In this document: positions 1 through 64,000 of the stretch, piece after piece
How the letters are laid out: the number at the start of each line of letters is the position of its first letter
Numbering within the stretch: position 1 is the first letter of the stretch
DNA from: Oscillospiraceae bacterium
GTDB lineage: Bacteria; Bacillota; Clostridia; Oscillospirales; Acutalibacteraceae
Reading direction: 5' to 3'
Assembly (NCBI GenBank): GCA_003514385.1
Contig: DOQR01000004.1
Coordinates: forward strand, 517,036-581,035
DNA length: 64,000 nucleotides
The notes under the pieces: generated by a model
What the model was told of the DNA's origin: nothing
The model's database searches: none
The model's input: only the letters and a program-made list of their open reading frames with translations
Made by a program: the position numbers and the translations under genes

Positions 1-23
1 TCTACCAACTGAGCTACAGAGGC
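1..23 (-). tRNA. partial tRNA (5' end only)
   Basis: Read on the minus strand this is the 5' acceptor strand and D-arm of a tRNA, with the typical GTAGCTCAGTTGGTAGA core. The anticodon lies outside the window, so the isotype cannot be given. It is the last visible member of a three-tRNA minus-strand cluster. Confidence 0.85.
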
Positions 24-64
24 AAATATATGAAAACCGGCATAGCCGAATTTCGGCGAAATAA

Positions 65-141
65 TGGCGACCCGGAACGGTCTCGAACCGTCGACCTCTA
101 GCGTGACAGGCTAGCGCTCTAACCAACTGAGCTACCGGGCC
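65..141 (-). tRNA. tRNA-Asp (GTC)
   Basis: A full cloverleaf of 77 nt can be drawn on the minus strand, including an encoded CCA end. The anticodon stem CTAGC/GCTAG encloses the loop CTGTCAC, giving anticodon GTC. It sits four bases from the upstream tRNA-Val and probably shares its transcript. Confidence 0.95.
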
Positions 142-145
142 ATTT

Positions 146-221
146 TGGTGGGAACAACAGGGCTCGAACCTGTGACCCCTTGCTTGTAAGGCAAGTGCTC
201 TCCCAGCTGAGCTATGCTCCC
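146..221 (-). tRNA. tRNA-Val (TAC)
   Basis: A 76-nt cloverleaf on the minus strand with an encoded CCA end. The anticodon stem CTTGC/GCAAG encloses CTTACAA, giving anticodon TAC. It is the first gene of the tRNA cluster, directly behind a consensus promoter. Confidence 0.95.
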
Positions 222-255
222 TGATCGATCGGTTTTTCGTCCGACGACGCAGACT

Positions 256-284
256 AATATACTATAAATTCGTCATTCTGTCAA
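256..284 (-). promoter_or_regulatory. sigma-70-type promoter of the tRNA cluster
   Basis: On the minus strand TTGACA (279-284) and TATATT (256-261) are separated by exactly 17 bases, about 35 bases upstream of tRNA-Val. Confidence 0.85.
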
Positions 285-314
285 GCCTTATTTGCAATTT
301 TTTTCAGTTTTTCT

Positions 315-349
315 TAAAAAAGTCTCCGCCGCGCCCGGCAACGGAGACT
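315..349 (-). terminator. terminator of the SDR gene
   Basis: AGTCTCCG (321-328) pairs with CGGAGACT (342-349). On the minus strand the stem is followed by a T-run at 315-320, just after the SDR stop codon. Confidence 0.8.
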
Positions 350-366
350 CTATTCAGATTTTGCGC

Positions 367-1161
367 TTATTTTGCATATATCGCGCCGATTATCTTGTTC
401 ATGGTCTTCCACGACATGAGGCGGGTGAGGAAGGTCAGGAACGAATAGCTCGCGCCGATGGTGTATATCGGGCTCACCTTTTTCTTCATGGCGACATTGG
501 CGATAAATTTTCCGGCGACCGCGGGATCCATGCCCGTCTGCTCGTCATGCTCCATGCGGGAGACAGAGCGCCCGATGCGTCCGCCGTAGACATCGTCGCC
601 GTCGACCGTCTTTTCGCGCGCCTTTGTAAAGCCCGTTTTTATATCGCCCGGCTGAACCGCGCAGACGGTGACACCGTAGGGGCGAAGCTCGTTTGCAAGA
701 GCCATGGTATATGAATTTGTCGCAGCTTTCGCTGCGGAATAATAGGTCTGGAACGGAATCGGAATCTGCCCGGCGACGGAGCTGATATTGACTATTCTCC
801 CCTGTCCCGCTTCGCGCATAACAGGAACGACGGCGCGGTTCATATTCACCATACCGAAAAAGTTCGTGTCAAAAAGGCGCTTGGCGTCCTCGGTCTTTGT
901 GAACTCAACTGCGCCCGAGATGCCGAAGCCCGCGTTGTTGACGAGCACATCTATCTTGCCCTCGCGAGCGACTATCTCATCGACCGCTTTTTTCACTGCC
1001 GCTTCGTCCGTCACATCAGCGACGAGGTGGTTGAGTCCCTCGACACCCTGCGCACGGCGGCTGAGTTCATAAACGGTATATCCCGCATTTTTAAGCGCGA
1101 GCGCGGTCTGCATGCCTATGCCTGACGTTCCCCCGGTCAGGACTGCTATCTTTTTATCCAT
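367..1161 (-). CDS. short-chain dehydrogenase/reductase (SDR)
   Basis: This 264-residue protein is a classical SDR, a cytoplasmic NAD(P)-dependent oxidoreductase. It shows the Rossmann glycine motif TGGTSGIG (residues 9-16), NNAG (75-78), a serine in NISS (about 127) and the catalytic YxxxK pair (Tyr141, Lys145). The start was placed at MDKK because an AGGAGG-like ribosome site (ttcggaggtac) precedes it; the longer reading runs through the promoter. The C-terminus, with a hydrophobic stretch near 230-264, resembles the SDRs that act on lipids or steroids, but the substrate cannot be told. It is divergent from a PadR regulator gene. Confidence 0.92.
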   Translation of the reverse strand: MDKKIAVLTGGTSGIGMQTALALKNAGYTVYELSRRAQGVEGLNHLVADVTDEAAVKKAVDEIVAREGKIDVLVNNAGFGISGAVEFTKTEDAKRLFDTNFFGMVNMNRAVVPVMREAGQGRIVNISSVAGQIPIPFQTYYSAAKAATNSYTMALANELRPYGVTVCAVQPGDIKTGFTKAREKTVDGDDVYGGRIGRSVSRMEHDEQTGMDPAVAGKFIANVAMKKKVSPIYTIGASYSFLTFLTRLMSWKTMNKIIGAIYAK

Positions 1162-1192
1162 AAAATGTACCTCCGAACTGAATAACAGGTAG

Positions 1193-1221
1193 ATTATACC
1201 ACAACTGTATTGCATATTCAA
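1193..1221 (-). promoter_or_regulatory. promoter of the SDR gene
   Basis: On the minus strand TTGAAT (1216-1221), a 17-base spacer and TATAAT (1193-1198) lie about 30 bases upstream of the SDR start. A TG dinucleotide extends the -10 element. Confidence 0.8.
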
Positions 1222-1255
1222 TGCGGGCGAAGAATGCAAAAATTTCTTTTTTCTG

Positions 1256-1284
1256 TTGACAAAGGCGAAAATACATGATAGCAT
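1256..1284 (+). promoter_or_regulatory. promoter of the PadR operon
   Basis: TTGACA (1256-1261), a 17-base spacer and TAGCAT (1279-1284) precede the PadR gene and are divergent from the SDR promoter. Confidence 0.75.
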
Positions 1285-1295
1285 ATATGCATAGA

Positions 1296-1313
1296 TACTC
1301 AATGCATTGAGTA
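1296..1313. promoter_or_regulatory. perfect 18-bp palindrome, probable PadR operator
   Basis: TACTCAATG is followed directly by its reverse complement CATTGAGTA. The palindrome covers the expected transcription start of the PadR gene, which suggests autoregulation; this role is inferred from position. Confidence 0.7.
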
Positions 1314-1335
1314 AAATTGTATACAAGGTGATAGT

Positions 1336-1680
1336 ATGAAAATAAGCAAGGAACTCGCAAAGGGCAGCACGGGGCTGTTGGTGCTCAGCGTCATATCAAA
1401 GACCGATATGTACGGCTACCAGATAATCAAGACGCTCGAAGTGATGAGCGAAAATGTGTTCAGTCTCAACGAAGGCACGCTCTACCCCATTCTGCACTCG
1501 CTCGAAAAAGAGGGTTCGCTCGAATCTTATTGGTGCGAAGCGGAGGGCAGAAAACGCAAATATTATAAGATAACCGAATCGGGGCTCGCCGAGCTCGCGG
1601 ACAAAAAACGCGAGTGGCAGAGCTTCTCAGGCGCCGTTTCAAAGGTACTGGGAGGTGCGAAGCTTGCAGCAGAGGTTTGA
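1336..1680 (+). CDS. PadR family transcriptional regulator
   Basis: A 114-residue protein with the PadR winged-helix signature: a leading KGSTGLLVLSV, then MYGYQIIK, then EGTLYPILHSLEKEG and a wing with RKRKYYKIT. PadR proteins are usually dimeric repressors of adjacent membrane or transport genes. The start at MKISKEL follows a GGTGATAGT ribosome site. Its last bases overlap the start of the next gene, so the two are translationally coupled. A near relative lies at 32850-33197, also paired with a permease-prefix protein. Confidence 0.93.
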   Translation: MKISKELAKGSTGLLVLSVISKTDMYGYQIIKTLEVMSENVFSLNEGTLYPILHSLEKEGSLESYWCEAEGRKRKYYKITESGLAELADKKREWQSFSGAVSKVLGGAKLAAEV

Positions 1681-3430
1681 CGGATTTCTCGACTATGTCT
1701 GCGGCAATATAATATCGAAGCGCGAGCGCGAAAATGCCAGGAACGAGCTATATGACCATTTAATGTGCATCTACGAATGTAACCTCGCGCAGGGCATGGA
1801 CGAAGAGCACGCGGCGATTGAGGCGGAGAACTCCATGGGCGACAGAAATGCTGTTCGTGCGCAGCTCGAACAGGTTCACGCGAGCTTCCCGGAGCTCGAC
1901 TTCAAAAAAGCCCTGGCGCTTGTTACGGTCGGCTTCGTTTTCATGAGCTTTATGCTCGAAGTCTCCTACCCGCTTTTGAAAGAAGTCATTCAGCTTTTCG
2001 GCATGGCGCTGGTCTTCGCCGGGACATTCTGCCTGCGCAAAGCGAGCAAGAGGCTCGGTCAATCTTTTGCCGTGTTCTCGGCGCAGTTTGCACTTTTTGC
2101 CGCAAATATCATTTTATACCCGCTCAGCGAGAAATACAGTTGGCTCCCAACCGTTCTGCTCGTGGGCTCATACATATGCGCCGCCGTGTTCTGGGCACTG
2201 TTTGCACTGGGGCTGAAAAATCTCACAAACGGGCGCGAAGCGGCAAAGCATCCGCCGTATTCGGCATGCATATATCTCAACGCGGCGTTAAATATTGCCA
2301 ACACTATACTCGTACTGCTCGCATTCTCAAGTGGCACTTACAGCGCGGACAAAAATATCAAAATAGAAGGCTTCCCCGCGCTGACATTTATTATAGTCGC
2401 AGTCGCCGCAATCGTTGTCACGCTTATCACGCTCGTCCGCGCGAACAAACTGCTTTTTGAAAGCGGGCACGAATACACCGTTGAATCATCAAGCGGCAAG
2501 AAAGCGGCGCTTGTGATATGCTCGTTTGCGCTCGTATTCATTCTCAGCGGTGCTGTCGATTTTGCTCTCGCCGAGCGCAAGGCGGAAACGCAGCCGTATA
2601 ACGCGCACGACATATTGATGAGCGACAGCGAGCGCGACAGAATCTGTGCAATACTTTCGAGCTACGGGATATCGGACGACAATATTGCCCTGCTCCCGGA
2701 CAGCGAACTGCAAAAATACAGCAATGCGGTCAGCGCAGACGAGCTCGACGACACGATGAAAGATCTTATTGCAAACTGGAACGCCCGCCCGGAGTTTAGC
2801 TTCAAAAGCAGAGATATCGAATATAATTTCGAGCGGCACGAATACTGCATAATCATCGATTCCGGAGAGCCGCACAACTATATTCGCACACTGTATTTTC
2901 TCGAATTGCAGGATTCCGAGCAGACGAGAAACGACCGAAAATATGTTGACGGCATGATTTTCAACTACACCGACGCAACCGCCTCGAATTATCTTATGCC
3001 GCTCAACATGGGCGGAGAATACAACGGTGATCTTTTCATGATACTGACCGAAGAGAACGGCGGTCTTGTAGAAAACAAGCCGCTCAACATACAACCGGAC
3101 AGCGACGCGTCGATAAACAGAATAAACCGCGTTGAATTCCAACTCAAAGATGGCATGAAGATAATCTACGCCGCCTATCTCGGCGAGCCGAGCGACGATT
3201 CGAGCAAAATACTCACGGCGAATTACACGGTACAGTATGTCCACCGCAAACTGCCGATACAGTCGCCTGCGAGCCGCGCGCTCATACATCAGACAGGAAT
3301 ATCCACGCCGACATATTGCCGCAGCCATGATGTGCATCCGTGCGATGTGTCATATGAGTCGATATTCAAAGAGCCGTTCAGTGACAGCGAAAACGAAGCT
3401 TCTGATTTCACGGAGGATATAACGAAATGA
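1664..3430 (+). CDS. membrane protein with permease-prefix-like N-terminus
   Basis: About 588 residues. The first 75 form a helical soluble domain (FDGFLDYVCG..., then the ENSMGD motif) like the 'permease prefix domain' often encoded beside PadR regulators. Several hydrophobic helices follow between about residues 75 and 310, then a hydrophilic domain of about 280 residues that is probably extracytoplasmic. The start is most likely TTG at 1664: a GGAGGTG site lies six bases upstream and the resulting N-terminus matches the paralog at 3488, whereas the GTG at 1655 falls inside that ribosome site. It overlaps the PadR gene by 17 bases. The function is unknown. Confidence 0.8.
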   Translation: MQQRFDGFLDYVCGNIISKRERENARNELYDHLMCIYECNLAQGMDEEHAAIEAENSMGDRNAVRAQLEQVHASFPELDFKKALALVTVGFVFMSFMLEVSYPLLKEVIQLFGMALVFAGTFCLRKASKRLGQSFAVFSAQFALFAANIILYPLSEKYSWLPTVLLVGSYICAAVFWALFALGLKNLTNGREAAKHPPYSACIYLNAALNIANTILVLLAFSSGTYSADKNIKIEGFPALTFIIVAVAAIVVTLITLVRANKLLFESGHEYTVESSSGKKAALVICSFALVFILSGAVDFALAERKAETQPYNAHDILMSDSERDRICAILSSYGISDDNIALLPDSELQKYSNAVSADELDDTMKDLIANWNARPEFSFKSRDIEYNFERHEYCIIIDSGEPHNYIRTLYFLELQDSEQTRNDRKYVDGMIFNYTDATASNYLMPLNMGGEYNGDLFMILTEENGGLVENKPLNIQPDSDASINRINRVEFQLKDGMKIIYAAYLGEPSDDSSKILTANYTVQYVHRKLPIQSPASRALIHQTGISTPTYCRSHDVHPCDVSYESIFKEPFSDSENEASDFTEDITK

Positions 3431-3487
3431 AAACTGCCCGAAAGCGGACAGACAGGGTAAAACAACAAACAACGGAGGTGCAGTATC

Positions 3488-5296
3488 ATGGACAGGTTTG
3501 ATGGATTTCTCGACTATGTCTGCGGCGATATAATCTCAGACCGCGAGCGTGAAAACGCCAGAAATGAACTTTATGACCATCTGATGTGCACCTACGAATG
3601 CAACCTCGCGCGGGGTATGGACGAGGAGCACGCGGCAATCGAAGCGGAAAACTCCATGGGCGACAGGAACGATGTCAAGACAAAGCTCGGTCAGGTTCAC
3701 GCGAGTTTTCCCGAGCTCAGATTCAAGAGCGCGCTGGCTCTCGTTATCGCCGGATTCTTTTTCGCATCGTTCCAAATAAGTCTGCTCAGCGGCATGGACA
3801 TACTCATAAAGATGTTCGGTCAATCGCTGATGATAGCGGGCATATTCTGCCTGCGCAAGGCACACAAGAAGCTCGGATTATCATTCGCCGCGATAATGGG
3901 ACAATATGTTCTTTCGGGCGCTTCAACGGTGCTGACTCCGATAGCGGAGGATCACCCGCTCCCAATCTTCATTCTTTCGCTGCTCGGCGCGATATGCGGC
4001 GCGGCGTTCTGGATTCTTTTTGTCGGCGGGCTGATTGATCTCACAAGAGGCCGCGAGGACGCAGAGGCTCTGCATCTCCCGCTGTGCGCTGTGTCGAACG
4101 TGCTTCTCAGTGCGCTCAGCGGCTGGACATACATATATATGTACATCACAAAAACGGCATCCCTAAACTCGGAAAACGCGCCGGTTTTCTTCCTTATCGC
4201 GATATCGCTGGTTATACTCAACATGATAATCACGATAGCCGTTCTGCGGCGGGCAAATAAGTTCCTCTACGAGAGCGGTCACGAATATGAGGCGGAGAGC
4301 TCCGGGCTGAAGAAAGCCGCCGTAACGCTCTGCGCGTTCGCGCTGGTGCTCGCGGCATGCGCGGGTTTCGATGCATATCGTCTGACGAGAAAAGCCGAAA
4401 TTGAGCCGTACAGCACGTCGGACATCGCAATGGACGCAGACGAGCGCGCGAGAATAGAAAACACCCTTTCGGACTACGGAGTTGACAGAGAGGTTCTGAA
4501 GCTTCTGCCGAACAGCGAGATTATGCGATTCCGCAACACGGCGAGTATCGACAAGCTGACAGACATGTCTCTTCAGGACATCAAATACACAAAGGAATAT
4601 CAGAGCCGCAGGAACAGCGACGGCAAGCTTCAATCCGGAGTCTACACGATGGGCACTACCGACAATCCGTCATATTATTTTGAAAATTTAACATACTGCG
4701 TCACGGATAACGACGGCAAGAAACAGCTGCTCTGTTCTTTTGAGCTAAAAGACATAGAGTCCGCCAAGAAGGGCGATATAAAAAATTACGCCGACTGCCT
4801 TGAATTCGAGAAAAGCGACGCAAACAAAAGTCTGATGACATATCAGGTATACAGAAACAACGACTCGTTTTTCATCCTGACTCAAGAAGACGGTCAGGAA
4901 CTGAAAAATAAGCCGCTGAATATCAAGAGAAAAACCGACGCGCTCGGGAACACGGCGATCTCCGAGGTCGAATTCCAATGCAAACCCGGGATGAGGATTT
5001 TCTACACCGCAGACCTCACCATCGCCGACACGCCATATCCGATATATGACATAAAGCTCGGAGCCTCGTACATTCATCGCAAAAGACCGATATTATGGAT
5101 ATCCGAACGCACACCGAAAACTCAGATAGATTCGCAGCAAGGGCAGCGATTTTGCTGGGTGAGGCCGGCCATAAGAACATTATATGTCCCGTATCTCAAG
5201 AGCGAAGCCCCATACGAAGCGACGACCGAGCCCGAAGAAGAGACAACGGAGCGCGTCATCCACGGAAATTCAATCGAAGAGATGGCCGCGAGCTAA
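3488..5296 (+). CDS. tandem paralog of the preceding membrane protein
   Basis: A 602-residue protein with the same architecture as the preceding gene: a soluble prefix (MDRFDGFLDYVCG, ENSMGD), six or so hydrophobic helices, and a long hydrophilic C-terminal part. The first 70 residues are nearly identical to the paralog, while the membrane and C-terminal parts have diverged. This indicates an old tandem duplication in which the prefix stayed under constraint. The ATG follows ACGGAGGTG with good spacing. It lies 57 bases after the upstream gene and is probably in the PadR operon. The function is not recognised. Confidence 0.85.
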   Translation: MDRFDGFLDYVCGDIISDRERENARNELYDHLMCTYECNLARGMDEEHAAIEAENSMGDRNDVKTKLGQVHASFPELRFKSALALVIAGFFFASFQISLLSGMDILIKMFGQSLMIAGIFCLRKAHKKLGLSFAAIMGQYVLSGASTVLTPIAEDHPLPIFILSLLGAICGAAFWILFVGGLIDLTRGREDAEALHLPLCAVSNVLLSALSGWTYIYMYITKTASLNSENAPVFFLIAISLVILNMIITIAVLRRANKFLYESGHEYEAESSGLKKAAVTLCAFALVLAACAGFDAYRLTRKAEIEPYSTSDIAMDADERARIENTLSDYGVDREVLKLLPNSEIMRFRNTASIDKLTDMSLQDIKYTKEYQSRRNSDGKLQSGVYTMGTTDNPSYYFENLTYCVTDNDGKKQLLCSFELKDIESAKKGDIKNYADCLEFEKSDANKSLMTYQVYRNNDSFFILTQEDGQELKNKPLNIKRKTDALGNTAISEVEFQCKPGMRIFYTADLTIADTPYPIYDIKLGASYIHRKRPILWISERTPKTQIDSQQGQRFCWVRPAIRTLYVPYLKSEAPYEATTEPEEETTERVIHGNSIEEMAAS

Positions 5297-5301
5297 GATA
5301 A

Positions 5302-5335
5302 AAAATGAGCCTCCGAAATACGGAGACTCATTTTA
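5302..5335. terminator. bidirectional terminator between convergent genes
   Basis: AAAATGAG-C-CTCCG pairs with CGGAG-A-CTCATTTT around an AAATA loop, with A- and T-rich flanks suited to termination on both strands. Confidence 0.85.
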
Positions 5336-5341
5336 TTTTTA

Positions 5342-6088
5342 TTACATCTCGCCGAGGGCGAAGGTATCCGAGAGCCAATCGGTGCAGAGCTTCACCCACT
5401 GTGAAGCACGGGCATTTTCTATAACTGACTCTGGTTTATCGCAGACGCTAGGGGTGCACAGCGAGAAGCCGTGCCAGCCCTTGGCGAAAATATGCATCTC
5501 GAACGGCACTTCGTTTTTCGTGAGCGCCTCGGCATATTTTATGGAGTTTATTATCGGGACGGTTTTGTCCGACGCGCTGCCGAAGATGAATGTGGGTGGA
5601 GTATTTCTATCCACATGTTCTTCGAGCGACGGCACGTGGAACGCCAGAATACGGCTTATCTCGGAGAGGATACACGGATAGCCGAGGATACACGCATTGG
5701 GTCTTGTGCTGCTGAGAGTCGAGAGGGCCGCCGCAAGATGCGCGCCGGCGGAAAAGCCTATGGCGGCGATCTTGTCTTTTATAACATGCCACTCCTCCGC
5801 CCTTTCGCGTATAAGCGTCAGCGCTTCTTCGGCATCGGCAAGGGGCATCTTGAAATCCTTGCCCTCGCCCACGGTATAGCGCAGGACGAAAGTGTTATAT
5901 CCGTGCACGGCGAATGCCATGGCTATCGGCTCAGCCTCGCGGTCGGAGCACATATAGTATCCGCCGCCGGGAATAACCAAAACCGCCGGGCGGTCGGTCA
6001 TATTCGGCATTTCTTTTGATGTATCGAGCAGATACGCGGTGAGCGTCGCCCCGGGATTGCTTTTGAGTTCCAGCTTTTCAACCGTCAT
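5342..6088 (-). CDS. alpha/beta-hydrolase, acetyl-esterase type
   Basis: This 248-residue protein has an alpha/beta-hydrolase fold without a signal peptide. PGGGY (residues 40-44) is the oxyanion-hole loop, GFSAG supplies the nucleophile Ser113, and Asp174 (SASDKTVP) and His206 (GWHGF) complete the triad. This set is typical of the acetyl-xylan or oligosaccharide esterases (BD-FAE/Axe-like) found in Clostridia. It starts 11 bases after the GH38 mannosidase stop and has its own GAGGAATAT ribosome site, so it is co-transcribed. It may remove acetyl groups that would block glycosidases; the exact substrate is an inference. Confidence 0.88.
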   Translation of the reverse strand: MTVEKLELKSNPGATLTAYLLDTSKEMPNMTDRPAVLVIPGGGYYMCSDREAEPIAMAFAVHGYNTFVLRYTVGEGKDFKMPLADAEEALTLIRERAEEWHVIKDKIAAIGFSAGAHLAAALSTLSSTRPNACILGYPCILSEISRILAFHVPSLEEHVDRNTPPTFIFGSASDKTVPIINSIKYAEALTKNEVPFEMHIFAKGWHGFSLCTPSVCDKPESVIENARASQWVKLCTDWLSDTFALGEM

Positions 6089-6099
6089 GATATTCCTCC

Positions 6100-9000
6100 T
6101 CAGTAAGTGACCTTGAGGGTCTTTATCTCGAAGGGTCTGAACTGAAGTTTCGCGGGCGCAGTGTTCTCGACTTCGCCCTGCTCCTCTTCAAGCATGTTGG
6201 TTATCTTCACGCTCTTTGCGCCGTCGAAGAAGCTGACTTTTGCGTTGGTGAAGGTGCCCTCCGCCTCATACATACGAACTATGAATGCACGCTGAGCATC
6301 CTCGCAGGGCTTGACAGCCTCGACAAATATATTGTCGGCGTCGATGCTCATGAGCTTCTGAGCCGAATATTCGCCGGCAGTCACCGCGGCGGGAACATTG
6401 AGCTCATATGCCGGGCGGATAACGCTCTCGGCATCGAAGCCGCTGTCATGCGGCAGGAACGAATAGACGCAGTGGTGAACGCCTCTGTCGCCCTTGAAAT
6501 CGGGGCGCAAGCCGCCCTTGTGCAGGGACAGGCGCAGCTTGCCGCCGTTGACACTGATGCCGTACTTGCTGTCGTTAAGAACAGCGACGCCGAAACGGGT
6601 CTCGGAGAGGTCGGTATATTTATGGTTGAGCACCTCGAACTTCGCCTTTTCAACGCTGTTGTTGCGGGTGGTCGGGCGCTTGACATTGCCGAACTGGACA
6701 TCGAAGCGGGCGAACTCCTGCCTGACAGAAGTATCGAACGCAGTCTTGAGGAAGCGGTGGTTATCCTGCCAATCCATGACGGTGTCGAAGCGCACCTCGG
6801 CGCTGTCCGCAAAGAATATCATATCCTGCGTAACGGTCGATTTGCCGCTTATCGCATACTTGCTGCGGATAACAAATGCGACGGAGCCGTTCGAAACGAC
6901 CTCGCGGCTGACAAGCTTCGAGACATCCTCAAACTTCATCTCGATATCGGCGTCAACATCCCAGTTATCCCACTCGGACGGGAAATCTTCCGCCATGATG
7001 AAAGTGTTGAGATTATATCCATCGCCGCAGATCTCGCGGTCGGCGCGCTTATCGACAAAAGAAGAAATCGTGCCGTTATCCGCAAACTTGACGGACGCGA
7101 ACGGAGTCTCAAGGCTGTTATCATCAAGGCTGAACACGCTGTTTTCTTCGGGCTTGCCGTCGACAAGCTTGAGGGTGATGCTCGAAAATGCCGGGACGGT
7201 CACGCCGCCGACCATGAGCTTTTTGTTGCCTCTGACATCGGTGTAGACCTGCTGTCTGTAGCCGCCGTCAACTATCTTGCCGCTGTAGTCGAGAACAATG
7301 ACGTCGGAGCGGTCAAAAGAAAGGGTGTTCGTGACGGTCACGCAGTCCTCCTTGTCGCTCTGAGCGAGCTCTTTGACAAGATCGCGGGCGCGGGTTATGA
7401 GCGCGGTAGTCATGGCGCGGGACTCCTCATGGGCGCGCGGGATGCAGGTGCCGGGGAGGATATCGTGGAACTGGTTGACGAGCAGCTTCTCATAGAGCGG
7501 AGCGATATCCGCGCTGTCCGCCGTCTTATTGTTCTTCACTGCGTCGTTTACGGTAAATATTTCAAGGTCTCTGAGTGCGAACTCAGCCTTGCGGTTGTTG
7601 CGCTTTATGACATGCTGGTTTGTGAGCGTGCCGCGGTGCAGCTCAAGATAGAGCTCACCTGCGTATGTATCGGGCTCGACCGCGTCTCTCTCAATCTCTT
7701 TCATTGCCTCGCCGACAAGCTTGTGCTCGGACTTCGGGCAGCCGTTCAAGTCGGCGCAGCGTTTTGCCGCCTCGATCATCTCGAACTGCGGTCCGCCGCC
7801 GCCGTCTCCGTAGCCGTAGGAGATAACGCGGGTGTCGGTGACGCGCTTATCTTTGATGCACGAATGGTTGTTCGAGGGAGTACCCGCGACATAGGTCATG
7901 AGATCCTCGGCATCGGGCCAGATGTGGGTGCGGTTGAAATGGGTGAACACCTTTGTGCCGTCGATACCCTCCCAATAGAAAGTATCAAGCGGGAATGTGT
8001 TGGTGTCGTTCCAGTCAATTTTGGTTGTCAGGAAATAATCGACGCAGCAGCCTTTCATTATCTGCGGGATAGCCGCGCTGTAGCCGAAGGTATCGGGCAG
8101 CCAGAAGCAGTTCGAGGTGAAATCGAAATATTTTCTCGTGAATCTCTGACCCCAGAGGAACTGTCTGACCATCGACTCGCCGGAGGTTATGTTGCAGTCG
8201 CACTCGACCCACACGCCGCCGTTGGGCTCGTATCTGCCCTCTTTGACCTTCTGCTGAATGCGCGCGAAGAGGTCGGGATATTTGCGGCGCAGGAAGTCGC
8301 TGTGGCACGATGAGCTCTGGATAAATTTATATTCCGGATACTCGTCCATGAGCGCAAGCTGGTTTGCATAGGTGCGCGCGCACTTCTTGACTGTCTCGCC
8401 GACATGCCAGAGCCACGCGGTGTCCATATGCGAATGTCCGATGAGCGCAGCCTTCGGTGCATCGTCGCTGTTTTTGACGGAGAGTGCTTTTTTAAGATAG
8501 GGCTTCGCTCTCTCGAGAGCTGCCATGAACTCGTCACGGTCAACATCGTCGGGTGACTGATATATCTCTTTGAATACTTTTTCAAGCTCGTTTATAACGG
8601 AAGCGCGTCTGAAAGAGCTCTCCGGCAGGTTCTTGACGAGCTGAACGAGGGTGCGCAGATCGAAATAGAACTCCTGGATAGCATAGTTCTTGACGCAGAT
8701 ATCAATGCCCTCATATGAGAAATCATAGGTGAGCAGAGGGTTGTTCTCGGTCGGGTGGCAGCCCTTATAAGAATGGCCCGCGTAATATTCGAGGTCGATG
8801 GCTATCTTCTCGCCTGCCTTTGCGTCCTTTTTGAGCAGGTCGCAGTAGTGGTTGCCGTGGCCGGTGAAAACTATCTTCGTGCTGAAGTTGCCGTAGGGCA
8901 CTCCGTCAACCCAGAGGGTTCCCTCGTAGCCCGAGATGTGCGGGCGGATAAAAATATCTTTTCCGCCGAGTCCGTCGGGGACGACAAAATCGGTCTTGAA

Positions 9001-9210
9001 CCAGCAATAGCCGAACTCCTCACCCCATTTGTAGCCCTTTTCGATGGGGTCAAAAAGGCTGTCCTCCGGGATGCAGTGGAAACGCTCGAGGGTTGCGAAC
9101 GCGCTCACGGGGCCCGGCTCGCCGACTTTTTCAAAAATCATCGGCTCGATGATATCGACAAAGCGCTCAAGCTTTCTAAGCATTCTGTCGGTCTGTTTTA
9201 AATCCAGCAT
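6100..9210 (-). CDS. alpha-mannosidase, glycoside hydrolase family 38
   Basis: A full-length 1036-residue GH38 enzyme that releases alpha-linked mannose, probably in the cytoplasm because no signal peptide is seen. The N-terminal 250 residues are the usual beta-rich domain. The catalytic domain shows the zinc motif HSHMDTAW (259-266) and the nucleophile Asp373 in WLPDTFG; the C-terminal half is the beta-sandwich region. The start ATG follows GGAGAGAAT. It is transcribed from its own promoter (9272-9300), with the esterase downstream. A very long ORF on the opposite strand inside the gene is a codon-bias shadow. Confidence 0.96.
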   Translation of the reverse strand: MLDLKQTDRMLRKLERFVDIIEPMIFEKVGEPGPVSAFATLERFHCIPEDSLFDPIEKGYKWGEEFGYCWFKTDFVVPDGLGGKDIFIRPHISGYEGTLWVDGVPYGNFSTKIVFTGHGNHYCDLLKKDAKAGEKIAIDLEYYAGHSYKGCHPTENNPLLTYDFSYEGIDICVKNYAIQEFYFDLRTLVQLVKNLPESSFRRASVINELEKVFKEIYQSPDDVDRDEFMAALERAKPYLKKALSVKNSDDAPKAALIGHSHMDTAWLWHVGETVKKCARTYANQLALMDEYPEYKFIQSSSCHSDFLRRKYPDLFARIQQKVKEGRYEPNGGVWVECDCNITSGESMVRQFLWGQRFTRKYFDFTSNCFWLPDTFGYSAAIPQIMKGCCVDYFLTTKIDWNDTNTFPLDTFYWEGIDGTKVFTHFNRTHIWPDAEDLMTYVAGTPSNNHSCIKDKRVTDTRVISYGYGDGGGGPQFEMIEAAKRCADLNGCPKSEHKLVGEAMKEIERDAVEPDTYAGELYLELHRGTLTNQHVIKRNNRKAEFALRDLEIFTVNDAVKNNKTADSADIAPLYEKLLVNQFHDILPGTCIPRAHEESRAMTTALITRARDLVKELAQSDKEDCVTVTNTLSFDRSDVIVLDYSGKIVDGGYRQQVYTDVRGNKKLMVGGVTVPAFSSITLKLVDGKPEENSVFSLDDNSLETPFASVKFADNGTISSFVDKRADREICGDGYNLNTFIMAEDFPSEWDNWDVDADIEMKFEDVSKLVSREVVSNGSVAFVIRSKYAISGKSTVTQDMIFFADSAEVRFDTVMDWQDNHRFLKTAFDTSVRQEFARFDVQFGNVKRPTTRNNSVEKAKFEVLNHKYTDLSETRFGVAVLNDSKYGISVNGGKLRLSLHKGGLRPDFKGDRGVHHCVYSFLPHDSGFDAESVIRPAYELNVPAAVTAGEYSAQKLMSIDADNIFVEAVKPCEDAQRAFIVRMYEAEGTFTNAKVSFFDGAKSVKITNMLEEEQGEVENTAPAKLQFRPFEIKTLKVTY

Positions 9211-9271
9211 ATTCTTCTCTCCAAAATATATTTTTCCGCCGTGCGGACATTTGACTTATATAATATGTAAC

Positions 9272-9300
9272 AGTATACCGCAAGAGTGTTGCATCTGCAA
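9272..9300 (-). promoter_or_regulatory. promoter of the GH38-esterase operon with palindrome
   Basis: On the minus strand TTGCAG (9295-9300), a 17-base spacer and TATACT (9272-9277). The -35 region lies within the palindrome TTGCAnnTGCAA (9289-9300), a possible repressor site. The repressor is not identified. Confidence 0.7.
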
Positions 9301-9323
9301 GCATTTTTGAAGAGAAAAGAAGC

Positions 9324-9361
9324 AAAAAAGCCGCCGCAGAGATGTTTTCCCCGCGGCGGCT
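9324..9361 (-). terminator. terminator ending the phage-derived operon
   Basis: AGCCGCCGC (9329-9337) pairs with GCGGCGGCT (9353-9361). On the minus strand the stem runs into a six-base T-run, isolating the phage cassette from the GH38 operon. Confidence 0.85.
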
Positions 9362-9370
9362 CGTGTTATT

Positions 9371-9466
9371 TCAGCGAAGTTCTAAGATGCGGCATATCGC
9401 AGCTAAAACCGCCGCGAGATAAAGCCCGAAGATATTCATTATATTATAGAGAAGTGCCGTTATCAT
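9371..9466 (-). CDS. 31-residue single-helix membrane peptide
   Basis: This ORF starts at an ATG six bases after a GGAGG ribosome site and overlaps the last 23 bases of the holin gene. The product is one hydrophobic helix (ILLY-type start, central GLYLAAVLAAIC) ending in charged residues. It is the last reading frame before the operon terminator. It may be an accessory lysis peptide or a small toxin; neither can be shown from sequence. A non-coding reading remains possible. Confidence 0.45.
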   Translation of the reverse strand: MITALLYNIMNIFGLYLAAVLAAICRILELR

Positions 9467-9734
9467 CTTCGCCCTCCGCTATGCGCTGTTCGTGCATGAA
9501 TTTGTCCGCTTCGATGGCGGCAGAAGTGAAGCTGTTGTTCTTCCAATAGCTCACAGCGCCGACAATGAATGTGAATATCAAACTTATTATTGTATATAGC
9601 TCGCTGTATTCGACGCTGACCGGTGTTTTTCCGAATGCGGTCAGCGCCACATTGACTATTGACACAAGAGACAAAATACCTCTGACCCACGTGCCGACCG
9701 ATATTTTTGTTATATTTTCAAAAAGCTTCTTCAT
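9444..9734 (-). CDS. phage holin, SPP1 family
   Basis: A 96-residue protein with two hydrophobic helices separated by a short turn, and the SPP1-holin pattern: a basic N-terminus, then GTWVRGILSLVSIVNVALTAFGKTPV, a second helix ending in YWKNNSFT, and a charged tail. Holins form membrane lesions that release the endolysin. It lies 11 bases downstream of the XhlA-like gene and follows the amidase gene, completing a lysis cassette. Confidence 0.88.
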   Translation of the reverse strand: MKKLFENITKISVGTWVRGILSLVSIVNVALTAFGKTPVSVEYSELYTIISLIFTFIVGAVSYWKNNSFTSAAIEADKFMHEQRIAEGEDDNGTSL

Positions 9735-9745
9735 GAAAATCCCCC

Positions 9746-9964
9746 TTATTTTCTGCGCGTGATATCATCTATGCGCCTGTGCGCGGATTTTATCGAATCC
9801 TCTGCCGCCGCCATGCGCTCAACGAGATTATTGTGCTTGTCGACCCGCTTTTCGAGCTGCGCGATGCGGTAATTCGTCAGCCTGTTCGACGCGAGTATGC
9901 CGCCGAGCGAGCCGATGAGCGTACCCGCCGCCGAGAGCAGTGCCACAGTTATTTCTGCGTTCAT
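9746..9964 (-). CDS. XhlA-like holin-associated membrane protein
   Basis: A 72-residue protein with one N-terminal hydrophobic helix (about residues 5-27, TVALLSAAGTLIGSLGGIL) followed by a coiled coil rich in heptads (IAQLEKRVDKHNNLVERM). This layout matches small XhlA/haemolysin-like proteins that work with the holin. The start at MNAEI follows GGAGGTGTGAG; the longer upstream reading overlaps the amidase gene and is not credible. Confidence 0.75.
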   Translation of the reverse strand: MNAEITVALLSAAGTLIGSLGGILASNRLTNYRIAQLEKRVDKHNNLVERMAAAEDSIKSAHRRIDDITRRK

Positions 9965-9965
9965 C

Positions 9966-10943
9966 TCACACCTCCTCGAGACTGCCGACCGCGACCCAGC
10001 TCGAAATATCGCCGAGCAGGGCTTCGAGCGTGCCGCGGTTCTGCTGAACTTTTGTGACGGTGTGCTTTTTCGGCGAGAGCTGTGAATCCGGCACGCGTTT
10101 TCCGCGCGCCGAGGTGCAGCCGCCGTAGACGGCACCGGGCTTTATAAAAACAACGCTCCCGACCGAAACTGACGGTCTCGCCGCGAGTTTCAAGTCAGAG
10201 AGCCTGACCCAAGAGTTTATCTCCTTGAGCAGCGCGCGGCTCGGCTCAACTTTTGCGACGGTATGCGTTCTGAGCTTCACCCACGACGGAACGCGCTGAC
10301 CCGTGGCATAGTTTTTGCCTGTGATTTTCACGCGGTCGCCCGCTCTGATATCGGCGGACTGCGCGACTTTTTGCGGTTTGTTTTTTACGCAAAGCCTGTA
10401 AAATTCGGCTATCGACGCGGCAATCGATTCGCCGCACTTTTTCTGTCCCGCTTCCGTTTCGACATTCTTTCTGTCCGAAGAGCTGTCTATGAACACGGTC
10501 TCGATGAGCAGACTGCGGCACCCGACCGAGCGGACGAAACCGAAATAATCGCCGCCTGCGGAATTGAGCTTCGTTTTAGCTCCCCTGTCGCGCAGTGAAA
10601 ATGTTTTCGCAATGCCCGCGCTTATCTTCGCGGCGAGCTTTTTGCCGTCCTCGTCGGCGTGTTTATAATAGACCTCGCTCCCCGTTCCGCCGCCTGCATT
10701 CAGATGAATCTCGGCAGCCAGATCGAAGTTCTCGCGGTTGACATAAGCTATCCTGTCCGTCAGATACATATCGGCATCGTAGTTTATGAGCACGGCGTCG
10801 CAGCCGTAATTTTTGAGCGCTTCGGCGATATAAAAGCCAATCTTTCGCGCTATGCGAAACTCGTGGAAGCCTCCGCCAACCGCGCCGCTGTCATAGCCGC
10901 CGCCCGCCGATTTTCCGTGACCCACGGATATACAAATTCTCAC
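9966..10943 (-). CDS. N-acetylmuramoyl-L-alanine amidase (endolysin)
   Basis: A 325-residue protein starting at GTG seven bases after GAGGAGG and overlapping the upstream stop codon. The N-terminal 175 residues form an Amidase_3 domain with the zinc ligands in VGHGKS (His9) and FHEF (Glu28), a later histidine in AEIHLNAGGG and the catalytic glutamate in LLIETVF. Two SH3-like repeats follow (about 185-245 and 260-325, each with DRVKI/GSVVF-type starts and SWV ends), which would bind the wall. It cleaves the amide bond between muramic acid and the stem peptide during lysis. Confidence 0.92.
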   Translation of the reverse strand: MRICISVGHGKSAGGGYDSGAVGGGFHEFRIARKIGFYIAEALKNYGCDAVLINYDADMYLTDRIAYVNRENFDLAAEIHLNAGGGTGSEVYYKHADEDGKKLAAKISAGIAKTFSLRDRGAKTKLNSAGGDYFGFVRSVGCRSLLIETVFIDSSSDRKNVETEAGQKKCGESIAASIAEFYRLCVKNKPQKVAQSADIRAGDRVKITGKNYATGQRVPSWVKLRTHTVAKVEPSRALLKEINSWVRLSDLKLAARPSVSVGSVVFIKPGAVYGGCTSARGKRVPDSQLSPKKHTVTKVQQNRGTLEALLGDISSWVAVGSLEEV

Positions 10944-11368
10944 TCTCGCACCTCCTCGAAATAAATGCCCACAAGCTGCGACGGCAGATAGTGCATGACC
11001 GTGCCCTCGCCGCCGCTGTCGTCTCTTGTGCATCTGTAAATTTTGCCGCCGTCGAGATAGTACTTGTCTTTAAAATACCTCATGCCCTCGGCGGCGGTTA
11101 TCGGGTTGTCTATCGTGCCATCTTCATCTGCCGTCACACGCTCCCAGTGCGCGGGAGTCACGCTCGGTCTCCATGTGGGATTGGCGGATATTGCGTTGTA
11201 GCAGCGGTAGAGATTATCGCCGTCGCGCACCCTGTCGCCGATCGAGTAATCCTTTTCGCCGCTCCACAGTGCAAACAAATCGACACTCGTCAGAGCCTCG
11301 GCGTTTGTCAGCTTCGCGGCGGCTCTTGTTATCATCTCGCGGAAGCGTTTTGCCTGCGTCCTCGTCAT
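10940..11368 (-). CDS. phage protein with CBM5/12-like binding module
   Basis: A 142-residue protein. Residues 38-80 (YSIGDRVRDGDNLYRC, NPTWRPSVTPAHWERV) match the aromatic pattern of the small chitin-binding-type modules found in phage fibre proteins. A second similar Y..GGKIYRCT unit follows. It overlaps its neighbours by four bases on each side. It probably belongs to the fibre/adhesin set; assigning it to particle or host surface is an inference. Confidence 0.7.
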   Translation of the reverse strand: MTRTQAKRFREMITRAAAKLTNAEALTSVDLFALWSGEKDYSIGDRVRDGDNLYRCYNAISANPTWRPSVTPAHWERVTADEDGTIDNPITAAEGMRYFKDKYYLDGGKIYRCTRDDSGGEGTVMHYLPSQLVGIYFEEVRE

Positions 11369-11652
11369 ATATCCGCGCCTCCCGTAATTATTTCAAGCGC
11401 CTCGAAGTCGGAAATAAGATCGTCATTCTGCGGCACTTCGTTCCAATGCTGAATTATCGTGTCGTCGGTCTGAATCCAATCTGCCGCATAAATTTTGCCA
11501 TCAGACGGATAATCTGCAAATTCAACGGGCTTATAGCCGTTGGCGAGATACACCCGCGGGTCATTTGTAAAAACATCCCAGCCATCGGTTTTAAGCGGCG
11601 TCGGAGCAATATATAACGCTCCGTTTTTTAATTTACCGTACAATCCTGTCAC
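11365..11652 (-). CDS. small phage fibre-region protein
   Basis: A 95-residue protein of unknown fold. It has the stretch FTNDPRVYLANGYKPVEFADYP and ends in a short acidic tail, a composition seen in small proteins coded beside phage fibres. It overlaps the flanking genes by four bases and is clearly part of the operon. No catalytic motif is visible. Confidence 0.6.
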   Translation of the reverse strand: MTGLYGKLKNGALYIAPTPLKTDGWDVFTNDPRVYLANGYKPVEFADYPSDGKIYAADWIQTDDTIIQHWNEVPQNDDLISDFEALEIITGGADI

Positions 11653-12314
11653 CCCTCCGAATATTCACTGATACCTTTTATCTTCGCCGACAGCGCCGCC
11701 CAATTCGAATCGGCCTTATAACTGTCAACAAGGTTATCCGGCACATAAATATACCCCGTGCCCGATGCTATCTTGCTTCCGCGCAGCGCAACCGAAATGT
11801 CGGATATCACACAAACGGACGGAGTGCGGATAATGAGCGTTTCAAGGTGTTGACAGTCGGTAAACGCCGTTCGGTTTATATTTGTTACCGCCGCAAAATC
11901 GGCTGTCCGAATTGCCGAGCTGCGAAAGGCATTATTAGGCAAAGCCGTAACAAGAGGTAGGTTTGCAGATGTCAGATATGTCGCCACATGAAAACACCCG
12001 TCTCCTATTGTTGTCACCAAAGGGAAATCAGCTTGTTGTATTGCAGAGTTTGTAAAAACCCCGCTTCCCAAATCGGTGGCCTTGGGAAGATTTATTGTCT
12101 GTAAGCGATTGCACGACTCAAAAGCATTTCGTTTAACTTGAGTAACATTCGGCAAATCAATCGCTGTAAGAGCATTGCATCCTAAAAATGCGCACGCTCC
12201 GACCGTCGTTATACGGTCGTTTGAATATGCGCCCGATATAGTACGCTGGATTATTGCATCCTCGCAAGACATCGGGATATCCGCATCCTGCTGCATCAAA
12301 AGTCTTCTGCTCAT
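11649..12314 (-). CDS. BspA-type leucine-rich repeat protein of the phage cassette
   Basis: A 221-residue protein of about six repeats of 20-23 residues of the LRR_5/BspA type, with the pattern TxIGxxAFxxCxxLxxIxLPxV (for example CAFLGCNALTAIDLPNV and AFESCNRLQTINLPKA). Such repeats are common in surface proteins of gut Firmicutes and occur at tips of some phage fibres, where they may bind host receptors. It has no signal peptide, which fits a particle component rather than a secreted adhesin. A C-terminal tail carries YIYVPDNLVDSYK, as in other BspA proteins. Confidence 0.85.
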   Translation of the reverse strand: MSRRLLMQQDADIPMSCEDAIIQRTISGAYSNDRITTVGACAFLGCNALTAIDLPNVTQVKRNAFESCNRLQTINLPKATDLGSGVFTNSAIQQADFPLVTTIGDGCFHVATYLTSANLPLVTALPNNAFRSSAIRTADFAAVTNINRTAFTDCQHLETLIIRTPSVCVISDISVALRGSKIASGTGYIYVPDNLVDSYKADSNWAALSAKIKGISEYSEG

Positions 12315-13123
12315 GCGTTGTCACCAACCTTCTGTGCAACTATCACGCCGTCCTTTACACTTATCTCCCAAGTTTCGCCGTTTTGAAACGCCGGAACACT
12401 GCCGATATACTTCGTGCCTGCAGGCAGCGATACGGTGATATCGCCGCTTGCCGCGAAGCTCAGGCGCATCCAGCACTCGAATTTCTCATCCTCCGGGTAT
12501 CGAACCGTCAGCGTCCGAAGTTCCGTCATGCGATATTCCGCGTTGTCGGCGAGCGTTGCGGACACCTGTGCGGTGCTGTAGGTATATTGGGTAAGCGAAG
12601 CCCGCGGAGTAAAGCCAAGGGAATTTATTATGACTGCCTTTAAATCGGTCGTCCCGCCGAACAAGGCTTTTAAATCCCGCATACTCTCCACTGCGGCGGC
12701 GAGTTCGGGCAGGATGCCGCACTCCTCTTCAAGCTCGCCGTCAATACCCATAACAGACGGCTCAAAGCCGAGAGTGAACACAGCGGACTTTGTTATTCTC
12801 GTCACCTCAAGTTCGTTGCGCTTATGCGCCTCGACCTGAACGGTAAGTTCGCCCGTTGACGTCAGTGCCTCGGGCAGAGGGCAATATATAACACCGCCGG
12901 TGACATAGGCGGGAGTGCTGTTTGCTCCGCTGATAATATTTGACACGATGCGGCGGCTCAGCCCGTAGACATCGAAGCTCAGAAGATAATACGAAGCATC
13001 CGTTTTCAGCTCGTCGTTGAGCGTGATACAAAGCCGCGACGCATTATGCTCCCCGCAAAAACAGAACGGCTCTTCAATCTGAGCCGTCCCGTCCGAAAGT
13101 ATTTTTATTTTTATATCTCTCAT
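12311..13123 (-). CDS. baseplate/fibre protein with BppU-like N-terminus
   Basis: A 270-residue protein. The first 120 residues (MRDIKIKI, repeated beta strands, YVTGGVIYCPLPEALTSTG, VEAHKRNELEVTRITK) resemble the BppU N-terminal domain that attaches receptor-binding proteins to phage particles. A short helical linker (ELAAAVESMRDL) and a C-terminal beta-rich domain follow. Its last codon overlaps the LRR gene, suggesting that the LRR protein is its partner. In this cassette no baseplate hub is present for it to attach to. Confidence 0.7.
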   Translation of the reverse strand: MRDIKIKILSDGTAQIEEPFCFCGEHNASRLCITLNDELKTDASYYLLSFDVYGLSRRIVSNIISGANSTPAYVTGGVIYCPLPEALTSTGELTVQVEAHKRNELEVTRITKSAVFTLGFEPSVMGIDGELEEECGILPELAAAVESMRDLKALFGGTTDLKAVIINSLGFTPRASLTQYTYSTAQVSATLADNAEYRMTELRTLTVRYPEDEKFECWMRLSFAASGDITVSLPAGTKYIGSVPAFQNGETWEISVKDGVIVAQKVGDNA

Positions 13124-13356
13124 CTGTTTTCCTCCCCGGAATAGTTGTCCTTGAGATAATTTGCCGTTTCCAGAACATCCCTGCGCTCTCTATAGAGCAC
13201 ATTGAGCAGAGTTTTTATCTTATATGCCTCGTCGCTCGTCTCGGGATTCGGCAGAGCCGAAAGCTGCTTTCTTTTCTTTGCTATGATCCCGTCGAGCACC
13301 TGCGCCTGCTCGAAATATTCGTCGGCAAGCTGTGAAAGAGTTCTGTTGAAAGTCAT
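13120..13356 (-). CDS. small coiled-coil protein of the phage cassette
   Basis: A 78-residue, highly charged, all-helical protein with heptad-like spacing (LADEYFEQAQVLDGIIAKKRKQL, LLNVLYRERRDVLETANYL). It is translated just after the regulator gene, which it overlaps by four bases. Similar small helical proteins accompany phage sigma-like activators, but no function can be assigned. Confidence 0.65.
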   Translation of the reverse strand: MTFNRTLSQLADEYFEQAQVLDGIIAKKRKQLSALPNPETSDEAYKIKTLLNVLYRERRDVLETANYLKDNYSGEENR

Positions 13357-13985
13357 TTGTCTTCTCCCTTCAAAAGATAGTCAACCGTTGTGTCGAAAAA
13401 TCCGGCAAGCTGTGCGAGCTGATGCAAAGTCGGCTCTTTTTCGCCGCTCTCGATCATTCTGAGCGTCCTCATCTGCATCCCGAGCGCATCGCAGAGCAGC
13501 TGTTCGCCTATGTTCTCGCTGCACCGAAGTTTCTTTATCCGTCCGCCCATGGTGTTCGGCTCATATCGCTTTGCCGCGCTCACGGCGAGCGCGCGCCTGA
13601 CGGCTATCGGCAGGAAATCAACGGATTCTATATCATGCTGATACTTTACAGTGAAGCTCAGCGCGTCATATATTTTCCTCTGCGCCTTGTCGAGACACCG
13701 CGACACGCTCGACGGGCATACACCCAATTTCTGAGCTATCATAGATATCGTCGAGCCGTCAAACCAATATGCCTCCGTGACCTGTCTCTCGCGCGGCGTA
13801 AGCCTTGTTTTTATCACCTCGTCGGCGAGCGCAGACAGGTCAACATCCCTGCGCCGCCACGCATAGTCGTCCGGCGATTCGCAGCCCGGGCAGTGAGATC
13901 CGCAGCAGACGCACATCGCCGCCCGCCGCTCTTCAGGAGTCGGAAACGAGAAATCCATCGCCGCCTCGACACTTCTTTTTGACAT
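13353..13985 (-). CDS. sigma-70 region 4 / XRE HTH fusion regulator
   Basis: A 210-residue protein with two DNA-binding domains. Residues 62-108 (LTPRERQVTEAYWFDGSTISMIAQKLGV..VSRCLDKAQRKI) form sigma region 4, which reads a -35 element; no region 2 is present. Residues 150-207 (IKKLRCSENIGEQLL..MQMRTLRMIESGEKEPTLHQLAQLAGFF) form an XRE-type helix-turn-helix. A cysteine-rich stretch lies at 25-35. The ATG at 13985 was chosen because AAGGAG stands eight bases upstream; the earlier ATG lies inside the SOS box. It recalls the PBSX activator Xpf combined with an Xre-like domain, and is probably the switch of the cassette. Confidence 0.85.
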   Translation of the reverse strand: MSKRSVEAAMDFSFPTPEERRAAMCVCCGSHCPGCESPDDYAWRRRDVDLSALADEVIKTRLTPRERQVTEAYWFDGSTISMIAQKLGVCPSSVSRCLDKAQRKIYDALSFTVKYQHDIESVDFLPIAVRRALAVSAAKRYEPNTMGGRIKKLRCSENIGEQLLCDALGMQMRTLRMIESGEKEPTLHQLAQLAGFFDTTVDYLLKGEDK

Positions 13986-14005
13986 TTGCTCATCTCCTTG
14001 CTTTT

Positions 14006-14019
14006 CGAACATTTGTTCG
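14006..14019. promoter_or_regulatory. LexA/SOS box
   Basis: CGAAC-ATTT-GTTCG is a perfect inverted repeat with the Gram-positive LexA (DinR) core GAAC-N4-GTTC. It lies about +8 to +21 relative to the predicted start site of the sigma4-XRE gene, between promoter and ribosome site, where a bound repressor would block transcription. Confidence 0.8.
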
Positions 14020-14033
14020 TATCTTTACTTATA

Positions 14034-14062
14034 ATTATAGTAACACATCAAATATTTGTCAA
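14034..14062 (-). promoter_or_regulatory. consensus promoter of the sigma4-XRE gene
   Basis: On the minus strand TTGACA (14057-14062), exactly 17 bases, then TATAAT (14034-14039): a perfect housekeeping promoter. It sits in the only long gap (13986-14175) inside the phage cassette. Confidence 0.9.
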
Positions 14063-14175
14063 CGGGAAAATATTTAATTTACCCTCAAAAAATTGCACTA
14101 AATGATGCACAGTCACATTTTGAAAGCAGTAGGAGAAAGCGCTGTCCGATAAAAAGGTCAGCAAAAACGGCAATT

Positions 14176-15015
14176 TTATATTTTTAGCGCAATGTATATA
14201 TAGGTCATACCCAGCGCATTGAGAAGATTTTTGCTCCCGTTAACATCGCTCGCCGAACTGATACTGAAACCGTCGGAAGAGATGCTGAGTCCGGGCATAC
14301 CGCCCGCCTGAGTCGCGGCGGCAACATAGCAGTTTGTTGACGAGTCCGAAAAATCAGCTATAGCGGCGGGCATACTCCTGCAAAAAACAAATACGGCGGT
14401 GGGCTTGAAGCCGACTTTTACAGAACGGCTTTTTGCACCCGTGCCCGTATATGAGCCGATTTTTACAGGCGCGTTCCACAGAGCCTTATCCTCGGCGGTG
14501 ACATGCTTGACGGTATCGCGGATATGCGAGCCGCAGAGCAGGGTCTTGTCGAGGAAGCAGTGGAAGTTGAGCCCGGTCGTGTCTGCGGGGCAGAAATCCG
14601 CCTGCATGAGTATATATGCGTCGAGGACAAAGGCGTCGGTGTCCCTGTCCGCCTTGATGCCCGAACAGCCGGACTCGACAACGTTCAAATCTGTGTCGAA
14701 GGTCAGGCAGTCGATTATAGTCGTCAGCACATCGTGGCAGGCAGCGCCGCCCCTGCTGTAAGGGACATGGATGGCAAGCTTTATCTTTATAGTTGCGAGG
14801 CGGCAGTATTCGTTCTTTATCAGCACACCCTCGTCGTTTTCGGTGAAGCTGTCCACTATTTCCATCTCCCCTATGCCCACGGCAACGGTGACGCGCTTTA
14901 GGGGTATCTCCTTTTTGACGGCGGGATATTCGGTTATGAATCTTATCCCGCCGAGACTTGTCTGCTCGGAAAGCCAGCCCGCTATCTGCGAGGGCAGAAC
15001 ACTTATTGTACTCAT
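14176..15015 (-). CDS. tail-terminator-like domain fused to a fibre-like C-terminus
   Basis: A 279-residue protein of two unlike halves. Residues 1-145 resemble a tail-terminator or tail-completion protein (beta-strand pattern, DVLTTIIDCLTFDTDLNV, AYILMQADFCPAD), which fits its place after the connector genes. Residues 155-279 carry HIRDTVKHVTAEDKALWN and GSYTGTGAKSRSVKVGF, patterns typical of tail-fibre C-terminal domains. The join lies where a normal phage would have all tail genes, so an in-frame deletion of the tail module is likely. The stop is followed by the gap holding the regulator promoter. Confidence 0.65.
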   Translation of the reverse strand: MSTISVLPSQIAGWLSEQTSLGGIRFITEYPAVKKEIPLKRVTVAVGIGEMEIVDSFTENDEGVLIKNEYCRLATIKIKLAIHVPYSRGGAACHDVLTTIIDCLTFDTDLNVVESGCSGIKADRDTDAFVLDAYILMQADFCPADTTGLNFHCFLDKTLLCGSHIRDTVKHVTAEDKALWNAPVKIGSYTGTGAKSRSVKVGFKPTAVFVFCRSMPAAIADFSDSSTNCYVAAATQAGGMPGLSISSDGFSISSASDVNGSKNLLNALGMTYIYIALKI

Positions 15016-15066
15016 AAAAACCTCCCTGAAACCGGACTGCCGGGAAAGCCCGGCAGCCCTTTAAAA

Positions 15067-15402
15067 TTATTCCGTTATCTCGACGACCGTCCGCACGACC
15101 GCCCAGACATAGAGCACCTCTTCACCGAACTTTATCTTCTCCGCGCGGTCTATCTGATATTTTATATCGCCGTCGATTATCAGCGCGTCCTCGTTGACCG
15201 TCAGGTCATGCTCGGGCGGACCGATATAGAGATAATAGCCCTGCGAATTGTAGCCTATCTCGGTGTTCACGCCGTAGAGATACATCTTGTTCTTGTATCT
15301 CAGCGGCTGAATAAAGCCCTTGAACGGCGCGGTTCTCGTGGAGTCGGTATTCTCGATAACGAGCACCCTGCCCCACTTTTCAAATTCCGCCGAGAGGTTC
15401 AT
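15067..15402 (-). CDS. head closure / connector protein
   Basis: A 111-residue, beta-rich protein without helices of note. It carries PLRYKNKMYLYG and YYLYIGPPEHDL, with the size and position of phage head-closure or minor capsid proteins that follow the head-tail connector. It overlaps the upstream gene by four bases. The family is inferred mainly from gene order. Confidence 0.6.
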   Translation of the reverse strand: MNLSAEFEKWGRVLVIENTDSTRTAPFKGFIQPLRYKNKMYLYGVNTEIGYNSQGYYLYIGPPEHDLTVNEDALIIDGDIKYQIDRAEKIKFGEEVLYVWAVVRTVVEITE

Positions 15403-15767
15403 ATCTCCACCCCGCAGCAGAAGAAACCGTCGTCGCTCAAAAGAGGCGTGAGCTCGGCGAGAGCAGCGTCGCGCACGGACGCCGCGAATTTAAGCGAGCT
15501 GTCCGCGCTCTTTTTAACGGTGATATCGCCGGCCTTAAAGCTCTCGACGCCGTCCGAATTACCCGTGCGGCGCACGCAAAGAGCGTAATAGGCTAGTCCC
15601 GCGGCGGCCTGAGCGATTCTCACATCGTTAATGTCCGCATCGGCTCTTAATCTCGATTGTACGCGTTCGAGCGAGCTCAGAGCTATCCCGAGGCAGACTT
15701 TTTCTTCATCCTCGCCGATGTCCGTCAGCTGCCTGAGCAGGGAGAGTACGCTCCACTGAGTTATCAT
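15399..15767 (-). CDS. head-tail connector (gp6-like)
   Basis: A 122-residue, mostly helical protein directly after the major capsid gene, the position of HK97 gp6-type connectors that sit under the portal. The start MITQWSVL was preferred because GGGGTGAGAGC precedes it; the longer upstream reading overlaps the capsid gene and is low-complexity. It shows a helical core (ALSSLERVQSRLRADADINDVRIAQAAAGLAYYALC) of the family type. Confidence 0.7.
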   Translation of the reverse strand: MITQWSVLSLLRQLTDIGEDEEKVCLGIALSSLERVQSRLRADADINDVRIAQAAAGLAYYALCVRRTGNSDGVESFKAGDITVKKSADSSLKFAASVRDAALAELTPLLSDDGFFCCGVEI

Positions 15768-15783
15768 GCTCTCACCCCCGCCG

Positions 15784-16788
15784 TCAGACGGTAAGGGTGC
15801 GGGCGGCGGAGTCGAATATCCTTGCGAAGCCCGCAGTCGAGCTGATGACCGCACGCTCAAGCTGGCGGTCGATGAGCTTGTCATACTCGGTGGAGACGGG
15901 GCCTGTGGTGACCATTTCGAGGGCGCAGCTACGGTCGATACCGATTATCTTGCCTGCGGGCACGCAGGAGCCCTTTATAAGATCTGCGCCGAGGGGAGTT
16001 ATGACTTCGCCCGTCGCGTGGAAATTGAGCCCTGCCGCAGCATCCCTGAACTCAGTAATGCCGAGCATCTGCGCGACCTGTGCGGGAGCGGCAATAATCG
16101 TGTTGAGTTCATATGGATCGAAGAGATTCCAGAAATTGACAAGGTCGGTGTAGGTGAGCTTGCCTGCGGATGCGACGGCGGTGTTGGAGGCGGCGTTATC
16201 ATTGCCATCGCCGTTTATGAGCACATCGACTGCATCGCTGAGCTGAGTGCGCGCGATATATGCGCCGATCTGGCGCAGGGTGACGGTAAACAGATCGAGG
16301 CGCTGGAAGCGGACAGCCTCGTAAGAAGCGACAAGCGAGCGTCCGCGCTTTTTCAGATGAACAAGGTTCGCCTTGCTCTTGACGCTGGTTTCGGGGATAA
16401 ACGCGCCCTCGGCGACGACTTTGAGTTCCTTTTCATCGTCGCTCGGCTCGCAGGCTATCGAGCGGTAGTCGAGTGAGTCTATAATCGTGGTTGATGCGAC
16501 GATGCGCGGCAGGACATTTGCCTCCTGCATACCCTGTCTGACGGCGCGGGAAACATACTCTGGGAAGAGCACGGCGGAGTCGGAGGTCTTGAAGAACTTG
16601 TCAACAACGTCGCTGCCCGCTCCGCTGACCTTGATATCAAAGCGTTTGAGCTGGCGCTGATATGCGTCAAGACCCTCAAGAGCGGTGCCGCTGTAGTTCT
16701 CCGAGGGGTCGATTTTTTCGAGTGCGCCGGTGAAATCACCGGAAGCATAGAGACCTTTTTCAAGTCTGATGTTATCAAAAGCAGTCAT
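15784..16788 (-). CDS. major capsid protein (HK97 fold)
   Basis: A 334-residue protein with the layout of HK97-type coat proteins: an N-terminal helical arm, then FPEYVSRAVRQGMQEANVLPRIV, an E-loop region, a long spine-helix region (RLDLFTVTLRQIGAYIARTQ), and the A-domain ending in RQLERAVISSTAGFARIFD. It starts after AAAGGAGAATAAT and follows the decoration gene. All features expected for a functional shell protein are present. It would build the DNA-filled capsid. Confidence 0.85.
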   Translation of the reverse strand: MTAFDNIRLEKGLYASGDFTGALEKIDPSENYSGTALEGLDAYQRQLKRFDIKVSGAGSDVVDKFFKTSDSAVLFPEYVSRAVRQGMQEANVLPRIVASTTIIDSLDYRSIACEPSDDEKELKVVAEGAFIPETSVKSKANLVHLKKRGRSLVASYEAVRFQRLDLFTVTLRQIGAYIARTQLSDAVDVLINGDGNDNAASNTAVASAGKLTYTDLVNFWNLFDPYELNTIIAAPAQVAQMLGITEFRDAAAGLNFHATGEVITPLGADLIKGSCVPAGKIIGIDRSCALEMVTTGPVSTEYDKLIDRQLERAVISSTAGFARIFDSAARTLTV

Positions 16789-16806
16789 ATTATTCTCCTT
16801 TCAGAA

Positions 16807-17151
16807 TCAGAGCATGAAGCTCACTGTTTTGGCGGTTGTGTTGACGCTGAGCACGAGATAGGTGTTGCCCTTTGTGCTCGCCTTGACTCCATACGCGCCG
16901 TCCGATGCGAGAGCCGCATAACCGACCGCCGGGGCGTCCGTGCCCGTATAGGGCATAGTGACAACACCCGAGAGCTGGACGCCCGCATATCCGCCGTTTA
17001 CATTCACGCTGACGCCGCAGAACTTTGCGTCCGCGCCTGCCGCCGAAACGGTATCGTTTGCGCTGACCGCGACGGGCACGCCCGCCTTGAGTCCGCTTGC
17101 CGCCTTGAGAGTTAAAACATTCTCACAAAAACCTTTAGTTGAAACTGACAT
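16807..17151 (-). CDS. capsid decoration protein, DUF2190-like
   Basis: A 114-residue beta-rich protein with the typical LKAASGLKAGVPVAVSANDTV and later YGVKASTKGNTYLVLSV patterns of DUF2190/head-decoration proteins, which bind the outside of the capsid and stabilise it. It sits between protease and capsid genes, its usual position, behind a GGAGGATAATT ribosome site. Confidence 0.75.
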   Translation of the reverse strand: MSVSTKGFCENVLTLKAASGLKAGVPVAVSANDTVSAAGADAKFCGVSVNVNGGYAGVQLSGVVTMPYTGTDAPAVGYAALASDGAYGVKASTKGNTYLVLSVNTTAKTVSFML

Positions 17152-17163
17152 AATTATCCTCCT

Positions 17164-18114
17164 TTAAATTCTGAACTCGCTGTTGCCCGAATGTGTTTCG
17201 GGCTTTGTCGACGAGAGCTGGCTGTTGAGTTTTCCGCCGCCCGAGAAAGCCTTTTTGAGCTCTCTGAGCTGTTCGAGACCGAGGGTGCCGCATATCGCCG
17301 AGAGGCTCTCGCCGCGCATATCCGGCAGAGCCGCCGCGCCCATGCGTATCACATCGCATATGAGCTCCTCGCGGTACTCTTTGCCCTCGCGGGCGAGCTG
17401 TTCGAGCTCGTCGATATAGCCGTAGAGCCCCGCCGCCTCCGCCTTTGTGAGAGTCACTCCCTCATTGGCGCAGGAGAGGCGTTTGACTGTTTTCACCGTC
17501 TGCTCGTCCGCGCGGTAAGACTTCGTAACGCCTGCCGCGGGCTGAGCCGGCACGGCAACAAACGACCACTCATAGGCGTCCGTCGGGTCGCAGAGTATCC
17601 TGTGGCAGAGCTTGCCGCCGTACTCCCTACCCTTTATATGGGCGCACGGATCGGTTCGCCCGTCCTTGCCGCAGATTGAACAGACGCTTCTGCCAACCGA
17701 GCAGCCGACACTCGTCTCTTTCTTTATCCCCGCGTCTATCTCTTCAATAAGCGCGGCGTTCTTTTCGCTGCGCGGCATATAGGCTCTCGCGCAGAGCTTC
17801 GTGTATTTTTCGCCCGCCGAGGTCACTTTGCTCTCGTCTGTCTCGACGCGGCAGGAAAATATCCTCGCCGTCTGATCCCTGCCGCTCATGCTGTGGTCGA
17901 ATATCCCCGTCTTGCCTACAAAAAGTTCGGCGAGCTTCTCGAGCGCGGGAATATCGAAGCGCTCGAAGTCCCTGTCGATTTCATTGTCGCAAAGCACGAT
18001 GCCGAAAGTATAGACCTCGTCGGCGCTCAGCGGCTTTACGGTATAATTGTTGATAAGCTCCAGCTCCTGCGGAGTCGGAGCACCTGAAAGAACGCTGTTC
18101 TGCGTAGTTATCAC
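17164..18114 (-). CDS. prohead protease / scaffold protein
   Basis: A 316-residue protein. The N-terminal 190 residues are a prohead-protease-like domain (GIVLCDNEIDRDFERF, IFDHSMSGRDQTARI, ending WSFVAVPAQPAAGVTK). It carries a cysteine/histidine insert (GCSVGRSVCSICGK..DPCAHIKGREYGGKLCH) that may bind zinc. The C-terminal 120 residues are helical and probably act as scaffold. The GTG start overlaps the portal stop. The exact catalytic residues could not be assigned. Confidence 0.7.
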   Translation of the reverse strand: MITTQNSVLSGAPTPQELELINNYTVKPLSADEVYTFGIVLCDNEIDRDFERFDIPALEKLAELFVGKTGIFDHSMSGRDQTARIFSCRVETDESKVTSAGEKYTKLCARAYMPRSEKNAALIEEIDAGIKKETSVGCSVGRSVCSICGKDGRTDPCAHIKGREYGGKLCHRILCDPTDAYEWSFVAVPAQPAAGVTKSYRADEQTVKTVKRLSCANEGVTLTKAEAAGLYGYIDELEQLAREGKEYREELICDVIRMGAAALPDMRGESLSAICGTLGLEQLRELKKAFSGGGKLNSQLSSTKPETHSGNSEFRI

Positions 18115-19259
18115 TCCCCGTTTTCAATCTCTTTCCTGATTTTTTCCGCCTGCGCCGCATAGAGCTCGGCGCGCGCAAGCTCAACATTGTCCTGAAGAGT
18201 CACATCGTCCCACTCAGCCGTCACCTGCGAGGGCGTTCCCTCGAAGAGCAGATATGTGCGGCATATGCGCTCGATGACGGGTGTTAAAATGCGGCGGTAT
18301 GCGTCGATCTCGCTGGTGAGCACGTCCGCCTGCTGGGTCGACATGCGTTCCGTCGACGACCATGACAGGCCGAGCATGAACGGCGGAAGCCCCGTTTTCG
18401 CGACTATCTGTTCGAGCATCTGGCGCACGGGCACCTCGCTGTCGAGAATCTGATTGTCCGCGCCTATGACCTTTATCTGAACATCGCCGACGGCGACAAA
18501 ATCTTTTACCGCGCCGCCCGTCTGCATCGCCTCGCTCCATTCCTTTGCCACCTGCATGGCGCGCTCTTTGGCGTATGCGCGGTCGAGCGAGTCGTTCTGC
18601 GGCTTATATGTGACCGCAAAGCGGATGTTCCCCATGCGCTCCCAATTGAGCCCGATAGTCTTGTAGATTTTCATGAGTATCCCGCTGACAAACGGCAAGC
18701 CTTTGAGCATCGAACAGCCGCAGACTTCGCCCGGCTGCGGGTTGAGCACGGACAGCAATACAAGCTCGGGTCGCCTGACCGGCGACGGCATACCGACGCA
18801 CGAGGCGGAGAAGATATCCACTCCGACTCCGTCCGAGGCGCGGCGAAGCTCGATGTTTTCGAGCGGAGAGTTAAAGAGCGCCGCGATATGCCCGTCTGCG
18901 TCCGTCACCATCTCGCCGACCGCCGTGCCGCAGGTCAGCAGCTGCTCGAAATAGGTTGAAACAAAGCTTTCGAGTCCGCACTGGTTGCCGCCGACGGGGA
19001 CATTGCGAACGAAATGGTCGAGCTTATGCTGCAGGCGTTCGTCGGCGCATCTGACTTCAAAGCCGCCTGTCAGGCGGACGGTTTTGAATATGGCGGCGTC
19101 GATTATCGGCACCGCTTCGCGCAGGGCGTAATAGAGCCGCGTCTGATTTCCGCCGAGCGGAGTGTAGCTGTCGAGCAGTCCGAGACCCGACGCAGGGCGC
19201 GCCGAAGTCTGCACCGCCGCAGGCTCGGGAACGGTTTTCTTTCTTTTGAACGGATTTAT
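18111..19259 (-). CDS. phage portal protein with probable ATA start
   Basis: This protein forms the dodecameric DNA gate of the capsid. It shows portal features: FEVRCADERL, AVGEMVTDADGHI, PLENIELRR, a long helix region with NWERMGNIRFAVTYKP, and the crown helix WSSTERMSTQQADVLTSEIDAYRRILTPVIE. The first ATG/GTG/TTG in frame is GTG at 19214, which has no ribosome site. An AGGAGG stands seven bases before an ATA codon at 19257-19259, and reading from there gives the basic I-N-P-F-K-R-K-K start common in portals. The coordinates follow that choice (382 residues); with GTG it would be 367. Confidence 0.82.
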   Translation of the reverse strand: MNPFKRKKTVPEPAAVQTSARPASGLGLLDSYTPLGGNQTRLYYALREAVPIIDAAIFKTVRLTGGFEVRCADERLQHKLDHFVRNVPVGGNQCGLESFVSTYFEQLLTCGTAVGEMVTDADGHIAALFNSPLENIELRRASDGVGVDIFSASCVGMPSPVRRPELVLLSVLNPQPGEVCGCSMLKGLPFVSGILMKIYKTIGLNWERMGNIRFAVTYKPQNDSLDRAYAKERAMQVAKEWSEAMQTGGAVKDFVAVGDVQIKVIGADNQILDSEVPVRQMLEQIVAKTGLPPFMLGLSWSSTERMSTQQADVLTSEIDAYRRILTPVIERICRTYLLFEGTPSQVTAEWDDVTLQDNVELARAELYAAQAEKIRKEIENGE

Positions 19260-19298
19260 TGTTATTCCTCCTTTTCATGACGGCCGACCGCCCGACCG

Positions 19299-20573
19299 TC
19301 ATCTGCTCATGGCGAGCGCGAAAAAGCCGTCCTCTTCGTGCGCGAGCACTGTGGAGACGAAATAGCGCACATCGTCCATGGCGTGGTCGTATTCCTTTCT
19401 CGGAGCATCGCGTGCGGCAGTGTTATCCCATCTGTAGAGGGAAAATTCCCGAAGGCAGTCCGTGCATGACTGCGAGAAAAGGATGCGCCGCTCCTTGAGG
19501 GCATCCGAAACGCGGCGGATGCCGTCTATAACGTCGTTTTTTGCGGGCACGGCGCGGAATCTGCCGTGGCGGCGTATACATTCGAGAAAGCTCGCGGCGG
19601 AGGGGTCGGCTATGACCGCCTCTATGTTGAGGTCGCCCGCAAGCTGTTCGAGCGCGGCGTAATGCTCCTCGTCGGTGCGCTGCTCACCCTCCCTGCGGCT
19701 GTCGAAATAATATTCGTTCAGCCTGTACCACCGTCCGCCGTACTCGCCCCAGAGTCCGAACGACGACGGGTTGACCGTACCGTAATCGCAGGAGATGAAG
19801 TAGCGCGACGGTATGCCCTCAGGCTCCGCGACATGAACCGAGCGCGAAAAGAATGGATAGACAAGCCCCTGCGCCGCGACCCATTTGCCCAAAACGAAGC
19901 GGTCATAGAATGCGCCGCTGTAAAGACTCTCGTATCTGCGCTTTATTGCGGGCGTGAGCGACGGATTGTCATCCATGGTGAAGTGGAGATACAGACAGTT
20001 TTTCTCTCCGCTCTTTTTTATCCACTCCTCGTAGAACCAGTGCAGAGGCGTGTCGGGGTTGCAGTTGAACCACAGTTTAGACCCGTCGAGCGAGCAGCGC
20101 GCGAGAGCCTGTTCAACAAACGACCGCGGCATCAGGGCGACCTCGTCGAGCAGAACGCCGCCGAGCGTCATGCCCTGAATGAGCGCCGCCGAGCCCTCGT
20201 CCTTGCCCCCGAAGAGGTAAAAGCGGTTGCGCCTGCCGGAGTATTCTATCTCCACCAGATGCTGAGACAGCTTCTCGCGGCAGTCGAAGCCGAGCCGGCG
20301 CAGGACGGGCAGAATCGGCGTGATTATGTTTCTCCTAAGCGAAGTCACCGTCTTGCCGCACAGCGCAAAAGATGTATCGTCAAACGCCGAAAACGCCCAC
20401 GCGACAAATGAGACGGACATACACACCGTCTTGCCGGATCGCACCGCGCCGTCGCAGATTATCGCGTCAAAATTTCTGTCCGGGCTCGACGGGCACCACC
20501 ACGAGAGCACCCGAAGCTGCTTTTCCGAGAAGCTCTCAAAAGTGTTATTTTTGCGTTTACTCACCCGCATCAT
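19299..20573 (-). CDS. terL: terminase large subunit
   Basis: A 424-residue DNA-packaging motor. The ATPase domain shows Walker A GAVRSGKT (residues 42-49) and Walker B GVLLDEVAL. The nuclease domain keeps its acidic residues in FISCDYGTVNPSS, AVIADPSAASF and YDHAMDDVRYF. Both activities therefore look intact. The start MMRVSK overlaps the end of terS in a different frame; longer readings run through terS and were rejected. An intact TerL argues that this cassette is not simply dead. Confidence 0.93.
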   Translation of the reverse strand: MMRVSKRKNNTFESFSEKQLRVLSWWCPSSPDRNFDAIICDGAVRSGKTVCMSVSFVAWAFSAFDDTSFALCGKTVTSLRRNIITPILPVLRRLGFDCREKLSQHLVEIEYSGRRNRFYLFGGKDEGSAALIQGMTLGGVLLDEVALMPRSFVEQALARCSLDGSKLWFNCNPDTPLHWFYEEWIKKSGEKNCLYLHFTMDDNPSLTPAIKRRYESLYSGAFYDRFVLGKWVAAQGLVYPFFSRSVHVAEPEGIPSRYFISCDYGTVNPSSFGLWGEYGGRWYRLNEYYFDSRREGEQRTDEEHYAALEQLAGDLNIEAVIADPSAASFLECIRRHGRFRAVPAKNDVIDGIRRVSDALKERRILFSQSCTDCLREFSLYRWDNTAARDAPRKEYDHAMDDVRYFVSTVLAHEEDGFFALAMSR

Positions 20574-21051
20574 CCCCGCGCAGAGCACGCGCACTGCGGT
20601 CAAGCGCGGTCAAAAAGTCCGGGTTCTCACCTGCCGAGGCGGCGTTACTCAGCTCGCAAAGTCGGTCGAGCGCTTTGAGTCGATCGAAAAATTTGACCTC
20701 TATTCCCCCGCTCTTCGGGCGTTTGATATCCGATATCATCGTCAGGTCCAGTTTTTCTATCTCCGACCCGTCCGGCAGCTCGTCCGACAAAATGAGCTTC
20801 ACCGCGTCCGCAACGCTCCCGAAAGCGAGCCTGCGGTAGCCCTCCGTGACTTCCGCCAGCTTCGCGTCGCGCTCGTTTTCAAGATTCGCTATTCGCCGTT
20901 TGATTTCCGGGTCAGCGAGCAGCTTCATCGCCGTTCGCTCCGGGTGGACGGAATAGCCCGCCCGCGCAGCCGACGCGCGCGGTTCGCGGGACGCGACAAA
21001 GAAGCGGCAAAAAATCTCCTCTTTCGGCGAAAGCGGTTCTTTCTTTTTCAT
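20557..21051 (-). CDS. terS: terminase small subunit
   Basis: A 164-residue protein of the Terminase_2 type: the N-terminal DNA-binding part has PKEEIFCRFFVASREPRASAARAGYS and NPE-like DPEIKRRIANL, and the rest is helical for oligomerisation. It recognises DNA for packaging initiation. It is the first gene of the structural operon, with GAGGAGATGAGAGT before the ATG. A 46-base inverted repeat lies 73 bases upstream. Confidence 0.88.
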   Translation of the reverse strand: MKKKEPLSPKEEIFCRFFVASREPRASAARAGYSVHPERTAMKLLADPEIKRRIANLENERDAKLAEVTEGYRRLAFGSVADAVKLILSDELPDGSEIEKLDLTMISDIKRPKSGGIEVKFFDRLKALDRLCELSNAASAGENPDFLTALDRSARALRGDDAGE

Positions 21052-21124
21052 ACTCTCATCTCCTCATCTATATTCACGTGCTCTTCGGCGGCGGTCTCCG
21101 AAGCGCCCGTCACCCATAGCGAAA

Positions 21125-21170
21125 ACGCCCCGATTTTTTGCATATCGGCGTGCAAAAAACGGCGGGGCGT
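21125..21170. repeat. 46-base two-part inverted repeat upstream of terS
   Basis: ACGCCCCG (21125-21132) pairs with CGGGGCGT (21163-21170), and inside it TTTTTTGCA (21134-21142) pairs with TGCAAAAAA (21151-21159). On the minus strand the outer stem ends in TTTT, so it could act as an attenuator in the terS leader or as a binding site. No housekeeping promoter was recognised between it and terS. Confidence 0.55.
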
Positions 21171-21302
21171 CAATAAAGTTCATATTTTATTAATATTTAT
21201 AGAAACAAAAAGTCTGTTTTCGCCTGTTTTCAGGCATTTTTCGGCTGATTTTCCCCGTTTTCGGTGATTGCCGCCGATTACGCAAGATTTTTGCTCTTTT
21301 GC

Positions 21303-21331
21303 TTGACTTTTGAGGTTGTGGGGTATAAACT
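21303..21331 (+). promoter_or_regulatory. probable mgtE promoter
   Basis: TTGACT (21303-21308), a 17-base spacer and TAAACT (21326-21331). It would give a leader of nearly 200 bases before mgtE. The rest of 21172-21302 shows no gene that can be supported. Confidence 0.55.
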
Positions 21332-21356
21332 AATGTAGGAGTGCGAAAAGTGCTCC

Positions 21357-21374
21357 CGTCGGGCTTTCCCGACG
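21357..21374. other. 7-bp perfect hairpin in the mgtE leader
   Basis: CGTCGGG and CCCGACG flank a CTTT loop, followed by CAAAAATTTTTG. It may be part of a folded leader RNA. Confidence 0.5.
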
Positions 21375-21480
21375 CAAAAATTTTTGAAAAGTGGTGAAAT
21401 TTTTTGGGCAGCGACAAACCTAAGCCGCGAAGTTGGCAAACTAAAAATAAAGCTGTGGGGTCACGCCCGAAAAAGTTCGA

Positions 21481-21504
21481 CCGATAAAAAAATCGGCTCT
21501 TTTT
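21481..21504 (+). terminator. attenuator-like hairpin just before mgtE
   Basis: CCGAT pairs with ATCGG around an A-rich loop and is followed by CTC and a run of five T. It stands 30 bases upstream of the mgtE start, where an intrinsic terminator would act as a switch. Confidence 0.5.
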
Positions 21505-21534
21505 GCGTGCGCCTCACGGAGAAAGAGGTGCAAT

Positions 21535-22887
21535 ATGAGCCGTGATATCCTGGAAAATATCAGCACACTGTTGGCGGAGGGCAAACTTGCCGATCTGCGT
21601 GAACAGCTGTGCGACATGAACGTCGTTGATATAGCGCAGGCGATGGAATCGCTCCCGGAAGACGAGCTTCTGCGGATATTCCGCATCCTCCCCAAAGACA
21701 TATCGGCGGACGTTTTTTCTTATCTTGAGCCCGATTCTCAGGCGCAGCTGCTGAATCTCATAACAGATACGGAGCTTGAGAACCTGCTCGACGACATGTT
21801 CCTTGACGACACTGTCGACTTCCTCGAAGAAGTCCCGGCAAACGTCGTGCGCCGCGTGCTCGCAAAGGCAGACAGCGAGACGAGGTGCCTGATAAACAGA
21901 TTTTTGAAATATCCCGAAAACAGCGCAGGTTCGATAATGACCATTGAGATGGTCGAGTTGCATGACTTTTTCACAGTCGGTCAGGCAATCGAACACATAC
22001 GCTCGACCGCCGTCGACAAAGAGACGGTCTACACCTGCTTCTGCATCGACGACAAGCGCCATCTTATCGGCACGGTCGCCCTGCATACGCTGCTGATGGC
22101 AAAAGACAACGAGCTTATCCGCGACATAATGGACACCGACTCCCAGCTCATCTGCGTCAACACGCTCGACGACCAGGAGAAAGTCGCAGACATAGCGAGA
22201 AAATACGACCTGCTCTCCGTCCCCGTTGTTGACAATGAGGCGAGGCTCGTCGGCATAATCACGATAGACGACATCGTCGACGTCATCGAGGACGAGAACA
22301 CCGAGGACTTCGAGAAGATGGCAATGCTTCATCCCTCGGACGACAACTACCTCAAGACGGGCGTTTTCAAGCTCGCAAAGAACAGAATCCTCTGGCTTCT
22401 GGTGCTCATGGTCTCGGCGACTTTTACAGGCAAGATAATCGAAAACTATGAAAATATGCTCGCGGCAGTCGCGGGACTCACCGCCTGCATACCGATGCTC
22501 ATGGACACGGGCGGAAACGCCGGCAATCAGGTCTCGACGCTGATAATCCGCGGTCTTGCGCTCGGCGAGATCCACCCGAAGGACTATCTGAAGATAGTGT
22601 TCAAAGAGATAAGAGTCGCGCTCATCTGCGGACTGACCCTCGCGGCAGTCAACATCGGCAGAATGATGCTCTTCTCCTCCGGCGGAATGCCCGTTTATCT
22701 TGTCGTTTCGGCTGCAATGGTCTGCGCGGTCATAGTAGCGAAAATAATCGGATGCACCCTGCCGATAATCGCAAAGATGATAAAGCTCGACCCCGCGCTC
22801 ATGGCAGGACCGATGATAACGACAATAGTCGATATGGTCACCCTGCTCATCTACTTCGCACTCGCAAAAGCGTTCCTCGCGATATAA
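21535..22887 (+). CDS. mgtE: magnesium transporter MgtE
   Basis: A 450-residue protein with full MgtE layout: an N-terminal helical domain (LLAEGKLADLREQL, ALPEDELLRIFRILP-like), two CBS domains (about 135-255, with LIGTVALHTLL and VVDNEARLVGIITIDDIVDVIEDE), and five C-terminal membrane helices with the pore signature MDTGGNAGNQVSTL. It imports Mg2+ and gates on internal Mg2+ through the CBS region. The ATG follows AGAGGTGCAAT. The long leader with a terminator-like hairpin suggests transcript attenuation. Confidence 0.97.
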   Translation: MSRDILENISTLLAEGKLADLREQLCDMNVVDIAQAMESLPEDELLRIFRILPKDISADVFSYLEPDSQAQLLNLITDTELENLLDDMFLDDTVDFLEEVPANVVRRVLAKADSETRCLINRFLKYPENSAGSIMTIEMVELHDFFTVGQAIEHIRSTAVDKETVYTCFCIDDKRHLIGTVALHTLLMAKDNELIRDIMDTDSQLICVNTLDDQEKVADIARKYDLLSVPVVDNEARLVGIITIDDIVDVIEDENTEDFEKMAMLHPSDDNYLKTGVFKLAKNRILWLLVLMVSATFTGKIIENYENMLAAVAGLTACIPMLMDTGGNAGNQVSTLIIRGLALGEIHPKDYLKIVFKEIRVALICGLTLAAVNIGRMMLFSSGGMPVYLVVSAAMVCAVIVAKIIGCTLPIIAKMIKLDPALMAGPMITTIVDMVTLLIYFALAKAFLAI

Positions 22888-22893
22888 AAAATT

Positions 22894-22927
22894 ATCCTCC
22901 GTACATTTTGGTGTATGGAGGATTTTT
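22894..22927 (+). terminator. mgtE terminator
   Basis: ATCCTCCGTACA pairs with TGTATGGAGGAT (one wobble) and runs into TTTTT, six bases after the mgtE stop codon. Confidence 0.85.
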
Positions 22928-23053
22928 ATGTTTTGTATGGCGCGGATTGTATGTCATTTAAAATTCGAGGCAATAGCCACTCAGTCTACGCTTCGCGTAT
23001 CCGGCTCCCATACAGGGGAGCCTATGTCAAGAATTCGTCGAAGATAACAATAT
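22928..23053. other. intergenic stretch with two tandem hairpins
   Basis: No gene is seen. TACGC-TTC-GCGTA (22987-22999) and GGCTCCC...GGGAGCC (23003-23022) are two perfect hairpins in tandem that look the same from either strand. They may be a small RNA or a decayed repeat. Confidence 0.35.
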
Positions 23054-23085
23054 AAAAAGTGCCCCGCACTTTCGTGCGGGGCACT
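23054..23085 (-). terminator. gap terminator
   Basis: A perfect 12-bp stem (AGTGCCCCGCAC with GTGCGGGGCACT, loop TTTC) followed on the minus strand by a T-run, just after the GAPDH stop. Confidence 0.92.
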
Positions 23086-23097
23086 GAACTTAGCTGA

Positions 23098-24171
23098 TTA
23101 CTTGCTGAGCTCTGCGAAATACTTGATGGTTCTGACCATCTGGCTGGTGTAGGAGTTCTCGTTGTCGTACCACGAAACAACCTGAACCTCATACAGATCG
23201 TCAGCGATCTTAGCAACCATGGTCTGAGTTGCATCGAAGAGAGAGCCGAATCTCATGCCGATAACATCAGAGGAAACGATCGGATCCTCATTGTAGCCGA
23301 AGGAAGCGGAAGCAGCAGCCTTCATAGCAGCGTTGATGCCTTCCTTAGTCACATCGCTACCCTTGACAACAGCGGTAAGGATAGTGGTGGAGCCGGTCGG
23401 CACGGGAACTCTCTGAGCGGAGCCGATAAGCTTGCCGTTGAGCTCAGGGATAACAAGGCCGATAGCCTTAGCAGCGCCGGTCGAGTTGGGAACGATGTTG
23501 GCAGCGCCTGCACGGGCACGTCTCTTGTCGCCCTTTCTGTGGGGACCGTCGAGGATCATCTGATCGCCGGTATAAGCGTGGATGGTGGACATGATACCGC
23601 TCTGGATGGGAGCGTAATCGTTAAGAGCCTTAGCCATGGGAGCAAGGCAGTTGGTGGTGCAGGAAGCTGCACTGATGATGGTGTCGTCAGCATTGAGGGT
23701 GTCCTCGTTGACGCTGAAGACGATGGTCTTGAGGTCATTGCCTGCGGGAGCAGAGATAACGACCTTCTTAGCGCCTGCATCGATGTGAGCCTGGCTCTTA
23801 GCCTTGGAGCAGTAGAAGCCGGTGCACTCAAGAACAACATCAACGTCAAGCTCGCCCCAGGGAAGATCCTTCGCGTTGGGCATAGCATAGATGGTGATCT
23901 CCTTACCGTCAACTATGATAGCGCCGGGAACCTTGACAGTCTTGCCGTCCTCTTCATACTCAGCAGCCTTGAAGTCTACGGTGTGAAGATTCTCGCCTAT
24001 TCTTCCGCAATAGCCGCCCTGAGCGGTATCGTACTTGAGAAGGTTTGCAAGCATCTCGGGGCTGGTAAGATCGTTGATAGCAACAACCTCGTAGCCCTCT
24101 GCGCCGAACATCTGACGGAATGCAAGACGACCGATACGGCCAAAGCCGTTAATAGCAACTTTAACTGACAT
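23098..24171 (-). CDS. gap: glyceraldehyde-3-phosphate dehydrogenase
   Basis: A 357-residue type I GAPDH, the NAD-dependent glycolytic enzyme. The NAD motif INGFGRIGR (7-15) and the catalytic Cys171 in SAASCTTNC are present, with the phosphate-site [19 protein letters not shown] and [12 protein letters not shown] strands. It is about 20 residues longer than typical because of a small insert near residues 68-83 ([15 protein letters not shown]). Codon use is strongly biased, as in a highly expressed gene. It is monocistronic with its own promoter and strong terminator. Confidence 0.97.
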
Positions 24172-24222
24172 TTGAATTCCTCCGTTGTTAGTATAATTGG
24201 TTATTGGTTATATACCTCATAT

Positions 24223-24251
24223 ATTTTAGCCGTTTTTGTCCTCATATGCAA
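24223..24251 (-). promoter_or_regulatory. gap promoter
   Basis: On the minus strand TTGCAT (24246-24251), 17 bases, TAAAAT (24223-24228), leaving a 50-base leader before a GGAGG ribosome site. Positions 24252-24450 hold no recognisable gene. Confidence 0.7.
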
Positions 24252-24450
24252 GCAATTTGATAAAATTTTACAGATACAGGAAAAGTTTCGTTAATCTGCC
24301 CAAAATATTGTATCATAAAGCCCAAAAGGACATAATACTGCCGAAAATCCGGCGCGGATATTTTGACATATCGGCATCATTATTTTGCCTTTCAAAACAA
24401 AATCTCCCTGCCTTCAAAAAGCAGGGAGTTTGCATTTCTTATTTTCGGTC

Positions 24451-25665
24451 TCAGCCCTCTGACGAGTTGCCCGCGAGCATTGAAATAGCAGCCTGAAGCT
24501 GGGTGTCTCTGTCCTTTTCGAGCGTGCTGAGATTCTCTCTGAGCGAATCTGCGAGGATAATTTCAGTGTCCGGAGTCAGGCCCTTGCCGTCAAAACTCTC
24601 GCTGATATAGGGCAGCATCTTTGAGGTGGTCAGCACGACTGCGCCGCCGTCGCTGAGCTCAAAAGTCTCCTGAACGTCGGCTCTGCCGGCTGTCTTTTCG
24701 CCGATAAGGAACGCCTTGCCGAAATCCTTGAGGTCGCAGGCGAACAGCTCGCCGTAGCCCGCGGTGTCGGAATTTATGAGCACCGCCATTGGCATCGTTA
24801 TATCCTTGGCGTCGGAGCTGTAGGTCTTGACGTTGTTGCCGTTTTTGTCAACGAGCGTCGCGAGCGCCTTGTTGCCCTCGGTCGCCGTCGGGACAAGATA
24901 ATCTATAACGCGGCAGGTGTATTCAATAGTTCCGTCATAGGTCGAGCGCACATCGAAAACGAGGCTCTTCGCGCCCTCTTTCTTGAGCTGGTCGACTGCC
25001 TTTTCGAGCTGGTTCAATGTATTCTTGTAGAACGCGGATATCTTTATATATCCGACCGTGCCGATAAGCTCATAGCTGACGGTCTGGTTTGTGTAACCGA
25101 GGACGACATTGACGGATTTGTCGACATCGTCGCGCCTGTAGGTGAGGCTGACGGAGGTCAGCTTTATACCGCTGAGTCTGCCCGCCATTTCACTGCTGTT
25201 TTCGGCAGTTACCGTGTCGCCGCCTATAGCAACTATCTTATCGCCCTTCTGAAGCCCCTCGGTCTGCGCCGGGGAGTTGGGATAGACTTCCGTTATGAGC
25301 AGATACCCGCTCTCGGGGTCTGTTTCAACCTCAACGCCGATGCCCGCGCTGCGTCCCTCAAGTTTCGAGGAATAGAGCTTGTAGGCGTCCGCATTCATAT
25401 AGCGGCTGTACTTGTCGCCGAGTCCGTTGATATAGCCGTTTTCGAGGTTCGAGTCGAGCAGAGCCTCGTCTATATCGCCGTAGTACTTCGAGCGAACGAT
25501 CTTGTCGACCTCCTCGACCGCATCATACATCTGCGCGCGCTTGGGAAGGTCGGTTATCAGCTTGTTGTACATACGCTGTGAGACCGACATCGTTATTGCG
25601 AAGGTCGCGGTCGCACTCAGAATAATGAGCGCAATCGCAAGTCCGAGCGAAATTTTCTTGTTCAT
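24451..25665 (-). CDS. S41-family (CtpA-like) protein with lost catalytic dyad
   Basis: A 404-residue membrane-anchored protein: an N-terminal hydrophobic segment (5-27), an S41 N-domain, a PDZ domain (about 105-180, SAGIGVEVE, GLQKGDKIVAIGG) and an S41 core. In active carboxyl-terminal proteases the motif is SASASE with a lysine 25 residues later. Here it reads TAGYGE (301-306), with Gly303 at the serine position and Arg328 (TAGRAD) at the lysine position. It is therefore predicted to be a non-catalytic homolog. It ends the ftsE-ftsX-M23 operon, where active CtpA homologs are common, and may be a scaffold for division hydrolases. Confidence 0.85.
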   Translation of the reverse strand: MNKKISLGLAIALIILSATATFAITMSVSQRMYNKLITDLPKRAQMYDAVEEVDKIVRSKYYGDIDEALLDSNLENGYINGLGDKYSRYMNADAYKLYSSKLEGRSAGIGVEVETDPESGYLLITEVYPNSPAQTEGLQKGDKIVAIGGDTVTAENSSEMAGRLSGIKLTSVSLTYRRDDVDKSVNVVLGYTNQTVSYELIGTVGYIKISAFYKNTLNQLEKAVDQLKKEGAKSLVFDVRSTYDGTIEYTCRVIDYLVPTATEGNKALATLVDKNGNNVKTYSSDAKDITMPMAVLINSDTAGYGELFACDLKDFGKAFLIGEKTAGRADVQETFELSDGGAVVLTTSKMLPYISESFDGKGLTPDTEIILADSLRENLSTLEKDRDTQLQAAISMLAGNSSEG

Positions 25666-25693
25666 TTGCTTTCACGTTCCTTCCTGCCTGAGA

Positions 25694-27004
25694 TCAATTC
25701 GGAGGCGTGACAAAATTGAGAGGATTGAGCCTTGTGACGACACCGTTCTTGACATGCATGACCTGGAAATGGACATGCGGTCCGGTGACATATCCGGTGT
25801 TGCCCATATAGGCGATGACCTCGCCTTTTTCAACATACTGTCCCGCCGAAGCGACTATCTTCGAGCAGTGGCCGTAATATGTTCTGTAGCCGTCGCCGTG
25901 GTCGATGGTGATATAGTTGCCGCCGACATCGGAATAGCCTCTGACGAGCACCTTGCCGCTCTGCGCCGCAACTATCTTCTTGCCGTAGGAGACATTGACG
26001 CCGTTTTCGCGCACGACTATATCGATAGCCGGGTGCATGGTGTAGGTTCCGTCACCCTCGGGGTCGTAGTAGCCGTAGCCCGCGGAGATGTAAGAGTTCT
26101 TATATGGAACCGGCCACATCATCTCGCCGTCGTTATAAAATCCATCGTCAACGTCGCCGCTCTGGGAGCCGCCGCTGATGATTTTGTCTATCTGGCGCTC
26201 AAATGCCTCACGCTTTCTGTACTGCCGCTGAAGCTCCTGCCGATATTCGGCGCTGCTCTTGTCGAGCGAGGTCATGAGAGCCGATATCTGACGGTAGTTC
26301 GCGTTATATGCGTTCTGCTTTGAAGCGAGTTCTTTATTTTTAGTGTCGAGTTCGGATTTCTTCTCGACCAGAGACGAGCGCTTCTCTTCGAGAGCTTTTT
26401 TGTCCTCGTCGAGCTCCGCCTTGGCGGCGTTGAGCTCCTCGGTCTGCTTTTCGAGCTGGGAGATGAGCTTGTTGTCGTTCTCCGTGACGCTCGCGAGCAG
26501 CTGGATGCGAAGCAAGAGCGATGAGATACTGTCCGACTCGAGCAGTATTTCTATCCATGAGGACGAGCCCGCCATATATGTGGCGCGCAGGCGTTCTGAT
26601 ATCTTCTCCTGCGTGGCGTCTATCTGCTCGTCGAGCTTGTCTATCTTCGACTGAGCTTCGTCTATTTTTTTATCGAGCGCCGCTATCTCCCTGTCATAGT
26701 CCGCAATGTCCGCATTTAAAACGGAGAGCTGGGAGTTTATGACATCGAGCTGGCTGCTTATCGCCTCAGCCTGAGAAGAAAGCAGTTTCATCTTCTCCGT
26801 ATTCGAGGTCTGCTGATTTTTTATGCTTTCAAGCTTTTTCTTGTTTGCCTCAATCTCTTTTTCGAGTTCATTATACTCCTGCTTGAGATCCTCGAGGCTC
26901 TTCGCCTGAACCCTTGTCGGGAAAATTCCGGTCATCAGCACGAGCGCCGCGCAAAGAACAAACGCCGCCGCTCTTCTGAGCCATGTGTTACGCTTATTCT
27001 TCAT
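25694..27004 (-). CDS. M23 peptidase with long coiled coil (PcsB/EnvC-like)
   Basis: A 436-residue secreted protein: a signal peptide (1-34, ending RVQA), two coiled-coil stretches (about 35-140 and 175-275) and a C-terminal LytM/M23 domain. The zinc ligands are present (His324 and Asp328 in HPAID, His412 in GPHVHF) as well as His379 and His410, so the peptidase should be active. Such proteins are activated by FtsEX through the coiled coil and cut septal peptidoglycan. The gene overlaps the end of ftsX, as expected for a functional partner. Confidence 0.93.
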   Translation of the reverse strand: MKNKRNTWLRRAAAFVLCAALVLMTGIFPTRVQAKSLEDLKQEYNELEKEIEANKKKLESIKNQQTSNTEKMKLLSSQAEAISSQLDVINSQLSVLNADIADYDREIAALDKKIDEAQSKIDKLDEQIDATQEKISERLRATYMAGSSSWIEILLESDSISSLLLRIQLLASVTENDNKLISQLEKQTEELNAAKAELDEDKKALEEKRSSLVEKKSELDTKNKELASKQNAYNANYRQISALMTSLDKSSAEYRQELQRQYRKREAFERQIDKIISGGSQSGDVDDGFYNDGEMMWPVPYKNSYISAGYGYYDPEGDGTYTMHPAIDIVVRENGVNVSYGKKIVAAQSGKVLVRGYSDVGGNYITIDHGDGYRTYYGHCSKIVASAGQYVEKGEVIAYMGNTGYVTGPHVHFQVMHVKNGVVTRLNPLNFVTPPN

Positions 27005-27917
27005 CGACTATCGCGAACTCCTTTTCTTTGAGATATTTTGTTATCGACACCGCACTGCCGAGCGCACCGGAGAGAACTCCGAGCACGATAAACGCGGCGA
27101 GCAGTATCAGAGCATATTTGCCGAACGGAGCGATTCCCGACATTCCGATGCCGGAGAGAGTCTTGACGAGCGACCTGCCCGCAATTTCATATATGCCCCA
27201 GACGGCAAGCAGGGCGAGCACTCCGGAGATAAGTCCGAGCATCATGCCCTCGATCATGAACGGCCATCGGATAAACCACCTTGTCGCACCGACGCTCTTC
27301 ATGATATTTATTTCGAGCCTGCGGCTGTCCATCGTTATTCTTATTGTGTTGGAGACGATGAAAAGCGAGACTATGAGCAGCAGCGCTATCATGCCTGCGC
27401 TCACATAGCTGACAGTGTTTCTCAGCCCCGCGAGTTGCTTTGCAAGCTGCCTGTTCTCGCGGATGTGGAGAACATGCGGGAGTTCGGAAATGCGCTTGAC
27501 CGTGTCGTCAAACTTATCCGTATCTTTGAGCGAGACTTCGTATGCATCGGGAAGCGGGTTTTCGTCGAGCCCGTCGAAGAGCACGGAGCTATCCCCCATC
27601 TCGTCCTTGAGCTGGGCAAAACCGCTGTCCTTGCCGACGAAAGTACATTCGCGGACATTTGAAAGCCCTCTGAGGCTCGCGCCGAGCTCGTCCTCCTCCG
27701 CTTTCGTCGCGCTGTCATCGACAAAGACCATTATCACGTTCTGATCCTCGACATTACCGATGAACATATTTATATTGACCATTATCATGAACGCAACGCC
27801 AATCATCACCATGCAGCTGAACAGCACGGAGACCGACGCTACACTCATCAGTCGATTTACATAGAGATTTCTCATTCCCTCGCGGGTGAGGTAGCCGAAA
27901 CTTCCGTTATTTTTCAT
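26994..27917 (-). CDS. ftsX: cell division protein FtsX
   Basis: A 307-residue membrane protein with the FtsX layout: a short cytoplasmic start, a helix (about 20-45), a large extracellular domain (FVDDSATKAEEDEL...LPHVLHIRENRQLAKQL), and three more helices in a MacB-like core with SRRLEINIMKSVGATRWFIRWPFMIEG. It couples ATP hydrolysis by FtsE to the M23 peptidase outside. The start MKNNGS lies within the end of ftsE, so the two are translationally coupled. Confidence 0.94.
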   Translation of the reverse strand: MKNNGSFGYLTREGMRNLYVNRLMSVASVSVLFSCMVMIGVAFMIMVNINMFIGNVEDQNVIMVFVDDSATKAEEDELGASLRGLSNVRECTFVGKDSGFAQLKDEMGDSSVLFDGLDENPLPDAYEVSLKDTDKFDDTVKRISELPHVLHIRENRQLAKQLAGLRNTVSYVSAGMIALLLIVSLFIVSNTIRITMDSRRLEINIMKSVGATRWFIRWPFMIEGMMLGLISGVLALLAVWGIYEIAGRSLVKTLSGIGMSGIAPFGKYALILLAAFIVLGVLSGALGSAVSITKYLKEKEFAIVDEE

Positions 27918-28911
27918 CGCTCTCGTCCCCCTCTCCGTCGTCTTCGAGGTAAATCGAATAATCCGCCAAGACGGAAGAATATGTTGTGTCATACTCGCTT
28001 CCGTATCCCGTCGTCTCTTTTTGACGTTCTTTTCTTATGCTTTCGAGAGCCTGCCTGTAGACATCGTCCGCAGCGGTCTCGGCAGCTATCTCTTCCGCCT
28101 TTTCCGGGAGTTTTTCGGGCTCCTTTGCGGCAGATTTCTCCTCCGGAACTTCTTCCTCGTCGTCGAGATACTTCGTTGCGAAGCCGTCCGCCGGTCGGTT
28201 GAGACTGCTTGATTTTGCAAGCGTGCGCTCGCGGTGAGCGGAATTTTTCATTCTGCCGTCCGCCGCAACGGTTCCGTTTTCGAGCAGGATAACGCGCTTG
28301 TCATACATACGGACGAGATTGTGCTCATGGGTAACCATGATGACAGTCGTGCCCTCCTGGTTGAGGCGCATGAGCAGATCGACTATCTCGAGACTCATAT
28401 GCGGGTCAACATTGCCCGTCGGCTCGTCCGCTATGATAAGATCGGCGTTATTCGCAAGGGCGCGGGCAAGAGCCACACGCTGCTGCTCGCCGCCGGAGAG
28501 CTCGGTGGGATAGCAATTCATCTTGTCCGTCAGCCCGACTATGTCGAGCACGAACGGGACGCGCTTTTGAATCTTGTTCTCCTTAGAGCCGGTGACGCGC
28601 ATGGCGAACGCCACGTTGTCGAACACGGTCATCTTGGGGATCAGGCGAAAATCCTGGAATACTATGCCCAACCCGCGGCGAAAATAGGGTATTTCGCTGC
28701 GGGTAAGGGTGCTCAGATCTTGATTTTTGATTATAACTTTTCCATGCGAGGGCACTTCCTCACGCATCATGAGCTTGAGGAAGGTGCTTTTTCCGGCGCC
28801 GGACGCGCCGACGACAAAGACGAATTCGCCCTTGTTTATCTTGATATTGACATGGTTTAGAGCATGTGTTCCGTTCTCGTAGGTCTTGGAAACATCTCTG
28901 AATTCAATCAC
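27907..28911 (-). CDS. ftsE: cell division ATPase FtsE with acidic C-terminal extension
   Basis: A 334-residue ABC ATPase. Walker A GASGAGKS (35-42), signature LSGGEQQR (138-145) and Walker B LIIADEP (158-164) are intact. The GTG at 28911 was chosen because AGGAG stands eight bases before it and the product then begins MIEFRDVSK, the normal FtsE start. Usual FtsE ends near residue 225. Here about 110 further residues follow, rich in Glu, Lys and Ala ([25 protein letters not shown]) and ending in an acidic tail, perhaps for protein binding. It is first in a four-gene division operon. Confidence 0.94.
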
Positions 28912-28981
28912 AGTTTTCACTCCTATATAAAGCGGTATCCCCCTCGCTTGACTTTATACCGATCTTAAATTACGCCGCAGA

Positions 28982-30064
28982 TCAGTATTTGACAGGCTTC
29001 GCATCGAGATACTTCTTGACCATAAGAGCCACCTTGAAGACGATAGCATCGTCGAACTCGCGCAGGTCAAGGCCGGTGAGCTTCTTGATCTTCTCGAGTC
29101 TGTAAACAAGAGTGTTGCGGTGGACAAAGAGCTTGCGGGAGGTCTCGGAAACATTGAGGTTGTTCTCGAAGAAACGCTGAATGGTGAACAGAGTCTCCTG
29201 ATCGAGGCTGTCTATCGAGCCGCGCTTGAACACCTCGCGCATGAACATATCGCACAGGGTCGTGGGAAGCTGATAGATAAGTCTTGCGATACCGAGATTG
29301 TCGTAGCTGACTATGGTCTTTTCGGTGTCGAACACCTTGCCGACCTCGAGGGCTATCTGAGCTTCCTTGAACGAACGGGCAAGCTCCTTGACGCCGGTGA
29401 CAGTCGTGCCGATGCCGACATATGCGTGGATATAAAGGTCAGTTGTCAGAGAATCGGAAATGGAGCGCGCGAGCTTTTCGAGATCCTTGGTCTCGATGTT
29501 GCTGCGGACTTCCTTGACGAGAGCTATCTCGTTTTCGTTTATGTTGATGACGAAATCCTTGGTCTTGTCCGGGAACAGATTCTGGATAACGTCGAACGCC
29601 GCGGAATCGTTGTGCTCGGTGATCCTTATCAGAAGGACGGTGCGTACGGCATCGCTGTTGAAGCGGAGCTCACGCGCCTTGATAGCGATATCGCCGGGAA
29701 GTATGTTGTCAAGAATAACGTTCTTGACGAAGTTGCCCCTGTCGAATTTCTCGTCGTAGCACTGCTTGATGTTGCTCAGCGCCACGCAGCAGATATCCGC
29801 ATATTTGCCTGCAAGCTCATCTTCGCCGTCAATGAAAACAGCATACTCGGCCTGCATATGAGAGCCGAACGAGCGGTAAGTGCAGCCGTTAACGATGCGG
29901 TCGCCGTCCTCCGCAAAAATCTGCGAAGCGTTCGAGATAACCTCGCCTATTTTGCCCAGCTCGCTGCAGGAGATTATGGTGCCGGTCTCATCAATAACGC
30001 CGATCGTTCTGTCAACAGCGTCGCGCATCTGATGGATGACACCCTGGAAAAGCCTGTTTGACAT
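28982..30064 (-). CDS. PucR/CdaR-type transcriptional regulator
   Basis: A 360-residue regulator. The N-terminal half resembles CdaR-type sensor regions (GVIDETGTIISCSELGKIGE), and the middle has a GGDEF-like fold region (LYIHAYVGIGTTVTGVKELARSFKEAQIAL). The C-terminus is the PucR helix-turn-helix (FFENNLNVSETSRKLFVHRNTLVYRLEKIKKLTGLD). The start MSNRLF was taken since the longer reading runs into the promoter. It lies upstream of ftsE with a 70-base gap and could be co-transcribed. The signal it senses is unknown. Confidence 0.85.
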   Translation of the reverse strand: MSNRLFQGVIHQMRDAVDRTIGVIDETGTIISCSELGKIGEVISNASQIFAEDGDRIVNGCTYRSFGSHMQAEYAVFIDGEDELAGKYADICCVALSNIKQCYDEKFDRGNFVKNVILDNILPGDIAIKARELRFNSDAVRTVLLIRITEHNDSAAFDVIQNLFPDKTKDFVININENEIALVKEVRSNIETKDLEKLARSISDSLTTDLYIHAYVGIGTTVTGVKELARSFKEAQIALEVGKVFDTEKTIVSYDNLGIARLIYQLPTTLCDMFMREVFKRGSIDSLDQETLFTIQRFFENNLNVSETSRKLFVHRNTLVYRLEKIKKLTGLDLREFDDAIVFKVALMVKKYLDAKPVKY

Positions 30065-30134
30065 AATATCTACCCCTATTCTGAATAATTTCAACTTCTG
30101 CCGTTTTAGACATTTTGACAACTGCGCTATAGAC

Positions 30135-30163
30135 ATTTTACACAATTATACGCTTAATTGCAA
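30135..30163 (-). promoter_or_regulatory. promoter of the PucR-type regulator
   Basis: On the minus strand TTGCAA (30158-30163), 17 bases, TAAAAT (30135-30140). It may also serve the ftsEX operon by read-through. Confidence 0.65.
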
Positions 30164-30345
30164 TACATACGGGGCTAAAAAATATGTAAAATAAAGGATT
30201 TTTTTCATAATCGGGTAAAAAAGCACCTGTTTTTATCTATTTCCCACAATTTTTTTAATTCGCTTTTAGTGGATTTGATCTTTGGTCATTTTGTCCATAG
30301 AATTCCACATAGGGGGTTTGAGGCGCTTTTATCCGCGCGATTTTT

Positions 30346-30354
30346 ATGGTATAA
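30346..30354 (+). promoter_or_regulatory. extended -10 promoter of ylmH
   Basis: TGG followed by TATAAT (30349-30354) about 30 bases before the ylmH start. No clear -35 element stands 17 bases upstream, which suits an extended -10 promoter. The remaining bases 30164-30345 hold no gene. Confidence 0.6.
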
Positions 30355-30385
30355 TGAGCCGAGAAAGCGAAAAAGGGGCGCAAAA

Positions 30386-31159
30386 ATGGAAGGCAGCATA
30401 CTCAGAGCATATATATCGGAGAACATCGAAAAGGCTCAAAGAGAAAATATCCCGTCGGCGGTGTCGAAATTTCTCGATTCCGCTTCGCTCTCAGCGGCGG
30501 CCGCCCTCGCCCGCTCGACTGCGGGCAGGTTCATCTTCTGGGGCGGCTTCGAGGGAGCGGAGCGTGTAATCATGCTCAGCGTCCCCGACTATATCGAGAG
30601 CGACGACCCGAACGAAATTTTTACAGTATATTCCGACGAATGCCCGCTGAGCGCCGTGAGAGTAGAGAAGGACAGGTTTTCCGACATCGGTCACAGGGAT
30701 TATCTCGGCGCGGTTATGGGGCTGGGACTTACGCGCGAGAGCGTGGGCGACATCTGCGTTCAGCCCGATGGCTGCGACATCATAGCCCTGCCGAACGCCG
30801 CGAAATATATTGAAGAAAATCTGACGGGTGCGGGACGCGCGACGCTGAAAGCGAAATTGATCCCGCTCGGCGAAGTCCGCGCGCCGCAGGTAAATATAAA
30901 GGAAACGAGCATCACCGTAGCATCGCCGCGGCTCGACGCAGTAGCGGGCGAGATATTCTCGCTCTCGCGTTCGGCGGCGGCGCAGGCGATATCCTCGGGC
31001 GCGGTGACGGTAAACGACGAGCAGGTATTGAAAGCCGACCGCCGCCTCTCCCCAAAAGACAAAATTGTTCTGCGCGGCAAGGGCAGAGCGATTCTCGGCG
31101 AAGAGTTCACGCAGACAAAGAAGGGCAGAGTCAGGATAGGGGTCAAAAAATCCGTGTAA
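30386..31159 (+). CDS. ylmH: YlmH-like S4-domain RNA-binding protein
   Basis: A 257-residue protein with the YlmH layout: an N-terminal domain, a central RRM-like region, and a C-terminal S4 domain (SRSAAAQAISSGAVTVNDEQVLKADRRLSPKDKIVLRG). YlmH binds ribosomal RNA and has been linked to rescue of stalled 50S subunits and to division-gene neighbourhoods. The start MEGSIL follows AAAGGGGCG; the longer reading passes through the promoter. It is alone here, rather than beside sepF and divIVA as in many Firmicutes. Confidence 0.88.
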   Translation: MEGSILRAYISENIEKAQRENIPSAVSKFLDSASLSAAAALARSTAGRFIFWGGFEGAERVIMLSVPDYIESDDPNEIFTVYSDECPLSAVRVEKDRFSDIGHRDYLGAVMGLGLTRESVGDICVQPDGCDIIALPNAAKYIEENLTGAGRATLKAKLIPLGEVRAPQVNIKETSITVASPRLDAVAGEIFSLSRSAAAQAISSGAVTVNDEQVLKADRRLSPKDKIVLRGKGRAILGEEFTQTKKGRVRIGVKKSV

Positions 31160-31238
31160 TAATACGGCAAGACCATTTTTGATAATCGACTTCTGCCTTC
31201 GCGTCACCCGGCAAAAGCCTTTATACTTCCCACGATAA

Positions 31239-31276
31239 AAAAAGCCTACCCAATTTTTATGTTGGGTAGGCTTTTT
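31239..31276. terminator. strong bidirectional terminator
   Basis: A 15-bp stem (AAAAAGCCTACCCAA with TTGGGTAGGCTTTTT) between the convergent ylmH and permease-prefix genes. Confidence 0.93.
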
Positions 31277-31324
31277 AAACTCATTTAATTTTCCACCGAT
31301 TCGCATGATATTTTATGCGATTTT

Positions 31325-32839
31325 TTACTTTTCAAGCTCATATACCCTCTGCCGACCATACACATACTCGCTGAGACAATAAAGCTTTGCATCGCTGAGT
31401 TTTCCGTTTTCGAACCACAGCTCAGCGACAACCGGATAATATATCTCGTCCGGCGAACCTCTGCCCGCATGACTCACGCGGCAGTATTCGTTCTCCTCCC
31501 CGTTTTTAAGCGTCAGGAATCTCGCGAATATATCGCCATCCTCTCCGGCGAGCTTTTTCATGACCTCGTCTTTTCTGTCTCCGACGCGGACTGTTTTGAA
31601 GTTCTGATAACAGCTTCTTCCGCCGCTTCCGCCGGAATGATGATCCGGGACATAGCCGTATTTATCCTTGACGGCGGCTCCGCTTCCGACTCCCTTGGAT
31701 TCTACGCAGCCGTCGGAATCGGCTTTGAGATAAACAAAGCCGTTGCTGCCGTTTCGTCCGTAAATGTCGTTGTCGTCATAGAATATGTTCGGATTGATAA
31801 ACACGGTATAGCCCTCGTCTGTAACCGTAAGCTCAAGCTCGCCGAGCGAATATTTAAGACGCTTGCTCATTTCCCTGCTCTGCGTTTTGCGGTATTCGTC
31901 AAACGGCATATAGCCCTGAATGCGAAGTCTCCGCACCGCCTCATTATAATCCATGCCGAGGTCTATAGATTCGAACGCCGCTTCGCTCTGCTTGCATATC
32001 CCGTCCGAGGTCTCGAACTTTTTTCCGTTCATTACATACTTATAGCTCCTGTAAAACTTCTCCGTGCCCGTGTACATAAAAGTCAAGCCTATCGCCGCCG
32101 CGCACAGGACGGATGCCGTTATTATAATGCCTTTTTTGCTCTTTTTCTCCGGCGTGCCTTTTTTACGTAGCCTTATAAACAGTATAAGCGACACCAACGC
32201 GAGCCCGATATCAAGCACGATACCCGCTATAAAAGAAATATATTCATTGACAAGTTCTTGCTCGCTCGCAAATTTATATGTAATCAGCGGAGTTGTTTTT
32301 TCGAGCATAAAGCAGATATCGCAGACGAGCGCATATATCGCGGGCTGAGTGTAGCCGCTGGAAATCAGAGTTGCGCCGAACAGCAGATTCGGTATGCCTA
32401 TTGCGAGCAGTGTTTTCTTAAATCCCTTTCTGTAGGCAACTGCCAAAGCAAAGGAGAACGCGAGTATTATCGCAAAGCTTGCAAAAATCTCCGCCGTCTC
32501 CGGGCTGCCCTTAGAGTCCGCGCTCAATATCCACACACCGCAAGACATCGCTGTCATTATTACAGCTGTCGTCAGCACAAACGCCAAAATCGGCATCCAG
32601 ATTTTTTCGCCGTAGACTTTCTCGAAATCCTTTTTCACCATTGCGGTTACACCTCCGTCGTCGCCCATATCGGCCAGCGCTTTTTGGATGCTCTCATCTT
32701 CGCTGTAGCCGATCTCGGTATAAAAATCGATGTGGTCGGATATATGATCCCGCAGCTCCTCGCGGATAAGCTTCTGCCGCCTTTTCGAGAGCTTTTCGGG
32801 AATCACAGAATCGAGGTAGCTTTCTATTCTTTTGTCCAT
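31325..32839 (-). CDS. permease-prefix membrane protein
   Basis: A 504-residue protein. The first 75 residues form the helical 'permease prefix' type domain (MDKRIESYLDSVIPEKLSKRR, DESIQKALADMGDD). About seven hydrophobic helices follow (80-265), then an extracytoplasmic part of about 240 residues with two histidine/glycine-rich turns (DHHSGGSGGR). It is the third such protein in the window and, like the two at 1664 and 3488, follows a PadR gene. Its function is not recognised; a role in envelope stress or transport is only a guess from context. Confidence 0.8.
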   Translation of the reverse strand: MDKRIESYLDSVIPEKLSKRRQKLIREELRDHISDHIDFYTEIGYSEDESIQKALADMGDDGGVTAMVKKDFEKVYGEKIWMPILAFVLTTAVIMTAMSCGVWILSADSKGSPETAEIFASFAIILAFSFALAVAYRKGFKKTLLAIGIPNLLFGATLISSGYTQPAIYALVCDICFMLEKTTPLITYKFASEQELVNEYISFIAGIVLDIGLALVSLILFIRLRKKGTPEKKSKKGIIITASVLCAAAIGLTFMYTGTEKFYRSYKYVMNGKKFETSDGICKQSEAAFESIDLGMDYNEAVRRLRIQGYMPFDEYRKTQSREMSKRLKYSLGELELTVTDEGYTVFINPNIFYDDNDIYGRNGSNGFVYLKADSDGCVESKGVGSGAAVKDKYGYVPDHHSGGSGGRSCYQNFKTVRVGDRKDEVMKKLAGEDGDIFARFLTLKNGEENEYCRVSHAGRGSPDEIYYPVVAELWFENGKLSDAKLYCLSEYVYGRQRVYELEK

Positions 32840-32849
32840 TTTATCTACC

Positions 32850-33197
32850 TCAGACCGCCGAGGGTGCTAACCCGCTCCTTATCACCTTTTCGACTGCGCT
32901 CGAATACGAATGCCAGTCCTCGGTCGATTTGTTGAGCATTTTCAGCCCTCTGTCGGTGATGTGATAGTATTTTCGCCTTTTGCCGCGCTCGCCGTCCTGC
33001 CAATAGGACTTCACGAGTCCCTCCTGCTCGAAGCCGTGGAGTATCGGATAGAGCGTGCCCTCCTTGAAGGAGAACACAAATTCGCTGCGCTGTTCGATCT
33101 CCTTGATGATCTGGTAGCCGTACATGTCCCCTGTTCCGAGGACGGACAGCACGAGCAGCGAGCTGCTGCCCTTCGACAGTTCTTTTTGGATATTCAC
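32850..33197 (-). CDS. PadR family transcriptional regulator
   Basis: A 115-residue PadR protein, close in sequence to the one at 1336 (KELSKGSSSLLVLSVL, MYGYQIIKEIEQRS, EGTLYPILHGFEQEG, RKYYHITDRG). The GTG start at 33197 was chosen because AGGAGG stands seven bases before it. It precedes the permease-prefix gene by 10 bases. A 23-base inverted repeat overlies its promoter and is the likely operator. Confidence 0.92.
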   Translation of the reverse strand: MNIQKELSKGSSSLLVLSVLGTGDMYGYQIIKEIEQRSEFVFSFKEGTLYPILHGFEQEGLVKSYWQDGERGKRRKYYHITDRGLKMLNKSTEDWHSYSSAVEKVIRSGLAPSAV

Positions 33198-33226
33198 ATA
33201 AAGTCCTCCTTTTAGCATAGAGTTTC

Positions 33227-33249
33227 TATACATCGGTGTTCTATGTATA
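33227..33249. promoter_or_regulatory. probable PadR operator (inverted repeat)
   Basis: TATACAT, nine bases, ATGTATA. It lies immediately downstream of the -10 element of the PadR gene, covering the expected transcription start. The sequence differs from the palindrome at 1296, so the two PadR proteins probably have separate targets. Confidence 0.7.
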
Positions 33250-33250
33250 T

Positions 33251-33279
33251 AGCATAGCATTATATTTCTGTTCTGTCAA
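33251..33279 (-). promoter_or_regulatory. promoter of the second PadR operon
   Basis: On the minus strand TTGACA (33274-33279), 17 bases, TATGCT (33251-33256). Confidence 0.75.
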
Positions 33280-33362
33280 GGAAAAATTTGCAAAAAAATT
33301 TTACCGCGCCCGAAAAGCGGTCTACCCGCTCCCGGACACGGCATTTTGAATTGACTTTGCGG

Positions 33363-34028
33363 TCAGTTATAGACCGTTCTCTTCTTGCTTATGATATTTC
33401 CCGCCACGGCAAGCGCAATACCCAAAACGAACAGAGGCAGGCAGCTTTGAAGCACCAGTTCGGACGAAACAAGCCCGAACGACATATAGAACATCGGCAC
33501 CTCTCTGTTGATGCAGAACATATAGTTTGCTATCAGATACAGCACGCCGCCGAGGATACTTATCGCCGCGGATTTTGAAATGCTGATAATAAAGCTGCAC
33601 ATTCCGAAGAAGAACACGCAGGCGGGGATTATCCGCACAAATTCAAAGGCAAAATCCGGCAGGAGCAGGCACGACGCCGCCATCATGATTGAAACATTCA
33701 GGAGCATCGCACAGAATATGACCGCGCAAATAGCGCCTGCGCTCACCCTTTTGTTGACGAACAGCACCTCGTTGCCCTCGGATTCGTTATACTCCCTGAG
33801 CACAAAAATGACATCCCATGCGGAGAAAAACGGGAATATCACCTGCGACATCTGCAGCAGATAAACCTCGATCATATCGGGCTCGGTGCCGTTGAAATGC
33901 ATGGAGCAGAGCAGCAGCGGATAGAGAACATCGAACAGCACGAGCGGAACGAACCTCACCGCGCCCACGTTTTTCAACGACAGTCGCACAGCCGTAAAAA
34001 CTGCGCTCATATGTTTTTGGTTATGCAT
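33363..34028 (-). CDS. ABC transporter permease (small, six helices)
   Basis: A 221-residue integral membrane protein with about six hydrophobic helices and little else, encoded at the end of a three-gene ABC operon. It overlaps the ATPase gene by 22 bases in another frame. It resembles ABC-2-type permease halves. It probably pairs with the larger permease at 34869 to form the membrane part of one exporter. Confidence 0.75.
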   Translation of the reverse strand: MHNQKHMSAVFTAVRLSLKNVGAVRFVPLVLFDVLYPLLLCSMHFNGTEPDMIEVYLLQMSQVIFPFFSAWDVIFVLREYNESEGNEVLFVNKRVSAGAICAVIFCAMLLNVSIMMAASCLLLPDFAFEFVRIIPACVFFFGMCSFIISISKSAAISILGGVLYLIANYMFCINREVPMFYMSFGLVSSELVLQSCLPLFVLGIALAVAGNIISKKRTVYN

Positions 34029-34855
34029 ATGTATCCGTCCTCAACGCGCGGAGATACCGACGCGGCGGCAGGCTGAGCCTGCGCCGAGAGAACGGCGGTC
34101 ATCCGCTTTGAATCGCGCTCAAACTGGCGCTGAATGAAATACGGCTCCGAAAGCTCGCCGAGCCTTGAATCCTCGATTTCATAGACCTTGCCTGCGGCGG
34201 CATTTTCTATTTCGGCGCATGTGCCCTGCGCCGCCACGGTGCCGTTGTTTATTATCACAAGTTCATCGCAGAGGTTTTCAACGTCCTCGACAATATGCGT
34301 GGAGATGATTATCGTGCGCTCGCCCTCGAGCTTTGAAACAATATTCTTAAAGCGCAGGCGCTCCTCCGGGTCGAGCCCGGCAGTCGGCTCGTCGAATATA
34401 ATGATATCCGGCTCGCCGAGCAGAGCCTGAGCCACGCCCAGCCTGCGTATCATGCCGCCCGAAAGAGTCTTGACCTTTTTGTCGAGCTTGTCCTGAAGAC
34501 CGACGAGCTCGATATATTTTTTCGCCTCATCGCCGATTTTTTCGCGGCTGACGCCCTTGAGGTCTGCGAGCATCTCCATCATTTCAAAGGCGGTCAGCTC
34601 TTTGTATAGACCGAATTTCTGCGGCAGATAGCCTATATGGCTCTGAAAGCTTTTGTCCTTTGAAATATCGCTGCCGTTAAATTCGATTTTCCCGGCGCTC
34701 AGCGGATAGAGTCCCGTTATGCAGCGCATAAGCGTTGTCTTGCCCGCGCCGTTGGGTCCGAGGAGTCCGTATGTTTTTTTATCGAGCTGCAGATCTATCG
34801 ATTTCAATATTTTGCTGCGGCCGAAGCTCTTATCCACCGCATAAAGTGAAAGCAT
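34007..34855 (-). CDS. ABC transporter ATPase
   Basis: A 282-residue CcmA-type ATPase: Walker A GPNGAGKTT (about 34-42), signature LSGGMIRRLGVAQAL and Walker B IIIFDEPTAGLDP are intact, as is the switch histidine (ISTHIVED). The last 60 residues form an extra domain (IENAAAGKVYEIED...) seen in ABC-2 exporters. It energises the two neighbouring permeases. It starts 13 bases after the large permease stop. Confidence 0.92.
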   Translation of the reverse strand: MLSLYAVDKSFGRSKILKSIDLQLDKKTYGLLGPNGAGKTTLMRCITGLYPLSAGKIEFNGSDISKDKSFQSHIGYLPQKFGLYKELTAFEMMEMLADLKGVSREKIGDEAKKYIELVGLQDKLDKKVKTLSGGMIRRLGVAQALLGEPDIIIFDEPTAGLDPEERLRFKNIVSKLEGERTIIISTHIVEDVENLCDELVIINNGTVAAQGTCAEIENAAAGKVYEIEDSRLGELSEPYFIQRQFERDSKRMTAVLSAQAQPAAASVSPRVEDGYICITKNI

Positions 34856-34868
34856 AAAAATTCCCTCC

Positions 34869-36845
34869 TCAGTCTGCGTCGGCGTAAAACTCGCTCGCGG
34901 TTCGTCTGTCGTTATGATCGTTCAGATACTCTGACATTCTCTTGAGCGCCTCTTCTTCGCCGACACGGTTTATATACTGTATGAAATCATATGTGCTGTA
35001 GACTTCCTCGCTGCCGTTTTCGCGCATAAATTTTCTTGTGCTCTCATTGCCTTTGGTGTAGCTCATATAATTTTGATACAAGTCAAACTTCCAAGGCTCA
35101 ATATTCAGCCTTTTATAGTCTCCGTCTATTTGCAGTATTTCCGTTGAAACAAGGCAATTGTCAAATTGACAGTAACCGGTATAATTTACACTGCCTCCGA
35201 TACTCGGGATAATTATTACTGTTTTTATGTTGTCGGGAAGCGTCTCGGTCGAGCGGTATTTGTCGAAGAACTTTGCGCGCTGCTTTTCCTGACCGCAATA
35301 GAAATGAAGATAGGGATAGACCATCTTCACTCCGTCCTTTTCGTAGCAATCGTAGAGACCGGAAACGAGCGTCACACCTGTCGTGCTGCCCTCGAACTCG
35401 TTCTTTCCCGTCTGCTCAAGTCCGCTGTATACCGTCTGGCTGCTGTCCACCTTCACCCTGAAGTGGGTCGGCTTGTCAAGCACGAAGCGATATATTTCCC
35501 CCATTTCCATGTTATATACCGGCAGCGAGCCGCTGTGCGGATAATACGGGAAATATCCCGGCAGGAACAAGCCCTGAAGATTGGAATAATATTGCGTTGA
35601 AAAGCCGCTGTATTTAAGCACTATCCTGTCAAGGCTCTTTTTCTCCGGATTGAAAACGGTGAAACGATCTCCGTCCTGTTCAAAGCGGAGCTTGTTTCCG
35701 CCGCCGTCCCGGACGGAGCTTATTTTATATCCGTGATAGAGTGTGAAATCGTACTTTTCAAGATTCGGCTTGTCAACGGTTATCGCCGCCCTGACGTGCA
35801 GATTATTGCCGACCTTTATTTCCAGGTCGTAATCGGTCACATCAAACTCTTTTTCAAAATGCGCCCACTCTTTGTTCGCGCCGTCCTCATCATAGTCGTC
35901 GGAATAAAAGTCATATGCCTTGTAGTAGTATTCTTTATCGCCATATTCCATGGAATATTTCGGGTCGTCGCTACCCACTATGACTCTCGAAGCCGGAAGC
36001 TGCGACACAACGAGAAAAGCGAGCGCGAGCGACGCAAAAACGGCGGGAGCCGCCCGGAAGCGTCTGTTTCTCTCCCCGGTTTTCAGACTTATCACAAAAA
36101 GGGAGAGCAGCAGCCAGAAAAGCGCCGTCAACCAGCGATATGGCAAAACAGACTGGCCGAACGCATAAACCGGTCGATAGTTGAGCACCGGCGGAAATAT
36201 ATCAAACAGCCGCAAAAGCGGAAAGATATTTATGCTGACATTGCGGCTGAATTCATAGACCATCTCGCCGAGATAATTTGAAAGCGGCGAGCCGAGCAGC
36301 ACAAAAAGCACGAGCCCGAGACAGCCGTTTATTCTGCGGAAAAGCAGCGACGCCGACATGCCCATGGCCGCGGCGCAGCAGGGAACAAAAAAATGGCTCA
36401 GCAACATATTCAGAACAGTCTGGATGATAAACTTGCCGTGCCAACAGTTAAAGTTTCTGTATTTTACAAAGAGGAGCAGACTCCATATATTAAAAAAGGC
36501 AAAAAATATCAGGATGATGACAACAAAAATCACACCCTGCGCCAGAAATATCTTTCTTTTTGCGTGAGCTACCGTGTTCATGCACTCGTCGAGCTTATAT
36601 CGGCGGAGCTTGTAGCTCATCTCAAAGGACAAAAACGAGAAGACGGCGAACGAAGCGAGAGAAAACTTCAGCGGTATATCGAGCGCGCCGAGAGCCGCAT
36701 CGTCACAGAGGGTGCTTATCGCCCTTGTCATCTGCCATGCCGCTGCGCCGACTATCGAGGCAAAAAACAGCGACAGAACAACGATCATCTCTTTCGAACG
36801 AAAGAATATCGCTCTGACCTGAGAAAGCAGTTTCTTATCAGGCAA
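34869..36845 (-). CDS. ABC-2-type permease fused to an M1-peptidase-like domain lacking HExxH
   Basis: A 658-residue protein starting at TTG seven bases after AGGAGG. Residues 1-285 hold about six membrane helices like an ABC-2 permease. Residues 300-600 are a large extracytoplasmic beta-rich domain (DYDLEIKVGNNLHVRAAITVDKP, LDRIVLKYSGFSTQYYSNLQGLFLPGYFPYYP) resembling the N-terminal and substrate domains of M1 aminopeptidases, which some ABC permeases carry. The zinc motif HExxH is absent, so no peptidase activity is expected. It is first in the operon and its leader carries possible attenuation signals. Confidence 0.7.
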   Translation of the reverse strand: MPDKKLLSQVRAIFFRSKEMIVVLSLFFASIVGAAAWQMTRAISTLCDDAALGALDIPLKFSLASFAVFSFLSFEMSYKLRRYKLDECMNTVAHAKRKIFLAQGVIFVVIILIFFAFFNIWSLLLFVKYRNFNCWHGKFIIQTVLNMLLSHFFVPCCAAAMGMSASLLFRRINGCLGLVLFVLLGSPLSNYLGEMVYEFSRNVSINIFPLLRLFDIFPPVLNYRPVYAFGQSVLPYRWLTALFWLLLSLFVISLKTGERNRRFRAAPAVFASLALAFLVVSQLPASRVIVGSDDPKYSMEYGDKEYYYKAYDFYSDDYDEDGANKEWAHFEKEFDVTDYDLEIKVGNNLHVRAAITVDKPNLEKYDFTLYHGYKISSVRDGGGNKLRFEQDGDRFTVFNPEKKSLDRIVLKYSGFSTQYYSNLQGLFLPGYFPYYPHSGSLPVYNMEMGEIYRFVLDKPTHFRVKVDSSQTVYSGLEQTGKNEFEGSTTGVTLVSGLYDCYEKDGVKMVYPYLHFYCGQEKQRAKFFDKYRSTETLPDNIKTVIIIPSIGGSVNYTGYCQFDNCLVSTEILQIDGDYKRLNIEPWKFDLYQNYMSYTKGNESTRKFMRENGSEEVYSTYDFIQYINRVGEEEALKRMSEYLNDHNDRRTASEFYADAD

Positions 36846-36950
36846 GGTTATACCTCCTATTCAAAATTTTTATATATGCCGAATGTGTCAGCCGTGCTCA
36901 GTTCCCGAGCCGCATACGGCATACAGCTCATATAAAAATGAGCATTGATA

Positions 36951-36967
36951 AAAATCGAAACGATTTT
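36951..36967 (-). terminator. attenuator-like hairpin in the ABC leader
   Basis: AAAATCG and CGATTTT flank a three-base loop. On the minus strand the stem runs into TTTTTAT. Its 5' arm begins directly after the stop codon of a four-codon ORF. Confidence 0.5.
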
Positions 36968-36982
36968 TTATGCTTTTTGCAT
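36968..36982 (-). other. four-codon ORF (M-Q-K-A-stop) in the ABC leader
   Basis: AAAAGGAG stands seven bases before ATG-CAA-AAA-GCA-TAA. The stop codon touches the following hairpin, so a ribosome at the stop would cover the hairpin's 5' arm. Confidence 0.45.
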
Positions 36983-37046
36983 TACAAATCTCCTTTTCTA
37001 AACATTGTAGTTTTTGTGCTTTGCCAACTAAAAAGAGCTTCTGAAT

Positions 37047-37079
37047 CTACACCTCCTGTCTTAAAAAATCACTACCCAT
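37047..37079 (-). other. ten-codon ORF (MGSDFLRQEV) in the ABC leader
   Basis: A short ORF close behind ATAGGAG. Its last codons contain another AGGAGG. It is the first of two tiny ORFs between the promoter at 37107 and the permease gene. Confidence 0.4.
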
Positions 37080-37106
37080 TCTCCTATAAATTACTCCTAT
37101 GTATTT

Positions 37107-37135
37107 ATAATATCACAAAGCGTCCGTTAAAGCAA
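37107..37135 (-). promoter_or_regulatory. promoter of the ABC operon
   Basis: On the minus strand TTGCTT (37130-37135), 17 bases, TATTAT (37107-37112). It gives a leader of about 255 bases, which contains no gene other than the tiny ORFs. Confidence 0.65.
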
Positions 37136-37188
37136 CGAAAAAAATTCAAAATTTAGTATTTAACAGAGAATTTTGTCGGGGATAAAAC

Positions 37189-37223
37189 ATGCCGCCCGCA
37201 TTTTCACGCAGGCGGCATTTTTA
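37189..37223 (-). terminator. terminator of the GH39/GH63 operon
   Basis: ATGCCGCC pairs with GGCGGCAT. On the minus strand it ends in GTTTTAT, just past the stop of the GH39-like gene; the plus strand also has a T-run. Confidence 0.8.
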
Positions 37224-37233
37224 ACATCAAATT

Positions 37234-38532
37234 TTATTCTATAACAACTACGGTGTTCGGCTTCACTGTCAGAATAAAGCTGCCGCCGTCCGAGGCTGTT
37301 GTCTCACAGGGTTCCATGTCGTGCTCCTCATCGAGCATATAAACAGTATAGAGCCTGTCTTCGCCCGTTTCGACCTTGAATGTGCGCGGCAGAGGCGCGG
37401 CGTCGTCTGTATAATATGCGACGAGCAGCATCTGAGTCTCCCCGTCCGTCGCGGCGGCGGAATAGATATCCGGCACATCGCAGCGCAGGGCACATTCATC
37501 TTGAAGCGAGAGCAGCTCGCCCCATGCCTTAACGGAGTAATAGCCCTTTAATCTGTCCAGCGTGCCGCGCTTGAACAGCCCGTTCATGCTCGAATTTACC
37601 CGCGCGTCATAGTACATGAGCATATCGGTTTTTTCACGCTGGCAGGCGCTCATAACGGCGGCGATAAACGCGGCACCCTTCAGCGAAGCCTCGGTTTCAA
37701 GGCTGCGCTTCCAGCCGTCGCCACTCCAGCCGCAGACATAGTTCCACTCGTTCAATATGCTCTCGGTGTCCGTGTAGCCGTGGCGGTCGAGCATGGCGCG
37801 GTGTCGGCGCGCATCAGACGTGAAATCGCTTACCTTCGACCCGTAGCAGTGCCACGAATAGAAGTCCATCGGCACATTTTCTTCTCTCATCTTTTCAAAG
37901 AATGCGTCGAGCCATTGTTCATTGTAGCCGCAGACCGCGGGTCCGCCGATTTTGAGCGACGGGAACCGCGCTTTCAGATACTTCGCCGCCGTTGCAAAAA
38001 AGTCATAGAACTCCTCGGGCGTTCCCGTCCAGCACTTGTCGTTGAAGTCCGGCTCGTTCCATATCTCCCAATATTCAATACCCATATGATAGCCGTCCGC
38101 CCAGCCCTCGTTCATGTGCATTATGATATGCTCGCAGACGACCGCCCATTTTTGATAGTCCTTCGGCGGCATAATGCCGTAGTGCTTCGGCCAGTGCTCG
38201 ATCTTACTGCCGAGGCGGTAAAACACCTTTGCGCCCGCGCGCATAATCGTGCCGAGATAAATATCCGTCAGCGTGAAGTCATAGGACTCGGGCGAATACG
38301 GGTCGGCGTCGAAATCGGTGAATATATTATGTATATCGACCGTGTGCTCTCCGCCGTAGTCATAGCATATGGACGAATCGTGCGTTCTGGCAAACGGGAT
38401 GTTCGCCTCCCTGAAGTCCGGCAGATTCGTGAGATTCTGGTCGCCGTTGTCCGTATATACGGGGCCGTTGTTGACGGCGTTCATCGGCTTTATCCTGCCG
38501 ACAGTATTTTTGAAATCAACCTTAAGTTTCAT
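37234..38532 (-). CDS. glycoside hydrolase, GH39-like (clan A)
   Basis: A 432-residue (beta/alpha)8 glycosidase. The acid/base glutamate lies in YWEIWNEPD and the nucleophile glutamate in SILNEWNY, the order and spacing of clan GH-A families such as GH39 (beta-xylosidase/iduronidase). A C-terminal beta domain follows from about residue 345. The start MKLKVD has GGAGG five bases upstream. It has no signal peptide and follows the GH63-like gene by 11 bases, so both act in the cytoplasm on imported oligosaccharides. The exact sugar is unknown. Confidence 0.82.
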   Translation of the reverse strand: MKLKVDFKNTVGRIKPMNAVNNGPVYTDNGDQNLTNLPDFREANIPFARTHDSSICYDYGGEHTVDIHNIFTDFDADPYSPESYDFTLTDIYLGTIMRAGAKVFYRLGSKIEHWPKHYGIMPPKDYQKWAVVCEHIIMHMNEGWADGYHMGIEYWEIWNEPDFNDKCWTGTPEEFYDFFATAAKYLKARFPSLKIGGPAVCGYNEQWLDAFFEKMREENVPMDFYSWHCYGSKVSDFTSDARRHRAMLDRHGYTDTESILNEWNYVCGWSGDGWKRSLETEASLKGAAFIAAVMSACQREKTDMLMYYDARVNSSMNGLFKRGTLDRLKGYYSVKAWGELLSLQDECALRCDVPDIYSAAATDGETQMLLVAYYTDDAAPLPRTFKVETGEDRLYTVYMLDEEHDMEPCETTASDGGSFILTVKPNTVVVIE

Positions 38533-38543
38533 ATATACCTCCA

Positions 38544-40067
38544 TCAAATATCAAACGAGAACTGCCAATCCTCGCCGTAGATAACTTTTACTTTTATCGG
38601 CTTGTCGCTCTCGACGGTTATCTCAGGTCTCTCATTTTCGGACTTTCTCTCTTCGCACATGAGCGTGACGAACGAATCCCTGCCGACGGGCAGCTTCTTT
38701 ATTCCGTGCTCCTCGAGCCTGTTCACTCGCCAGACTATCTCCGACTTTTCGGCGGAGACTCTGATTCCGAGGATGTACTCTATCAAAACAGTTATAGGAA
38801 ATATGCCCGTCCAGCCGACAAAATCCTCGCGCGCGGGGTCGCCGCGGTCGGCAGTCTCGGGCGCATAGTTCTCCCAGAATGTGCCGGTCTTTCTGTAGAC
38901 CTCCATGGCGTTTTGGTAGCAGCACTCGGCTATCTCTTTTGCAAGCTTCTCTTTTCCGTTTGCAGAGAGCCCGCAGAGTATCATATAATCGGTCGGCGCC
39001 CAAACTCCGCCGTTCCAGTAGCCGCCGTTATCTTTGTAGTCCGGGTGATCCGCGGAGAGCGCGGGGACGCGGTTCGGACGGTTGAATTCATTTTTATCCT
39101 CGAGGTGACGGCAGAGCGCGTCCACCCTGTCGGGCGGAGCAATTTTTGCGATAAGCGCCCAGAACGCAGCGACGGTTTTGACGGCAAGAAAGCTTCCGTC
39201 CGCCTTGAGGTCATAATAGAACCCGTCTTTTTCGCTCCACATCTTCTCGTTGACGAACCTGACGAGATTATCGTATTCGTCCCTGAGTGCGTCGACATCG
39301 TCAGAGATGCCGAGCTCCTCCGCCATCATAATAAGATATTCGCAGCTCATCGCCGCCTGCAGAGTCGCGTCTATCCATGACATATAGCTGTGGTGGAAAG
39401 TCTCAAGCTGCCAGTCCTCCGAGTCGGGGATGAGCTCAAGATCGCAGCGCGGCAGATTGTCCATGCCGCAGCCCCAACCGCTCGACCAATAGCTTCCGTC
39501 CTTCCAGCGATGATAATTCTTGAGCCAATGGTGGAACGAGAGCAGCGGATAATAGACTTTTTTGAGCCTGTCTTTGTCTCCGTAGTTCTTGTAATACTGC
39601 CACTCGCACCACGCCATTATCTCGGGTCCCGTGCTCGTCGGGTCGTGGCGATAGAATCGGTCAACGCCGTCTAATTCGTTTATCTCGCGGCAGATGAAGC
39701 CGTCCTTGTGCTGCTTGCAGTAGAAATTGTCGAGCGTTTTCTGGAAGCAGTGGACGCTGTCGCCGTATTTTCCGAACATGAGCATAAAGCAGGAATCCCA
39801 CATAAAAATGTGACCGTTAAAAGCGGCGTCGATATAGGGCGAGACAAAGCCGCTCTCTTTCGTCGGCTTTCCGAGGTTGCGGAAGGCTATCTCCCACGCC
39901 TTGTAATATGCGGCAATTTCATCGTCGTGTCCCGCCCACACGGGCTCGGGGAGCTTTCCCTTCTCCTTTTCAAAATCCGGCAGCTCCGACATATCGGGCT
40001 GCATGGAAACAAACTCGTTGAGCTTCGCATACCTGTCCTCGACATATCGGGTGATGGGTTCTTTCAT
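38544..40067 (-). CDS. (alpha/alpha)6-barrel glycosidase, GH63/MGH1-like
   Basis: A 507-residue protein with the barrel motifs of mannosylglycerate-hydrolase/GH63-type enzymes: FMWDSCFMLMFGKYG, GWGCGMDNLPR, SYMSWIDATLQAA, GGYWNGGVWAPTDYMILCGL and TFWENYAPE near the end, which holds a probable catalytic acid. It probably removes alpha-linked glucose or mannose from small substrates in the cytoplasm. The start MKEPITRY follows GAGGAGCGC. It is the first gene of a two-gene operon with the GH39-like enzyme. Confidence 0.85.
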   Translation of the reverse strand: MKEPITRYVEDRYAKLNEFVSMQPDMSELPDFEKEKGKLPEPVWAGHDDEIAAYYKAWEIAFRNLGKPTKESGFVSPYIDAAFNGHIFMWDSCFMLMFGKYGDSVHCFQKTLDNFYCKQHKDGFICREINELDGVDRFYRHDPTSTGPEIMAWCEWQYYKNYGDKDRLKKVYYPLLSFHHWLKNYHRWKDGSYWSSGWGCGMDNLPRCDLELIPDSEDWQLETFHHSYMSWIDATLQAAMSCEYLIMMAEELGISDDVDALRDEYDNLVRFVNEKMWSEKDGFYYDLKADGSFLAVKTVAAFWALIAKIAPPDRVDALCRHLEDKNEFNRPNRVPALSADHPDYKDNGGYWNGGVWAPTDYMILCGLSANGKEKLAKEIAECCYQNAMEVYRKTGTFWENYAPETADRGDPAREDFVGWTGIFPITVLIEYILGIRVSAEKSEIVWRVNRLEEHGIKKLPVGRDSFVTLMCEERKSENERPEITVESDKPIKVKVIYGEDWQFSFDI

Positions 40068-40223
40068 GTTTGCGCTCCTCTCGTGTATTTTCAATCGAGC
40101 TGATTATATCACACTTTTTATTTTTAGTGAATAGTTTTTGCGGCAACACCGCGGCGGCGAAATATATTTTCGCTTTCAAAAATTAACTTTTTGTGAATAT
40201 TCAAAAAAGTATGTCAAAAAGCA

Positions 40224-40252
40224 TTGACTCCGATATATAAATATGCTACTTT
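40224..40252 (+). promoter_or_regulatory. promoter of the small membrane protein gene
   Basis: TTGACT (40224-40229), 17 bases, TACTTT (40247-40252). Bases 40068-40223 hold no gene. Confidence 0.65.
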
Positions 40253-40307
40253 GTAATTGCAGATGGGTTTTCTGCGGCAGAATATCATATAAATTCGGAG
40301 AAATGCT

Positions 40308-40379
40308 ATGATGCTGTTCGGTTCAAAAAATTATAGATTTTTATCAGGTCTGAGGCGGGTGCGCATTCGGGCAGTTTAA
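40308..40379 (+). CDS. 23-residue basic leader ORF
   Basis: An ATG-ATG start lies nine bases behind a CGGAGA site. The product is short and basic (MMLFGSKNYRFLSGLRRVRI...). It is followed by a hairpin (40384-40417, GCGCA/TGCGC with inner CGGC/GCCG) and GTTTTGTCTT, then the membrane protein gene, so it may be a regulatory uORF. It may also be chance. Confidence 0.35.
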   Translation: MMLFGSKNYRFLSGLRRVRIRAV

Positions 40380-40383
40380 TAAG

Positions 40384-40417
40384 GCGCATAGGTCGGCATC
40401 GCAGCCGGTTTGTGCGC
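40384..40417 (+). terminator. possible attenuator hairpin
   Basis: An outer GCGCA/TGCGC and an inner CGGC/GCCG stem are followed by a short T-rich stretch, 40 bases before the membrane protein start. Confidence 0.35.
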
Positions 40418-40457
40418 GTTTTGTCTTCTCAATAAACTAAAAAGCAAGGTGACAAAA

Positions 40458-40895
40458 ATGAAATCAACCACCAAAAGAGAAGTTCTGACCGGTGTAATTA
40501 CATTTCTTGTTTACGGCATTCTGGGCTTTGCGGCTTACCTTCTTACTGCGCTCCCCGAAGCCGGACTGGATAGCCTCGCGGCAAGCCACGCCGTATTCAT
40601 CATCGGAAGCATCGCAAGCTCCGCCGTTCTTATCGGCGGAATAGCGTTCGGAATAGTATTCGGCAGAAAAAGATCGAACGGATATCTCATAGGGCTCATC
40701 GCCTCCGTCGTCTTTTTCCTCGGCGCGGGATTAGGCTTTATAGTATCAATGATAAGTCTCTTCACCTACGGTTCTGACGGAAAAATGTCCGATGCATCTA
40801 TTCCTATAATAATAGCTTACGCCGCCGTGCCGTACATCTCCTATGCCGCCGCGCGCATAAAAGCAAGCAAGAGAAATAAAATTAAAACTGCATAA
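40458..40895 (+). CDS. small four-helix membrane protein
   Basis: A 145-residue protein made almost wholly of four hydrophobic helices (about 10-30, 42-64, 74-98, 112-130) with a basic C-terminal tail (ARIKASKRNKIKTA). No family is recognised. The start MKSTTK follows AAGGTGACAAAA. It stands alone between its own promoter and a strong terminator. Confidence 0.75.
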   Translation: MKSTTKREVLTGVITFLVYGILGFAAYLLTALPEAGLDSLAASHAVFIIGSIASSAVLIGGIAFGIVFGRKRSNGYLIGLIASVVFFLGAGLGFIVSMISLFTYGSDGKMSDASIPIIIAYAAVPYISYAAARIKASKRNKIKTA

Positions 40896-40899
40896 ATCA

Positions 40900-40932
40900 T
40901 CAAACGCCGCCTGTTTCTCCGCAGGCGGCGTT
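40900..40932 (+). terminator. terminator of the small membrane protein gene
   Basis: AACGCCGCCTG pairs with CAGGCGGCGTT over 11 bp, ending in TTTTC. Confidence 0.88.
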
Positions 40933-40982
40933 TTCAAAGCAAACAAAAAAGCGCCTCGATGATATTTCATCAAGACGTTTTC

Positions 40983-41058
40983 TGGTGGACGCTAACGGAC
41001 TCGAACCGCTGACCCTTCGCACGTCAAGCGAATGCTCTACCAGCTGAGCTAAGCGTCC
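40983..41058 (-). tRNA. tRNA-Val (GAC)
   Basis: A 76-nt cloverleaf on the minus strand with an encoded CCA end. The anticodon stem TTCGC/GCGAA encloses TTGACGT, giving anticodon GAC. It is the second valine tRNA in the window. Confidence 0.95.
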
Positions 41059-41100
41059 ATTTGAGCTGAATTTTTCGGTCTTTCCCGTTCAGCAGAGCCT

Positions 41101-41129
41101 ATTATATATGAACGCCGCGCGAATGTCAA
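41101..41129 (-). promoter_or_regulatory. consensus promoter of tRNA-Val (GAC)
   Basis: On the minus strand TTGACA (41124-41129), 17 bases, TATAAT (41101-41106). Confidence 0.88.
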
Positions 41130-41162
41130 GCATAATTTTAAAAAAATTGATTTTTTTGTGAA

Positions 41163-41198
41163 CCGCCCGCAAAAATGCTATTTTCAGCCCGCGGGCGG
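41163..41198 (-). terminator. terminator of the yaaL-bofA operon
   Basis: CCGCCCGC (41163-41170) pairs with GCGGGCGG (41191-41198), 12 bases after the bofA stop on the minus strand. Confidence 0.6.
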
Positions 41199-41210
41199 CT
41201 TCATTTTAAT

Positions 41211-41477
41211 TTATTTGAAAACGATATTGAGCACCAGCATCGATATCACCCCGGGCACACCGAGCAGCGCGCCCGCGCCGAGCGACCAGCGGTTGACGGA
41301 GAGCTGTATCCCCGTCGCAAGCCCCGCGATGTTGACGGCGAACAGCGCCGCCGCGCCGCCTATCGCGTTGAGTATCAGCGCCGAAAAGCCGCGCCTGTTC
41401 GTCACGGCGAACACCGTTATCGCGAGCGCGGCGGCAGCGAGAAATATTATAAGAACCGTTTTCATTCCCGTTGACAA
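41211..41477 (-). CDS. bofA: BofA-family protein (pro-sigma-K processing inhibitor type)
   Basis: An 88-residue protein with two hydrophobic helices and the BofA pattern ALILNAIGGAAALFAVNIAG followed by GIQLSVNRWSLGAGALLGVPGVISML. In Bacillus, BofA holds the SpoIVFB protease inactive in the forespore membrane. The TTG start was taken for its GAGGGGA site; an ATG four codons later is the alternative. It follows yaaL, as in Bacillus, though recR is not adjacent here. It suggests a spore-forming ancestry. Confidence 0.85.
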   Translation of the reverse strand: MSTGMKTVLIIFLAAAALAITVFAVTNRRGFSALILNAIGGAAALFAVNIAGLATGIQLSVNRWSLGAGALLGVPGVISMLVLNIVFK

Positions 41478-41487
41478 GGCTATCCCC

Positions 41488-41763
41488 TCATTCCAGTTTG
41501 TAGCAGACGGCTATGTCGCTGCTTTCAAGTCCCTCCTGCTTTGCGAGCTTCAGGAGTCTGTGGTAGCGGCGCTTGAGCGATTCGAGCTCATATATTGCGG
41601 CCTCGACCGAGTCGTCGTCCTCGCCGTATTCAAACCGTAGATATGCCGCGTCCATCTCCTTTTTGAGCGCTCTTATGTCCACGAGCAGCTGCTCCTCCCT
41701 TGTCGGAGCTTCGTCCGCCTTTTTGAGCTTTCCTCCGAGCAGATATTTGAAAGCAGTAACCAT
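41488..41763 (-). CDS. yaaL: DUF2508/YaaL-family protein
   Basis: A 91-residue, highly charged helical protein with the YaaL pattern (LLVDIRALKKEMDAAYLRFEYGEDDDSVEAAIYELESLKRRY). Its function is unknown; it is a regular neighbour of bofA in Firmicutes. The ATG follows GGGAGGACG. It is first in a two-gene operon. Confidence 0.85.
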   Translation of the reverse strand: MVTAFKYLLGGKLKKADEAPTREEQLLVDIRALKKEMDAAYLRFEYGEDDDSVEAAIYELESLKRRYHRLLKLAKQEGLESSDIAVCYKLE

Positions 41764-41891
41764 TTTTTCGTCCTCCCGGTATTATTTGTATAGCAATTAT
41801 GGGACAAATATGATAAAATAATTCAGCCGGACGATATTTTTCGCCCGAACGCCAAAAATATATAGGATGTTTATATAAAGGAGAATGTGTT

Positions 41892-42839
41892 TTGAAGCTT
41901 TATCCCATGGTATTGACGCCCTTTGTCTCGGAAACTGTCTGGGGCGGGCGCAGGCTCATTGACGAATATTCCGTTGTCACAGACAAGCGAAACGCCGCCG
42001 AGGCGTGGGTCATGTCCGCGCACAAAAACGGCAGCTCAACAGTCGCAAACGGCGAATTTGCGGGGAAGACTCTTCGCGAAGTCTATCTCGAACACCCCGA
42101 GCTCGGCGGCAAAAACTGCGCGGGATTCTCTGATTTCCCGGTGCTGATAAAATTCATCGACGCCGCGGCGGATCTCTCGGTTCAGGTTCACCCCGACGAC
42201 GCCTACTGCCTGAAAAAGGGCAGCGGCGCGGGAAAGACCGAGTCGTGGTATATCCTCGACTGCGAACCGGGCGCCTATCTTCTGCTCGGCTTTGAAAAAG
42301 ACATAACCCGCGAGCAGTTCAGGCAGTCGATAACCGACGGCACACTGACCGACTATGTCAAGAAAGTCCCGGTCAAAAAGGGAGATTTCTTCTTTATAGA
42401 ATCCGGCACGCTCCACGCGATATGCAAGGGCATCCTGCTCGCCGAGGTTCAGCAGAACTCGGACACGACATACAGAATATATGACTACGGCCGCCTGGGC
42501 TTCGACGGCAAGCCGCGCGAGCTCCATGTTGAGGACGCGGTGAATGTCACGCACACGGGAGTATACAAAAATCCCTGCACGCCGAAAAAAGACGGCAATG
42601 TCACTAATCTTGTCGCCTGCCCGTTCTTTACGGAGCGCGTTCTCGATGTTAACGGCTCTTTTGACGGCTCTGCGGACGAAAAATCTTTTGTGTCGCTTCT
42701 TATCCTCGACGGCTCGGGTTCGCTTGAATGCGCTGGCGAGACTCTTGAATTTTCAAAGGGCGGCAGCATTTTCATTCCCGCAAACTGCGGCGAATACAAA
42801 ATAAACGGAGAAGCAAAGATCCTTGAAACAAGGGTCTGA
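41892..42839 (+). CDS. manA: mannose-6-phosphate isomerase, class I
   Basis: A 315-residue zinc enzyme that interconverts mannose-6-phosphate and fructose-6-phosphate. The zinc ligands lie in QVHPDD and in ESGTLHAICKGILLAEVQQNSDTTYRIYDYGR, both intact, and the start has the family's TVWGGRRL. It begins at TTG behind AAAGGAGAATG. It opens a six-gene operon with an ABC-F protein and a GH78 enzyme, and could feed mannose released by the GH38 enzyme elsewhere in the window into glycolysis. Confidence 0.92.
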   Translation: MKLYPMVLTPFVSETVWGGRRLIDEYSVVTDKRNAAEAWVMSAHKNGSSTVANGEFAGKTLREVYLEHPELGGKNCAGFSDFPVLIKFIDAAADLSVQVHPDDAYCLKKGSGAGKTESWYILDCEPGAYLLLGFEKDITREQFRQSITDGTLTDYVKKVPVKKGDFFFIESGTLHAICKGILLAEVQQNSDTTYRIYDYGRLGFDGKPRELHVEDAVNVTHTGVYKNPCTPKKDGNVTNLVACPFFTERVLDVNGSFDGSADEKSFVSLLILDGSGSLECAGETLEFSKGGSIFIPANCGEYKINGEAKILETRV

Positions 42840-42847
42840 TATTACAA

Positions 42848-44761
42848 ATGGCAGTTTTAAGCGTACAGAATCTTGATATGGAGTTCGGCGAGCGCACGCT
42901 GTTTTCCGGCGTGAGCTTTGAAGTCGGAGAGCGCGATAAGATAGGCTTCATCGGCTCGAACGCAACGGGCAAAACGACCCTCTTCAAGCTCATCACCGGC
43001 GAGCTTGAGCCGACCCTGGGCGGGGTATATCCCGGCAAAAATATAAAGATAGGCTATCTCGAACAGCACGCCTGCGCGGGGAGCCAAAAGACGGTCTATG
43101 ACGAGATGGAGAGCGTGTTCGAGCCTCTTATGAAAAAAGAGAAGCGGCTCGAAGAGCTCGCGGATCTCATCGAAGCGGGGCATGGCGACATCGACGCGCT
43201 AATCGCCGAGCAGAACAGACTGCACACCGAGTTTGAGGACGAGGGCGGGCTGACCTACAAAAGCCGCACGCGCTCGGCACTCACAGGTCTCGGATTCTCG
43301 GAGAGCGACTTCTCGCTCCCCTGCTCCCTGCTCTCGGGCGGTCAGCGGTCAAAGCTCGCGCTGGGCAAGCTGCTTTTGAGTGCGCCGGATTTGCTCCTGC
43401 TCGACGAGCCGACGAACCATATAGACCTGACAAGCCTCGAATGGCTCGAAAACTTCATCAACGACTACCGCGGCAGCGCGGTAATTATAAGCCATGACCG
43501 CTATTTTCTCGACAAAGTGACGACAAAAACGATGCTGCTCGAAAACGGCAGAATCGAGATGTTCAACGGCGGTTATTCCCGCTTTCTCGAGCAAAAGACC
43601 GAGCGCGACGAGATCGAACGCCGCCACTACGAGCGACAGATGGATGAGGTTCATCGCCTCGAGGGCATAATCGAACAGCAGCGCCGCTGGCGGCATTTCA
43701 TAACCGCGGACAGCAAGCAGAAGATGCTCGACAAGAAATTGGCGGAAATCGACGCACCCGACCGTTCGGCGAAAACTCTCGGCTTTTCGTTCGGCGAAGT
43801 CGAGCCGACAGGCAACGAAGTTCTGAATGTCAGGGGGCTGTCAAAGTCATTCGGCAGCAAGCATCTTTTCAGCGGCGTCGAGTTCCAGATACGCCGATCC
43901 GACCGCGCGTTTTTGCTCGGTCCAAACGGCTGCGGCAAAACTACTCTTTTAAAAATACTTATCGGCAAGGAGAAAGCCGACTCCGGCTCATATCTCTTTG
44001 GCGCAGGCGTTCAGGTCGGTTATTTCGACCAGACGCTCTCCTCGCTCAACAACAATAATACAGTACTTGATGAAATCTGGAATCTGCACCGAGATTTCAC
44101 CGAGGCGCACGTGCGCACTCTGCTCGGGCAGTTTCTGTTCTGCGCGGACGATGTTTTCAAGAAGATAGAGACTCTGAGCGGCGGCGAAAAAGCGCGGCTT
44201 TCGCTCCTGAAGCTGATGCTCTCGGGCGCAAATGTCCTGCTGCTCGACGAGCCGACGAACCATCTTGATATTCCCTCGCGCGAGGCGCTCGAATCGGCTC
44301 TGCTCGATTTCGGCGGCACGATGCTCGTCGTGTCCCACGACAGATATTTTATAAATAAGTTATCCACCCGCGTGCTGTCGATAGACATGAACGGCGCGGA
44401 GAGCTTCGAGGGCGGCTACGACGACTATGCGGCGACAATCGCCGAGCAGAGCGCGGAGAAGCCGAAAGCTGCTAAGACCATGGGCAAGGGCGGCGAGGAC
44501 TACAAGCGCCGCAAGGAGCGCGAGAGCGAGCTGCGCCGCACGATAACCGCGATAAAGAAATGCGAAGAGCGGATAAACGAGCTCGACGGACTGATAGCGA
44601 AAACCAACGAAGAGATGTCGACCCCCGAAGCGGCGGCGGACTACGCGCGCGTCATGGAGCTGACGGAAACGCTCGGCAAGTTCAATGACGAGCAGACCGA
44701 GCTCATGATGCAGTGGGAAGAGCTCGAAAACAGAAAAGCTCAACTTGATGGAGAGAAATAA
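42848..44761 (+). CDS. ABC-F family ATPase
   Basis: A 637-residue soluble protein with two ABC domains (Walker A GSNATGKTT and GPNGCGKTT, signatures LSGGQRS and LSGGEKARL, Walker B LLLLDEPTNHIDL and LLLDEPTNHLDI), separated by the interdomain linker (QKTERDEIERRHYERQMDEVHRLEG). It has a C-terminal coiled coil (about 545-637). It acts on ribosomes, not membranes. The coiled coil points to the YdiF/Uup-like group rather than to antibiotic resistance types. It lies eight bases after manA. Confidence 0.94.
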   Translation: MAVLSVQNLDMEFGERTLFSGVSFEVGERDKIGFIGSNATGKTTLFKLITGELEPTLGGVYPGKNIKIGYLEQHACAGSQKTVYDEMESVFEPLMKKEKRLEELADLIEAGHGDIDALIAEQNRLHTEFEDEGGLTYKSRTRSALTGLGFSESDFSLPCSLLSGGQRSKLALGKLLLSAPDLLLLDEPTNHIDLTSLEWLENFINDYRGSAVIISHDRYFLDKVTTKTMLLENGRIEMFNGGYSRFLEQKTERDEIERRHYERQMDEVHRLEGIIEQQRRWRHFITADSKQKMLDKKLAEIDAPDRSAKTLGFSFGEVEPTGNEVLNVRGLSKSFGSKHLFSGVEFQIRRSDRAFLLGPNGCGKTTLLKILIGKEKADSGSYLFGAGVQVGYFDQTLSSLNNNNTVLDEIWNLHRDFTEAHVRTLLGQFLFCADDVFKKIETLSGGEKARLSLLKLMLSGANVLLLDEPTNHLDIPSREALESALLDFGGTMLVVSHDRYFINKLSTRVLSIDMNGAESFEGGYDDYAATIAEQSAEKPKAAKTMGKGGEDYKRRKERESELRRTITAIKKCEERINELDGLIAKTNEEMSTPEAAADYARVMELTETLGKFNDEQTELMMQWEELENRKAQLDGEK

Positions 44762-44762
44762 C

Positions 44763-46949
44763 ATGAACTTCAGCGAACTTTTCGGGAATGCTCAATGGGT
44801 GACCTGCGACAGCGGCTGCACTTCGCCGGTTATAAAAGGCGGCTTCTTCATCGAAGAGCCGAAGAAAGCGGAGATAACCATCTGCGGGCTCGGCTTCTTC
44901 CGCCTGTGGATAAACGGGCACGAGGTGTCCGAGGACAAATTCGTCCCCGTCAACAGCCAGTACTGCAAGCGCGATCTGACGGCATTTGAATATCCTATCC
45001 TGGACGAACTGTCTTACCGCACATACGCCGTGAGATATGACATATCTGAATTTGTTGTTGACGGCAAAAATGATATCCGCGTCATTCTCGGCTGCGGCTG
45101 GTTCGCCCAGCAGAAGCGCAGCGCCGAGGGGTTCGCAAAATACGGCGACATAAAGCTCTGCTATAAAATCGACGCCGAGAATAAAAGCGGCAAAAAATAT
45201 ACTTTTATTTCCGATGAGAACCTTGAATGGAAGCAGAGCCGCATAATCGAAAATAACATATATTTCGGCGAGGTTCACGACATGAGCCTTGCAGACGAGC
45301 TGACGGCGAACAGCGGCTTTCAAAATGTTATCAAAGCCCCGGCGCATGAGACTCAGTTTTTCGTTCAGGACTGCCCGGCGGACAGAGTGGAACGCGTGAT
45401 AAAGCCCGTGAAGCTCTTTGACCTCGGCGAAGTTTCAATATACGACATGGGCGAGAATATTTCGGGCTATCCGGTTGTTGCGGCAACGGTTGACGGCGCG
45501 AATATAACCATCAGATGCAGCGAGGAAATAAACCCGGACGGCACGCTGAATTTCGACTCCTGCGACCGCGGGCAGATTCAAAAAGACGAATATCGCAACG
45601 CGAAAAAGGTCGAAGAGTGCATGCCCTGGTTTACCTGGCACGGCTTTCGGTATTTCGAGCTGACGAACAACGCCGAGCCTGTGCGCTGCGAAGTAGTTCA
45701 CTCAAACTGCGCCGTGACCTCGTCGTTCGAGTCGGACAGCGAGATGCTCAACTGGCTCTACGACGCATATATCAGAACGCAGCTGAGCAACATGCATTCG
45801 GGCGTGCCCTCGGACTGCCCGCATATAGAGCGACTCGGCTACACCGGCGACGGTCAGCTCTGCTGCGAAGCGGCGATGATGCTTTTGGATTCGCAGAAAT
45901 TCTATAAAAAGTGGCTCGAGGATATCTCCGACTGCCAGAGCATCGGAAACGGTCACGTCCAGCACACTGCGCCTTTCATGGGCGGCGGCGGAGGCCCCGC
46001 AGGCTGGGGCGGCGCGATAGCGGTCGTGCCGTATGAGATGTATAAAATATACGGCGACAAAGAGACTTTCCGCCGTTATCTGCCGAAGATTCTTCGGTAT
46101 TTTGATTATCTCGACTCGCGAAGCTCCGGCGGTCTCGTCTGCCGCGAGGAAGAGGGCGGCTGGTGCCTCGGCGACTGGTGCACGCCCGAACAAATAACAA
46201 TATGCGAGCCGTTCGTCAACACCGCGCTCTATGTCAAGCAGATGATAATGACAAAAGAAGCATCGGAGGCTATCGGCGAAAGCGAAACTGCCGCCATGCT
46301 CGAAAAGCGCATAGAAGAAAAGAAGCAGGCTATTCTCAGCGCATATTACAGCCCGCAGACCGGCTCGTTTATCGGCGACGCGCAGAGTGCAAACAGTTTT
46401 GCTGTTGATATCGGACTCGGCGGCGAGCGCGCTTTCAACAATACAAAAAAGAAATACGACGCCGCAGATGCTTTTGACACCGGCATTTTCGGCACGGATA
46501 TTCTAACCCGCGTGCTGTTTGAGTGCGGCTGCGCCGACACGGCTTTTCATCTGCTGACTTCAACGGGCAAAGGCTCGTTCTATAACATGAAAAAGCAGGG
46601 CGCGACGACCATCTGGGAGAACTGGGACGGCGAGCGCTCGCACAGCCATCCGATGTTCGGCGCGGTGACGCGGTATCTGTTCTCGTTCATTCTCGGCATC
46701 ACGCAGGAGAAAAACTCGGCTGGCTATGAAAAAATCGTCATTGCTCCGCAGATTCCCGACGGGCTCAACCGCGCGAGCGGTCACATAACCACGGTGCGCG
46801 GCGAAATAGCCGTCTCATTTGTCAGAACGGAGCGCGAGATGGACTTCTATGTAACCGTTCCGCAAAAGGCGTGGTTCACTTACGGCAGCGACTGCGAATA
46901 TGAACTCTGGGAAGGCGAAAATCATATCCACATTGATTTTGAGGAGTAA
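44763..46949 (+). CDS. alpha-L-rhamnosidase, GH78-like
   Basis: A 728-residue protein with the GH78 order: two N-terminal beta domains (GFFRLWINGHEV, YAVRYDISEFVVDGKNDIRVILGCGW), then an (alpha/alpha)6 barrel. It carries the family signature DCPHIERLGYTGDGQ, a second glutamate region (AIWENW-like TTIWENWDGERSHSHPMFG) and a C-terminal beta domain. It has no signal peptide, so it should cleave rhamnose from imported saccharides. The start MNFSEL follows GGAGAGAAATA. It stands in the manA operon with a two-base gap to the ABC-F gene. Confidence 0.9.
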   Translation: MNFSELFGNAQWVTCDSGCTSPVIKGGFFIEEPKKAEITICGLGFFRLWINGHEVSEDKFVPVNSQYCKRDLTAFEYPILDELSYRTYAVRYDISEFVVDGKNDIRVILGCGWFAQQKRSAEGFAKYGDIKLCYKIDAENKSGKKYTFISDENLEWKQSRIIENNIYFGEVHDMSLADELTANSGFQNVIKAPAHETQFFVQDCPADRVERVIKPVKLFDLGEVSIYDMGENISGYPVVAATVDGANITIRCSEEINPDGTLNFDSCDRGQIQKDEYRNAKKVEECMPWFTWHGFRYFELTNNAEPVRCEVVHSNCAVTSSFESDSEMLNWLYDAYIRTQLSNMHSGVPSDCPHIERLGYTGDGQLCCEAAMMLLDSQKFYKKWLEDISDCQSIGNGHVQHTAPFMGGGGGPAGWGGAIAVVPYEMYKIYGDKETFRRYLPKILRYFDYLDSRSSGGLVCREEEGGWCLGDWCTPEQITICEPFVNTALYVKQMIMTKEASEAIGESETAAMLEKRIEEKKQAILSAYYSPQTGSFIGDAQSANSFAVDIGLGGERAFNNTKKKYDAADAFDTGIFGTDILTRVLFECGCADTAFHLLTSTGKGSFYNMKKQGATTIWENWDGERSHSHPMFGAVTRYLFSFILGITQEKNSAGYEKIVIAPQIPDGLNRASGHITTVRGEIAVSFVRTEREMDFYVTVPQKAWFTYGSDCEYELWEGENHIHIDFEE

Positions 46950-46952
46950 AAT

Positions 46953-47516
46953 ATGGCTATAATCATCACAAATTACAGCGAAAAATATCGGGACGATGTC
47001 CGCAATATCTGCCTTGACACGGCGGGCAGCAACGCGCGCGAAGAAAAGTCAATGCGCTTTTTGCTCGCGACCTTCTGCGACTACTATATAGACCGCGAGG
47101 CAGAGCACTGCTTCATCGCCGTCGATGAGAACACGGACAGCGCGGTCGGCTATATCTTCTGCGCGCCGGACTATCAAAAATACAAGCGTATATTCAAAGC
47201 CGAATATCTCCCGCGCGTCAAGGGCTGTAAAAAAGGAGATATAATTGAGTCGTGGGCATCCGTAAACGGCCCCGCTATATTCGCAAGAAGCTATCCCGCG
47301 CATATGCACATCAATATAAAGCCCGGCTATCAGCACTGCGGCATAGGCACCCGCCTGTTCGCGGCTCTGACCGAGCATCTCAGAGAGATCGGCTGCAAGG
47401 GCGTTATGCTGGTGGTCGATTCATATAACACCAACGCAATAAATTTCTATAAAAAGAACAAGTTTGATATCATATTCCCTCTGCGCGTCTGCACGGTCAT
47501 GGCGCGCAGGGTCTGA
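46953..47516 (+). CDS. GNAT-family acetyltransferase
   Basis: A 187-residue protein with an N-acetyltransferase fold. The acetyl-CoA loop is PGYQHCGIGTRLF, followed by LREIGCKGVMLVVDSYNTNAINFYKKNKF, a standard motif B. The N-terminal part (NICLDTAGSNA..) and ARSYPAHMHINIK resemble GNATs found beside sugar-hydrolase genes. It starts four bases after the GH78 stop behind GAGGAG. The substrate is unknown. Confidence 0.85.
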   Translation: MAIIITNYSEKYRDDVRNICLDTAGSNAREEKSMRFLLATFCDYYIDREAEHCFIAVDENTDSAVGYIFCAPDYQKYKRIFKAEYLPRVKGCKKGDIIESWASVNGPAIFARSYPAHMHINIKPGYQHCGIGTRLFAALTEHLREIGCKGVMLVVDSYNTNAINFYKKNKFDIIFPLRVCTVMARRV

Positions 47517-47532
47517 GAAAGCAGGAAAAAAT

Positions 47533-48522
47533 ATGAAATTAGCCGTCATCGGCACGGGCTGGATAGTCAAAAGCTTTATCGACGGGTTGAAGTTCGCGCC
47601 CGATTTTGAACTCTTCGCCGTATATTCGCGTTCGCGCGAGCGCGGAGAAAAATTCGCAAAAGAGAACGGGATAAGTACAGTATACACCTCGCTCGACGAG
47701 CTCGCCGCCTCCCCTGCCGAGTGCGTCTATATCGCGAGCCCAAATGCCCTGCATTATACTCAGAGCAAAAAAATGCTCGAAAGCGGAAAGCATGTCATCT
47801 GCGAAAAGCCGATAACAGTGACGCCCGACGAGTTTTCGGAGCTCTGTGAGCTTGCGGACGGAAATAAGCTCATATATATCGAAGCTATAATGTATATGCA
47901 CTCGCCCGTGCGGGCGGCGCTCAGAGAAGCTCTCGGGGACATCGGCAAGGTCTGGACTGCGCATTTTGATTTTTCGCAGTATTCGTCAAAATATCCAGCC
48001 TATCTTCGCGGCGGGCTGCCGAATATTTTCAACCCCGCCATGGCTACGGGCAGTCTCATGGATCTCGGCATTTACTGCGTCTATCCTGCAATCGATCTGT
48101 TCGGCGAGCCGAAAACCGTCTCGGCAGTATCGGCATTTCTCGAAAGTGGAGCTGACGCGGCAACCGCCGTCTCGATGCTAAGTAAAAACACCGCGATAAC
48201 AATGACAAGCTGCAAAACCGGGCAGGATCACGCGGGCTCGCAGATAATCGGCGAGCGCGGTAGCATAAAAATCGGCTCAATTTCAAAGCTCACGGATATC
48301 GAACTTGTGATGAACGACGGGACGAGCCGCATTATCTGCGGCGACACGCCGAAAGATGAACTCATGGGCAACGAGGCTCGCGCGTTTTACGAGCTGATAA
48401 CAGAGCCGGAAAACAACAGAGAAAAATACAGAGAGCTGCGCGAAACGGCGCTCTCTGTGAGCCGCACGATGCAGCGCATACGCGAGTCGGCGGGAATAAA
48501 ATTTGACGGAGGGATATCATGA
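47533..48522 (+). CDS. Gfo/Idh/MocA-family oxidoreductase
   Basis: A 329-residue NAD(P)-dependent sugar oxidoreductase. It shows the Rossmann start VIGTGWIVKSF, the family motif CEKPITVTPDEF and the C-terminal substrate domain with GSLMDLGIYCVYPAIDLFG. The start MKLAVI was chosen over the longer reading, which overlaps the GNAT gene. Such enzymes act on free sugars or glycosides. A different member of the family lies at 53955. Confidence 0.9.
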   Translation: MKLAVIGTGWIVKSFIDGLKFAPDFELFAVYSRSRERGEKFAKENGISTVYTSLDELAASPAECVYIASPNALHYTQSKKMLESGKHVICEKPITVTPDEFSELCELADGNKLIYIEAIMYMHSPVRAALREALGDIGKVWTAHFDFSQYSSKYPAYLRGGLPNIFNPAMATGSLMDLGIYCVYPAIDLFGEPKTVSAVSAFLESGADAATAVSMLSKNTAITMTSCKTGQDHAGSQIIGERGSIKIGSISKLTDIELVMNDGTSRIICGDTPKDELMGNEARAFYELITEPENNREKYRELRETALSVSRTMQRIRESAGIKFDGGIS

Positions 48523-48818
48523 AATATGTAAAAACAGGCAATGTCCTCGCGGTAAGGCTTGACCCGGGCGAGGAAATAATCGCGTCGGTGCTGAAGATAG
48601 CAAAGGAAGAAGATATCCGCTTTGCCGAGATATCAGCCATCGGAGCGGTAGGGCGCGCGGTGTTCGGGCTATACGACCTCGAAGAGCAGAAATACCACAG
48701 CCTGACATTTGTTCAGCCGCTCGAGCTTGTCTCGTTAAACGGCAATCTCAGCCGCAAGGACGGCGAACCTTATCTCCACCTCCACGCCGCGTTCGCGGAC
48801 GAAAAAGGCGCCGTCCGC
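48519..48818 (+). pseudogene. PPC/DUF296-domain gene, 3' truncated
   Basis: The first 97 or so residues are a normal PPC (plants and prokaryotes conserved) domain: GNVLAVRLDPGEEIIASVLKIA, FAEISAIGAVGRAVFGLYD, LELVSLNGNLSR, EPYLHLHAAFADEKG. The domain should continue for about 40 more residues (normally with GGHL). Instead the frame continues to 48980 through the antisense of a DarA gene, which is not real coding. It overlaps the upstream oxidoreductase stop by four bases and closes the six-gene operon. The join lies near 48800-48818. Confidence 0.8.
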
Positions 48819-48959
48819 GCCGATGAGGAAAGTCGTGTTGCCGACCATGAGGAATCCGCCCGTGGTCGAGAGTTTCGTCACCGTGTAGCCTTCCTTCGTC
48901 AGAGCCGAGGAAACAACCGCGCTGTCATCATTATTAACAATAGCTATCAAAAGTTTCAT
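48807..48959 (-). pseudogene. darA: cyclic-di-AMP receptor DarA gene, 3' truncated
   Basis: The frame from the ATG at 48959 (behind GAGGAG) reads MKLLIAIVNNDDSAVVSSAL, then TKEGYTVTKLSTTGGFLMVGNTTFLIGAD, the first half of DarA/PII-like proteins of about 109 residues. After LIGAD the reading enters the antisense of the PPC gene and no longer resembles the family. The second half, including the remaining beta strands of the ligand pocket, is gone. It should be non-functional unless the assembly is wrong here. Confidence 0.8.
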
Positions 48960-48976
48960 TATATTCATTCTCCTCA

Positions 48977-49462
48977 TTAAATTTTCGGATCTATCATCTT
49001 GCGGCTCTTCTTGTCGAGCTTGCGGACATCGGGTATCTCGTACCTGTTGTCGTTCGCGTCTTTTATTAATATGCGCCCGTCATAGAGCGGCTTTACCGCC
49101 GTGAGATGATTTCTTATCTCAAAAGTGCATATTCCCCTGTCCGTCTCGACCGTCCACATCCAGATAAGGAATTTTTCGCGCATCTTTATGAATCGCTTTA
49201 TCCGCGGGATCATATAGTATTCGTCGAGGCACTGCTCGACAGCCTCTTTCGACTCCGGCAGAAGATTGTCGATGTTTCTTATCACCGCTATCTCCTCGCC
49301 CTCGCTGTCGATCAGCGAAATGTATCTGCTGAGTCCGGTTATGGGGAACATTCTGTGCAGTTCGAGTCCCTCGAACTTCTCGCCTGAGTAAAACTCGGCA
49401 TCGACGAAAATCCCGTCCCGGCGAGTGAATTTCACTTCCGGTCCGTCAATATATCTCGGCAT
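48977..49462 (-). CDS. DUF1854 protein
   Basis: A 161-residue protein with the DUF1854 pattern (HRMFPITGLSRYISLIDSEGEEIAVIRNIDNLLPESKEAVEQ.LDEYYMIPRI). It is mostly beta, with no signal peptide or membrane helix. DUF1854 genes are known to stand beside a particular group of ABC exporters, as here, where the ABC gene ends 12 bases upstream. The function is unknown. Confidence 0.85.
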   Translation of the reverse strand: MPRYIDGPEVKFTRRDGIFVDAEFYSGEKFEGLELHRMFPITGLSRYISLIDSEGEEIAVIRNIDNLLPESKEAVEQCLDEYYMIPRIKRFIKMREKFLIWMWTVETDRGICTFEIRNHLTAVKPLYDGRILIKDANDNRYEIPDVRKLDKKSRKMIDPKI

Positions 49463-49474
49463 TGCGCTCCCCCC

Positions 49475-51724
49475 TTATTCAAAATTCTCGGCGGCTTTTT
49501 TCTTCTGAAGCTGTTCGCCCATGGACTGGATCTCAATGAGTTTGTAGTACTTGCCCTTGAGCGCCATGAGTTCTTCGGGAGTGCCGCATTCGATTATCTC
49601 GCCGTGGTCGACGACAACTATCTTGTTCGCCTTGCGCAAAGTTGAAAGACGGTGGGCGATCATGAGCGTTGTGCGCCCGGATATCAGCCTCTCTATCGCG
49701 CCCTGAATAAGATTTTCGGTCTCGGAATCGACCGCCGCCGTCGCCTCGTCGAAGATGAGTATGCTCGGGTTTTTGAGCACCGCGCGGGCTATAGATACGC
49801 GCTGCTTCTCGCCGCCGGAGAGTCCGACTCCGCGCTCGCCGAGCATGGTGTCGTATGCATCGGGCATGCGGCGGATGAAGCCGTCCGCGTTCGCGACCTC
49901 CGCCGCGTGGAGCACCTGCTCAACATGGACATCCGCGCTGCCGTAGGCGATATTATTATATATCGTGTCTCTGAACATCAGCGGCTCCTGCTGGACGAAG
50001 CCGATCGAGTTTCTGTAATATCTCAGGTCGATGTCCCTGATGTTTATTCCGTCGACGAGTATCTCGCCGTCGTATTCGTCATAGTAGCGCATCAGCAGAT
50101 TTATCAGCGTCGATTTGCCGGAGCCCGTTGTTCCGACTATGCCGACTATGTCGCCCGGCTCTATAGTCAGATTTATGTTTGAGAGGACTTTCTTCGAGCG
50201 GTCGAACGCAAAGTTGACATTCTTGAATTCAATCTTGCCCTCCATGCGCTTGAGTTCTTTTCCCTGACCGAAATCGTGCTCGGGCTCGGCATCGAGGATA
50301 TCGAGTATCTTTTCGGCGGACGCTAATGTATTTTGATATGTGTCGCCGATATTCGCAAAGAAGTTGACCGGGTTATAGAACATGCTCGCATATGAGATGA
50401 ACGACACGAGCAGACCGAGCGAGACTTCACTGCTGCCGGAGATGACGAGCTTACCGCCCATGAACCATATGACGAGCGTTCCGCAGGTCACGAGGAATGT
50501 TATCACCGACGGGAACACCGCAGAGGGCACGGCGGCTTTTTTGTCCTCCTTGAACCACTCGTCGCAGTAGGCATTGAAGCGTTTGACCGTCTTTCGCTCA
50601 TTCGTGAACGCTTTTATCACTCGCACGCTCGGTATCGTGTCGGCGAGCATCGAAGAGATCGCCGCGGAGCGCCGCCACATGCGCATATATTTGGGTCCGA
50701 GCACCTTGCCGAACCGCTTGCCGACAAACACGACTATCGGCACGGGAATGAGCGAAAAGAGCGCCAGCCGCCAGCTCATCATAAACATTATGACTATCAG
50801 CCCCACGAGCGTAAACGCCTGAATGACCGCCTCCTGGGTTATCTTCATTATAAAATTCTGTATCACCGTCGCGTCGGAGTTGACGCGGTTTATGACGGAG
50901 CCTGTCGATATCCTGTCATAGAAGCTCATCGGCAGATACTGCGCCTTTTCATATATATCTTTCTTGAGATTTAAGACTATCCTGTCGCCGGATATTCTGA
51001 GCTTATACGCCCGAAAGCCGTTTATCACATACTGAAGAACGTACACCCCGAGCAGAAGCAAAATAACCGCCATAAGCCGTTTTGACGATTTCTGCGGGAT
51101 AACATCGTCGACCATTATCTTTGTGATATACGGCGGGACGAGCGAGAACGCCGTTGTGAGCACGGAGAGAATCATGCACACTATCAGCGGCTTTGTTTCG
51201 GGCTTGACATAGCCCGAAAATTTTGTGATGAGCTTGCGCTTGCCGGAGCAGTTGAGGCACTCGGCATCGGGCGAGGGCAATTTGCGTCCGCACTTCGGGC
51301 AGAAAGAGCGCTGCTTGAGATAGACGGACTTCACGACCTCCGCATCCTCGTCGGAATAGCCGTGTTCTTTCAACGAGTTCACGAACACCGCGCCTGCGTC
51401 CGCAACCTCGGCGGCGGCATAAGAAAAGCGCATGAGCGGCTTTCTCTTTCCGTTTGAAAATCTGACTCGAAACAGCGCGTTGCCGTAGAGCCGCTTGACA
51501 TCCGCCGACTCCATTTCATTATAGGCGATGCTGCACACGCCGCCGTCAAAGCTTCTGTCAAAGGCAATAAGCCCGTTTTTTGTGAAAACGAGCATTGAAT
51601 CCGCATATTTGCCTTTTAAATCAAGGTCACCCACGACGATAAATAAAACCTCTTCGCCGCGGGTCAATTCTTCGAACCGCTCCTCATATTGTCGCGGCAC
51701 GGGTTTGTTGGTTATTTCTTTCAT
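49475..51724 (-). CDS. ABC exporter with N-terminal beta domain and zinc ribbon
   Basis: A 749-residue protein. Residues 10-120 form a beta-rich domain (EEVLFIVVGDLDLKGKYADSMLVFTKNGLIAFDRS) similar to PH/GRAM-like domains. Residues 142-159 hold a four-cysteine zinc ribbon (CPKC..CLNC). From about 170 it is a standard exporter half: six membrane helices, Walker A GTTGSGKST, signature LSGGEKQRV and Walker B ILIFDEATAAVD. It would work as a homodimer. Its partner DUF1854 gene follows. The substrate is unknown; relatives in literature are tied to amino-acid polymer or peptide systems, which is only a lead. Confidence 0.88.
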   Translation of the reverse strand: MKEITNKPVPRQYEERFEELTRGEEVLFIVVGDLDLKGKYADSMLVFTKNGLIAFDRSFDGGVCSIAYNEMESADVKRLYGNALFRVRFSNGKRKPLMRFSYAAAEVADAGAVFVNSLKEHGYSDEDAEVVKSVYLKQRSFCPKCGRKLPSPDAECLNCSGKRKLITKFSGYVKPETKPLIVCMILSVLTTAFSLVPPYITKIMVDDVIPQKSSKRLMAVILLLLGVYVLQYVINGFRAYKLRISGDRIVLNLKKDIYEKAQYLPMSFYDRISTGSVINRVNSDATVIQNFIMKITQEAVIQAFTLVGLIVIMFMMSWRLALFSLIPVPIVVFVGKRFGKVLGPKYMRMWRRSAAISSMLADTIPSVRVIKAFTNERKTVKRFNAYCDEWFKEDKKAAVPSAVFPSVITFLVTCGTLVIWFMGGKLVISGSSEVSLGLLVSFISYASMFYNPVNFFANIGDTYQNTLASAEKILDILDAEPEHDFGQGKELKRMEGKIEFKNVNFAFDRSKKVLSNINLTIEPGDIVGIVGTTGSGKSTLINLLMRYYDEYDGEILVDGINIRDIDLRYYRNSIGFVQQEPLMFRDTIYNNIAYGSADVHVEQVLHAAEVANADGFIRRMPDAYDTMLGERGVGLSGGEKQRVSIARAVLKNPSILIFDEATAAVDSETENLIQGAIERLISGRTTLMIAHRLSTLRKANKIVVVDHGEIIECGTPEELMALKGKYYKLIEIQSMGEQLQKKKAAENFE

Positions 51725-51850
51725 TGCTCCGCCCCCTTTTTCAAGGTCATTTTAGCAGAGCCGATGTCAAAAGTAAACACGGAATTTCAGCCTAACATGA
51801 CAAAAAAATTTGTCGTTGTTTGTTTAAAATGACAAAAAATCCCCGTGATG

Positions 51851-52221
51851 TTATTTTTTCATAACCACATTTTCAAGATAGCTGTTAAAATTCTTATATT
51901 CATTCTCGCTTATCGCCGTCGGGCAGGTCATGACAACGAGCCTGTGGCCCTTATATTCGCTGTGATACGGCGGGTGGATATGCTCGAACGGATTGGCTCT
52001 GTACCCGGCGCGCTCATAAAAAGCCTTGCGGCGGGCGGATACTTCGTCATTCGGCGGGTCGATTTCGAGAATGACCGTCTTTTGCGCTCGCCGAGAAGGA
52101 GAGTGTCTGCGCGCCGTAGCCGCGTCCGCGCATCTCGGGCAGCCGCTGTTCATATATAGGAAAGCTCCATCGCTTTTTCATATATTTTATCTTCTGAATT
52201 TGTCAGTCTTTTAAAAATCAT
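51851..52221 (-). pseudogene. decayed GNAT acetyltransferase
   Basis: The start (MIFKRLTNSEDKIYEKAMEL) is in one frame and ends at a stop near 52150. The acetyl-CoA loop (EMRGRGYGAQTLS) is in a second frame. The C-terminus (TVILEIDPPNDEVSARRKAFYERAGY..., then EYKNFNSYLENVVM) is in a third. Compared with the usual 180-190 residues, about 65 residues between the first and second part are missing. The gene is therefore broken by an internal deletion and at least one further frameshift. Confidence 0.82.
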
Positions 52222-52304
52222 GTTATCATCCTCCGCGCTTTCGGTTATTATACATTTTTACACCCCGGCGTTCAAGAAATCGGGTGTTTAGAATTAAATT
52301 TTCA

Positions 52305-52333
52305 TTGACTGATTATTGTAAATATGGTACAGT
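52305..52333 (+). promoter_or_regulatory. promoter of the sugar symporter gene
   Basis: TTGACT (52305-52310), 17 bases, TACAGT (52328-52333), with TG before the -10. It lies 63 bases before the start codon. Confidence 0.7.
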
Positions 52334-52395
52334 ATTATTTGACTGAAAACGGATTTTCAATATGAAATCCACAAAAAACGGAGGGGTTACAAAAA

Positions 52396-53859
52396 ATGTC
52401 GAATCTTATCAAAAAAATCACATCCACCCCGAAGGGCTGGTCTACAAAACCGAAGGAGAGACTGAGCTACTATCTCTACTTCTGCGGACAGAACGCGATA
52501 TATAACCTCGTCGCCTCTTTCCTGACCACTTATCTCATGCTCTCTATCGGCGGACTTGTCAAAACCGCGGGAATCATGCTCGCGGTCAAGGTATGGGACG
52601 CGGTCAACGACGCTATTTTCGGCGTGCTGTTCGACAAAGTAAAATTCAAGAGCGGCAAGAAGTTTGTCCCGTGGCTCAGGATATCGCTTGTATTTATCCC
52701 GCTGACTACGGTCATGCTCTTCGCCATACCCAATAACTTCAGCGAAAACGCGAAGCTCATCTGGCTCGCTGTTTCATATATACTCTGGGATACCGCTTAC
52801 ACCCTCTGCGACGTGCCGATATTCGGTATCATCACCTCGATGAGCGAAAACATTGACGAAAGAAACAGCATTATATCCTATAAGCAGATTTGGGCGGGCG
52901 TGGGCTCGGGCGTTGCGCTCATTCTCGGCACCGTCCTCGTCGGCGAGCAGGTCAAGCTCAACTACACGGTAGTCGCAATAATCTGCGCCGTGTTCGCAAT
53001 TATCACGATGATCCCCGCCTGCTTCAAGCTTGAGGAGCGCTTCGGCGGAGACAGGGATGAGGATTTCACGCTCAAAAAGATGTTCAGCTACCTTGTTCAG
53101 AACAAGTATCTGCTCATCTATTACATAGGCTATTTCTTCTATTCGAGCGCCAACGTCTCCGGCTCGCTCAACCTTTTTGTCTCGTTCTATCTCTTTAATA
53201 ACTCGCAGTTCTCACTCGTCGTTCAGGCTCTGAGCCTTGTTCCCGCGGCGATATTCTCGTTCCTCGTGCCTCACATGGTCAGAAAATTTGACAAGATGAA
53301 GCTGTTCAGAGTCTGCACTTTGGCTACCGTTATTTTAAGCGTTGTCATGTGGCTCATCGGATACAACTCGATGATAGGCTTCATCATCATCTCGATACTG
53401 CGCGCGGTACCCATGGCTATTCTCGGTGTCATGCTCTTCATGTTCACGCCCGACTGCGCGGAGTTCGGCAAATTCACCTCCGGCATCGAGGCCAAGGGAA
53501 TCACCTTCGCAATCCAGACCTTCATGTGCAAGCTCACCGCAGCCGTCTCCGGCGCGCTCGGAATGTTCATACTCGGTCTCAAGTCCACCGGCTGGGTCTC
53601 TGTTGAGGGCGCGCAGAACTTCGCAGACCTCCAGGGTGTCACTCAGACAGACCACGCGAAGGCCGTTCTGTGGTTCATCTATGTTATGTTCACGGCGATA
53701 GGCTACGCCATAGCCTATATCATCTGGACCCGCTACAAGCTCACCGACAAGGATGTTCAGGCCATGGCGGACTGCAACAGCGGCAAAATAACCCGCGCCG
53801 AAGCCGAAGAAAGACTCGGCGGAAGATACGACAAGAAGTCGAAGAAAGCGAAGAAATAA
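52396..53859 (+). CDS. GPH-family sugar:cation symporter
   Basis: A 487-residue membrane protein with 12 predicted helices of the glycoside-pentoside-hexuronide type. The family motifs are VKVWDAVNDAIFGVLFDK, then RISLVFIPLTTVMLF, DVPIFGIITSMSENIDERN and DCAEFGKFTSGIEAKG. A basic tail (RYDKKSKKAKK) ends the protein. It imports short glycosides with Na+ or H+ and is the only obvious sugar importer in the window. The start follows GGAGGGGTTAC. Two hairpins follow the gene. Confidence 0.93.
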   Translation: MSNLIKKITSTPKGWSTKPKERLSYYLYFCGQNAIYNLVASFLTTYLMLSIGGLVKTAGIMLAVKVWDAVNDAIFGVLFDKVKFKSGKKFVPWLRISLVFIPLTTVMLFAIPNNFSENAKLIWLAVSYILWDTAYTLCDVPIFGIITSMSENIDERNSIISYKQIWAGVGSGVALILGTVLVGEQVKLNYTVVAIICAVFAIITMIPACFKLEERFGGDRDEDFTLKKMFSYLVQNKYLLIYYIGYFFYSSANVSGSLNLFVSFYLFNNSQFSLVVQALSLVPAAIFSFLVPHMVRKFDKMKLFRVCTLATVILSVVMWLIGYNSMIGFIIISILRAVPMAILGVMLFMFTPDCAEFGKFTSGIEAKGITFAIQTFMCKLTAAVSGALGMFILGLKSTGWVSVEGAQNFADLQGVTQTDHAKAVLWFIYVMFTAIGYAIAYIIWTRYKLTDKDVQAMADCNSGKITRAEAEERLGGRYDKKSKKAKK

Positions 53860-53870
53860 CAAACGAAAAG

Positions 53871-53898
53871 AGCGGAGGGGCGTGTGCCTCTCCGCTTT
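53871..53898. terminator. hairpin after the symporter gene
   Basis: AGCGGAG pairs with CTCCGCT, with a short T-run. Confidence 0.6.
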
Positions 53899-53905
53899 AA
53901 ATTAC

Positions 53906-53939
53906 AGCACCCTGTGCACTGAGCCGCAGGGTGCTTTTT
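53906..53939 (+). terminator. symporter terminator
   Basis: AGCACCCTG pairs with CAGGGTGCT and runs into TTTTT. Confidence 0.85.
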
Positions 53940-53954
53940 CGTTAAGTTTATTTA

Positions 53955-55016
53955 TCAGAGCACTACTTCTCTGCCCGTCCTTGCGGACTCGTAAACTGCG
54001 CAGAGAATCTTTATCATATCAATTCCCTGCTGCGGCTTGAAGCACGGCTCGGCGCCCTCAATAACCACATCGTAGAAGTGCCTGAGGTTTCTCGCGTGCT
54101 CTCTGTCGGTAGCGTAGTTAGTCGGGATAACATCGAGGCACTTGCCGTATTCCTCGGTGTAGAATTCGACCTCGCCGTCCTGCCAATTGAGTCCCGCCTT
54201 CGTGCCGCGAAGCTCGACAAAGCGTGTCTCTTTCTTGACGTTCGACGCCCAGCTGAACTCTATCTGGAGCTGCGCCCCGTTATCGAAGCGGATAGTGCCC
54301 ATCGCAAGATCCTCAACGTCAAACGTGCCGTCCTCGACCTTGTCGCCGAAGTCGGAGTTCACGGAGTCGCTGACGTCGTTGTCGGCAAACTTGCAGTATG
54401 TGCTGCCGGTCACGGCGACGGGAGTCGGGCTGCCCATGAGCCATATCGCAAGGTCTATCATATGAACGCCGAGGTCAATGAGCGGGCCGCCGCCGGACTG
54501 CGCCTTGGTGGTGAACCAGCCGCCCTTTCCGGGGATTCCGCGTCTCCTCTGCCAGCCGCAGCGTCCGCAGTATATCTCGCCCATTTTGCCGTCGTCAATA
54601 AACTTCTTCGCAAGCTTAGACGCGTCGGTGAAGCGGTTGTTTCTCATGACCATGAGCGTCTTGCCCGCAGCCTTAGCGGCGTCATTCATCTTCATGACCT
54701 CTTCGACATTGACAGCGTCCGGCTTCTCGCAGAAAACGTGCTTGCCCGCCTTGAAAGCGGCAACCGCGATTATCGAGTGGAGATAGTTCGGGGTGCAGAT
54801 ATCGACAGAGTCTATCGTCTCGTCCTTGAGCAGCTCGTTGAAATCGGTATATACCTTCGCGTCGGGGAAAAAACCGTCGCGGCACTCGACCGCCCTCTCC
54901 TCGATTATGTCGCAGAGCGCGACAACCTCAAGTCGATCGTCTTTAAGATAGTGCTCGCGGTGAGCGCCGTTGAATATTCCGCCGACACCGATAATACCTA
55001 CTCGCCATTTTTTCAT
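53955..55016 (-). CDS. Gfo/Idh/MocA-family oxidoreductase
   Basis: A 353-residue NAD(P)-dependent oxidoreductase: GIIGVGGIFNGAHREHY at the start, the motif CEKPDAVNVEEV, and in the C-terminal domain GGPLIDLGVHMIDLAIWLMG, whose aspartate and histidine are typical active-site residues. The start MKKWRV follows GGAGGTCTTTCT; the longer reading would run over the promoter. It is convergent with the symporter gene and may process the imported sugar. Confidence 0.92.
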   Translation of the reverse strand: MKKWRVGIIGVGGIFNGAHREHYLKDDRLEVVALCDIIEERAVECRDGFFPDAKVYTDFNELLKDETIDSVDICTPNYLHSIIAVAAFKAGKHVFCEKPDAVNVEEVMKMNDAAKAAGKTLMVMRNNRFTDASKLAKKFIDDGKMGEIYCGRCGWQRRRGIPGKGGWFTTKAQSGGGPLIDLGVHMIDLAIWLMGSPTPVAVTGSTYCKFADNDVSDSVNSDFGDKVEDGTFDVEDLAMGTIRFDNGAQLQIEFSWASNVKKETRFVELRGTKAGLNWQDGEVEFYTEEYGKCLDVIPTNYATDREHARNLRHFYDVVIEGAEPCFKPQQGIDMIKILCAVYESARTGREVVL

Positions 55017-55158
55017 AGAAAGACCTCCAAAAATGTATTTCATACGAATTGATTTTAACATAACAAGAAATAAAAAACAAGAGCGGCGGCCTGTACGAAA
55101 TGCCGAAAAAACAGCTTTATTTTTAGTTGATTTAACAATTTGATTTGTGATTGACAAC

Positions 55159-55194
55159 GGAACGGTGGAACGCCTTATGACGCTCCGCCGCTCC
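55159..55194. terminator. 14-bp wobble-rich hairpin
   Basis: GGAACGGTGGAACG can pair with CGCTCCGCCGCTCC using several G-U pairs. It lies between the secreted-protein gene and the oxidoreductase gene and is probably a terminator. The rest of 55017-55229 shows no gene. Confidence 0.5.
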
Positions 55195-55229
55195 TTGCTT
55201 TTATGAAATTGTGTTTTGCAAATTAAAGC

Positions 55230-56708
55230 TTATTTATCAAACGCGCCGAAGCGGGCTGCTATCTTCACGCCGGTCTTTGCAAGCGGAAGAAGAGCAACTA
55301 TGGTTCTGAGCGCTCCGTCAGCAGAGGACGAGAGCACGGAGGAAACGAGGAAATTGACAACAATTTTCTGCGAGGCGTTCATGTCGAGAGCTGCAACAGC
55401 GGTCTTTATCGCCACAGCGTTGTTCTCCTCGGTAAGCTCGGAATGGAGATATCTGAACAGAACGACAAACGCATCCGCCGAGTCGCCTTCGATGCCGACA
55501 AACCAGTTTCTGGTCTTGGCTGCGCTCTCTTTTGCGGTGAAGACTCCGCAGGCGGCGATATCCTTTATTGCAGCCGCAAACTTCTCCTTGTCAAGGTTTA
55601 TTGTAAGAGTGACCGCGGGGGCGGTCTCCTCGCCGTTTTCGTCAACCTTGGCGGCCTGGAGCTCGATGTCCTTGAGCTTGGGGGCGATCATATCGTATAC
55701 GCCGCCGGTGGTGAGGTCAACCTTAACGCTGTTGCCGATACCCAAGCTGATTTTGCCCAGCATACTGTGTATCTGAGTGTCGATAAGTCCCGTGTCAATA
55801 GCGGAGGCAAGATTCGGGAGAAGCTTCAGAACCTCGTCGACCGGGGATTCCGCAGAGGCAACTGCGTCAACAAGAGTGAATATGGGAGTGATGATGCCGC
55901 GGATACGGCGATCCATCTTCTCGTTGGTGTTGGCACCCTTCTTAACATATGCGGTGTACTCGTCGGAGGTCATAAACTCCTTTATGCCGAGAGCCTCAAA
56001 GATGGGGATGAGATCCTCATATATGCCCATCTGCGGACCATAGATAATGCTGCTGGTGTTCTCAAAGGAAACAACGGCAGTCATAACCGAAAGGGGTCTG
56101 AACAGCGACGCAACAGCGTCGAGGAAGCCCTCCTTGTCGCCGTTGGCGAAACCGAAGTCGCCGTCAACAACAGTGAGATACTGCCATGCGTCAAGCTTGC
56201 CTACGGGCTTGCCGTCCTCGCCGAGCGTAGCCGCAGCGGCATTAAGAGCCGCAATGGCGCCCGCGCAAGTCTCCTTGTCCAGCTTGGAGGCGAGGTCCTT
56301 GGGTCCCTTTGCAACAAGGCTACTAAGTCCGCCGACAAGCGGGAACAGCTTCTTGGCAACGAGAGCTACGGCTTCATTGGTGTATACCTTCTCGTTGAGT
56401 ATCTGGGGAACTCCGCCCTCGGGAACCTTCAAAATGGTGAAAAGAATATCTTCAACTCTGCCGATAGATCTGTTGACTGACTTCTTGGAAGCGCCGATGG
56501 GGTACTTGACTTTTGTGCGCTCCATAGCGTCAACATCGGGTTTTTCATCCGTAGGATCGGATGCGGCAAGAGCAGCCGCTTCACTGACAGCGCCCTCAAG
56601 CGCTACGGTCTCTTCCTCCTGCGCAAAGGCATTGAGTCCTGCCGCCATAACGGACATTATCATGCACAGGCAAAGTATAATGCTGAATGTCTTTTTTAAT
56701 GCTTTCAT
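55230..56708 (-). CDS. secreted protein of unknown function
   Basis: A 492-residue protein with a clear signal peptide (1-30, ending NAFAQ) and no other membrane helix, so it is exported. The rest is mixed helix and strand, poor in cysteine, with no sugar-binding, dockerin or sortase motif that I can see. The ATG follows GGAGAACAAGTT. It has a long AT-rich leader holding a 16-bp palindrome that resembles the motifs near the ROK gene, which may control it. I do not recognise the family. Confidence 0.8.
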   Translation of the reverse strand: MKALKKTFSIILCLCMIMSVMAAGLNAFAQEEETVALEGAVSEAAALAASDPTDEKPDVDAMERTKVKYPIGASKKSVNRSIGRVEDILFTILKVPEGGVPQILNEKVYTNEAVALVAKKLFPLVGGLSSLVAKGPKDLASKLDKETCAGAIAALNAAAATLGEDGKPVGKLDAWQYLTVVDGDFGFANGDKEGFLDAVASLFRPLSVMTAVVSFENTSSIIYGPQMGIYEDLIPIFEALGIKEFMTSDEYTAYVKKGANTNEKMDRRIRGIITPIFTLVDAVASAESPVDEVLKLLPNLASAIDTGLIDTQIHSMLGKISLGIGNSVKVDLTTGGVYDMIAPKLKDIELQAAKVDENGEETAPAVTLTINLDKEKFAAAIKDIAACGVFTAKESAAKTRNWFVGIEGDSADAFVVLFRYLHSELTEENNAVAIKTAVAALDMNASQKIVVNFLVSSVLSSSADGALRTIVALLPLAKTGVKIAARFGAFDK

Positions 56709-56845
56709 AACTTGTTCTCCTTTCGTTTTTAAAACGGGTCTGTTAACTCATATCTCTTTTGGGTTTCTCCTCCTCTGCCTTGAAATTAATTTATAAAAAG
56801 GTTATAAATTTCCTTAATTGCTTATTTATTTGTAATTAAGCGTTT

Positions 56846-56861
56846 GTTAATAATTATTAAC
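56846..56861. promoter_or_regulatory. perfect 16-bp palindrome upstream of the secreted-protein gene
   Basis: GTTAATAATTATTAAC is self-complementary. It is followed by GCGTTATTAATT (56865-56876), a half-site also seen near 57945 and 61750. It may be an operator for the neighbouring ROK regulator. Confidence 0.5.
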
Positions 56862-56921
56862 ATAGCGTTATTAATTCGTTTAAAGCACAGAGGGAAGCCT
56901 ACTCCCCTCTTTACTGCGTTT

Positions 56922-57908
56922 CTATAAATCAAGCTGTTCCTGCATATCTTTTTCTATCTTTATCCTCAATATAAATCTGAGTCCGAGGAAGCAGTCCTCA
57001 AAAAAGTTCTCGCGAGTCTTGAACTCCGGAACAAGATAAGGCTTTAGCTTCTTCTTCGTCGTAGATATGAGCTTGGACGTATCTAAACCGTCGATAAGCT
57101 CATAGATAACGACCTTATCGGGATTTATAAGCGAAATCATAACTCTTAACTGCTCGCTGCAAAATTCTATGCGATCGGCATCCGCCTTTAAAACGCTGAG
57201 CGGCACATTCTCCAGCTCACCCGCCGCGCCCGAAGCGCCGCAAAGCACCTTGCCGTTAACGATTATCGCCGAGCCGCTGTTGAACTTTCCGTAGGCATAA
57301 AACAGCGCAACATTATCTTCACAGTCCGAATAATTGAGCGCAACATGAGCCGCCGCATGGAGATCGTTTTCCGCCACGGCGGAAATGCAGAACTTTTCGT
57401 TTATATGCTCAACAATGTTCACGCCGTTTAGCGACGGAAGCATGGCGGAGTCCAAAATCATACCGTCTTTGACAATGCCCGTTACAGCTATTACGGCTAT
57501 CCTTATCAGCGGGTCAGCCTCCATGCTCGTCTCTATTAGCTCATCGAGCTTTGAAAGCACATTGTCATCGCATATGGGAACCTCACCGCTTTTGATGGTA
57601 CGGGTTCTAAAGTCGGATTTTCTGAACAAAATAACATCCGAGTCGATATACATATATAGTATATGCATACGATCCGCATTCAGCTTATAGACCTGCGCCT
57701 TACGGCCGCGCTCCGCGCCAATAACTCCGTCCGGTTCGATAATGCCCTCTGCGACACCGTAATCGACGGCACGGGTAACCGTCGGCAGGCTGAGGCCTAT
57801 GTCCTTTGATATCTGCGGAATAGTCGCCTGCTTATTCTTATGTATATAGCCCCAAACCGAACGGTAATTAGTCAGCTTGACTACGGATGAATCAAGTGTC
57901 TTTTTCAT
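56922..57908 (-). CDS. ROK-family repressor without kinase or zinc motifs
   Basis: A 328-residue protein. Residues 10-65 form a winged helix-turn-helix (RSVWGYIHKNKQATIPQISKDIGLSLPTVTRAVDYG). The rest follows the ROK fold (VTGIVKDG, NDLHAAAHVAL, GSAIIVNGKVLCGASGAAGELE). The phosphate-binding DxGGT of sugar kinases is absent (the equivalent is YMYIDSDVI) and the zinc cluster CGxxGCxE is missing after GELE. It should therefore be a sugar-responsive DNA-binding protein only. It is divergent from the metallophosphatase-GH3 operon and probably regulates it. Confidence 0.87.
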   Translation of the reverse strand: MKKTLDSSVVKLTNYRSVWGYIHKNKQATIPQISKDIGLSLPTVTRAVDYGVAEGIIEPDGVIGAERGRKAQVYKLNADRMHILYMYIDSDVILFRKSDFRTRTIKSGEVPICDDNVLSKLDELIETSMEADPLIRIAVIAVTGIVKDGMILDSAMLPSLNGVNIVEHINEKFCISAVAENDLHAAAHVALNYSDCEDNVALFYAYGKFNSGSAIIVNGKVLCGASGAAGELENVPLSVLKADADRIEFCSEQLRVMISLINPDKVVIYELIDGLDTSKLISTTKKKLKPYLVPEFKTRENFFEDCFLGLRFILRIKIEKDMQEQLDL

Positions 57909-57956
57909 AATTTGCGCCCCTCATTCGCCAATTAAAAAACCCTCGTTATTAATTAA

Positions 57957-57985
57957 ATTATATCACCGCGTTCTGCTCTTCGCAA
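57957..57985 (-). promoter_or_regulatory. promoter of the ROK gene
   Basis: On the minus strand TTGCGA (57980-57985), 17 bases, TATAAT (57957-57962). GTTATTAATTAA (57945-57956) touches the -10 element, suggesting autoregulation. Confidence 0.65.
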
Positions 57986-58061
57986 TATGCACTTTTGCCA
58001 AAAACTGACTTTTTAAATTATGCACAGTAAACAACGCAGAATCGCGAATGCAACACAATTA

Positions 58062-58090
58062 TTGACACAGTGTCGAAGCAAGTATATAAT
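58062..58090 (+). promoter_or_regulatory. consensus promoter of the metallophosphatase-GH3 operon
   Basis: TTGACA (58062-58067), 17 bases, TATAAT (58085-58090). The palindrome GACAC-A-GTGTC (58064-58074) overlaps the -35 and spacer, a typical repressor position. Confidence 0.88.
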
Positions 58091-58118
58091 TTCAGTATCA
58101 AATATCGGAGGGAACAGC

Positions 58119-59198
58119 ATGGCAAAAGGACTGCCGGATTCAAAGAAATATATAAAAGAAAAGCGGGCTCCCCTGCGCTTCGGCGCGGACGGAAAATTCC
58201 GCATTCTGCATCTGACTGATGTCCACGAGGTCGACCCGGAGATGGACGATGAGGAGGACAGGCAGATACCGATAAATAAGAGCAAAGAGACGATAAATGT
58301 CATTCGCCGATGCATCGAAATTGCTAATCCCGATCTTATCGTTTTCGGCGGCGACAACATCAGCGGCTATTGGCAGGAGTTCACATATGAATATATGTAT
58401 AATACTATCAAAAAGATAGTCGCGCCGATTGCGGAGAAAAATATCCCGCTCGCCATAGTTTTCGGCAATCACGATGCCGAGGCTCAGCCCAAATTGCCGT
58501 TTCTCGCGAAAGAGAATCAGATCTGTATATACGCCGAATACGAGAATTTCAGGAGCACGATGAACGACGAGGATGTCTCCGGCTGCGCGAATTGCAGTTT
58601 GCCTATTTTGTCTTCCGACGGCAAGCATATCGCCTGGAACATCTGGTGCATCGACTCGGGCGACTATGTCAGGGACGATGAGTTCAATGTTATAGACGAC
58701 GCCGGATACGGCTTTGTGAAAAAAGATCAGATAGCATGGTACGAAAGACGCGCCGCCGAACTCAAGGCGCAGAACGGCGGAAAAGCCGTGCCCTCTCTGC
58801 TGTTTCAGCATATCCCCGTCATTCAGGAATACAAAAAACTCAAAAAAGACCCGGATGGCGAATACAGCCTCGGCGCGCAGCACTACTCCGTCTCGGACGG
58901 CGCACTGCTCGAGGGCGAGATTCACGAATCCCCATGCCCGCCGCTCGAAAACGGCGACGAATTCGAGCACTGGAAGAGAACGGGCGATATAGTCGCCGCA
59001 TTCTTCGGCCACGACCATGTGAACACATTCACAATGGAAGTCGACGGCATAAAGCTCGTTCAGAGCCCAGGCGCGGGCTACCACTCCTACGGCGACAAAC
59101 GCGGCGGCAGACTGATTATAATAGACGAAAACAAGCCGGATTCGTATGAGTCGGAATGCATTTTCATCGACAGAATAACACAAGGTGAGCTTAAATAA
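58119..59198 (+). CDS. calcineurin-like metallophosphoesterase
   Basis: A 359-residue enzyme with the two-metal motifs in order: DVH (residues 34-36, LHLTDVHE), GGDN (LIVFGGDNISG), GNHDAE, then LLFQHIP and FFGHDHVN. It has no signal peptide. The substrate may be a phosphodiester or a phosphosugar; its place in front of a GH3 glucosidase suggests handling of a phosphorylated glycan part. The start MAKGLP follows GGAGGGAACAGC; an upstream in-frame reading would span the promoter. Confidence 0.9.
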   Translation: MAKGLPDSKKYIKEKRAPLRFGADGKFRILHLTDVHEVDPEMDDEEDRQIPINKSKETINVIRRCIEIANPDLIVFGGDNISGYWQEFTYEYMYNTIKKIVAPIAEKNIPLAIVFGNHDAEAQPKLPFLAKENQICIYAEYENFRSTMNDEDVSGCANCSLPILSSDGKHIAWNIWCIDSGDYVRDDEFNVIDDAGYGFVKKDQIAWYERRAAELKAQNGGKAVPSLLFQHIPVIQEYKKLKKDPDGEYSLGAQHYSVSDGALLEGEIHESPCPPLENGDEFEHWKRTGDIVAAFFGHDHVNTFTMEVDGIKLVQSPGAGYHSYGDKRGGRLIIIDENKPDSYESECIFIDRITQGELK

Positions 59199-59224
59199 AT
59201 TCAAATAAAGGACGGAGAACAGCT

Positions 59225-61606
59225 ATGGACAAATACGCAAGATTCAGATATCAGCCCTGCATCCCGCTCGGCACGGACGGTAGAAAGGTCACGGGTTCAC
59301 CCGAACACGCCGCACTCTCGAGAAGAGCCGCCGGCGAGGGCATGGTACTGCTCAAAAACAGACTCCGCACTCTGCCGCTTATGCGCGGAACAAGAGTCGC
59401 ACTCTTCGGCAAGGCGACTATAGAATACATAAAGGGCGGCGGCGGAAGCGGCGACGTTTTCTGCGCCTACATCCGCAATGTCTATGACGGATTCAGTCAG
59501 AAGGAAGCCGAGGGCAAGGTCAGCGTGTTCAAGCCGACCGTCGAGTTCTACAAAGAATACGTCAAGGAGGCGAGCAAGCGCATCCCGACCCGCGCCCAGA
59601 TCGAAAAGATATGGGACAAGGTCAACGCCATGTCCTTCTGCAAAGAGAAAGACGATATAATCTACGACACCTTCGCGAGCATGCATGTTGCCGAGGCGCA
59701 TATGCCCGACGAGCTCATAGCGGAGGCAGCCGCGAACGCGGATATCGCGATAATAACCCTCAGCCGCTTCTCCGCAGAGGGCGTTGACAGAAAGGCTATC
59801 CCCGGCGACTACTACCTTTCGGACACGGAGAAGAGCCTCATCGACCGAGTCGCTGCGGCGTTCCCGAACACAGTTATAGTCCTCAACTCCGGCGCAGTCG
59901 TTGACTGCGAGTATTTCGCGGACAATGAAAAAGTCGGCGCGATAATCTCCGGCTGGCAGGGCGGACTCGAGGGCGGCATGGCGATTGCAGACATTATCTG
60001 CGGCGATGTCAACCCCTCCGGCAAATTGGCGGACACTATCCCCGACTCCTACGACTCATATCAGAACGCGCAGGAGTTCCTGACAGGCTTCGAGCATCTC
60101 GATTATTTTGATGACATATATGTCGGCTACCGCTATTTCGAGACGATTCCCGGCGCCGCCGAAAAAGTTCGCTATCCGTTCGGCTTCGGTCTCTCTTATA
60201 CTGATTTCGAGTTCAGCGGCGCATTCTGCGGCGAGAGCGACGGAAAGATAGTCGCCGCGGTGACGGTCAAAAACATCGGCAAAGTGCCCGGCAAAGAGGT
60301 CGTTCAGCTCTATTACAGCGCGCCGCAGGGCAAGCTCGGCAAGCCCGCAAAAGAGCTCGCCGCGTTCAAAAAGACGAAGCTGCTCTCCCCCGGCGAATCA
60401 GAGGCAATCGCGCTGAGCTTTGATATCGGCGACATGGCGAGCTTCGACGATCTCGGCAAGATAAAGAAATCAGCATTCGTGCTCGAAAAAGGCACATATT
60501 CATTTTACCTCGGAAATTCCGTCAGAGCGACTGAAAAGCTCCGCTACGACTTCGTGCTGAGCGAAGATATAATCACAAAAGAATCAAAGTCGCTCTGCAG
60601 ACCGTTCAAGCTCGAAAAGCGTCTGCTCGCGGACGGCAGCTTTGAAAATCTCCCGACGGGCGAACCCGTTTACACACGCGGCACGCACACTTCTATCGAA
60701 GCAACCGCGCCCAAAGATACAATCATGTTCGACGAAGTCGGCGAAAATATAACGCTCGACGAATTCATAAAACAGTTCACCGTCGACGAGCTTATCGACT
60801 TTGTCGGCGGGCATCAGAATCAGCCCGGAGTCTGCAACACAGGCGCGTTCGGCGGCTTAAAACGCCTCGATGTGCCGCCCGTCCCGACTGCTGACGGGCC
60901 TGCGGGTCTGCGCCTCAACGCTTCAACGGGCGTGCCCACAACGGCATGGCCCTGCGCAACGCTTCTCGCGTGCACATGGAACACGGAGCTCATTGAAGAA
61001 GTCGGCGCGGCAGGCGGCGCGGAGCTGCGAGAAAACAACTTAGGCGTATGGCTCGCACCCGCCATGAACATCCACCGCAATCCCCTGTGCGGGCGAAACT
61101 TCGAGTATTTCTCCGAGGATCCCCTCCTCGCCGGAAAGTGCTGCGCCGCCGATGTGCGCGGCATCCAGTCGCAGAAAATCGCCGCATCCGTAAAGCACTT
61201 CGCCTGCAACAACAGGGAGTCAAACCGCTTTGATTGCGATTCCCGAGTTTCCGAGCGCGCGCTCAGAGAGATATATCTGCGCGGCTTCGAGATATGCGTC
61301 AAAGAGGCTGACCCGTGGACAATTATGTCCTCCTACAATCTCATCAACGGCTGCCACACTTCGGTGAACCATGAATTGCTCACCGAGATGCTCCGCAACG
61401 AGTGGGGCTTCAAGGGCATGGTCACAACGGACTGGGGTGTCCACAGCAGCCACTCCGACGAGGTTCTCGCCGGGAACGATGTCAAGATGGGCGACGGCGA
61501 GCCCGAGGAGTTGAAAGCCGCTTTTGAAAACGGCAAGATAACCCGCGCCGACCTCGAAACAAGCGTCAAGCGCATACTCGAGCTGACGATGAAGGTCGCG
61601 GAATAA
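59225..61606 (+). CDS. GH3 glycosidase with reversed domain order
   Basis: A 793-residue protein in which the usual C-terminal parts come first. Residues 20-330 are the GH3 C-domain (GEGMVLLKNRLRTLPL, GWQGGLEGGMAIADIICGDVNPSGKLADTIP, GYRYFET, FPFGFGLSYTDF-like). A fibronectin-like domain follows (to about 460). The (beta/alpha)8 domain with the nucleophile aspartate in GMVTTDWGVHS and KHFACNN, NFEYFSEDP comes last. This order is known from a few rumen beta-glucosidases. It is cytoplasmic and follows the phosphoesterase by 26 bases. Confidence 0.92.
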   Translation: MDKYARFRYQPCIPLGTDGRKVTGSPEHAALSRRAAGEGMVLLKNRLRTLPLMRGTRVALFGKATIEYIKGGGGSGDVFCAYIRNVYDGFSQKEAEGKVSVFKPTVEFYKEYVKEASKRIPTRAQIEKIWDKVNAMSFCKEKDDIIYDTFASMHVAEAHMPDELIAEAAANADIAIITLSRFSAEGVDRKAIPGDYYLSDTEKSLIDRVAAAFPNTVIVLNSGAVVDCEYFADNEKVGAIISGWQGGLEGGMAIADIICGDVNPSGKLADTIPDSYDSYQNAQEFLTGFEHLDYFDDIYVGYRYFETIPGAAEKVRYPFGFGLSYTDFEFSGAFCGESDGKIVAAVTVKNIGKVPGKEVVQLYYSAPQGKLGKPAKELAAFKKTKLLSPGESEAIALSFDIGDMASFDDLGKIKKSAFVLEKGTYSFYLGNSVRATEKLRYDFVLSEDIITKESKSLCRPFKLEKRLLADGSFENLPTGEPVYTRGTHTSIEATAPKDTIMFDEVGENITLDEFIKQFTVDELIDFVGGHQNQPGVCNTGAFGGLKRLDVPPVPTADGPAGLRLNASTGVPTTAWPCATLLACTWNTELIEEVGAAGGAELRENNLGVWLAPAMNIHRNPLCGRNFEYFSEDPLLAGKCCAADVRGIQSQKIAASVKHFACNNRESNRFDCDSRVSERALREIYLRGFEICVKEADPWTIMSSYNLINGCHTSVNHELLTEMLRNEWGFKGMVTTDWGVHSSHSDEVLAGNDVKMGDGEPEELKAAFENGKITRADLETSVKRILELTMKVAE

Positions 61607-61617
61607 ATCAGATATAA

Positions 61618-61647
61618 AGCAAAGCAGTCGCCCGCGCGGCTGCTTTT
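61618..61647 (+). terminator. GH3 terminator
   Basis: AAAGCAG pairs with CTGCTTT, with an inner TCGC/GCGG pairing and a T-run, 13 bases after the stop codon. Confidence 0.8.
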
Positions 61648-61704
61648 GCATGTTCGGGCTATATTACGCCCGTTTTGTCTGCGGCTTTTTGGCAAAAATC
61701 GACA

Positions 61705-61733
61705 TTGCAAAATATATTTTTCAATGATATACT
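61705..61733 (+). promoter_or_regulatory. orphan promoter with motif repeat, possible small RNA
   Basis: TTGCAA (61705-61710), 17 bases, TATACT (61728-61733), with TG before the -10. The octamer TTATTAAT follows twice (61738-61745, 61752-61759), the second within GCGTTATTAAT. No ORF lies downstream before recQ, but a run of seven T ends a GC-rich stretch near 61815, so a 75-base RNA is possible. Confidence 0.4.
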
Positions 61734-61940
61734 TTAATTATTAATGCAGCGTTATTAATCGTTGATGGGGACCGCCATAAGCCTGTCCGCAAAAGCCGGG
61801 ATGCCTTTTTTTCCACCTTTTGTGCATCGTCTTTCCCCTGCGGTCGGATTATCCCCGTTTTGTGCACCCGCAGGCGGCATTTTGCAGGCAGAGCGGCGGA
61901 TAAATAACGGAAAGAATTCCGTCTTTTGGTTATTTGATTG

Positions 61941-61955
61941 ATAACGCTGCGTTAT
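61941..61955. promoter_or_regulatory. perfect palindrome ATAACGC-T-GCGTTAT
   Basis: A 15-base palindrome that shares GCGTTAT with the motifs at 56866 and 61751. It lies 50 bases upstream of the recQ promoter. The other bases of 61820-62005 show no gene. Confidence 0.45.
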
Positions 61956-62005
61956 AAATATTTCAGGCGGTCGGTGATTTTTCGCCCGCCGTTATTTTTA
62001 TTTTC

Positions 62006-62034
62006 TTGATGTTTTTCGCGCCGCAGAGTATAAT
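62006..62034 (+). promoter_or_regulatory. recQ promoter
   Basis: TTGATG (62006-62011), 17 bases, TATAAT (62029-62034), 34 bases before the GTG start. Confidence 0.7.
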
Positions 62035-62068
62035 TAATTTTATAAATATTTCTGTTGAGGTGCAAACG

Positions 62069-63892
62069 GTGAGGGACAAGCTCAGCGTATTAAAAGAATA
62101 TTTCGGCCACGATTCTTTCCGCGAGGGGCAGGGCAGAATAACGGACAGCCTGCTCGGCGGGCGCGATGTTCTCGGCATCATGCCCACTGGCGCCGGGAAG
62201 TCGATATGCTATCAGGTGCCCGCACTCATGTTTGACGGCATCACTATTGTCGTCTCCCCGCTCATCTCTCTGATGAAAGATCAAGTCAGCGCGCTCGTCC
62301 AGTCGGGCGTCGCCGCCGCATATATAAACAGCTCACTGACCCACGCGCAGTATCTGAAAGTGCTGCAAAACACGGAGAATGGCAAATATAAAATAATTTA
62401 TGTCGCACCGGAGCGGCTCTGCGCGCCTGCTTTTCTCGGAATATGCCGCAATCTCAATATATCCATGGTCGCGGTCGACGAGGCGCACTGCGTCTCGCAA
62501 TGGGGTCAGGATTTTCGCCCGAGCTATCTGAAAATACCCGATTTTATCGACGCTCTTAACTCTCGTCCCGTTGTCGGCGCGTTTACCGCTACCGCCACGG
62601 GAGCCGTCAGAGATGATATAAAAACGCTGCTCAGGCTCGTCTCCCCGCTCGTTGTCACGACGGGCTTCGACAGGCCGAACCTGTTCTTTTCTGTCATGCA
62701 GCCGAAGAACAAATCGATCGAGCTGATGAAGCTGATAAAAGAGCGCAAGAATGAATCCGGCATAGTTTATTGCTCGACGCGCAAGGCGGTCGAGGAAGTG
62801 TGCGAACTGCTTCAAAAAAACGGATTCGCCGCTACCCGCTACCACGCGGGGCTTGATGAAAATGAACGCAGGCGCAATCAGGACGATTTTGTCTATGACC
62901 GTGCGCCGATAATGGTCGCCACAAACGCCTTCGGCATGGGAATCGACAAATCGAATGTCTCGTTCGTCATCCACTACAACATGCCGAAGAATATGGAGAG
63001 CTACTATCAGGAGGCGGGACGCGCCGGGCGCGACGGCAGGAGTGCGGACTGTATTCTGCTCTACAGCGCAAAGGATGTGCGGACGAATCAGTTCTTAATA
63101 AACAACTCCGAGCCGAACCCCGACCTCACCGAGGATGAGCAGGAAGAGGTCAGACGGCGCGACAGAGAGCGGCTCAAGCAGATGACTTTTTACTGCACGA
63201 CGCACAAATGTCTGCGCAAATTCATACTCGAATATTTCGGCGACAAGGGCCCCGAGCGGTGCGAAAAGTGCTCCAACTGCCTCTCGAATCACGAGAACAC
63301 GGATATCACGGTTGACGCGCAGAAGATAATGTCATGCGTCGCGCGGACGGGTCAGCGATACGGCAAAAAAGTAATTTGCGATGTCCTGCGCGGGAGCAAA
63401 AACGAGCGGCTGATATCAGCCGGACTGAGCAGACAATCTACCTACGGCATAATGGCGGACTGCCCCGAAAAGCGGCTGCGCGACATCATCGACCATCTCT
63501 GCGAAAACGGATACATGACCGCACAGTGCGACGAATACCCGATACTCAAACTCGCGCCGAAGAGCCGCGGAGTTCTGACGGGTCAGGAGACGCTGCGCAT
63601 GATGCTCGAGATACCGCAGAAAAAGAAAGCTGCCGCCGCAAAAGACGCTCCGCTCCCGCCGGCGGATGAAAAGCTCCTCGCCGCGCTCAAAGATCTGCGA
63701 AAAAGCCTCGCCATGCGGCAGAGCGTACCGGCGTATGTCGTTTTCAGCGACGCAACGCTTATGGATATGTGCCGCATAAAGCCGAAAAACCGGGACGAAT
63801 TCATGGAGGTCTCCGGAGTCGGCCAGGCAAAATCCCAGCGCTACGGGGAAGTTTTCCTCGCAGTCATTGCGGAATTCTCAGAAGATATATAA
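62069..63892 (+). CDS. recQ: ATP-dependent DNA helicase RecQ
   Basis: A 607-residue 3'-5' helicase for recombination and fork repair. Motif 0 and I (FREGQ, PTGAGKS at 39-45), DEAH, FTATAT, the second RecA domain (FGMGIDKSNVSFVIH, QEAGRAGRDG), the zinc site (C..CHKC-type, RCEKCSNC) with winged helix, and an HRDC domain at the end (VFSDATLMDMCRIKPKN) are all present. The GTG start was selected for its GAGGTG site; the longer reading would begin in the promoter. Confidence 0.95.
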   Translation: MRDKLSVLKEYFGHDSFREGQGRITDSLLGGRDVLGIMPTGAGKSICYQVPALMFDGITIVVSPLISLMKDQVSALVQSGVAAAYINSSLTHAQYLKVLQNTENGKYKIIYVAPERLCAPAFLGICRNLNISMVAVDEAHCVSQWGQDFRPSYLKIPDFIDALNSRPVVGAFTATATGAVRDDIKTLLRLVSPLVVTTGFDRPNLFFSVMQPKNKSIELMKLIKERKNESGIVYCSTRKAVEEVCELLQKNGFAATRYHAGLDENERRRNQDDFVYDRAPIMVATNAFGMGIDKSNVSFVIHYNMPKNMESYYQEAGRAGRDGRSADCILLYSAKDVRTNQFLINNSEPNPDLTEDEQEEVRRRDRERLKQMTFYCTTHKCLRKFILEYFGDKGPERCEKCSNCLSNHENTDITVDAQKIMSCVARTGQRYGKKVICDVLRGSKNERLISAGLSRQSTYGIMADCPEKRLRDIIDHLCENGYMTAQCDEYPILKLAPKSRGVLTGQETLRMMLEIPQKKKAAAAKDAPLPPADEKLLAALKDLRKSLAMRQSVPAYVVFSDATLMDMCRIKPKNRDEFMEVSGVGQAKSQRYGEVFLAVIAEFSEDI

Positions 63893-63900
63893 ATAACTGT

Positions 63901-63967
63901 TATATATGACAAACCGCCGACCTCAAGCACCTGCGTGGTGACACTTGGGTCAGCGGTTTGCTATATG
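63901..63967. repeat. long imperfect inverted repeat after recQ
   Basis: TATA..GACAAACCGCCGACCTCAAG and, inverted, the arm ending AGCGGTTTGCTATATG pair over nearly 30 bases with a few mismatches. It lies eight bases after the recQ stop. It may be a terminator or a small mobile repeat; the final 33 bases of the window hold no visible gene. Confidence 0.6.
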
Positions 63968-64000
63968 TAGGAGTTTAAAGAAGGTATCGATATTAATATA

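What the first reader, a model, noticed from the sequence alone, without database searches (positions are those of the whole stretch)
13986..14062. SOS-controlled switch inside a phage-derived cassette
A perfect consensus promoter (TTGACA-N17-TATAAT) and a perfect LexA box (CGAAC-ATTT-GTTCG) drive a gene for a sigma4-XRE fusion in the only long gap of the cassette. The box lies just after the predicted transcription start. This would couple expression of the fibre and lysis genes, and through the activator perhaps the packaging genes, to DNA damage without any CI-type repressor.
Basis: partly seen in the sequence, partly recalled or inferred. Interest (0 to 1): 0.85.

Follow-up and report, generated by a model that had tools for sequence, protein, structure and literature searches.

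The report
SOS switch of gut gene-transfer particles
A DNA-damage-controlled promoter appears to sit in front of the regulator of virus-like particle genes that gut bacteria seem to have kept for packaging their own DNA, so DNA damage may turn on particle making and cell lysis.

Summary
A consensus promoter and the palindrome CGAACAAATGTTCG lie where stated, before a sigma4-XRE gene that likely starts at 13985, not 14012. By comparison the box is a LexA box: in relatives it precedes lexA (core in 26 of 30), Pol IV-type and DNA-repair genes. Of 30 orthologous regulator promoters 20 have it with at most 1 mismatch (shuffles 0.22), although the proteins share about 32% identity. The cassette is not an ordinary prophage: it is two operons, head/packaging and regulator-fibre-lysis, on different contigs in 33 of 34 relatives, with one capsid gene per genome, no recognised integrase, and distances that follow host RpoB. 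This matches the two-operon Faecalibacterium agent FpGTA (PMC12946183), for which I found no regulator described. Eleven of 30 relatives also have a divergent CI-like S24 repressor with its own operator; the window has neither. Best reading: host LexA directly represses the activator/lysis operon of an FpGTA-like gene transfer agent. LexA binding, induction and activation of the head operon are inferred. LexA control is not universal: 6 of 30 regulator promoters lack the box, and so does nearly every sampled capsid-bearing genome without the full regulator.

The parts
14006..14019 (.). LexA box CGAACAAATGTTCG (palindrome), downstream of the -10
   Evidence: same box at orthologous promoters, lexA, Pol IV-type and repair genes
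14057..14062 (-). -35 hexamer TTGACA
14034..14039 (-). -10 hexamer TATAAT, 17-bp spacer
14045..14058 (-). possible decayed older LexA box in the spacer
   Evidence: 10 of 14 identical to the box of G001 in the same register; suggestive only
13994..13999 (-). ribosome-binding site AAGGAG
13353..13985 (-). regulator: conserved Cys-rich N-terminus, sigma-70 region 4, XRE domain (210 aa)
13120..13356 (-). 78-aa conserved second gene of operon II
   Evidence: no family match; conserved beside the regulator
12311..13123 (-). fibre/baseplate-like protein
   Evidence: no family match; conserved in operon II of several relatives; role inferred by position
11649..12314 (-). BspA-type leucine-rich repeat protein
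   Evidence: PF13306
11365..11652 (-). small protein of unknown role
   Evidence: no family match
10940..11368 (-). protein with CBM_5_12 carbohydrate-binding module
   Evidence: PF02839, phrog_27545
9966..11033 (-). endolysin, Amidase_3
   Evidence: true start probably internal
9746..9964 (-). small XhlA-like protein before the holin (name recalled)
   Evidence: phrog_1863, unknown function; conserved before the holin
9444..9734 (-). SPP1-type holin
   Evidence: PF04688, phrog_263
20557..21051 (-). operon I: small terminase
19299..20603 (-). operon I: large terminase
18111..19214 (-). operon I: portal
   Evidence: phrog_30703
17164..18114 (-). operon I: protease/scaffold candidate by position
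   Evidence: phrog_16951, unknown function
16807..17151 (-). operon I: head decoration candidate
   Evidence: phrog_4588, virion structural protein
15784..16788 (-). operon I: major capsid protein
   Evidence: phrog_3922, PF25209
15399..15884 (-). operon I: connector candidate
   Evidence: no family match; position and conservation
15067..15402 (-). operon I: head-closure candidate
   Evidence: no family match; position and conservation
14176..15015 (-). operon I: terminator-like N-terminus fused to fibre-like C-terminus (inferred)
   Evidence: no family match; alignment; the two parts lie apart in G003 and G143
21106..21184 (-). hairpin plus T-run, then TATGGGTGA, upstream of operon I
   Evidence: candidate control element, not tested

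Best explanation
The site is a direct host-LexA switch of an FpGTA-like gene transfer agent. With intact LexA on 14006-14019, just past the start of a strong promoter, transcription is blocked. DNA damage makes LexA cut itself, and one transcript then carries the sigma4-XRE regulator, the 78-aa protein, the fibre-type proteins, the endolysin and the holin (operon II). The regulator then probably activates the head/packaging operon I, as GafA and GafY do in other agents. Cells make small capsids filled with pieces of host DNA and lyse. Shown by comparison: promoter, box, conservation, two operons, co-occurrence, fit to host RpoB. Inferred: LexA binding, SOS induction, activation of operon I, particle formation and gene transfer.
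For: Box at the orthologous promoter: of 30 loci 12, 20 and 24 have at most 0, 1 and 2 mismatches within 300 bp; shuffles give 0, 0.22 and 2.54. It lies in the promoter spacer in 16 and just past the -10 in 8 of the 24 (read). It is the hosts' LexA box: core AACAAATGTT before 26 of 30 lexA genes; 1 to 4 exact CRAACAAATGTTYG sites per genome in 8 genomes that I chose for their box; sites precede Pol IV-type genes in G330, G019 and G328, a LexA/UmuD-like gene followed by an IMS-domain polymerase gene in G229, and TIGR03916 repair genes in G001 and G103. Where the regulator lacks XRE (G328, G099) the box is still there, and in G099 a second box precedes the 78-aa gene, which lies elsewhere. Agent: 34 of 35 regulator-bearing genomes have exactly one capsid gene, on another contig in 33 of 34; nine-gene head operon complete in 17 of 21 loci, MgtE beside it in 10 of 20; agreement with RpoB: capsid r 0.62 (n 18), regulator r 0.47 (n 24), against 0.47 (n 19) for LexA itself. 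FpGTA has two such operons and yields capsids without visible tails that hold about 9 kb of DNA (PMC12946183).
Against: No experiment. The window's own genome and lexA were not available. Six of 30 regulator loci have no box with at most 2 mismatches; four of these have an S24 gene instead. Of 24 genomes with a capsid match but no full-length regulator, 21 have no CGAACRWAYGTTCG; of the three that do, G019's site is before a Pol IV-type gene, and G099 and G328 had been added because one search showed boxes there. In the order sample only G001 had a full regulator. With LexA as host marker the agreement was weak or absent (capsid r 0.24, p 0.065; regulator r -0.13). Different contigs of draft genomes do not prove distance. 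Sequence homology to FpGTA itself could not be tested. Nothing shows that the regulator acts on operon I.
Confidence: 0.76

Rival explanations
1. The box is the operator of a dedicated CI-like S24 repressor, lost or encoded elsewhere, not of host LexA.
For: 11 of 30 relatives have a divergent S24 gene beside the regulator.
Against: S24 genes go with another palindrome, AATAGTGNCACTATT: at most 4 mismatches in 10 of 11 S24+ loci and 2 of 19 S24- loci (Fisher 2e-5; at most 3: 8 of 11 and 2 of 19). The LexA box is present in 17 of 19 S24- and 7 of 11 S24+ loci. The window has no such palindrome (5 mismatches). The same box precedes lexA and repair genes.
Confidence: 0.08
2. The cassette is a decaying prophage or a capsid-encoding satellite that uses host LexA as an induction signal; the box is a phage trait.
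For: The recognised structural genes are phage-like; a temperate phage repressed by host LexA exists (GIL01, PMC4551915, abstract start). Some IMG/VR relatives carry what look by eye like further tail genes, and L222 has an integrase-like ORF behind the head operon.
Against: No integrase, replication or tape-measure gene recognised in the window cassette; one capsid gene in each of the 55 of 80 genomes that have it (G751, tested later, has two short partial matches); host-type genes (by eye) on both sides of operon I in G001; agreement with host RpoB.
Confidence: 0.14
3. The particles act as SOS-induced killing or lysis devices (PBSX-like) and not as DNA-transfer vehicles; the LexA switch is the same.
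For: PBSX is a Gram-positive precedent, and the FpGTA authors leave this open. Operon II holds lysis and fibre-type genes.
Against: A packaging operon is conserved and no tail-tube gene was recognised; FpGTA particles hold about 9 kb of DNA.
Confidence: 0.2
4. The match is a chance palindrome.
For: GAACN4GTTC alone is expected about once in 64 kb.
Against: Box with at most 2 mismatches at 24 of 30 orthologous promoters against 2.54 in shuffles.
Confidence: 0.01

Closest known systems
FpGTA of Faecalibacterium (PMC12946183; abstract, sections 9, 10, 26 and passages read)
   Same: Two separate operons: terminases-portal-scaffold-capsid, and baseplate/fibre-holin-endolysin; no visible tail; no replication genes reported
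   Different: In the window the two operons are adjacent; a LexA-controlled sigma4-XRE regulator heads operon II; I found no regulator in the parts read; sequence homology not testable here
RcGTA / CcGTA control (GafA; RogA with GafY and GafZ)
   Same: A DNA-binding activator controls the agent; GafA has DnaA-like and sigma-like DNA-binding regions (PMC9638019, passages); RogA is a LexA/CI-like repressor of gafYZ (PMC9632790 and PMC11150451, passages), as the S24 genes here may be
   Different: Different proteins and bacteria; LexA is required for RcGTA by an unclear route; RogA lacks key cleavage residues, whereas 9 of 11 S24 proteins here keep Ala-Gly and GDSM (read)
PBSX of Bacillus subtilis
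   Same: DNA-damage-induced GTA-like element (passage); sigma-like positive control factor (recalled); the short regulator of G328 weakly matches 'positive control sigma-like factor' (E 9e-4, below cut-off)
   Different: A tailed prophage-like element with its own Xre repressor (recalled)
Phage GIL01
   Same: Host LexA directly represses a phage promoter (PMC4551915, abstract start)
   Different: A replicating phage in which gp7 assists LexA; not split between host loci
Predicted LexA site at the GTA cluster of Dinoroseobacter shibae (PMC6473078)
   Same: In-silico LexA box at a GTA
   Different: At the structural cluster, one organism; no family-wide conservation shown in the passages I saw

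Membership tests
LexA (SOS) regulon, Bacillota type | 14-bp CGAACN4GTTCG-type box at the promoter | tested here: met
   consensus recalled
LexA (SOS) regulon, Bacillota type | same motif at lexA and other SOS genes of the hosts | tested here: met
   in relatives; the window's own genome is not held
LexA (SOS) regulon, Bacillota type | box conserved at orthologous promoters | tested here: met
   24 of 30 with at most 2 mismatches
LexA (SOS) regulon, Bacillota type | LexA binding and induction by DNA damage | not testable with these tools
   bench work needed
Gene transfer agent | phage-like packaging and structural genes without replication or integration genes | tested here: met
   on the window's cassette genes; several have no family match at all
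Gene transfer agent | genes spread over several host loci | tested here: met
   capsid and regulator on different contigs in 33 of 34 relatives (draft contigs); adjacent in the window
Gene transfer agent | vertical inheritance with the host | tested here: met
   with RpoB; weak or absent with LexA as marker
Gene transfer agent | packages random host DNA and transfers it | not testable with these tools
   packaging reported for FpGTA; transfer left open there
FpGTA | operon I and operon II gene content | tested here: met
   against the paper's description
FpGTA | sequence homology to Faecalibacterium proteins | tested here: inconclusive
   no Faecalibacterium genome found: recalled 16S probe 0 of 394; none named among the 120 capsid hits listed of 7999
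CI-controlled temperate prophage | CI-type repressor gene beside the switch | tested here: not met
   none found in the window; present in 11 of 30 relatives
Temperate prophage | integrase and replication genes | tested here: not met

The most novel reading that the evidence does not exclude
A family-wide gene transfer agent of gut Clostridia whose activator/lysis operon has been placed under direct control of the host's LexA. Lineages show intermediate states: own S24 repressor only (4 of 30), S24 plus LexA box (7), LexA box only (17). The box has shifted between the promoter spacer and the start site while being kept. This would be domestication by repressor replacement.
Probability: 0.6. 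Interest if true: 0.82.

Novelty: new variant of a known kind. Interest (0 to 1): 0.7.

Why it matters
FpGTA-like particles package host DNA in abundant gut bacteria, and I found no statement of what turns them on in the parts I read of the one paper in the library that names FpGTA. A LexA switch would tie DNA-damaging antibiotics to gene exchange and lysis in the gut. It makes this testable with a single inducer, and would show how a host can take over a phage's control by swapping the repressor.

Tried and rejected
Rejected: chance palindrome; S24 operator; start codon at 14012. Led nowhere: the regulator in viral contigs gave no relative; the order-wide regulator search added no full orthologue but showed short sigma4-only versions, 4 of the 11 examined with a box; a recalled Faecalibacterium 16S probe found 0 of 394. 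Fold search gave no match at E 0.001 or better, and its top rows are XRE-type DNA-binding domains. LexA as host marker gave weak or no agreement (regulator against capsid in the same call r 0.38, p 0.002, n 22); I then used RpoB, and both are reported. The TATRGGTGA element before operon I was partly selected by its own pattern, so I claim nothing from it. One search read minus-strand loci in the wrong orientation; one search corrected this. Literature searches for LexA, gene transfer agents, FpGTA, PBSX and LexA-controlled phages.

Full report
WHAT IS THERE. On the minus strand a consensus promoter (TTGACA 14062-14057, 17 bp, TATAAT 14039-14034) is followed by the palindrome CGAACAAATGTTCG at 14006-14019. 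It is the only 12-of-12 promoter between 9000 and 22000. The gene starts most likely at 13985 behind AAGGAG; the longer ORF from 14012 begins inside the box. The 210-aa product has Sigma70_r4 at residues 61-105 and HTH_3 at 150-204, and a strongly conserved N-terminus among 16 homologues of 61-95% identity. A model has mean pLDDT 74; residues 1-13 and 21-47 are below 50, the two DNA-binding regions mostly above 80. Its top fold hits are XRE-type domains, none at E 0.001 or better.

IS IT MORE THAN CHANCE. GAACN4GTTC alone is not: 1 found, 1.07 expected. The 14-mer CRAACAAATGTTYG with up to one mismatch is found once against 0.09 expected. The strong evidence is comparative. Of 398 genomes of the family of G001, the closest relative with DNA, 353 have some match to the regulator profile, mostly single HTH domains; 35 have long matches at E 6e-18 or better, and 30 of these became loci. 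Within 300 bp upstream of the 30, 12 have a perfect CGAACN4GTTCG, 20 at most one mismatch and 24 at most two; dinucleotide shuffles give 0, 0.22 and 2.54. Mean pairwise identity of the proteins compared is about 32%. In 16 of the 24 the box lies in the promoter spacer and in 8, as in the window, just past the -10 (read; in two of these eight, G380 and G288, the promoter match is weak). G001 has it in the spacer, and the window's spacer keeps 10 of 14 letters of it (170 of 20,000 shuffles did as well). As a negative control, upstream of the small terminase in 20 loci and the window the best CGAACN4GTTCG match has 2 mismatches in 2, and 3 or 4 in 19.

IS IT LEXA'S BOX. All 35 regulator-bearing genomes have lexA above the family cut-off. 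Of the 30 lexA genes fetched, 26 have a site with core AACAAATGTT within 300 bp, 23 of them CAAACAAATGTTTG. In eight genomes that I chose because they have the box, CRAACAAATGTTYG occurs 1 to 4 times each, 20 in all: the regulator promoter in all eight, lexA in six, six others; the reversed control pattern gave 0 or 1. The others: a Pol IV-type gene (G330), a LexA/UmuD-like gene followed by an IMS-domain polymerase gene (G229:C31), TIGR03916 putative DNA-repair genes (G001, G103), a small gene that by eye resembles the one behind Pol IV in G330 (G016:C63), and one not resolved (G229:C12). Perfect sites in G019 and G328 also precede Pol IV-type genes; most of these matches to Pol IV models are below the curated cut-offs.

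IS THERE A CI-TYPE REPRESSOR. None was found in the window. Eleven of 30 relatives have a divergent S24 gene; nine of the eleven keep an Ala-Gly site and GDSM (read). These loci share another palindrome, AATAGTGNCACTATT (10 of 11 against 2 of 19, Fisher 2e-5); one of the two exceptions, G016, has it at 2 mismatches without the gene. The LexA box is found in 7 of 11 S24+ and 17 of 19 S24- loci. LexA box alone is thus the commonest state among the 30.

WHAT THE CASSETTE IS. It is two operons. Operon I, from small terminase to a terminator-fibre-like protein, is complete and contiguous in 17 of 21 fetched loci; in two the last gene's parts are separated by other genes that look by eye like baseplate genes, two are cut by contig ends. 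MgtE lies beside it in 10 of 20 loci with the start of the operon, and in the window. In G001 it stands between MgtE and an epimerase-like gene (by eye). Operon II, regulator to holin, stands elsewhere, with an S41 peptidase within the same 20 kb or less in five of 21 loci. The capsid gene is present once in 34 of 35 regulator-bearing genomes, on another contig in 33 of 34, and once in 21 of 45 genomes without a full regulator; G141, a 0.9-Mb draft, is the miss. Distances agree with host RpoB: capsid Mantel r 0.62, p 0.0005, n 18, nearest neighbour agrees in 14 of 18; regulator r 0.47, n 24, 15 of 24; LexA itself r 0.47, n 19, 11 of 19. With LexA as marker the agreement was weak or absent. This is the anatomy of a domesticated gene transfer agent, and it matches the FpGTA of Faecalibacterium (PMC12946183; I read the abstract, results section 9, the discussion, one methods section and passages): two operons about 125 kb apart in one strain, 40-nm capsids without identifiable tails, about 9 kb of DNA. 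In that text 'promoter', 'repressor' and 'lexa' do not occur, and SOS is mentioned once in general terms. Direct homology to FpGTA was not testable.

HOW IT MOST LIKELY WORKS. Shown by comparison: promoter, LexA box, conservation, operon structure. Inferred: LexA binding blocks the promoter; damage relieves it; regulator and lysis genes are made together; the regulator turns on operon I. The last step rests on analogy with GafA (DnaA-like and sigma-like regions, PMC9638019, passages), GafY/GafZ (PMC11150451, passages) and PBSX's sigma-like factor (recalled).

LIMITS. LexA control is not universal: six of 30 regulator loci lack a box. Of 24 genomes with capsid matches but no full regulator (21; G099, G328 and G751 added because, capsid checked, only partial in G751), 21 lack CGAACRWAYGTTCG; G019's site is at a Pol IV-type gene, so only the two added genomes show an exact box at operon II genes. 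That pattern excluded the CAAAC...TTTG variant.

KNOWN OR NEW. LexA-controlled phages and SOS-induced agents are known, and a LexA site has been predicted at the GTA cluster of Dinoroseobacter shibae (PMC6473078, passages). Purified B. subtilis LexA has been shown to bind a gut-metagenome site before a phage integrase (PMC3998124, passages). A conserved direct LexA box at the activator operon of a gene transfer agent did not appear in the listings of searches. I rate it a new variant of a known kind.

Noticed in passing
window 21106-21184: Upstream of the small terminase a hairpin with T-run is followed by TATGGGTGA; similar TATRGGTGARAG-like elements stand before operon I in several relatives. 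Candidate site for the regulator or for antitermination.
   Followed up: partly
window 14176-15015: Protein that looks like a tail terminator fused to a fibre domain; its two parts are separated by what look like baseplate genes in G003 (L172) and G143 (L180), which hints that a tail was lost.
   Followed up: partly
L187, L190 (G099) and L188 (G328): Short sigma4-only regulators with a LexA box; in G099 the regulator-lysin part and the 78-aa-like gene lie apart and each has a box.
   Followed up: partly
L106 5090-6427 (G001): TIGR03916 radical SAM repair gene near a chaperonin-like gene pair, with two LexA-type boxes in front of it.
   Followed up: partly
L222-L301 (IMG/VR): 276 IMG/VR stretches encode a relative of this capsid protein; of the 80 kept most are on contigs of 4-15 kb, so agent loci may be listed as viruses.
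   Followed up: partly
window 11649-12314 and 10940-11368: BspA-type leucine-rich repeat and CBM5/12 proteins inside operon II, candidate receptor-binding parts.
   Followed up: no
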